From positions 1 through 24,286 of the IMG/VR virus record IMGVR_UViG_3300025138_000343: a stretch of DNA of 24,286 nt; one strand, written 5' to 3'. How positions within the stretch are numbered: the first letter of the stretch is position 1; the number at the start of each line of letters is the position of its first letter. Below are positions 1 to 24,286 of this stretch, piece by piece. This DNA comes from a virus. The position numbers were made by a program, and so were the translations under genes. The notes below the pieces were generated by a model that saw only the letters and a program-made list of their open reading frames with translations, ran no database searches and was not told the origin of the DNA.

Positions 1-1104
1 TTGTGCACCACCTAAGCCAGCTTTTTCTTTTACAATAAAATCTAACTGAGTGTTAATTTGGTTCGTAGCCAAATTACGTGCTATTTTTTTTTGTTCAGGG
101 GTTAACTCTACCACAGGTTGACCACCATCAGTGTTTGCATAAATTAAATTAGGGTCGTTAGCAGCTGCCGCTTTATCATTAGTAAATTTATATTTACTAT
201 TAGAGTTCATTAAATATTCAGCACTGGTATTATCGTCACTTAAAATACCGTCTGCTTGTATATCCATCCAACCTTCAAAAGTTAATTTCTTTCCATTCTC
301 GTCTTTAAGACCACCTACATCTCCAAACAATTGTCTAAAGTCTTCTATACTCTTAATGTCCTTACCTCCACTTAAAACATTGTAAGATGTCATCGTAGAG
401 CTTACTACTTCAGCTAAATTATTAGTAACTAAATTTTTTACATCTTCATTTAAATTTTGAGATTTTTCTGTAAAGTCTACCATCTGTAACATTTGAGCTG
501 GAGTGGCAAAATTTTCTGGATTATCATTACGATTTGGCATAACAAATTTACCAGTCCCATCGTCCACCATTTGAACTAATATTAGTTCCCCAGTAGCTGG
601 GTCTGACCACAGTTTTTTATTTTTTGTATTACCAAAACTAAAACCTGTTGTTTGAAAATACTCTTGTAAGTTAGAAGCGGCTCCACTTTGAACCTGTTCC
701 ATTCCAATTTTATACTTGGCATCAAAATTTTTCGCATAATTGCTCAATCTTTTATAACCATCTTTTTGTTTTTGCATAATAAGCATGTAGTCTTTAGGGT
801 CTAATAGACCACGTCTAACTAAATCCATATTTGCAGTTAAAGTATTTTTGGAAAAATCAGAACCATCAATTAGCAAACCATTCATGTCACCTGACTGAAC
901 ATCAGATATTTCAGACAACTCTGTTAAAGCTTTATCGGTATTTTCGTTTATTTCTTTTTTAGCAGCATCTCTGCTAATTTTAATTTTATTAAGGTTCCCT
1001 GTTAAATCGGCAGCTATTTTACCCCAGTTTACTGCTTCTTCTCTGCCTGCATATAAAGAATATTTATTTGCTCCAGCTGGTCTTTGTGTATCTTTTTCTG
1101 CCAT
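1..1104 (-). CDS. Large internal virion (ejection-like) protein, partial, 3' end outside window
   Basis: This reading frame opens with ATG at 1104-1102 and stays open for 368 codons to the window edge, so the C-terminus is missing. The visible protein starts MAEKDTQRPAGANKY and is hydrophilic and probably mostly helical, with many Lys, Asp, Asn and Gln, no signal peptide, no membrane segment and no catalytic motif that I recognise. It starts 2 bases after the stop of the Ala-rich protein before it. A large, featureless, soluble protein at the end of a podovirus structural block, after a small glycine/alanine-rich internal protein, fits the position of T7 gp15/gp16-type internal virion proteins that are ejected with the DNA. 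That role is inferred from position and composition only. A lysozyme or other enzymatic domain could lie in the missing part. Confidence 0.6.
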   Translation of the reverse strand, partial: MAEKDTQRPAGANKYSLYAGREEAVNWGKIAADLTGNLNKIKISRDAAKKEINENTDKALTELSEISDVQSGDMNGLLIDGSDFSKNTLTANMDLVRRGLLDPKDYMLIMQKQKDGYKRLSNYAKNFDAKYKIGMEQVQSGAASNLQEYFQTTGFSFGNTKNKKLWSDPATGELILVQMVDDGTGKFVMPNRNDNPENFATPAQMLQMVDFTEKSQNLNEDVKNLVTNNLAEVVSSTMTSYNVLSGGKDIKSIEDFRQLFGDVGGLKDENGKKLTFEGWMDIQADGILSDDNTSAEYLMNSNSKYKFTNDKAAAANDPNLIYANTDGGQPVVELTPEQKKIARNLATNQINTQLDFIVKEKAGLGGAQ

Positions 1105-1106
1105 AA

Positions 1107-2045
1107 TTATTTTTTATATCCAAACAATAATGCTTGTAACTCATTAATATCAGTTACAGAACCTATGTCTTTATTGATATTTTTAAATCTATCTTCTGCT
1201 AATAACGCTTTGAAAGCGTCAAGTTTGTTGTCAGACCTTCCTATTTTTCTCATTTCTTTAGGCGTAAATCCTAAAGATGATAACTTGTTATAACGAGCTG
1301 CTTGCGTTAAACCTGTACCTCCACTTAATGTTTGTAGGAACTCTTCTGAACCTTGAACAGTACTGTCATAGTCAGGGTTCTTTGTTTGGGTGTATGGATT
1401 ACTTGCTCTTTCTGCTAATTGTGTTTCGGTTAAATCAGCGGTACTGTTTCCTCCTAAAATGTTATCTGCTGCTGCTGCTGCTCTGTCTGCTTTTGATGAG
1501 GCAAATAAAGGAACTAAAGAATTTGCTGATTGTGCTGCAGAGTTTAAACCTGCTATACCACCTGCTATACCAGCGGCTTGGTCACGACCTAAATCTCTAG
1601 CTAGTGCTGATTGGTCAGCTGCCGCACCTACTTCCATATCAATAAGTTGTTGGTTTAGTTTTTCTTTAGCTTCTACTTTTAATAAGTTATTTTCATATAA
1701 ATCTTTTTGTAAATCTGTTCTAACTTTTTCATTTGCATCTGTTGTAGCAGCTTGTAGTGCGCCTACTCCTCCTATTAGATTTCTGGAATCTCCTTCTTGT
1801 AATACTGTTAAAGCTTGTTTAGCGGCTACTTGGTTAGCTTTGAATTGATTGTTAAAAGCGTCTATAGGAACATTTAAAGTTTCGTAATAATTTATTTCAG
1901 CTCTCTCTTTTGCTTTTGCCATTAAAGCTTTTTGCTCACGCTCTGCTTTTTGTTGAGCTCTTTTTGCTGCGGCTGCTTGACCGAAAGATACTCCTGAACC
2001 TATTGCGGAAAGCCCTAATCCTATACCTGCTATTAATCCTGCCAT
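1107..2045 (-). CDS. Ala-rich internal virion protein (T7 gp14-like position)
   Basis: The 312-residue protein begins with a Gly/Ala-rich hydrophobic stretch (MAGLIAGIGLGLSAIGSG, residues 1-18), followed by a long Ala/Lys/Glu/Gln-rich helical, probably coiled-coil region (about 22-150). A second Gly/Ala patch near 158-175 (GIAGGIAGL) and a less ordered C-terminal third follow. A short hydrophobic glycine-rich N-terminus on an Ala-rich helical body is typical of small podovirus ejection proteins such as T7 gp14, which insert into the host envelope during DNA delivery. The start overlaps the end of the cupin-like gene by 13 bases, and the next gene begins 2 bases after its stop, so the three are probably translated from one message. 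The start context AATTATGGCAG is shared with two other genes here. The role is inferred from composition and position. Confidence 0.6.
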   Translation of the reverse strand: MAGLIAGIGLGLSAIGSGVSFGQAAAAKRAQQKAEREQKALMAKAKERAEINYYETLNVPIDAFNNQFKANQVAAKQALTVLQEGDSRNLIGGVGALQAATTDANEKVRTDLQKDLYENNLLKVEAKEKLNQQLIDMEVGAAADQSALARDLGRDQAAGIAGGIAGLNSAAQSANSLVPLFASSKADRAAAAADNILGGNSTADLTETQLAERASNPYTQTKNPDYDSTVQGSEEFLQTLSGGTGLTQAARYNKLSSLGFTPKEMRKIGRSDNKLDAFKALLAEDRFKNINKDIGSVTDINELQALLFGYKK

Positions 2046-2566
2046 AATTGTTTAACTTTTTTAATTATTTTTACTGGAAGAGTTTTATAATCATTTGTAT
2101 AAATTTCTCTTTCAGCTTCTTCTACCGTTTTTGCATCGGTTTTATATACACAAACCCATCGGGAATCTTCGTGTACATAAAAAATTCTTTGCGCACCTAT
2201 TTGAGTAAATATTTTTTGAGGGGCGTTAATTGTTTTAATCTCCCCTGCATCTGTCAAATAAGATACTTTACCTTGAAGTAAAAACGATGGATGCTTTTGT
2301 TTATGTATAAACGAAACCAACACATGCCCTTTAGGCATAAACACTTCGCGTGTATATAACCCTCCTTCAAGATTATGCTCTAATGGATAATTAAGTTGCA
2401 TTTCTTTTTCTTGAGCTTTTCCAAGCTCATGTTGAGATGCTTGTCCCATTTCACAAATTTCATCTTTGAAATCGGAAATCTTATCCCATAATAATCCTCT
2501 TCCCTTTTGCACATACTTCAGAATGTCTTCAGCTCTATCTTGTGTTGTGACTAAAGACTCTTCCAT
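2033..2566 (-). CDS. Cupin-like (RmlC-type jelly-roll) phage protein
   Basis: The 177-residue protein has a helical N-terminal third (residues 1-60, charged, with EKEMQLNYPLEHN at its end). It is followed by a compact beta-rich domain (about 62-150) of cupin style: GGLYTREVFMPKGHVLVSF, then an IHKQKHPSFLLQGKVSYL segment, then APQKIFTQIGAQRIFYVHED, then a hydrophobic strand ending VCVYKTD. The order 'REVFMP.G', 'H...H..FLL.G.V', 'P..I.T..G..R..YVHED' matches a cupin-like protein I recall from many phage structural clusters. Cupins often bind a metal through paired His; H131-K133-H136-type spacing is loosely present, but binding is not shown. It sits between tail and ejection genes, has its own promoter-like box upstream and overlaps the next gene by 13 bases. 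The substrate is unknown; a structural jelly-roll is as likely as an enzyme. Confidence 0.6.
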   Translation of the reverse strand: MEESLVTTQDRAEDILKYVQKGRGLLWDKISDFKDEICEMGQASQHELGKAQEKEMQLNYPLEHNLEGGLYTREVFMPKGHVLVSFIHKQKHPSFLLQGKVSYLTDAGEIKTINAPQKIFTQIGAQRIFYVHEDSRWVCVYKTDAKTVEEAEREIYTNDYKTLPVKIIKKVKQLWQD

Positions 2567-2585
2567 AATGTTTAAATATTTATAA

Positions 2586-2593
2586 CAAAGATA
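2586..2593 (-). promoter_or_regulatory. Putative Bacteroidota-type -7 promoter element before the cupin-like gene
   Basis: The minus strand reads TATCTTTG, followed by TTA, 19 bases before the ATG of the 177-residue gene. It fits TAnnTTTG, the -7 element of the primary sigma factor in Bacteroidota. The same nine bases, TATCTTTGT, occur in three other gaps of this window. No clear -33 TTTG is visible; that position falls in the end of the previous gene. Confidence 0.5.
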
Positions 2594-2601
2594 ATAAAAA
2601 T

Positions 2602-3387
2602 CTAAGGATAACTTTTCATCACACTACTTCCTACTGAAAATAGTTCGACAGGAGTGATGTCATTATTTGATAATGTAAATTCCATATAGTATCCTCTAGC
2701 TCCATAAGATTCTGCTAAGGTGTTGTTGACAAATAAAACAAAATCTCCTTGAACCGCTGGTGTTGGCGCAGGCGGTCCCGCTGGAATAGTTTCGTTTACA
2801 GTAATAGTCCCTGCAGCTCTATCTATACCTGTGATAGTTCCTGCTATTATAGGAGTTCCTCCTGGTACTAAAACATATAATGCTGCTCCAATACTTACAA
2901 TATTTCCAATTGCAGCACCAATTGGTAAAACTCTTGCTGTTGCTGTTCCTGTTGGTAGCCCAACAGTTCCTAAACCATTTGCATAACGTAAAGCAAAATC
3001 TGTTTGCCCTACACGATGTCTAATGTATGCGTACCATTCTCCTTCTTTTTGTTCAAAATTTAATTCATCAATATCTCCTAGACTTAAATCGGTAGTTAAT
3101 GCAGTACAATCCCAAGCCGCATTACTTTCAAAAGATAAAGTTTTAAAAAGTTTAATCGACAAAGTTGGCTCAGGGTTAAAAACACTTGTTACATAAGAAG
3201 GATTAGTACTACCGTCTTGACCATAATATTCATTCCTATTATCGTTTGTGTTATGACGGTAAAGGTTACCTCCATCAAAAGTATAGAGGTAAGCGTTCAT
3301 ACCAATTATATATTCAGGGAAAAATCCATAAAACGAAGGCCATCCTTCGCTGTCTGAGTTGTATGTTAAAGTATAATTTGTTGCCAT
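2602..3387 (-). CDS. Tail structural protein, beta-rich
   Basis: This 261-residue protein opens with LTYNSDSEGWPSFYGFFPEY, then IIGMNAYLYTFDGGNLYRHN (residues 7-46). That 'GW.SF..F.PE..IGMN..LYTF..GNLYRHN' pattern I recall from tail or stabilisation proteins of Bacteroidota and marine phages. The middle (about 100-135) is acidic and aromatic. The stretch 150-222 is a Gly/Ile/Val-rich beta module (GTITGIDRAAGTITV, then GDFVLFVNN). The C-terminus (YGARGYYMEFTLSN to VMKSYP) is again beta-rich. It starts 4 bases after the 523-residue gene, so it is part of the tail operon, and it ends in TAG, unlike the TAA stops I checked elsewhere. In related phages this block may be fused to the stabilisation protein; here it is a separate gene. 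Its exact place in the tail is not shown. Confidence 0.6.
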   Translation of the reverse strand: MATNYTLTYNSDSEGWPSFYGFFPEYIIGMNAYLYTFDGGNLYRHNTNDNRNEYYGQDGSTNPSYVTSVFNPEPTLSIKLFKTLSFESNAAWDCTALTTDLSLGDIDELNFEQKEGEWYAYIRHRVGQTDFALRYANGLGTVGLPTGTATARVLPIGAAIGNIVSIGAALYVLVPGGTPIIAGTITGIDRAAGTITVNETIPAGPPAPTPAVQGDFVLFVNNTLAESYGARGYYMEFTLSNNDITPVELFSVGSSVMKSYP

Positions 3388-3391
3388 ATTT

Positions 3392-4963
3392 TTATATTAT
3401 TACACATGAACCTCCACTACATTCTGCTAATGAAAGTATTGCGTTATTACTATCTAATTGCATTTGTCTAAATGTTCCTACGCTAGTAGTAGTAGAAACT
3501 TCAGCATAAGCATACCATCCAGCTCCTAGTGTAGCACCCGCAATAACATCTCCTAATGTAACACTAAGATAACTGTGGTTGTTTGTTGTTCCTACAGTTG
3601 TTCCAATTGTATAATTATTACTACAAAATGTAGCACATCCTAATTGAGGTGAGCCACTTATAAAGAAAGTTGTGGTTGGTGGAGTACAACTAGAAACAAG
3701 TATTACTGTTCCTGTACCACCTACCTGTATGTAATTAGCATCTCCCGAACCATCTTGATATAAATAGTAATAACCTTGACTTAGCTGGAAGTTTCCAGAA
3801 GCATCGCTATACACAGAATCTCCTAAGCTTGGATAAATTCCGCCTGGTCCTTGACCAGCACCACCATGATAATATGTTTGATTTAGAGCTGGAGCTGCAC
3901 CTCCATTACATATAGCTCCGAAATTTTTAGTAGAACTACTTGTGTAAGACGTATATCCGCCACCTCCAGAAGAGCATGCTGCACTACTGACTACCACACC
4001 ATTTCTAATTCCTAAAGATGTAGTGTTTGCTACTATAATATATTGTAAAGTATTTGTGTCATTTAAATAAGTAGCTCCGTTAGCGTCAGTAAAAACAAAG
4101 TTTCCAACTTCTGGAACTGTATTAGTATCTATAGTAAATGGTGTACTATTTCCTGAAGCATTTCTTGCAAAATAGTAAGTTACATTAGCTGAAGTACAAA
4201 CATCGGTAGCTTGTAAAGCAGAACCTTGAAAATTAGGTAAATCTTCAGGACACGCCAATTCAAAAGCAAAAAATGTTCCTGTCATAGGAGCAAAAGTTTC
4301 GACTTTTACTAATGTAGTATTAGCATCTGTCTTAGGAATTACCATAGTAAAGACAGGGCTTGAAGGAGTTGAGGTGTCACTAGCATATCCCACTTGGTTA
4401 TTAACTACATTTATACTTCTAGTATTTCCAGTATCTACATAAGCTCCACCTGATAAATTAAATTCAGGTACGCTAAAATAACTTCCTACAAGTAAATCGT
4501 TTTGATTTCCTACGTAAGTTGGTAAAGTTGTAACATTATTTATACCAGCGTAATCCACAGTGGATTGAGCTCCGTCAATTAATGTAACTGTACCATGATT
4601 GTTTTTGGAAGTCATTCTATTGTGTGTCACGTTGTTAAAAGTAGCTAACACTCCATCAGGGACACTACTGCCCATGTAAAAATAAACCACAACAGCTCCT
4701 ATGCTATTTGCAACGTCTATATCAGCATTATAATAACCTGGTTGACTAGCGTTACTGGCACTTATTCCGCTACCACAGGCAACCGCGCATGATGTGCAAG
4801 ATTGTGCGTTTAACAATAGACCCCCTGTTTGTTGTCTAACTATACCATTTTGAGCGTAAAATCCATCTGGAGCTAACGTAGTAAGGGCTGCATCTGAGTA
4901 CAAGGCTGTTGCACTAGAAAAATTTATTCCATCAAAATAATATGTATTATAAGTTGCTGCCAT
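3392..4963 (-). CDS. Modular tail adhesin-like protein with four Cys-ended aromatic modules
   Basis: The 523-residue protein is rich in Thr, Ser, Asn, Gly and Tyr with few charges, typical of tail fibre or adhesin surfaces. It is built of modules: residues 5-56, 256-330, 351-426 and 431-515 each start with a TYYF- or TFFI-like strand, carry a VYSD/FTD-like strand and an aromatic GYYY-like strand, and end in a Cys. Between the first and second modules, residues 60-250 form a separate domain with VGAVVVYFYMGSSVPDG-type strands and FTMVIPKTD, a pattern I recall from marine phage tail proteins. The gene directly abuts the stop of the 1602-residue protein, whose own C-terminus carries the same module. 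This suggests that the two lie together at the tail tip and bind a surface receptor, which is inference. No enzymatic motif and no signal peptide are seen. Confidence 0.65.
   Translation of the reverse strand: MAATYNTYYFDGINFSSATALYSDAALTTLAPDGFYAQNGIVRQQTGGLLLNAQSCTSCAVACGSGISASNASQPGYYNADIDVANSIGAVVVYFYMGSSVPDGVLATFNNVTHNRMTSKNNHGTVTLIDGAQSTVDYAGINNVTTLPTYVGNQNDLLVGSYFSVPEFNLSGGAYVDTGNTRSINVVNNQVGYASDTSTPSSPVFTMVIPKTDANTTLVKVETFAPMTGTFFAFELACPEDLPNFQGSALQATDVCTSANVTYYFARNASGNSTPFTIDTNTVPEVGNFVFTDANGATYLNDTNTLQYIIVANTTSLGIRNGVVVSSAACSSGGGGYTSYTSSSTKNFGAICNGGAAPALNQTYYHGGAGQGPGGIYPSLGDSVYSDASGNFQLSQGYYYLYQDGSGDANYIQVGGTGTVILVSSCTPPTTTFFISGSPQLGCATFCSNNYTIGTTVGTTNNHSYLSVTLGDVIAGATLGAGWYAYAEVSTTTSVGTFRQMQLDSNNAILSLAECSGGSCVII
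3419..3673 (-). repeat. Cys-ended aromatic module, copy 4 in the 523-residue protein
   Basis: Residues 431-515 begin TTFFISGSPQLGC, include GAGWYAYAEV and MQLDSNNAI, and end in AEC. This is the longest and most divergent copy, placed right after copy 3. Confidence 0.45.
3686..3913 (-). repeat. Cys-ended aromatic module, copy 3 in the 523-residue protein
   Basis: Residues 351-426 run from ICNGG through TYYHGG, LGDSVYSDASG, GYYYLYQDGSG and YIQVGG to VSSC. It is the copy closest to the C-terminus of the fibre-like protein at 23234, which has GDTVYTTQTG, YYYLYSAGG and YIQVINGIV in the same order. Confidence 0.6.
3974..4198 (-). repeat. Cys-ended aromatic module, copy 2 in the 523-residue protein
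   Basis: Residues 256-330 run from C through VTYYFARNASG, GNFVFTDANGATYL, LQYIIVAN and GIRNGVVVSSAAC. The same order of strands and the terminal Cys are kept, but the spacing is longer. Confidence 0.5.
4796..4951 (-). repeat. Cys-ended aromatic module, copy 1 in the 523-residue protein
   Basis: Residues 5-56 read NTYYFDGINF, TALYSDAALTTLAPDGFYA, NGIVRQQTGG and end in QSC. This is the shortest copy and sits at the very N-terminus, directly after the matching copy that ends the 1602-residue protein. Confidence 0.55.
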
Positions 4964-7900
4964 CTAACATGTTGTTTTTTCAATTACTAATCCAAATTGA
5001 TTTACTCTAATATACTCATTTCCTGTTATTTTATAAAACCCTGCCGTTAATGTATTTACATTTTGACCAGGAGCGTTACCTGCACATTGAGCATCACTAT
5101 ACACTATATCATACAATGCTAGACCACCGCTTGATGCATAATAAAATGTTTGCGTAAGTGGTTGTTGACACGCTGTGTTTCTTGTAGTTTGTCTTGTGCT
5201 TGCGCTAAAAGAATTACAAGGTATTACACAATCACAACAAGCTTCTGATGCCGAAGTAGAATAACATAATTTTTGTGCTGATGTAAATCTAAAATCATAT
5301 ATTAAATATAAATATTGATTTGCATTAGGCAATGTAAATGGAGGTGTAGTAGCTGGACCAACAGTTGCTTGTCGTATTTCCGTTCCTGTAGGATTGCTAA
5401 CCGAAGCATTTGGTATTTCTGCTGCAGCCGCAAGTAAAGCCGCTACATCTGCTGTTGTATTTCCATATAAAGTACTTGACGATAAAAATTTAAAATTATC
5501 ATTTGGATATTTAAAATTATAATCATCTGTAGCTAATTTATTAATTCTCATATTTAATGAAGAACCATCGTAAGGATAAACTCCTTGTGAGCGTACTCCT
5601 GTTTGACTTTCAAAAAAGCTAAATAGTAAATCATTTGACCCCATAGTAATTTGGTCTGTATCAATAGGGCTAATAGTTGTGGTGTCTGTCCATCCATATT
5701 CAACGTGAATTAAGCTTCCACTATCAATATTGGAATTAATTACGCATTTAAAAACAGTTATTAATTGTTCTGGAACACAATTAGGTGTTACAGCAAATGA
5801 AGCTTTACCAGAAGGAGTAACTGTTACTACAGCTGTTGTTGGTGATGTTAAAGTTTTAGCAACTGTAACACTTCCATCTGTTGTTACATTTCCTGAACTT
5901 ACCGTATTATTATTCCACTTAACTGAAACATCTATTGTCCCAGAAGTAACTATATAATCTACTACAATATTACCAATAGTTTCACCAAATTCTAAAGTAT
6001 ATGTAACAACGTCTGATGAATCTATGGTCTGAAATTCAGCACCACACTGATAAACCACAGGTGGTACAGGAACTTTGACATCATTAGTCGATAATACATA
6101 TTCATCCATGTAAGGGTCATATCCACCTAGCTTTTGAGTTTGTAATGCTAATTGAAAGTTATCTCTAAACCAAGAACGCATACCCATATCTGATATAACT
6201 TGCAGTTGGTCGTTTTGACTGTTTCCAATAAGTTTTATTACAGCTACACGTTTAGTGTCAGTAAAATAATAACTATCTCCATACGCACCAAAACTTTCAG
6301 GATTAAAGCTTATACCATATTCCTCAGTACGAGCAATTTGTGTTCCTAATATTGTTGGGGAAGATATTATAGCTCCTCCACCAGTAGCGTCACTAATTAA
6401 ATTTTTAGATGCTAAGACATAACTAATTTTATCTTCTTGTAAAGTTAAAATGTCTGTTTCTCTTGCATATAATTTTTGTATAGGACCAAAACTTGTTTCA
6501 AGTTCTTTAAAATTAGCAAGTCCTAAATTAAATTCATTTAAATTATTAACACCTGCATTACTACTAAATATTCCACTATAAGTAAGGTCTGCAAATCTGT
6601 GAGCTTCTTTAAAATCTTGTTGAGAAACAGCCAGTACTCTTTGTCCCATAGTTAAAGCTCTACCAGCAAAGTCATCATTTATTTTAAAACTTTCAACACC
6701 ATTACCAAAAGTAAAACAATCTATAAAAGGTAGTGTTACAATTGCTGGGCTTGAAGTAGTTTGGTCTTGGTCAGTTGCATCGCCACCTGACATGTGTAAA
6801 TAATTGCCAGTAGCTACATCTTTCTTTACAACGTATGAATCTGAAGCATCGTAAAAAATATCTTCACTAGCATCTAAAGGTTCTGTTTCAAATGTAATTA
6901 ATGTGTTTGCTCGTGTTACAGTAATTTCAGCTTTAACGTTGATATTTCTTCTTCTTCTTATAGGTTGAAAACCTGCACACCCTGGTTTTTTAGTTTTTAT
7001 TCCTAATCCTAATTTAGAATCTACATCTCCAGGAGCGTCTTGTAAGAATTGGAATATTACAGAATTATCTGAAATAGATTCACCACTATTTGAAGTACAC
7101 TCTACACTGCCTACGCCAGCACTATAACTACCAACTGCAGTTTTATACACTACATCAAAGTCTCCACCTTCACCTTCAATAGTCCCTGGCGATGCGGTCC
7201 CTGGATTTATGTTATCTCCAACCCACCATCTTCTAAAATCTGGATAATCTTGAGAAGAATATAACACTTGTTTCCATTCCCATCTCATTCCTTCACAACT
7301 ACTACTTCTTCCGTTTCTATAAACCTCTATATTAAATTCTATTGCAGAACCTGCAGGTATTGTATAATTGTCAGTGTCACTAGGAGTTGCTGAATCAGGA
7401 GTTACAAAAAGAGGATAGTTAACACCACCTCTACATCTTCCGTCATCTCCCGTAGATTCATAGCTTTTTCTACCCGCTTCTATTGTAGAATCGTCAGGAA
7501 TATTTACATTAAAACTTTGTGGTTTTATTTCCATATATAACCCAGGCAATTGAGCAGTATCTACACCCATACCTTGTGAATCATTAAGAAAGTCTCTTGC
7601 TTGTGCTTGTACATTTAAAACTTTTGCTTTTACAACAGTACTTACAAATCCACTTACATCCGTTTTAACTATTAAAGTATCTCCTGTTTTTACTTTATTT
7701 TGATTGTCACCTTCTAACTTAAAATAAGTTACTTGTGATGTTTGAACTGTATAATAAAAATTAGAAAATATAGTTTCGTAATTTGCTTTACTTGGCTTTA
7801 CTACAAACTTATATCTTTCTGCCCATGAAGGAGCAAAATTATTTACGGTAGCTTTTATTTGATTTACATTTATACTATTTGCAGCAGAAACACTAACTGT

Positions 7901-9772
7901 ATTAAAATTAGAAGTTAATACTGTTGAAGCTCTGCCGTATGAATCTAAATACACTATACCTGTTTGAAAATCTCTATTACTATGTAATGAACCTGTGTCA
8001 GATAAAGAGCTAAAAACCACCTCTCCATCAGCTACTCTAAAATATTCATACAAATCTGTTGTCTGACTTAAATCAGGACTTGTAAATTTCATTGCTATAG
8101 TTTGTATTTTTATAACATCACTACCAGGAAGAGCTGTAATTCTAAATGGCTGTTGAGCTGTGGCATCATCTATACCACTTAAAGCTTTTGTAAAAGTACA
8201 AGTTGTTGAAGGAAGAGCTAAATCATTATTGAATTTATCTGTTATAGAACCTCCTTGATTTGCTGTAGCAATTGGTTGAAAGTTTACATTTATTTCTGTA
8301 CCAATGGCATTTCTAAATTCTGAACTTTGTGATAAATCATATACAGAATTGTAATTATTTTCTAATACAACATTAAAACTAATTTCTACTGTGCCATTAG
8401 TAAAAGAACTATTAGCAACAAAACAATCTGTAGTTTCAGTACCTCCTATAGTAGAATGTTCTAATAAAAGAGAAAAGTTTAAAATAGAATTTGCTTTTAA
8501 TTGAGATGTGATTGAAGATAAATTATATTCAATTACCGCATTAGTGGCTGTAACTGTATTGTTTGGGTCTATAGTATAGTTGTCTCCATTAGATAAAGTA
8601 ACCGCATTTTCTAAATCTACAAAATCTACATTTTTATTTACTAATGTAGTTGTGTAATCTAAAGCTATTTTTTGGTTGTTTTCATTTGTTATATCATAAC
8701 CATCTTTATAATTTCCATAAATTAAACGATTACCCATAATAGTTAAAGCTTTAGCCACCTTGGGTACGTTATCGTATAATCTTAATAACTCATCGGAACC
8801 TAATACTGAATATACTTTACTGTTGTTAAATTGAAATGTACGTTGAGCGTTATTTGCCCATCCATTTTCTTCTTTGTTAAACCTTTCAATTACATATATA
8901 TTGTTATTAGAAGTATCTTTAAATAATAAATCTACTTCATTTACTCTTTTACTTCCTGTATTAAATGTTACGTTAACCGCATTAAAACGATTTGACATAC
9001 CATCATTGTTGTAGTTTTTTATATTAAAAACAAAAGGAGAAGTAGCAAACGCAGGTTTACTGAATAAAGATATTGCACTATATTCATTGTTAGAATATCT
9101 GTATCTATAAGCAAAACATAAAAACCTGTCCTCTATATAATTTTCAGAACCAGGTAATGTGAGCCCTCTTAGTTTTGGTGCAGGTAAAGGAACGTCTGCA
9201 GCTGGTGTAGTTGCTGGGTCAAATTCATATCCTGGTGGTTTAACTATAACGTTTAAATCTTCTTCTACAGTTTGGTCTACACCTCCAACAGGAAAAGGAT
9301 AACTTTGCGTTATGTTTATTTTTCTAGGAGGATTTTTGTCGTCTGTAAAAAACAATAAATCTTCAATTTTTTCAACACCAGTTATTAAAAATGCTGGGTC
9401 AAAGTTTAAGGTTTTATTTGTGATTACATGGTATCTTAAAGAATTACCATTTGTATTGTACGAAACAACAGCATCTAAAACTCCTAAAGTAGGATTATTG
9501 TCATCATGAATAAACCAGTAAAGAGTTTCATTTGCATGGTCTTGATATGCTCCTATACATCTAGTGTTTGAAGACAAAGGAGTTCCTTCTGGAAAAGATA
9601 AAGATGTAAGTTTTGTGTTTCCTTTGCTGTTTTCTATTGCTCCTATTTCCGTAGTTTCGGTAGCACCCAGCCTTAGATTCATTGCATCAACGTATTCACC
9701 TGGTGGAAGAAGTCGTTCATCCACAGACTTATTCATTCTACCCTTAATAAAGTTTGTAGTTACTATTGGCAT
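4964..9772 (-). CDS. Giant tail stabilisation / muzzle-like protein (crAss-like)
   Basis: At 1602 residues this is the largest gene in the window. The N-terminus has TNFIKGRMNKSVDERLLPPG and EYVDAMNLRLG, a pattern ('G.MN...DERL.P.GEY.DA.N') that I recall from P22 gp10-like tail stabilisation proteins and their large crAss-like counterparts. These form the distal tail or nozzle below the tail tube. Most of the protein is beta-rich, with many Thr, Asn, Ser and Val. Residues of about 1100-1240 keep a regular style (ILTLQEDKISYVLA, then YGISFNPESFGAYGDSYYFT). An Ig- or BACON-like beta sandwich lies at about 1240-1331. A Cys-rich patch (ACCDCVIPC, near 1514) and a Cys-ended aromatic module (1541-1602) follow, so receptor-binding parts may be attached to the C-terminus. 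It starts 1 base after the tail tube gene, which supports a tail role. No signal peptide or membrane segment is seen. Confidence 0.75.
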   Translation of the reverse strand: MPIVTTNFIKGRMNKSVDERLLPPGEYVDAMNLRLGATETTEIGAIENSKGNTKLTSLSFPEGTPLSSNTRCIGAYQDHANETLYWFIHDDNNPTLGVLDAVVSYNTNGNSLRYHVITNKTLNFDPAFLITGVEKIEDLLFFTDDKNPPRKINITQSYPFPVGGVDQTVEEDLNVIVKPPGYEFDPATTPAADVPLPAPKLRGLTLPGSENYIEDRFLCFAYRYRYSNNEYSAISLFSKPAFATSPFVFNIKNYNNDGMSNRFNAVNVTFNTGSKRVNEVDLLFKDTSNNNIYVIERFNKEENGWANNAQRTFQFNNSKVYSVLGSDELLRLYDNVPKVAKALTIMGNRLIYGNYKDGYDITNENNQKIALDYTTTLVNKNVDFVDLENAVTLSNGDNYTIDPNNTVTATNAVIEYNLSSITSQLKANSILNFSLLLEHSTIGGTETTDCFVANSSFTNGTVEISFNVVLENNYNSVYDLSQSSEFRNAIGTEINVNFQPIATANQGGSITDKFNNDLALPSTTCTFTKALSGIDDATAQQPFRITALPGSDVIKIQTIAMKFTSPDLSQTTDLYEYFRVADGEVVFSSLSDTGSLHSNRDFQTGIVYLDSYGRASTVLTSNFNTVSVSAANSINVNQIKATVNNFAPSWAERYKFVVKPSKANYETIFSNFYYTVQTSQVTYFKLEGDNQNKVKTGDTLIVKTDVSGFVSTVVKAKVLNVQAQARDFLNDSQGMGVDTAQLPGLYMEIKPQSFNVNIPDDSTIEAGRKSYESTGDDGRCRGGVNYPLFVTPDSATPSDTDNYTIPAGSAIEFNIEVYRNGRSSSCEGMRWEWKQVLYSSQDYPDFRRWWVGDNINPGTASPGTIEGEGGDFDVVYKTAVGSYSAGVGSVECTSNSGESISDNSVIFQFLQDAPGDVDSKLGLGIKTKKPGCAGFQPIRRRRNINVKAEITVTRANTLITFETEPLDASEDIFYDASDSYVVKKDVATGNYLHMSGGDATDQDQTTSSPAIVTLPFIDCFTFGNGVESFKINDDFAGRALTMGQRVLAVSQQDFKEAHRFADLTYSGIFSSNAGVNNLNEFNLGLANFKELETSFGPIQKLYARETDILTLQEDKISYVLASKNLISDATGGGAIISSPTILGTQIARTEEYGISFNPESFGAYGDSYYFTDTKRVAVIKLIGNSQNDQLQVISDMGMRSWFRDNFQLALQTQKLGGYDPYMDEYVLSTNDVKVPVPPVVYQCGAEFQTIDSSDVVTYTLEFGETIGNIVVDYIVTSGTIDVSVKWNNNTVSSGNVTTDGSVTVAKTLTSPTTAVVTVTPSGKASFAVTPNCVPEQLITVFKCVINSNIDSGSLIHVEYGWTDTTTISPIDTDQITMGSNDLLFSFFESQTGVRSQGVYPYDGSSLNMRINKLATDDYNFKYPNDNFKFLSSSTLYGNTTADVAALLAAAAEIPNASVSNPTGTEIRQATVGPATTPPFTLPNANQYLYLIYDFRFTSAQKLCYSTSASEACCDCVIPCNSFSASTRQTTRNTACQQPLTQTFYYASSGGLALYDIVYSDAQCAGNAPGQNVNTLTAGFYKITGNEYIRVNQFGLVIEKTTC
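4967..5152 (-). repeat. Cys-ended aromatic module at the C-terminus of the 1602-residue protein
   Basis: The last 62 residues read QTFYYASSGG, LYDIVYSDAQC, LTAGFYKITG, EYIRVNQFGLVIE and end in KTTC at the stop. The strand order is that of the four copies in the next gene and of the fibre-like protein at 23234. Confidence 0.6.
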
Positions 9773-9773
9773 A

Positions 9774-10688
9774 TTATTTTATCCATTTATCCTGACCTCT
9801 TAAATTCATTAAGAGACGACCAGGGTGTATATTACTTAATCTAATTTTTGCATTACGAAGTAAAGAAGACTTATCTTTTCTAGCTCTATTCACAATGTAT
9901 TCTTGCACTCCAAATCGACCATTCAAAATTGAATATTTAATGTATGCGTATATATATTCTTCAAAAAGTTTATTAACGCTTACTTTAGAATCATCGCCAT
10001 TTTCCATTCCATCAGAAACATATTCCAAAACAATAGAGGCACTGCCACCCATTGAACTAAAATTAATAACACCAGATGATTTGTCAATAGAAAAGGTAGG
10101 ATTTACATTAGCAGTTTCGGTATTTAAACCAAACCTTGCACCAATAGCATAATCAAAATACCATGTTCCATCTACATTAGTTCCTTGTTGATTATTAAAA
10201 ACGCTTTCGCTATTTAAATAAATTCCTACTCTACCTCTACTCATATCTACTTGTGATTCTTGAGGACTTAAAGCATTGCCGTCTTGGTCAAATAATATAT
10301 TTGAATTATTGTCTTGTAAATAAGCAGCACTCCAATTTGTTTGAATGTTTTCACTCATTGGATATAAAACTCCATTTCTAAATTGAGATATTCTTACCCA
10401 ATTAACAAAATCAGAAGGTAAAACAAAACGAGAATTATTACCAACATCTAATTGAAGTATTTTAATTTCTTTCATAGCGTCATAGTTCAACTCTTGAACT
10501 CCACGTTTTGCGTAAAATAAAACTTGGTATCTGTTTATATTATTAATAAGCTCGTGATTGCCTTGATACATTAACATAAAATTGTTTACAATGTCTTGTA
10601 AAGTAATGTATTGATAAGACCCTTGATTGCTCTCTTCTGGAGCAACTCCGTTGTTATTATAATATTGATATTGATTTATATATGCCAT
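9774..10688 (-). CDS. Tail tubular protein (P22 gp4 / crAss-like tail tube adaptor)
   Basis: The 304-residue protein starts with Asn/Tyr/Gln-rich residues. It continues with ITLQDIVNNFMLMYQGNHEL, then NRYQVLFYAKRGVQELNYDA (about residues 28-76), then LPSDFVNWVRIS (about 94-105). This order, a helical N-terminal half with 'F..YA.RG.QELNYD' followed by 'LP.DF..W.RI', is what I recall for the crAss-like tail tubular protein that sits below the portal and carries the tail. The C-terminal part (EEYIYAYIKYSILNGR, then NRARKDKSSLLRNAKIRLS) is helical and basic, as expected for a ring protein that contacts DNA or the portal. Spacing is 1 base to each neighbour, with the ring protein before it and the stabilisation protein after it, the usual order in this phage group. 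No catalytic motif is seen. Confidence 0.75.
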   Translation of the reverse strand: MAYINQYQYYNNNGVAPEESNQGSYQYITLQDIVNNFMLMYQGNHELINNINRYQVLFYAKRGVQELNYDAMKEIKILQLDVGNNSRFVLPSDFVNWVRISQFRNGVLYPMSENIQTNWSAAYLQDNNSNILFDQDGNALSPQESQVDMSRGRVGIYLNSESVFNNQQGTNVDGTWYFDYAIGARFGLNTETANVNPTFSIDKSSGVINFSSMGGSASIVLEYVSDGMENGDDSKVSVNKLFEEYIYAYIKYSILNGRFGVQEYIVNRARKDKSSLLRNAKIRLSNIHPGRLLMNLRGQDKWIK

Positions 10689-10689
10689 T

Positions 10690-11664
10690 TTAACTTGTTT
10701 CTTGTGTATCCATGTTTTCTTCGTTTAATCCAAATTTGTAAACCGCATCTTCTCTAATTTCAATACCAATGTATTGTAGAATTTTAGCCACTAAATTTGG
10801 CTCATCTGACGCAGGTAATTCAAAGTTTTGATAATCCGCTGCTCCTGGATTAAATATTGGGTCATTTCCACTTGTACTAACATAAGTCCAATTTGGAGCT
10901 AAAGGGTATCTTATGTATTGTGTTTTTACTGCATATTGTTGTCTAATAGTAGTAGGATAAACTTCTACTGTATTTCCAAATGTTGTTGTTGCAGCTCCAC
11001 CTAAAACATACGCAGGATACTGAGTAGTTGGTGCAGTTAAATTAGAGCTAGTTAATAGAAATAATTTATTCTGATTTATTCTTTCTACTTCAGTTATATT
11101 TCTTGAATTATAAATTGTATAAGTATCATTAAGATTCATAATATTAGCACTAATAGATAGAACTGTTGCGCTGTCAATTGCCGTCACATAACATTGCTCA
11201 CCTGTAGTAGTATTAACAATAATACTTCCTATCTGTGGACTTAACATTGTAGAAGGCGATGTAACAAAAGATTGTGTACTATCAGTTAGTTTAAACGCTG
11301 CGACAAATGTATTACTGCCAGTGTATAAAGAATTAGGATAATAAAATAATTTATTTATTAAATAATAATCTGCAGGAAGTTGATATTTGTTAGTATTATC
11401 TTGGTCTGCTGCTAACTGTGCTAAAAAAGCTTCAACAGAAAAACTGTCAATTACTTCTTCTAAACCTTTTACAACATCTGCATATCCTTTTCCTGAACTT
11501 CTTTGGTTTTCTCTATTAATCCAACTATTGTATTGGTAAAAATAATCCTCAAATATATCCATTTGAGCTTGCAAACAATACAAATTAAAATCCTGTGGAG
11601 AAATATAACCGTAATTGTTTTTATTAGCGACAGCTAGAACTGTGTTTCTAATTGAGTTAATCAT
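10690..11664 (-). CDS. Head-tail connector ring protein, crAss-like, with an inserted module
   Basis: The 324-residue protein begins MINSIRNTVLAVANKNNYGY, then ISPQDFNLYCLQAQMDIFED (residues 21-40). This is a helical start that I recall as conserved among connector proteins next to the tail tubular gene in crAss-like phages. Residues 124-187 form a beta-rich module (FKLTDSTQSF, then TAIDSATVLSISANI) with a close match in the putative decoration protein at 11748. It looks like an insertion, because flanking residues (KLFYYPNS before, EVERINQNKLFLL after) read as one domain. The C-terminal part (VKTQYIRYPLAPNWTY, LVAKILQYIGIEIRED) is a mix of strands and helices. It is the first gene after a strong terminator and has its own promoter-like box 15 bases before the ATG, so it probably leads a tail operon. 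A second ATG 4 bases upstream is out of frame and meets a stop after three codons. Confidence 0.7.
   Translation of the reverse strand: MINSIRNTVLAVANKNNYGYISPQDFNLYCLQAQMDIFEDYFYQYNSWINRENQRSSGKGYADVVKGLEEVIDSFSVEAFLAQLAADQDNTNKYQLPADYYLINKLFYYPNSLYTGSNTFVAAFKLTDSTQSFVTSPSTMLSPQIGSIIVNTTTGEQCYVTAIDSATVLSISANIMNLNDTYTIYNSRNITEVERINQNKLFLLTSSNLTAPTTQYPAYVLGGAATTTFGNTVEVYPTTIRQQYAVKTQYIRYPLAPNWTYVSTSGNDPIFNPGAADYQNFELPASDEPNLVAKILQYIGIEIREDAVYKFGLNEENMDTQETS
11104..11295 (-). repeat. Beta-rich insertion module, copy in the ring protein
   Basis: Residues 124-187 of the ring protein show the order KLTDSTQSF, GSIIVNTTTGEQCYV, AIDSATVLSIS and YTIYN. The same order is seen at 12021-12212 in the 184-residue protein. 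Shared features are the LTDS..-.F start, G or N before D/I-V-V, and V..VD....LS. Confidence 0.55.
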
Positions 11665-11679
11665 TCATAAATCTTTTTA

Positions 11680-11687
11680 CAAAGATA
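11680..11687 (-). promoter_or_regulatory. Putative Bacteroidota-type -7 promoter element for the tail operon
   Basis: The minus strand reads TATCTTTG, then TAAAAAG, 15 bases before the ATG of the ring protein. It begins a few bases after the T-tract of the terminator, so the gap appears to end one transcript and start the next. A -33 element would fall inside the hairpin and is not evident. Confidence 0.5.
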
Positions 11688-11689
11688 AC

Positions 11690-11724
11690 AAAAAAAAAAG
11701 AGGCCTAATTATTTAAGCCTCTTT
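11690..11724 (-). terminator. Strong intrinsic terminator between head and tail gene blocks
   Basis: On the minus strand AAAGAGGCTTAA pairs with TTAGGCCTCTTT over 12 base pairs (one G-T wobble) around an ATAA loop, at 11724-11697. It is followed directly by at least seven T (11696-11690) beyond the stem. This is the classical rho-independent form, oriented to stop transcription coming from the head genes. It lies 24 bases after the stop of the 184-residue gene. Confidence 0.9.
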
Positions 11725-11747
11725 GTCAATTTAAGATTTATTAGTTA

Positions 11748-12302
11748 CTATACTGTAGCAATATTTAAAACTAAACTAGAAGGAAGGTCCCATTCATATT
11801 TAACTGCGGGCCATGGTTGTTGTAAAGATTCTACAACAGCTTCTTCAAAACCATCTCTCATAGCTTCACTCCCAGCAGCAGTTGCTGCGTGAGTAATTTT
11901 AACTACAATTCCACTTGAACCGCTGTATTGAATATTTACTTCACTATTGATTGGGTCAACAGGGTCATTTTCCACAAGTACTACTCCATCAGAAGCAATT
12001 AATTGTTTAGTTGATTGGTCAGAAGCATAAATTATATAGTTTTTGCCAGACTCTAAACCTGTTCCTGAAGTAGAACCAATTGCTGATAAACTTACTGTGT
12101 TTAAATCTACAACTGTATCTACTACATACATTCTATCATCTGACGTATCGTGAACCACGTCATTAGCTTTAATACCATCTGTAACAAAATCAGCACTACT
12201 GTCAGTTAATTCAAGATTACCTGATTCATCTGCTGTTGTAGTTCCACTTGCAAGAGACTTTTGTACTGAAACTTCAACATATTTTTGCATAGAGCTATTC
12301 AT
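11748..12302 (-). CDS. Putative capsid decoration/head protein, enlarged paralogue of the 92-residue protein
   Basis: The 184-residue protein has two parts. Residues 107-184 align with residues 20-92 of the gene just before it (VKITHAATAAGSEAMRDG here, VTITHAAIGASSEKMRDE there, and LPSS near the end in one, IPSS in the other). Residues 31-94 are a beta-rich module (LTDSSADF, NDVVHDTSDDRMYVVDTV, LNTVSLSA, NYIIYAS) also present in the ring protein. The first residues (MQKYVEVSVQ) resemble the start of the small paralogue (EKFLQIPV), so this protein looks like the small one with the module inserted after the first strand. The ATG overlaps the previous stop as TAATG, so the two are translationally coupled. 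Met5 is an alternative start. Placement after the capsid gene suggests a head decoration or fibre role, which is inference. Confidence 0.6.
   Translation of the reverse strand: MNSSMQKYVEVSVQKSLASGTTTADESGNLELTDSSADFVTDGIKANDVVHDTSDDRMYVVDTVVDLNTVSLSAIGSTSGTGLESGKNYIIYASDQSTKQLIASDGVVLVENDPVDPINSEVNIQYSGSSGIVVKITHAATAAGSEAMRDGFEEAVVESLQQPWPAVKYEWDLPSSLVLNIATV
12021..12212 (-). repeat. Beta-rich insertion module, copy in the 184-residue protein
   Basis: Residues 31-94 carry ELTDSSADFVTDGIKANDVV and then DTVVDLNTVSLSA and IIYAS. Strand order and spacing match the ring-protein copy at 11104-11295, apart from an extra Gly/Ser loop before the last strand. Confidence 0.55.
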
Positions 12303-12580
12303 TATGCTATATCTATATTACTCACTGCTGAGCTTGGGATGTAATCATATACAACGCTTGTCCAGCCTGTCTCTAAAGCTTTAACGATTGCAGTTTGTAC
12401 TTCATCTCTCATTTTTTCACTACTTGCACCAATTGCTGCGTGTGTGATAGTCACAACTTTACCTGAGCCATAAGCTAAAGTTACAGTTGTTGTAGAAGCT
12501 TGTTCTACTAATTTAACGTCCAGTATTGAAACAATTTGTTTTTGTTCACCAGTTACTGGGATTTGTAAAAATTTTTCCAT
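12302..12580 (-). CDS. Small putative head/decoration protein
   Basis: The 92-residue protein has a short N-terminal strand (FLQIPVTG), a central strand region (VTLAYGSGKVVTITHAA, residues 33-49), a helix (SEKMRDEVQTAIVKALETGW, 54-73) and a C-terminal strand segment with IPSS. I do not recognise a named family. It is the minimal form of the fold also present in the next gene. It follows the capsid-adjacent gene by 46 bases, with a promoter-like TATCTTTG box 31 bases before its ATG, so it may be made in large amounts independently of the upstream genes. That would fit a decoration or other abundant head protein. This is inferred from context only. Confidence 0.55.
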   Translation of the reverse strand: MEKFLQIPVTGEQKQIVSILDVKLVEQASTTTVTLAYGSGKVVTITHAAIGASSEKMRDEVQTAIVKALETGWTSVVYDYIPSSAVSNIDIA

Positions 12581-12611
12581 AATAATAATAAAATTAAGGG
12601 TTAATAAAGTA

Positions 12612-12619
12612 CAAAGATA
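12612..12619 (-). promoter_or_regulatory. Putative Bacteroidota-type -7 promoter element before the decoration-like pair
   Basis: The minus strand reads TATCTTTGTAC, 31 bases before the ATG of the 92-residue gene. The box sits in a 46-base gap and is identical over nine bases to those at 2586, 11680 and 23205. No -33 TTTG is evident. Confidence 0.5.
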
Positions 12620-12626
12620 CGAATCT

Positions 12627-13385
12627 TTATTCTTCTTTTTTAAGCTTCCTTTTTAACAGCTTATATGTTTCAACACCATCGTCTCCTTGAAAGAATGAAG
12701 CTACAATATAATAATGGTCTTCACCAAAAGGAACAGACAATAGTTTGTTCTTGTTTTTTGGTAAATTAAAATATACATCTTTTCCATTATTTTTTAATAC
12801 TAACCATGTGCTAGTAAAAAATTGTACAACATCTCCATATAAACTTAACATTGGGTCGTTAACTGTTTGTAAAAATTCTTCTGGATTGTTTTTAGCGTAT
12901 ATTAATACATCACGTTTAAGTTCGGACGTAGTTAAATTATCAGCTCCACCACCCATTAAAACTCTACATACTGTCAATAGCTCATCTCCTTTTAAACCTT
13001 TAGCTAAAATTTGCGCATCTAATCCACGTTCTACAAACGCTAATTGTTCTGCAGCATCTTTCTCATTGTTTATTTCTTCATAAACTTTACCGTTAGAAGG
13101 ATGATAATATAAAAACTGTTGAAGTGTTTGATTATTTCTAGGTACGGTTAACATACCATCTTCAAACATTATTGGCTCTAAAACCGCATTACCATCTTGA
13201 GCATCTTCAAATGGAGATTTTTGATTTCTCGCATAACGAAGAGGTCTGTTTAAACCTTTTTCTTCATCAAAATATAATAGGGGAGACCTTTGAGTGTGTC
13301 TTGATGCTAACATAAAAGTTAGCGGAATTTGTTTTCCTAAAAGCCTATAAGCTTTATCAGAATATTTGTTTTTTACTTTTTTCAT
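12627..13385 (-). CDS. Conserved capsid-adjacent phage protein of unknown function
   Basis: The 252-residue protein starts basic (MKKVKNKYSDKAYRLLGKQI) and continues with TFMLASRHTQRSPLLYFDEE, then NRPLRYARNQKSPFEDAQDG, then EPIMFEDGMLTVPRNNQTLQ (about residues 24-115). The pattern 'SRH.....LL.FDEE.G.NR.LRYA.NQKSPF.D.Q.G' followed by 'EPI.FEDG.L.V.......FL.YHP' is one that I recall beside capsid genes in crAss-like and other marine phages, where it has no firm function. The second half is helical (GLDAQILAKGLKGDELLTVC and onward). It ends with a basic tail (LLKRKLKKEE). It follows the capsid gene across a hairpin-bearing gap of 76 bases, with no promoter-like box, so it is probably made by read-through. 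A minor head or connector role is possible. Confidence 0.6.
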   Translation of the reverse strand: MKKVKNKYSDKAYRLLGKQIPLTFMLASRHTQRSPLLYFDEEKGLNRPLRYARNQKSPFEDAQDGNAVLEPIMFEDGMLTVPRNNQTLQQFLYYHPSNGKVYEEINNEKDAAEQLAFVERGLDAQILAKGLKGDELLTVCRVLMGGGADNLTTSELKRDVLIYAKNNPEEFLQTVNDPMLSLYGDVVQFFTSTWLVLKNNGKDVYFNLPKNKNKLLSVPFGEDHYYIVASFFQGDDGVETYKLLKRKLKKEE

Positions 13386-13421
13386 TTTATTTAAAATTTA
13401 ATTTGATTAATAAAAATATTA

Positions 13422-13441
13422 GGGGAGTAGTATAACTCCCC
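13422..13441 (-). terminator. Hairpin after the capsid gene, possible weak terminator or mRNA stabiliser
   Basis: On the minus strand GGGGAGT pairs with ACTCCCC over 7 base pairs with a 6-base loop, 20 bases after the capsid stop codon. It is followed by TAATATTTTTATT, an imperfect T-rich tail. No promoter box follows before the next gene, so full termination would silence it. Partial termination or protection of the capsid message 3' end seems more likely. Confidence 0.6.
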
Positions 13442-13461
13442 CAACATTAGTTAAATACTTC

Positions 13462-14934
13462 TTATGAATTTTGGAATAAGAAGAAGTTGTTTGCTCCTAA
13501 GACACAAACTGCTCTTTCAGTTAAAAAATTAACTTCCATAGCATCTAAATCAGAAGTTCTTGCACCACCAGCAGAACCAGTAATCCAAGTTTTATATCTT
13601 CTATCTTCAGCTTCTGAAGCTCTATACCTTACATGTAAGAATGGTCTTTTAGCGTTTTTACCAAGTATTTGGTCATAAACCGAAGTAGAACCAGCTGGAA
13701 CTAATAGTCCATTGATACCACCTGCTACTAATCCACCTCTCATTGTAGGGTCATTTAGATACTTCCAGTCAGACTTGTAAAAGTCATAACCTCTTCTAAA
13801 TCCAGAGAAACCTAAGTTAAGTGCCATTTCTTCATCATTGTCAAAAAGACCGTATGATGTACCGCCACCCCCGTAAGAGTTTTGTGTAGACAACATATCG
13901 TCTATATCAAATGAGAAGTTTCTATTTACGAAAATTACATTTTCTTCAATAGCACCTTGCTTATCTAGTCTTTGAATTATATTATCAAAGTCAGCTAATG
14001 ATGTTGGGTTACCGCCACCAAAAACGTTTCCTCTGTTTCCAACTACGTAGAATACACCTTGAGAACCACTTAATCCAGCTACTGAATTACCAGCTCCAGT
14101 ACCTTGGAGATAATCTCCTGCACCTGACGCTGCTTCTGCTGGAACCGCTTCAATCATAGCTGTTTCCATGTAATCTTCAAATCTTAATCTTGTGTCGTGT
14201 TCAGATTTTAGATACCATAAGTATCCGTTTACTCCGTCTTCTCCACTTACTTCTACCCATCCAATTTGAGCCATGTCAGAACCAGATACTGAGTATTTAT
14301 CTTTTATGATAATTGGTTTATTATCAAAAAATAAATCATCAGATTCTAAAGAACCATCCATACCGTCTGTTCCTTTTGCAAATTCAGAACCATAGATAAA
14401 GATGTCACAGGCTACTGCGCCCATTGCTTGTCCTCCTGCTTCATAATAAGATACTGTAAAGGTATTAGGATTTGCATCCGTTGGACCTGCTGTTACAATA
14501 GCTTTGTTTTGAAGGTTAGAACCAGGTGTGTTATCTGAAATCATTAATGTTTGTCCTACTCTAAGAACATTTTTTGCATCTCTAGCTGTATTGGGGTTAG
14601 CCAATGCAGGGTTAAAGTTTGCTATGTTGTTAGGAATTGTCCAAACCGCTCCAGCGTCTGTACCTGCAGCTGCTGCTGAAGTACATCCTTTGTATTTGAT
14701 GTGTAATCTTCCTTGTTCTGCCCATTTGATAAGGTCAGAATTAGAAGGCATTTCTGCTCCTACCATACGTAGGAACGAACTAATGCTTCTGTTACCATAT
14801 CTTTCAAATTCTTTCTCGTAAGTATCGGGTAGATACTGGTTCAAGAAATCAAAATCTTTGATATAATTCGTTGCAACAGGAACCTGTTGCGCTGAAGGTT
14901 GTAAGTCGAAGCCAGGGGCTGTGTTTACTGCCAT
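13462..14934 (-). CDS. Major capsid protein (HK97-fold expected, crAss-like)
   Basis: The 490-residue protein is the expected size for a crAss-like major capsid protein and sits in the expected order after portal and scaffold. The N-terminal part has KDFDFLNQYLPDTYEKEFER, then NRSISSFLRMVGAEMPSNSD and KWAEQGRLH (about residues 26-78), a pattern that I recall from this family. The body alternates Gly/Asn-rich loops with acidic and aromatic strands, including VFGGGNPTSLADFDNIIQRL and GYDFYKSDWKYLNDPTMRGG. The C-terminus (HVRYRASEAEDRRYKTWITG, then NFFLFQNS) is compact. No obvious processing site is seen, so a delta domain is not evident. The start context is AATTATGGCAG, without a Shine-Dalgarno sequence, 20 bases after the scaffold-like gene. 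A stable hairpin follows the gene. The HK97 fold is an expectation from the family, not read from the sequence. Confidence 0.75.
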   Translation of the reverse strand: MAVNTAPGFDLQPSAQQVPVATNYIKDFDFLNQYLPDTYEKEFERYGNRSISSFLRMVGAEMPSNSDLIKWAEQGRLHIKYKGCTSAAAAGTDAGAVWTIPNNIANFNPALANPNTARDAKNVLRVGQTLMISDNTPGSNLQNKAIVTAGPTDANPNTFTVSYYEAGGQAMGAVACDIFIYGSEFAKGTDGMDGSLESDDLFFDNKPIIIKDKYSVSGSDMAQIGWVEVSGEDGVNGYLWYLKSEHDTRLRFEDYMETAMIEAVPAEAASGAGDYLQGTGAGNSVAGLSGSQGVFYVVGNRGNVFGGGNPTSLADFDNIIQRLDKQGAIEENVIFVNRNFSFDIDDMLSTQNSYGGGGTSYGLFDNDEEMALNLGFSGFRRGYDFYKSDWKYLNDPTMRGGLVAGGINGLLVPAGSTSVYDQILGKNAKRPFLHVRYRASEAEDRRYKTWITGSAGGARTSDLDAMEVNFLTERAVCVLGANNFFLFQNS

Positions 14935-14954
14935 AATTATAAATTTTTAAATTG

Positions 14955-16082
14955 TTAAACTTTTTTAATACTTTTAATTTTGAGTCCTCTTCCACTCGTT
15001 GTGTCACCTACAGGTCTTATTTTTAAACCATCCTTCGTATTTAATTGAGGGGCTCTACGAACATCCATATTGATGTTTTTAGATTTTCTTGCTACATCAT
15101 CAACTGTTGCAGCAACACCTTGCTCATAAAAAAACTTTGCAAATTTTTCTGGATTCATAGCCATTGCTAAAGCTTTGTGATAGCCTTTTGCATCAGTCAT
15201 GACTCCTTCGTTATTAGTAAATTGTGATACAAAATTACCAACATCACTTTGCTTGTTTTTTAATTCATCCGAAGTACCTGGTTTAAAAAGTAATTTTTTT
15301 TCATCACTCACGTTAAATTCAAAACCTTTGAATTCTTCGTTAAACACATTGTTTGTAAGCTCTTGAAAATATTCACGACTTTTCTGCGCTTGACTCTTTT
15401 GAGAGTTAGATTCTTCTATCATTTTCTTGTAAGCACTAAGATTGTTTTCTTGGTCTTCAGATAATCCACCCCCACTTGACTCAAGAGGAATTTTATATTT
15501 ATCTTTCTGCTCTTTAAAAAACTTCTTCGCTTTTCCAAGCTCTCTTTTTTTAGCTAATTTTTTTCTCTTAATATCACGTTCTTCATCTTCGTCTTCGTTG
15601 AACCCGAATTTGTCTTCCATGACATCTTGAATATCAATAGCATCAAGACCATCTTCTTGCGTGCTAATGTAATCAGCTAAAACAGAATCTTCGTCCATGT
15701 TATCGTAGTCTTTTTGTAATTTGTAAAAGTCTTCAATACCACGTCCAGTTTCTTTCTTGTAATTAAAATATAACTCAACATCTTCAGGTAAAGCCACGTT
15801 TGATTCTTTTGTTTCAAACAATTCTTCAACTGAATTAATGTCTTTATTATATCTGTCTTTAATAAAATTAAGAACGTTTTCGTCATTTAACTCTGACGAG
15901 GGAGGTTTTTCTTCAACCTTTGGTTTTTCAACTTCTGGTTCTTGTATTTTCTCTGTTAGTTGTACTTTTTGCTCAGGTTCAACTTGTTCGTTTTCAGAAG
16001 AATGCTTTTCTAAAAGTTTTTCTTCTATTTCTGCGGCTGATTTTTGAGTGATGCCTTCCACTGATTTTACTTTAAATTCCAT
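14955..16082 (-). CDS. Charged scaffold-like head assembly protein
   Basis: The 375-residue protein is highly charged. Residues 1-70 are rich in Glu, Lys, Gln and Pro (EKIQEPEVEKPKVEEKPP) and probably disordered. Residues of about 125-170 are acidic (Asp/Glu runs ending in NEDEDEERDIK) and are followed by a strongly basic helical stretch (KRKKLAKKRELGKAKKFFKE). Central residues are Gln/Ser/Lys-rich and helical (SNSQKSQAQKSREYFQELTN). The C-terminus is basic (GRGLKIKSIKKV), as in scaffolding proteins that bind the capsid shell through a basic helix. The position directly before the capsid gene supports this. A promoter-like TAATTTTG box lies 17 bases before its ATG, so scaffold and capsid may be transcribed together as a booster unit. 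No protease motif is visible. Confidence 0.65.
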   Translation of the reverse strand: MEFKVKSVEGITQKSAAEIEEKLLEKHSSENEQVEPEQKVQLTEKIQEPEVEKPKVEEKPPSSELNDENVLNFIKDRYNKDINSVEELFETKESNVALPEDVELYFNYKKETGRGIEDFYKLQKDYDNMDEDSVLADYISTQEDGLDAIDIQDVMEDKFGFNEDEDEERDIKRKKLAKKRELGKAKKFFKEQKDKYKIPLESSGGGLSEDQENNLSAYKKMIEESNSQKSQAQKSREYFQELTNNVFNEEFKGFEFNVSDEKKLLFKPGTSDELKNKQSDVGNFVSQFTNNEGVMTDAKGYHKALAMAMNPEKFAKFFYEQGVAATVDDVARKSKNINMDVRRAPQLNTKDGLKIRPVGDTTSGRGLKIKSIKKV

Positions 16083-16099
16083 TAGATTAGATTTTTATA

Positions 16100-16107
16100 C
16101 AAAATTA
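16100..16107 (-). promoter_or_regulatory. Putative -7 promoter element before the scaffold-capsid unit
   Basis: The minus strand reads TAATTTTGTA, which fits TAnnTTTG, 17 bases before the ATG of the scaffold-like gene in a 46-base gap. It differs from the four TATCTTTGT boxes in the two free positions. It would serve the scaffold and capsid genes. No -33 element is evident. Confidence 0.4.
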
Positions 16108-16128
16108 AACAATAATTAATTACTATTT

Positions 16129-16665
16129 TTAAGCGTTCTTTAGATGATTATAAAGACTCTCGCCTAACTCTTCTCCTACTTTTTTGTCAGATTCATAATG
16201 AACTCTGGCTGCAATTCTACTTTTTGAAATATGATTAGCTGCGGTAATAAATTCATTATGCATCTCAGGATATAAATCTGATAACATTAATGCAACTAAT
16301 TTAGCCTGAGCAGAATGCCCAGACGGAAATGAAGGTGTTTGTGCACTTTTCATTTTATGATAACGAAAATTAAGACTTAAATAATTAGCAACAACATTTG
16401 GTCTTTGCCTGTTATGATAATTTTTTATACTTAATATGATAGGTTCTGAATGTGTTAGTAAATCTTTTACTAATTTTTTAGGATACTTTCGTGTTCTATT
16501 TCTAAAAAGATTTTTAAAAACATTTACAATGTTATCATAAGTGTCTGCATAGTCTGTGTCTAATGGACCTGCCTGAAGTGTTTTTATTTCACTTAAAGTT
16601 TTCAGACTATGATTTGGGGGTACAACAATTCTCTTAAATTTTTCTATACTAAAATTACTAAACAT
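16129..16665 (-). CDS. PAP2-superfamily phosphatase (class A acid phosphatase type), soluble
   Basis: The 178-residue protein carries all three PAP2 motifs in order with correct spacing: K81-x6-R88-P89 (KNYHNRQRP), P114-S-G-H117 (FPSGHSAQ) and S149-R150-x5-H156-x3-D160 (SRIAARVHYESD). The catalytic His of motif 3 and the His of motif 2 are both present, so the enzyme is probably active on phosphate monoesters. There are no clear membrane spans and no signal peptide, unlike many lipid phosphatases, so a soluble or virion-bound enzyme is likely. The gene lies 5 bases after the portal stop, inside the packaging and head block. Its substrate is unknown: lipid phosphate, polyphosphate, nucleotides or a haloperoxidase-like reaction are all possible for this superfamily. 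It may act during DNA delivery or on host phosphate metabolism, which is inference. Confidence 0.88.
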   Translation of the reverse strand: MFSNFSIEKFKRIVVPPNHSLKTLSEIKTLQAGPLDTDYADTYDNIVNVFKNLFRNRTRKYPKKLVKDLLTHSEPIILSIKNYHNRQRPNVVANYLSLNFRYHKMKSAQTPSFPSGHSAQAKLVALMLSDLYPEMHNEFITAANHISKSRIAARVHYESDKKVGEELGESLYNHLKNA

Positions 16666-16670
16666 ATTGT

Positions 16671-19106
16671 TTATTTAGGTCCAAACTCTGACAAATCAAA
16701 ACCATCTAAAGAATCCTCATTTGATTCAAAAGACATAGCTGGTAAATTTCTTTTACGTTGTTCAATTAATTGTGATTGCTGAGAGTTAGCTTGACTAATT
16801 CTTTCAGACTTTCCTTTTTCTTTAGATTTTTCTCTCATATCAATTTGAGATTGTTCAATCCCTTTTAATTGCATATTATAAGAAAACTCTGTTTCCATTA
16901 ATTGAGCTTTTAACATAGCTTCGTTTTTCATCTTTTCAATCTCCATTGCAATCTCTGCTTGTTTAATTTGCATTGTAGATTGCATTTCAGCTGCTATTCT
17001 TTGTTGTTCAGCTTGTGCAACCATCATTTGTTGTTCTTGTTGCATTTGTGCTGCAGCTTGTTGTTGCTGCATTTGAGCTTGTTGTTCTGCTTGAGCTTTA
17101 CGTTTACGTTTTGTTTTTAGTAATTGATTAGCCATTTTAAGATTATGAATCTCTCTAATGTCTAATGCATCTTCTAAGTTTATATCGTTTTTAGATAAAG
17201 CCATCTGAATATTTTGTTCTAACATAGCTCTTTGTTCTTCGTCAGGAGCTAGTTCTAAAAATATTCCAAAGTCGTATAGATAGAAGTTTTTAATATCTTC
17301 TAATAAATTTAAATTATATTTTCCAATTTGCATTGCAAACTGGTCTGCAAAAGGAGAGTATTCTAAAACATCTGCAGTTCTTAACACAATACCTTCTGCC
17401 ATTCTTTTAGTAATAAATAAACTTGCTAATAAAATATGACGAGTTGCGGTATTAGAGCTTAATGCTGCTAATTTTTGAACTCCAACTAATGCGTCTGGAT
17501 TTGGAGACGTTCCATCTCTTGCTTCGTTTAAACCAGTTACTGTTCTAATCATATCTAAATAATGATTATAGTTCTGAATTAACATTTGCATTTTTGCTCC
17601 TCCACTATTGGATGTTAACTGAGTTATAGGAACTTTAGCATTATTAAATTCTCCGTCTTGAGTAAAACTTCTCCCTATAACACTACCTGTTTGAAAATAT
17701 AAACGCAATGCGTCTTCAGGATTATAAGCATTACCAGTACCTAAGTCTACTTCATTAAGTCCATCAGCGTCAATAAAAACACCATCTGGAACCATACGAG
17801 ATATAACTTGCTGTAATTTTAAATGAGTAACTTGAATTAAATCTGCAAAAGGAATCATTCTACGAACTAAAGATTCATAAGTTCCTTTATACATTCTTGG
17901 TGCGCATGCTACGTAATTAGGAAGGGCGTGTTGACTTGCTGATTTGGGTCTTACCATGTTTTCGGCTAACTCCCATTTCAATATCATGTTTGTTCCCATT
18001 ACCATAATTCCGTCATACCATACTTCTATTTTCTTTTCTACTCTTTCAAATTTACCTTCTGCCATCATTTCTTCTGGCGGATTAAATTGGTCGTCTTTAG
18101 CTACAACTTTAAAGGAGCCATCTGGCATTTCTTTTTTCTTGTAAACAAAAGTATGAGTAGTTTTATAATTGTAATAAAGAAGCGTGCAAGTATCTCTATA
18201 AAACAAAGAGTTTTCGTAGAACTGAGAATTATTATAGTAATTATACCACGATTGACTAGAAGCAGCAATTTCTTCCATTTGCTCGTTAGTAATATCAGGA
18301 TTTATCTTTACTAATTCTGCCATTGGGATAGTTTTAATTTCTCCCCAATAAAAACAATCTTTAAAGTAAGGGTCTTCAGTATAACTGTATACCACATTAG
18401 CTGGGTCTACATAATCTAATTGAATACCTTGTCCTGGTAAAAACTGATGTTTAGACATTCCAACTCCTAAAGTCATTATATCATAATCAACTCTTTTTCT
18501 AATATCCGCATAATGGTTTTGTTGTAATACAGTGTCTATAGCTTGTTCTGCTGCAATTTCTACAGCTGGCTTATATTTCATTTGCATATACAACTCTAGT
18601 TCTTCATCGCTTTCTGGAAGCTCCTCTTCATTTGTTTGAAAAACATTTAATTTAAAATCTTCTTCTATTTGTTGGAACAATGGTCTAGCAACCATTTCTC
18701 CCTCTATTCTTTTTTGAAAACTATCTCGTTTTTCTGCAGACATAGCATCTTCTGCAAATGCATTTACCTTAAACAACCTATCGTTTAAACCATTTACAAC
18801 AATGTCTACAAATTTTGGAATAATAGGAACAGGAGTCCAATCTAAATTTAAGTAAGACAAATCTCCGTCTACTGCAATTTCGTTTTTATATTTTTGAACA
18901 GACTGCTCTCCACGAGCATATAGTCTTAACCGATTAAACTCTCCCCATTGATTGAGGAACCTACATGAGCCGCTATCTTTTCTAAACCATTCGTATTGAA
19001 TCGACTGTCCGACTTGGAGTCCATACTCCATTGTGTCTTTTTGCGCGTCCGAAGCAAATTCGTTAGGAAATGCAGCTGCTTTTAAGTTAATATTTACGTC
19101 TTTCAT
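16671..19106 (-). CDS. Portal protein, crAss-like, with Gln-rich coiled-coil barrel
   Basis: The 811-residue protein is the length of a large crAss-like portal. The N-terminal part has QSIQYEWFRKDSGSCRFLNQ, then EFNRLRLYARGEQSVQKYKN and VPIIPKFVDIVVNGLNDRLF (about residues 35-112), the 'W...R.YARG.Q....YK' to 'IPK..D...N....R' order that I recall from this family. The middle (about 205-560) contains the wing and stem-like parts, with DYDIMTLGVGMSKHQFLPGQ and LDYVDPANVVYSYTEDPYFK. From about 660 to the end the protein is a long helical, Gln- and Met-rich coiled coil (QAQMQQQQAAAQMQQEQQMM), suited to a barrel. The ATG overlaps the terminase stop as ATGA, so the two are translationally coupled. 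It forms the ring at one head vertex through which DNA enters and leaves. Confidence 0.85.
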   Translation of the reverse strand: MKDVNINLKAAAFPNEFASDAQKDTMEYGLQVGQSIQYEWFRKDSGSCRFLNQWGEFNRLRLYARGEQSVQKYKNEIAVDGDLSYLNLDWTPVPIIPKFVDIVVNGLNDRLFKVNAFAEDAMSAEKRDSFQKRIEGEMVARPLFQQIEEDFKLNVFQTNEEELPESDEELELYMQMKYKPAVEIAAEQAIDTVLQQNHYADIRKRVDYDIMTLGVGMSKHQFLPGQGIQLDYVDPANVVYSYTEDPYFKDCFYWGEIKTIPMAELVKINPDITNEQMEEIAASSQSWYNYYNNSQFYENSLFYRDTCTLLYYNYKTTHTFVYKKKEMPDGSFKVVAKDDQFNPPEEMMAEGKFERVEKKIEVWYDGIMVMGTNMILKWELAENMVRPKSASQHALPNYVACAPRMYKGTYESLVRRMIPFADLIQVTHLKLQQVISRMVPDGVFIDADGLNEVDLGTGNAYNPEDALRLYFQTGSVIGRSFTQDGEFNNAKVPITQLTSNSGGAKMQMLIQNYNHYLDMIRTVTGLNEARDGTSPNPDALVGVQKLAALSSNTATRHILLASLFITKRMAEGIVLRTADVLEYSPFADQFAMQIGKYNLNLLEDIKNFYLYDFGIFLELAPDEEQRAMLEQNIQMALSKNDINLEDALDIREIHNLKMANQLLKTKRKRKAQAEQQAQMQQQQAAAQMQQEQQMMVAQAEQQRIAAEMQSTMQIKQAEIAMEIEKMKNEAMLKAQLMETEFSYNMQLKGIEQSQIDMREKSKEKGKSERISQANSQQSQLIEQRKRNLPAMSFESNEDSLDGFDLSEFGPK

Positions 19107-21352
19107 GAATTAATAATTCGACTAACTTTATCGCTGTTATTATATCTTGCAAAGTTAATGCTTATTTTTGTTTTTTCTTTGGTCGGTGTATACAAGTGTT
19201 TTTGATTAGCCATTACAGCTAAACCTGAACTTATAGAAGCATCAAACTTGGTTCTGTTGTTAATATCAAACTTTGCCCAGTCTTCTAATGTACGTTGAAA
19301 ATATGTATCTCCCATATCACCTTCTGTTCTATATACTCCATCTAAATCTAATCCCACATACTTTTCTATATATGATTCAATAGCTGAAGCATGAGATTGT
19401 TTTACGTCTTCAGATGTATTTGGTATTCCTCCCAATTCTCTTTCTGTTTTAGAAAGTTTGTTTAAAGATTTATCAGGTCTGTTTAAACAGAACCCTCTAT
19501 ATCCCCTGTTTTTAAAGTGATATAATAAACGAGGTTTATTATTCTCTACTAAAATAGGCATGCCATAAAAAACACACGCCATCAAAACTTCTTCAAAAAA
19601 TATCTCTGCCGTTTGAGGTCGAGCTATATATTCTAAGAAGAAATGATTACTAGGCATATCTTCTAAACTAAACTTAGTTAATCCATGTAAAGAACCGTTA
19701 GACCCTTTACCAACTACCACTCCTGAAATGTCATACGAATCACAACCAAATGACCCTAAATGCTCATTTCCAGGATAAAATCTATTTCCCTTCTTAAATA
19801 CATTGTTTTGAAGGGAATGCTTAGGTATGTAAGTTACAAAAAATCTTCCTCTTTTATTTGGAGACCATATTACTTTAGAATCTTTAATACCATCTTGCCA
19901 ACTAAATGAACCTTGCGTAATAAAATGTTCTTTTATTATACTATCATTATAATCTATTTGTTGATATAATTTAGTTAAATTAAATATAGATTGTTTACTC
20001 TCATCTCTAAACGCATGAGATTCTGTTCTAGGGAATTGTCTGTAATATTCATTTAAAGCATCAGGGTCATTTTTTAATGACACTACTTCATTTTCCCAAT
20101 AGTTTACAGCACCTTGATAAATATACTCATTATCAATTCCTTTGATTTCTTGTTCTGGAGTATCTAAAACAGGCATTCCATATAGGTCTATAAATCCTTC
20201 CATATTCCATTCCATAGGAACGAAAAGGGAATATAACCCGCTTTTAGTTTGACCGTTTGCGTTTCGCTTAGTGCAATCAGAATCATTATATAAATCCTTA
20301 AAGTTTCGTCCTCCTTTATCTAATGCATTAGAAGTAGAACCCATCATGCATTTACCAATTATTTTACTACCTAAACGTAAACAAGTTTTTGTAACACGCC
20401 AATTGTTTAATATGTTTTCAGGTCTTTCCCATTTACCACTTTCATCATGTATTAATAACTGTAGTTTTTCTCCATCATAACTGTTATCAGAAGTATTCTT
20501 CCAATCGACTGTAGTATCCAATCCTTCTAAAACATTTTCTTCTATATTAAACATGTTTTTTTTAGTAATCTTAGAAGCAGGAACACGATAAGCTAATTCT
20601 GTTTTTGGTTTATCCATACCGTCTTGTATGGGTTTAAAAAAGAAAGGATAGTTGTTTGATATAGGAACTATTTTATCAGTAAACATTTTTTTTGCATCCG
20701 CACCAGTTTTTGATAAAATACCTATACGAGCGTTTTTTGTTATAGTGCCTGTGTTTACTCCTTCGCAAGAACTCATAAATGAAAAACCTGAACGTCTTAT
20801 TTTTAAATAACACATTCCAAAACTTCTTTTATCTGCTTTACAAGCTTCCCAAAAAATATAAAAAATTCTATTTGCTTCTCTAAAATCTGGATGCCCAATA
20901 TCTATCTTGGTCCATTGCAAATACATATAGTGAGTACCTGTTAAATAGGTAGGTTTGCCATCATTATAAAACCAATACCCTTTTTCTCTTTTATTAAACT
21001 CATCTTCAATATAATCTATCCATTGATTTTTAAATGTAGAGGGCGCGTCATGCCATTGAAATATAGTGGGTATTCTTTTTAATGCAGGCGGTAATTCTTG
21101 TACCTCCCAAAACTGTTCTTCTTTTTTTTCACTACGTTTAAACGCAGTCATTGGAGCTTTGGGCAAAGCAATACGTAATCCAGAAACATGAATAACTTCA
21201 CCTATTGTGCCGTCTTTAGAAATATTAACTAAATCATATTTTTCATTATATCCATAAGACCAGGTCCTCGCTTTATTTTTTCGAGTTAATATGTTTTTAG
21301 GAATAAGTCCTTTACATATATTAAATATTCTATTTTGACCTTGATTCTGCAA
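19103..21352 (-). CDS. terL: Terminase large subunit, packaging ATPase-nuclease (crAss-like)
   Basis: The 749-residue protein carries an ATPase half and a nuclease half. The Walker A-like loop is at about 184-196 (KIRRSGFSFMSS), lacking the classical GK[ST] but of the RRxGFS type that I recall in crAss-like TerL. Walker B is at 298-304 (QLLIHDE, with D303 and the catalytic E304). The coupling motif lies near 337-348 (MMGSTSNALDKG). The RNase H-like nuclease has D538 in FGCDSYDISG, E603 in ILVENN and D704 in KFDASISSGLAVM as likely metal ligands. It powers DNA translocation into the prohead and cuts the concatemer. The start overlaps the 90-residue gene by 23 bases and the stop overlaps the portal start. 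The class of packaging (headful or other) cannot be told from this window. Confidence 0.92.
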   Translation of the reverse strand: MQNQGQNRIFNICKGLIPKNILTRKNKARTWSYGYNEKYDLVNISKDGTIGEVIHVSGLRIALPKAPMTAFKRSEKKEEQFWEVQELPPALKRIPTIFQWHDAPSTFKNQWIDYIEDEFNKREKGYWFYNDGKPTYLTGTHYMYLQWTKIDIGHPDFREANRIFYIFWEACKADKRSFGMCYLKIRRSGFSFMSSCEGVNTGTITKNARIGILSKTGADAKKMFTDKIVPISNNYPFFFKPIQDGMDKPKTELAYRVPASKITKKNMFNIEENVLEGLDTTVDWKNTSDNSYDGEKLQLLIHDESGKWERPENILNNWRVTKTCLRLGSKIIGKCMMGSTSNALDKGGRNFKDLYNDSDCTKRNANGQTKSGLYSLFVPMEWNMEGFIDLYGMPVLDTPEQEIKGIDNEYIYQGAVNYWENEVVSLKNDPDALNEYYRQFPRTESHAFRDESKQSIFNLTKLYQQIDYNDSIIKEHFITQGSFSWQDGIKDSKVIWSPNKRGRFFVTYIPKHSLQNNVFKKGNRFYPGNEHLGSFGCDSYDISGVVVGKGSNGSLHGLTKFSLEDMPSNHFFLEYIARPQTAEIFFEEVLMACVFYGMPILVENNKPRLLYHFKNRGYRGFCLNRPDKSLNKLSKTERELGGIPNTSEDVKQSHASAIESYIEKYVGLDLDGVYRTEGDMGDTYFQRTLEDWAKFDINNRTKFDASISSGLAVMANQKHLYTPTKEKTKISINFARYNNSDKVSRIINS

Positions 21353-21602
21353 ATCCTTTAGGGGTGTTATTTTTAATTTCTATACCATCTATTTTATCTC
21401 TTTCTTCGTCAATTCTTTTTAATATTTCAAATGCATCAAATAAAGCAAGTTTTTTTGTAGCTGCTGCATTTTTTAATTTGTCTGCAGCCAATTCATCTTC
21501 AGGGTCAGGTTTTATAATTTTTGCTTTAGCAACTTGAATTAATTCTTTTACAGCTTTTTCACCTGCTTCTATTATTTCTAATTTAATTGCTTTGGTATCC
21601 AT
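21330..21602 (-). CDS. Small helical protein before terL, candidate small terminase
   Basis: The 90-residue protein is almost wholly helical and charged: KAIKLEIIEAGEKAVKELIQ (residues 4-23), then DELAADKLKNAAATKKLALF (36-55) and AFEILKRIDEERDKIDG (57-73), with a basic, flexible C-terminus. No helix-turn-helix motif stands out. It overlaps both the previous gene (20 bases) and terL (23 bases). Position directly before terL and small helical build are those of a small terminase subunit, but no diagnostic motif supports it and some phages of this type have no recognised small subunit. The alternative is an unrelated small head protein. Confidence 0.5.
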   Translation of the reverse strand: MDTKAIKLEIIEAGEKAVKELIQVAKAKIIKPDPEDELAADKLKNAAATKKLALFDAFEILKRIDEERDKIDGIEIKNNTPKGFAESRSK

Positions 21603-22164
21603 CTGTTAAAGTTATATTATTCGTGTACATTCTATATAGCTTTTCCCCTTCTATGTTAAATTCATATTCACTATCAGGCTGAAAAGAAACTTTGTCTCCT
21701 TCTTTTAATCCTAATGTTTCTAAAGATTTATTTCCATATTTTATTTTACCCCACAAAGGTTCTTCTGTAACACCTACTCCGTCAATAAAACTCTCACCCT
21801 TTGGTATAGGTTCAATAAAACAAAAGTTATTATGACTATACCATTTATTGTTTTGTTTATACATGTAGAATTGATTGTCATCTACTAAAAACAAGTCATC
21901 CATTAGCCAGCTTCTACCGCTTTTTTGTCTACCATACATATCGTTGTAAAATTTAAAAACATTATGATGAACCACTAATGTATCATTAATTTTAATAGGA
22001 CCGTTATAATTTAAAGGTATATTAATAACAACAGCTAGTCTTGTAGAAACAGTAAAGTCTTCTTCTGATGTACTGGTAAAAAATCTTTTATCTCCATAAT
22101 ATTTAATATTATCGTAACGCCTATCATTGTAGGGTTTTACTATAAAGCAAAATGGAGACTGCAT
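21583..22164 (-). CDS. Possible tandem GroES-like (Cpn10-like) fold protein
   Basis: The 193-residue protein reads as two similar beta-rich halves. In the N-terminal half FIVKPYNDRRYDNI (7-20) resembles the opening strand of GroES (I.P..DR). AVVINIP and KINDTLVVHHNVFKFY (58-73) resemble its V..GD.V.F segment, and SWLMDDLFLVDDNQFYMYK (85-103) resembles the closing 'D.ILA' strand. In the C-terminal half FCFIEPI (114-120), KEGDKVSFQPDSEYEFNIEG (154-173) and KLYRMYTNNITL (175-186) repeat that order and match GroES more closely. The reading is from pattern only. The ATG overlaps the previous stop as TAATG, and the stop overlaps the next gene. The protein lies just before the terminase pair, so it may be a chaperone for head assembly or simply use the fold as a structural part. 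No mobile loop is evident. Confidence 0.45.
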   Translation of the reverse strand: MQSPFCFIVKPYNDRRYDNIKYYGDKRFFTSTSEEDFTVSTRLAVVINIPLNYNGPIKINDTLVVHHNVFKFYNDMYGRQKSGRSWLMDDLFLVDDNQFYMYKQNNKWYSHNNFCFIEPIPKGESFIDGVGVTEEPLWGKIKYGNKSLETLGLKEGDKVSFQPDSEYEFNIEGEKLYRMYTNNITLTDGYQSN

Positions 22165-22388
22165 TAAAAGTTTATATTAAATTCTAAAGATATTGGCATG
22201 GTAGTTTTAAACTCTTTCCATAGCAATATTTCGTCTTTTTTTATAATCCAAATTTTATATGAATTGTTTGTAGAATCGTGTTGAATTAAATGAATACCAT
22301 AAGTTCCTCCAAGAACAGATTGCCCTACTATGTAGTGCATAGCTCCAGACTTATAGTCTGAGCCTATAGAAATTTTTCGTATATCCAT
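22164..22388 (-). CDS. Small protein of unknown function
   Basis: The 74-residue protein is not recognised as a named family. It opens MDIRKISIGSDYKSGAMHYI and continues with Gly-rich strands (VGQSVLGGTYGIHLIQ) and a hydrophobic-aromatic end (YKIWIIKKDEILLWKEFK). The composition suggests a small all-beta protein. There is no signal peptide or membrane segment. The stop overlaps the next start as TAATG, so expression is coupled to the GroES-like gene. The gene begins 4 bases after the fibre-like gene before it. I recall similar short proteins near terminase genes of marine phages, but have no function to offer. Confidence 0.55.
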   Translation of the reverse strand: MDIRKISIGSDYKSGAMHYIVGQSVLGGTYGIHLIQHDSTNNSYKIWIIKKDEILLWKEFKTTMPISLEFNINF

Positions 22389-22392
22389 TTAA

Positions 22393-22920
22393 TTAGAATG
22401 ATGTTCCCGTTGTAAGAACTCTATAAAATATATTTACATATAAATCACCAGTTCCTACTGTGGCATTTCCGTCATCTGCAACTAACACTAAAGGTTGGTT
22501 AATACCAACTGTCAATCCACCTGAGTTACCAGGTTTTGTTACAATATCAGTTGCTGAATTTATTTTAGATTGTTGTATTGCTCCAAAACTTACAGAGTCT
22601 ATTTTAAAATTAAGACCATTTGAACCAAAATCATATTGAATAGAACCTGCATCAAAATATGCTTGTATACTAATTACATCTATGATTTTTGCTGCACCAG
22701 GCGCAGGAATAATTGTTAAAGCTGTTCCTACACCTAGTAAGGCTTGATTGCTAACAGTAACTTTCGCCACCAAAGTATCTATTCCGAACAATTCCTGTAT
22801 TTGAGAAATAGTTGCGGTTTTAGTCATAAGACTATTTTCAGCGTCAGTGATTACTAAATAATCAGCTGCGTCTAAATTTTGAATACCTGGGTATGCGGAT
22901 ATGTTACTTATTTTCGCCAT
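22393..22920 (-). CDS. Fibre-like structural protein with IPAPGA domain
   Basis: The 175-residue protein has an N-terminal segment (KISNISAYPGIQNLDAADYL, then VITDAENSLMTKTATISQIQ) in the style of short tail-fibre bases that attach fibres to the virion. It is followed by a beta-rich domain from about residue 50: VAKVTVSNQALLGVG, TIIPAPGAAKIIDVI (about 69-83), QYDFGSNGLNFKI and, at the end, GTGDLYVNIFYRVL. The same domain order is seen in the incomplete gene at 23234-24286, which also has VIPAPGA and a closing WYVQIKYSI strand. The start overlaps the 89-residue gene by 17 bases. It is probably a surface-exposed fibre or head-fibre protein; the attachment site is unknown. Confidence 0.55.
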   Translation of the reverse strand: MAKISNISAYPGIQNLDAADYLVITDAENSLMTKTATISQIQELFGIDTLVAKVTVSNQALLGVGTALTIIPAPGAAKIIDVISIQAYFDAGSIQYDFGSNGLNFKIDSVSFGAIQQSKINSATDIVTKPGNSGGLTVGINQPLVLVADDGNATVGTGDLYVNIFYRVLTTGTSF

Positions 22921-23173
22921 CGGTTTTGTTTTCTTCTACAGGTTCTTCTTCAGGGTCTTTTACTTCTCCAGTAGCTAAATCTATTACTGCGTTTTTCCCG
23001 TAAACCTCTATTAATTCTTTTTCAACTTCCCCAAATTTTTGTTGCACTTGGTCAATCATTGGTACAGCTTTAAATAAATTTATAACTGCATCTGCAATTT
23101 TAACTTTTACGTTTAAAAATTCTTGATTTAATCCTTGAACATTTTTTAGTTCTTTTTCTGTTAATTTTGCCAT
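22904..23173 (-). CDS. Small coiled-coil protein of unknown function
   Basis: The 89-residue protein is helical, with TEKELKNVQGLNQEFLNVKV (residues 5-24), then VQQKFGEVEKELIEVYGKNA (43-62), then an acidic tail (DPEEEPVEENKTDGENK). The pattern 'LT..EL..VQ.LNQEF' followed by 'E.EKELI..YGK..VI.L.TGEV' is one that I recall in short hypothetical proteins of marine phages. No enzyme motif is present. The ATG lies 31 bases after a promoter-like TATCTTTG box, and the stop overlaps the next gene, so it may lead the transcript that includes the fibre, terminase and portal genes. Its role is unknown. Confidence 0.6.
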   Translation of the reverse strand: MAKLTEKELKNVQGLNQEFLNVKVKIADAVINLFKAVPMIDQVQQKFGEVEKELIEVYGKNAVIDLATGEVKDPEEEPVEENKTDGENK

Positions 23174-23204
23174 TTTATTATATTTAATTTTTATACATTA
23201 ATTA

Positions 23205-23212
23205 CAAAGATA
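23205..23212 (-). promoter_or_regulatory. Putative Bacteroidota-type -7 promoter element for the packaging block
   Basis: The minus strand reads TATCTTTGTAA, 31 bases before the ATG of the 89-residue gene, in a 60-base gap after the fibre-like gene. The spacing and the nine-base core are the same as at 12612. No hairpin terminator precedes it and no -33 TTTG is evident. Confidence 0.55.
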
Positions 23213-23233
23213 GTAAAATAATTTAAGATTTTT

Positions 23234-24286
23234 TTATATCGGTGGAGAACAAATCTGCACAGTACAACCCGATTGATTAGATACTATTCCATTTATTACT
23301 TGTATATAGAATCTTGAACCTCCAGCAGAATATAAGTAATAATAAAATGAAGGAAGTAATGTTGTTCCAGTTTGTGTTGTATATACAGTATCTCCATTAC
23401 AAGGATATGATTGTTGAGCATTGCTAGAAGTGTTTACAAAGTAGAATGTATTAGCATTTGGATTACCAGGAGTTGATGTGCAAACTCCATTAAACACTGT
23501 ACCGTTAGCTGCATTAAATGCTGTTCTTCCTGCAGGAGTTTGTCCTGAACCAGTAATTGTTCTATCTACGTTGTTAGTAAATCCTGCAGTAACATTTATA
23601 ATACTATATTTTATTTGTACATACCAAGTTGCAGTAGGTAATGCACTTAAATCACTTGCGTTTCTTAATATAAGACCTCTATTTAAAAACGTGCTTTTAT
23701 CTGCACCTGATGAAGCCATTGCTCCAATACCAACTGGTCTTTCAGATTGCCAAAACCAAGTTCCAGTAGCAGCTATCACACTTGAAACAAAATTAGCTGG
23801 AAAATATGCCCAAGGCCTCCAAGACCTCTGCCCCCCTGACATATTACAAGCATTTGTAGTGCCAGAATCACAAAACCCAAAACCTAATAAACTACTCCAT
23901 CCAGTTCCTGGAGTTCCAGCACCTTTATAAACAGTAATGCTTTTTATGAAAAGAGCACTGTTCGCTCCTGGCGCAGGAATAACTGTAGTACCTACACTAT
24001 TAAGGTCATCAAACCCGCTTCCACTTATAGCTATAGTTTCTATTCTTTCATCTTCTACAAACTTACCTTCAGAACCTGCAGCAAAAGTATATTTTGGTTG
24101 ATTTTCAGCACCAGTACTTCCAAAAAATTCTCCAGCACCATAAGCACCCGCTTTAATATATTTATTATCTGGGTCAACAAAAAACTGTTGTTCATTTGCA
24201 TTAAACCCTAAAGTCTTTATAGTTCCGTTTACATCAAAAGCTGCGTTAGGTGATGTTGTTCTAAAACCAACTCTATTCTCATCTGT
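23234..24286 (-). CDS. Tail-fibre-like protein, partial, 5' end outside window
   Basis: The frame is open from the window edge to the TAA at 23236-23234 (350 visible residues, N-terminus missing). The Met at 23842 is internal: the frame upstream codes for a typical fibre sequence. Visible residues begin with ENRVGFRTTSPNAAFDVNG, the 'VG.GTTSP...DV.G' repeat common in phage tail fibres, often near chaperone domains. A charged linker with NKYIKAGAYGAGEFFGS follows, then an IPAPGA domain (about 105-255: VIPAPGANSALFIKSITVY, then LILRNASDL and WYVQIKYSI). The last 71 residues are a Cys-ended aromatic module (TFYFVNTSSN, GDTVYTTQTG, YYYLYSAGG, YIQVINGIV, QSGC). It is probably a surface fibre that binds the host. 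It is followed by a promoter box, so it seems to close an upstream transcript. Confidence 0.72.
   Translation of the reverse strand, partial: TDENRVGFRTTSPNAAFDVNGTIKTLGFNANEQQFFVDPDNKYIKAGAYGAGEFFGSTGAENQPKYTFAAGSEGKFVEDERIETIAISGSGFDDLNSVGTTVIPAPGANSALFIKSITVYKGAGTPGTGWSSLLGFGFCDSGTTNACNMSGGQRSWRPWAYFPANFVSSVIAATGTWFWQSERPVGIGAMASSGADKSTFLNRGLILRNASDLSALPTATWYVQIKYSIINVTAGFTNNVDRTITGSGQTPAGRTAFNAANGTVFNGVCTSTPGNPNANTFYFVNTSSNAQQSYPCNGDTVYTTQTGTTLLPSFYYYLYSAGGSRFYIQVINGIVSNQSGCTVQICSPPI
23237..23449 (-). repeat. Cys-ended aromatic module at the C-terminus of the fibre-like protein
   Basis: The last 71 residues share with copy 3 of the 523-residue protein the ordered blocks GD[ST]VY[ST], YYYLY, YIQV and a closing Cys. 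The two genes lie about 19 kb apart, so this is a dispersed and not a tandem copy. Confidence 0.6.

Follow-up and report, generated by a model that had tools for sequence, protein, structure and literature searches.

A Cys-bounded beta module repeated over the split muzzle and a fibre protein of a crAss-like phage, with a probable role in host recognition

The window, that is, the whole stretch of DNA analysed here, was a virus record of 24,286 bases and contained a crAss-like virion gene block on the minus strand. The gene names were assigned partly from gene order and from relatives. The tail genes belonged to the same minus-strand block as the terminase, portal and capsid genes (Table 1). 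The interval between portal and capsid held a PAP2-superfamily phosphatase-like gene (16129-16665, minus strand; PF01569, E 1.5e-11). An 'IPAPG' segment was, by eye, common to a 175-aa protein (22393-22920, minus strand) and the fibre protein, which are perhaps related fibre or decoration domains.

Table 1. Positions of the genes, domains and module copies in the window
Feature	Positions	Strand	Remarks
Muzzle C-terminal chain, 261 aa	2602..3387	(-)	Pfam PF25729 crAss_MUZ_C, E 4e-12
Inserted block, ~2.7 kb	3376..6076	(-)	present here, absent at the homologous point of phi38:1 and elemoA
Repeat gene, 523 aa	3392..4963	(-)	R1, beta-sandwich, R2, R3, R4; begins directly behind the muzzle stop codon
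R4 (candidate)	3419..3679	(-)	residues 429-515; HHalign score, strand order in the model
R3	3686..3955	(-)	profile E 9e-17
R2	3974..4237	(-)	recovered when held out; final profile E 6e-17
Beta-sandwich (jelly-roll-like)	4244..4786	(-)	residues 60-240 of the repeat protein; AlphaFold2 pLDDT mostly 77-95
R1 (variant)	4796..4963	(-)	repeat-protein residues 3-56
Muzzle N-terminal chain, 1602 aa	4964..9772	(-)	phrog_14478 (virion structural protein), E 5e-231; colinear with phi38:1 gp097 1-1077
M1	4967..5218 (core 4967-5173)	(-)	C-terminus of the muzzle N chain; profile E 1e-17
Capsid protein	13462-14934	(-)	
Portal	16671-19106	(-)	
Terminase	19103-21352	(-)	
Fibre protein, C-terminus a module	23234..24286 (5' end beyond the window)	(-)	gene upstream of terminase as in phi38:1 gp085/gp086 and L069/L070
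F1	23264..23500	(-)	profile E 5e-12; phmmer E 1e-8

The 1602-aa protein had been labelled a stabilisation protein in an earlier note on this DNA; its colinearity with gp097 of Cellulophaga phage phi38:1, and the MUZ_C gene continuing at the same point, identified it instead as the N-terminal chain of the muzzle. The phi38:1 gp097 was one chain, in which residue 1077 aligned to residue 1232 of the window muzzle and residue 1078 to residue 5 of the MUZ_C gene. Since gp097 was contiguous at 1077/1078, the segment 3376-6076 was extra in the window phage. The muzzle of Flavobacterium phage elemoA was also a single chain, and neither single-chain muzzle contained modules. The crAss_MUZ_C match (46.8 bits against a cut-off of 27) was also obtained by a six-frame search of the window, and the same search gave no match in 14 control genomes. 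Together the two genes encode a split muzzle, made as the chains N and MUZ_C.

Residues 1-1232 of the N chain (9772-6077) formed the conserved muzzle, and residues 1233-1602 were an added C-terminal part composed of a beta-sandwich domain, a Cys-rich segment and the module copy M1. The inserted block was composed of these three added elements of the first chain and of the whole repeat gene. The added beta-sandwich was located at 5768-6055 (minus strand; muzzle residues about 1240-1335), and fold searches with the muzzle C-terminus returned pre-peptidase C-terminal and carbohydrate-binding-like sandwiches.

Crassvirus muzzles, which are hexameric in the case of crAss001 gp44, are located at the tail tip and probably contact the cell; insertions into the crass and IG2 regions make them variable in length (PMC10172136). 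When compared with the single-chain crAss001 gp44, the MUZ_C chain matched residues 1201-1289 (HHalign, 93%), and the stretch just before it matched weakly. In gp44 the split point corresponded to about residue 1200, C-terminal to the IG2/crass-domain segment (318-1021; limits from PMC10172136). The muzzle of phage phi13:2 was split at the same point (gp120/gp121) with other inserts. The beta-sandwich of the repeat gene was homologous to the C-terminus of phi13:2 gp120 (E 3.5e-8) and was there a part of the muzzle chain itself, a fusion that suggests a physical place for the repeat protein in the muzzle.

The module was the building unit of copies M1 at the muzzle end, R1-R4 in the repeat gene and F1 in the fibre protein. 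It was about 65-95 residues long, Cys-bounded and predicted to be all-beta, and about 120 non-identical copies were found in related phage contigs. The motifs followed the order of an aromatic strand T-S-F-x-x-S, Cys, T-Y-Y-H-x-G, P-x-x-G-D-x-V-Y-x-D, L-x-x-G-Y-Y, Y-I-x-V, G-x-V and a closing Cys. The alignment lengthened the unit of the earlier note at its start, by about 15-20 residues that contain the aromatic strand and the first Cys. Of the 123 copies (untrimmed), 122 had the first Cys and 116 the closing one, against an overall Cys background of 1.8%, and a bond between the two is plausible. In 62 of the 123 copies the protein C-terminus was at most 4 residues away, so the modules often formed the tip.

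The repeat over the muzzle N chain, the repeat gene and the fibre protein was genuine. The likeness of R3 and F1 was already seen by single-sequence phmmer, in which R3 alone found F1. A first profile was built solely from sequences of the M1, R3 and F1 type, with R2 held out; script-computed E-values, here and below, are for a search size of 700 sequences. The held-out R2 was recovered with an E-value of 1e-4 in the window and down to 2e-6 in relatives, R1 was weakly recovered (0.005 to 0.1 in the best cases), and R4 was missed (E about 17). The final iterated profile contained 122 non-identical copies and gave M1, R2, R3 and F1 the E-values of Table 1; the best decoy among about 2750 reversed or shuffled sequences reached 0.02-0.05 after iteration. 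R1, when held out of the final profile, scored 0.008. By profile-profile comparison (HHalign), R1 was aligned end-to-end with 83% probability and a score of 30.4; the 200 column shuffles peaked at 19.6, and none of them (0/200) reached the R1 score. R4 scored 20.8 against a shuffled maximum of 18.0 (200 shuffles), with a probability of only 12-20%.

Copies M1, R2, R3 and F1 were unequivocal members of the module. R1 is a shorter, weaker relative that lacks the first Cys, and R4 is tentatively taken as a divergent candidate copy from its profile-profile score and predicted strand order. The six copies proposed in the earlier note thus comprised four clear ones, R1 that nearly reached this level, and R4 that stayed tentative. 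Recovery of all six by one profile had been proposed there as a check, in which five copies passed or nearly passed above background, with R4 again the tentative one. Its coordinates were right: position 3419 was the last Cys of R4, position ~5152 lay in the first aromatic block of M1, and the fibre copy was located within the fibre gene. The view that four copies make up most of the repeat gene was firm for R2 and R3, whereas R1 was short, R4 was tentative, and the unrelated beta-sandwich was placed between R1 and R2.

The AlphaFold2 models had a mean pLDDT of 80 for the repeat protein and 82 for the muzzle C-terminus, and the predicted copies were compared via strand order, without superposition. 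The models gave a common succession of a strand, a short helix and five strands for R3, R4 and M1, and the five strands for R2. Searches of PDB folds with both models returned generic beta-sandwiches; the matches of the repeat protein were dominated by its beta-sandwich domain (residues 60-299), and these results provided no evidence of a new module fold. The domain of residues 60-240 matched assorted beta-sandwiches with VIA-align Z values up to 8.5. A PDB sequence search gave no significant match for either protein.

Orthologues of the repeat gene were found in dozens of viral contigs (related contigs or loci are given L-numbers). They were located between muzzle N and MUZ_C where both were present, except in L008 and L009, in which the muzzle was unsplit and the module gene lay downstream. 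The order of muzzle N, one to three module genes and MUZ_C was kept in more than 30 loci, and the M1 position was occupied by a module in nearly all relatives with the window gene order. The repeat gene ranged from R1, sandwich and R2 alone up to R1, sandwich and four modules; its C-terminal module set varied between relatives, and other C-terminal domains occurred too. In L094 (4653-7182), three consecutive module genes were placed between the muzzle halves, compared with one in the window. The repeat-gene C-termini of L025, L034 and L040 carried another recurrent domain, which contained the motif Y-C-G-T, closed with a Cys and was unrelated to the module by profile.

Spread of the module by gene conversion within the phage, as supposed in the earlier note, was rejected because copies at the same position were on average 39-59% identical across phages, compared with 28% between positions in one phage. 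Stop-codon read-through from the muzzle into the repeat gene was also considered, as the two are in the same frame here, but it was rejected because the gap between them was not conserved and measured 0, 1 or 9 bases in relatives.

Beyond the muzzle, modules recurred behind fibre genes. In the L017 phage, the cassette of beta-sandwich, R2 and R3 was joined to an N-terminus whose coding sequence directly follows that of a 2083-aa S74 tail fibre, at a site resembling that of F1 in the window. One module copy was followed by an S74 chaperone-like tail. In the cultured Cellulophaga phages, the module formed the second half of 145-150-aa proteins (phi18:1 gp62, phi17:1 gp62 and phi38:1 gp086; profile E 3e-10 to 2e-5), the genes of which overlapped the preceding tail or fibre gene. 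One phage search was performed with a 64-aa consensus-like query from the alignment, and its match was later confirmed with the profile. By Foldseek, the repeat-protein model matched phi17:1 gp62 with an rmsd of 3.0 over 97 columns (probability 1.00, E 6e-3). The phi18:1 gp62 was annotated as hypothetical, and its neighbours had been seen by mass spectrometry; the literature on the module-bearing small proteins yielded no binding data, solved structure or virion proteomics. In L070 (4470-4988 and 6832-7808), reading by eye suggested a methyltransferase-like gene that follows the fibre genes, and small genes of hydroxylase- or SET-like type close to the terminase.

Among the ORFs of IMG/VR contigs carrying the N-terminal adaptor of these proteins, the module was detectable in 28 of 54 (18 strongly), and the others carried BACON, Fib_succ_major, Laminin_G_3, RCC1 and further domains. 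Maribacter phage Molly had BACON in the same slot behind the same adaptor. The module was therefore exchanged on the adaptor with BACON, Laminin-G and other domains. A profile scan of bacterial sequences returned a single contig, matched by the adaptor only, and 384 genomes, all small, from the class to which the genome of that contig belongs gave nothing; these genomes are probably not Bacteroidota.

The suggestion that one building block serves more than one virion part was borne out, as modules were found at the muzzle tip and in a distal tail-fibre gene. Both are adhesin-type positions by gene context, rather than by detection in the virion. Because the module is placed at the host-recognition sites of the tail, it is probably an interchangeable sticky domain that helps the phage grip the bacterium. 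The interchangeable terminal domains on a constant adaptor, the variable C-terminal sets, the repetition and the location at tip and fibre fit a host-recognition module, and from position, repetition and domain exchange we consider it likely that the module is a part binding the host surface. The repeat gene overall showed no consistently faster evolution than the muzzle in blast identities, which counts against this reading.

The modules might instead lengthen the tail tip as structural spacers or rigid linkers, the role supposed for bacterial BACON domains, with something else doing the binding. This would agree with the tandem arrays, which reached up to four modules, and BACON, the closest functional analogue, has been reported to link and not to bind (PMC6949934). 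However, about half of the copies end their protein and thus often form the tip, and the C-terminal set is the variable part, so that a spacer function appears unlikely. The small proteins encoded after fibre genes might instead be assembly factors that fold the preceding protein, like lambda Tfa or the S74 chaperone, and the same could then hold for the muzzle copies. This would agree with their genes lying directly behind a fibre gene with overlapping starts and with the S74 chaperone-like tail after one copy, but modules are covalently built into the muzzle chain and into tandem arrays, and the same slot is taken by BACON, Laminin-G and RCC1, none of them folding factors; we regard this role as quite improbable. 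An enzyme acting on host glycans is very improbable for the repeat gene: a relative in MW202828.1 is annotated as a putative glycosidase, but no Pfam, NCBIfam or PHROG enzyme family matched, and the PDB fold matches were generic. A composition artefact of carriers all rich in S, T, G, N and Y is hardly credible, since same-composition decoys reached only E 0.05 compared with 1e-17 for the copies, a held-out copy was recovered, and the first Cys was nearly invariant.

Under the host-recognition reading, the module would serve crAss-like and other Bacteroidota phages, mostly uncultured, as an exchangeable domain at the distal parts of the tail. In the window phage, the muzzle gene is interrupted by a DNA block downstream of its crass-domain segment, and the muzzle is made as two chains, the first of which ends in the added beta-sandwich and one module. 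The gene between the muzzle halves encodes a protein in which R1 and a beta-sandwich are followed by two or three further modules, and another module ends the tail-fibre gene. The repeat protein may assemble onto the muzzle, and the modules may face outward and attach to host-surface carbohydrate or protein. Repetition could provide avidity, the crAss001 muzzle being a hexamer, and swapping of the C-terminal modules could provide specificity. More tentatively, this undescribed domain family might be a general recognition module of Bacteroidota phages that enters the muzzle split point in the form of complete genes, each with one or several modules; the ejection gate would then carry exchangeable receptor-binding arrays, and receptor contact could trigger its opening.

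Little is known of how crAss-like phages recognize their receptors, and the muzzle probably makes contact with the cell. A widespread, unnamed module on the muzzle and fibres, present also in cultured Cellulophaga phages, is a concrete candidate for host contact, and its profile can be used to annotate many unnamed tail genes. The locus is also a case of a conserved tail-gate protein that is split, making room for exchangeable parts.

The earlier remark that no named family was known for the module held for Pfam and NCBIfam, but the unnamed PHROG_21885 (function unknown) already covers a full-length relative. This 145-aa protein has an N-terminal fibre adaptor, which the window proteins lack, and its second half is the same module as the window copies. 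PHROG_21885 was matched by 9 of 29 repeat-gene orthologues; the window repeat protein matched no PHROG at E 0.01 and hence had no full-length match to it.

The tail BACON domains of crAss-like phages are likewise small repeated beta domains proposed to bind the host surface, although the binding role of the tail-associated repeats of crAssphage is unproved (PMC6949934). The module differs from BACON in being Cys-bounded and also inserted in the muzzle, and in sequence: the BACON models PF13004 and PF19190 gave no match in the window proteins or the 29 orthologues. When compared with the crassvirus muzzle (crAss001 gp44, PF25729), the two parts of that protein correspond to the genes flanking the repeat gene; the window muzzle is composed of two chains with an inserted module gene, whereas the muzzles of phi38:1, elemoA and crAss001 (gp44) are single chains. 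In the T4-like gp38 arrangement, the distal tail-fibre adhesin is encoded behind the fibre gene. The adaptor-module proteins, for which no relation in sequence is expected, resemble it in arrangement: both have a small protein, an overlapping gene and an exchangeable distal domain.

Follow-up and report, generated by a model that had tools for sequence, protein, structure and literature searches.

Sequence comparison and a predicted fold define a branch of phage-encoded phosphatases that are soluble, class-A-like and free of a signal peptide, with their gene in an accessory slot at the 3′ end of a terL–portal gene run. The member described here lies in a viral contig of 24,286 nt (hereafter the window). 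Its gene, annotated as PAP2 / class-A-acid-phosphatase-like, occupies 16129–16665 on the minus strand and runs from an ATG to a stop codon, specifying a protein of 178 aa (20.5 kDa, pI 9.7, no cysteine). Members of the branch are common among environmental contigs but lacking in deposited phage genomes and PHROGs, so that routine annotation relying on these two collections would overlook them.

The PAP2 protein, its relatives and its predicted fold

The window protein matched Pfam PF01569 (PAP2) with 44.6 bits against a cut-off of 27.2 (E = 1.5 × 10−11), and the three motifs of the superfamily (KX6RP, PSGH and SRX5HX3D) were all present with exact spacing. Motif 1, KNYHNRQRP (pattern KXXXXXXRP; 16399–16425, minus strand), contains K81, R88 and P89. 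Motif 2 is PSGH at residues 114–117 (16315–16326, minus strand), in which H117 is the expected general acid, and motif 3, SRIAARVHYESD (pattern SRXXXXXHXXXD; 16186–16221, minus strand), contains S149, R150, the expected nucleophile H156, and D160. Neither a membrane helix nor a signal peptide was found in the protein, whose top 19-residue Kyte–Doolittle mean was 0.58. The first-pass annotation had described a soluble protein of 178 residues with three exactly spaced catalytic motifs, and the open reading frame, the Pfam match, the motif positions and the absence of a hydrophobic segment bear out that description. The protein is a complete, soluble PAP2 enzyme that is probably active.

An IMG/VR protein scan identified 22 contigs with a full or near-full copy of the gene, and in all 22 it lay between portal and scaffold. 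Two profile scans confirmed 105 and 205 stretches, and 80 from each set were retained. All of the catalytic residues named above, including the whole of PSGH, were unchanged in 79 distinct proteins with pairwise identities down to 40%, and the order portal–PAP2–scaffold was the same at every locus with examinable flanks. Median dN/dS (pairs with dS of 0.2–1.5) was 0.15 for PAP2, higher than that of portal (0.04) and lower than that of scaffold (0.20); by this measure PAP2 evolves under purifying selection. Judged by these comparisons the enzyme is genuine and kept intact by selection. A stray insert, a decaying gene and a sequencing artefact were also considered, and are ruled out by the 79 distinct homologues, the fixed place and the purifying selection. 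The first-pass annotation had allowed for a chance insert, missing at this place from all relatives; relatives do carry PAP2 at the same junction.

No close homologue was found in 50,697 deposited phage genomes (INPHARED), in which only three records gave matches, all of them weak and partial (27–31% identity), and none of the phages in culture was found to carry the gene. The family had no PHROG match, and a description of it was not found in open-access papers on phage PAP2 or phoN. We rejected recent acquisition from a host, as there was no close cellular relative (best match 46% over 59 residues, in other phyla) in a single scan of genomic contigs that used short peptide patterns, which divergent relatives can escape.

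An AlphaFold2 model based on a 33-sequence alignment had a mean pLDDT of 97 and superseded an earlier model with 21 sequences (pLDDT 78). It has the all-helical PAP2 fold, and its top match among solved folds was the class A acid phosphatase PhoN (Z = 17.3, 2.7 Å, 172 residues aligned). That match spans residues 1–178, so the predicted class A fold extends over the whole length, including the N-terminal part; in the model the N-terminus is integral to the fold of the enzyme and not an appended targeting tail. Scores were lower for LpxE (Z = 14.4) and PgpB (Z = 7–9.5), haloperoxidases and glucose-6-phosphatase also ranked below the class A acid phosphatases, and sequence profiles too placed the latter as the best solved relatives. 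NCBIfam PhoC matched weakly in 12 of 12 diverse members, the best E of 1.6 × 10−6 being far under the 430-bit equivalog cut-off. Class A enzymes carry the signature GSYPSGHT around PSGH. The window has TPSFPSGHS there and the family TP[AS]FPSGHS, and the N-terminus, having no hydrophobic segment, lacks the export signal of a periplasmic class A enzyme. Since the protein has neither the export signal nor GSYPSGHT and falls short of the PhoC cut-off, it is best termed class-A-like.

The first-pass annotation had named lipid phosphate removal at the envelope, phosphate supply to the host and a pyrophosphatase-like step as possible roles. The features above bear on two rival roles. Phosphate scavenging, in which the phage enzyme would release phosphate for the host from dissolved organic phosphate and its gene would be, strictly speaking, an auxiliary metabolic gene, would suit a relative of PhoN and PhoC, which are exported phosphatases. 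However, the protein has neither signal peptide nor membrane anchor, and its gene is not recognisably a recent cellular import, the nearest cellular sequences being weak, partial matches in other phyla; we consider this role very unlikely. Dephosphorylation of lipid or undecaprenyl phosphate at the envelope, for example before lysis, is the least probable of the roles we weighed. Lipid phosphatases, PgpB and LpxE among them, belong to the PAP2 superfamily and align with the predicted fold, but they are membrane proteins and the soluble class A enzymes are a better fit to a protein with no membrane helix. Lacking both membrane segment and export signal, the phage protein is thus less likely to have a lipid or periplasmic role.

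The portal–scaffold junction and its predicted transcription units

Directly upstream of PAP2 on the minus strand is the portal gene (16671–19106; PHROG 6547, E = 2.8 × 10−140), which belongs to the same gene run as that for the terminase large subunit, terL (19103–21352, minus strand; PHROG 6681, E = 2 × 10−174). Downstream on the same strand are a putative scaffold gene (14955–16082, 375 aa; PHROG 16786, of unknown function) and a putative major coat protein gene (13462–14934, 490 aa; PHROG 13704, virion structural protein). The labels scaffold and coat were assigned from position and composition and, for coat, also from PHROG 13704. The placement of PAP2 inside the head block, between portal and putative scaffold, had been proposed in the first-pass annotation, and the PHROG 6547 portal and the homologous loci agree with it. 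In the window 5 nt separate the portal stop codon from the PAP2 start, and in most relatives (43 of 76 distinct cases) these two codons overlap in the sequence TAATG (2 nt spacing).

The portal is 44–65% identical to those of ctfjg026 (Manatee Spring), Maribacter phage Panino and the Flavobacterium elemo phages, and similar DNA was also found in Cellulophaga phages. The hosts of related phages are Flavobacterium, Cellulophaga and Maribacter, and the uncultured viruses with PAP2, the window included, probably have hosts in the Bacteroidota. Elsewhere in the window, the packaging run includes a GroES-like gene (21583–22164); a related long contig (G001:C1) has a GroEL-like gene (57002–58603) and a second GroES-sized gene (58964–59221). 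Genes of 184 and 92 aa (window 11748–12302 and 12302–12580) form a tandem duplication with a similar C-terminal part (~40% identity), and both are missing from some relatives.

Presence of PAP2 at the junction varies. Following 115 distinct portals we found PAP2 in 57 cases, nothing in 48 and another small ORF in 10, these being proportions of a sample shaped by the queries. Relatives without PAP2, found via the portal, have ~53 nt from portal stop to scaffold start, or a small ORF. The small ORFs encode basic proteins of 95–118 aa, or one of 44 aa, some relatives have a basic ORF plus PAP2, and among the ORFs tested none had a Pfam match. Examples are at L008:2861–3190 and L028:1435–1722 and at the junctions of L109, L112, L134, L145 and L156; the basic ORFs are lysine/arginine-rich, several having glycine-rich hydrophobic stretches. 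The slot was empty in relatives with portals ~80% identical, at least six changes of PAP2 presence were placed on the portal tree, and related genomes share their flanks whether or not they hold the gene, as expected of optional cargo in a fixed slot.

The PAP2 tree broadly tracks the portal tree at depth, with exceptions. One locus (L019) has a portal ~90% identical to that of the window and a PAP2 just 57% identical, which groups with the PAP2 of L054. The simplest reading of these trees is that PAP2 has been resident for long, with losses and with exchange of alleles. The 105-kb contig that holds L054 (and L232), IMGVR_UViG_3300030101_004148, carries two different PAP2 loci ~60.9 kb apart, near one genome length, and is probably two related phage genomes fused in assembly. 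A further protein of 112–121 aa, with HExxHxxQ and LPWE, was encoded on 9/10 long (>53 kb) PAP2-bearing contigs and 0/5 long PAP2-less contigs, a suggestive co-occurrence that comprises three independent contrasts only and is not significant. It is zincin-like (for example G001:C1:60949–61293, on the contig behind L036, and relatives) and had no Pfam match.

Patchy presence, with gains or losses at a single slot and alleles swapped among lineages, is what conflict genes typically show, and this distribution makes counter-defence a fair rival explanation, with the phosphatase destroying a phosphorylated nucleotide made by the host as an alarm or signal. Known counter-defence genes are mostly early, whereas PAP2 sits in the late head block, and PAP2 enzymes have no known counter-defence role. 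Class A enzymes do cleave nucleotides (PMC8475336), as this explanation would have it; we regard it as unlikely overall.

Predicted promoters suggest where the gene run ends. A Bacteroidota-type −7 element, TAATTTTG (16100–16107, minus strand), lies after the slot and before the scaffold gene, the consensus being TAnnTTTG (PMC6847099). TAnnTTTG occurred within 60 nt 5′ of the scaffold ATG in 71/80 distinct sequences, mostly 23–25 nt upstream, compared with 3.4% in shuffles. A conserved GCYTAAAA precedes it by ~19–27 nt and overlaps the stop codon of the preceding gene, in an alignment that was anchored on TAnnTTTG and is informative for flanking positions only. In the window this upstream promoter-like element, GCTTAAAAA (16126–16134, minus strand), overlaps the PAP2 stop codon, and in empty-slot relatives the same element overlaps or comes after the portal stop. 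A predicted −7 element, TATCTTTG, at 23205–23212 (minus strand), a single-sequence match 39 nt before the g89 start, is a possible start of a g89-to-PAP2 transcription unit.

An intrinsic-terminator-like hairpin of 14 pairs lies 3′ of the coat gene (13415–13448, minus strand), and 12 terminator-like sites were found in the region, compared with 4.7 expected. A sigma-70 scan of the region gave sites no more numerous than chance, as expected if the promoters are Bacteroidota-type; such elements are consistent with relatives that infect Bacteroidota. With a predicted promoter after the slot and a predicted terminator after the coat gene, the scaffold and coat genes seem to constitute a separate unit, which would make PAP2 the last gene of the terL–portal run. 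At 11697–11775 a terminator-like hairpin with a TATCTTTG promoter element directly behind it, close ahead of the start side of the gene for a 324-aa virion protein, suggests that the structural block is divided into several transcription units.

Possible roles of the enzyme in infection

We lean, at slightly under an even chance, towards an optional, late, cytoplasmic, class-A-like phosphomonoesterase that aids the infected cell and is dispensable for the particle. PAP2 would probably be co-translated with portal and, as its operon suggests, produced late, in the cytoplasm of a host from the Bacteroidota. In PAP2 chemistry the nucleophilic histidine forms a phospho-enzyme and a second histidine acts as the acid. 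The phage enzyme would hydrolyse small soluble phosphomonoesters, most likely nucleoside monophosphates, through a phospho-histidine intermediate with H156 as nucleophile and H117 as acid, and the benefit would fall to the nucleotide or phosphate economy of the infected cell. Class A PhoC hydrolyses UMP and AMP (PMC8475336). This cytoplasmic role is the most economical because the protein shows no feature of export or of membrane attachment and the closest relatives of known activity cleave soluble monoesters, including nucleotides. Activity, timing, location and substrate are read here from the motifs, the predicted fold and the operon context.

Two points weigh against a phosphomonoesterase in the cytoplasm. 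Cellular class A enzymes act outside that compartment, and a broad phosphatase free within it could harm the phage, so the actual substrate may be narrow. The other is the strict linkage to portal at every locus, which could reflect dosage coupling to the head. PAP2 matched in dosage to portal might act on the head itself, for instance with phosphorylated head proteins, nucleotides or DNA ends as its substrates at the packaging step, or be carried in the particle as an entry enzyme. We find this quite doubtful; if true, it would be a virion-linked class-A-type phosphatase used by some phages of one lineage and replaced or dropped by others.

The first-pass annotation had taken the position of the gene as a sign of packaging, assembly or entry, a suggestion that does not hold up well: the slot is optional, it ends where the scaffold–coat promoter starts, and the N-terminus is part of the fold. 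A role in the virion or its assembly, with the enzyme packaged in the head or bound near the portal and active during DNA packaging or post-entry, would account for the constant place of the gene, either directly behind portal or with a single small ORF in between, for the frequent overlap of its start with the portal stop, and for a product as basic as this one (pI 9.7). We nevertheless judge it decidedly unlikely, as many close relatives whose portal and coat genes are similar lack PAP2, the slot also houses unrelated small ORFs, and no packaging tag was seen in an N-terminus that lies within the fold. Packaging in virions is thus possible but unsupported, given that many relatives make a similar head without PAP2. 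A place between head genes is a weak guide to packaging, being here an operon-end cargo slot before a promoter. Natural pairs with and without the gene, at one exact slot in otherwise similar phages, make the role of PAP2 directly testable.

Comparison with known systems

The elemo phages, Panino and ctfjg026, which are podovirus-type phages of Flavobacteriia, have the same terL–portal–scaffold–coat order as the window. Unlike the window, they have no PAP2 and their slot is empty. An uncharacterised viral protein of 176 aa (UniProt A0A1B1IV46, in BFVD) has 40% identity to the window PAP2 over 178 columns and a TM-score of 0.94; by sequence and modelled structure it belongs to the same family.

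Membrane-bound PAP2 lipid phosphatases such as LpxE and PgpB share superfamily and catalytic residues with the phage protein. They are, however, membrane proteins with hydrophobic helices and lower fold scores, whereas the phage PAP2 has no transmembrane helices. The class A enzymes (Salmonella PhoN, Escherichia blattae EB-NSAP and Morganella PhoC) have in common with it the PAP2 motifs, their exact spacing, solubility and a predicted fold that matches over its whole length (Z up to 17.3) at 18–23% identity. Solved class A chains are ~210–235 aa long, compared with 178 aa for the phage PAP2, which, unlike them, has no signal peptide and is encoded in a phage head-gene operon.
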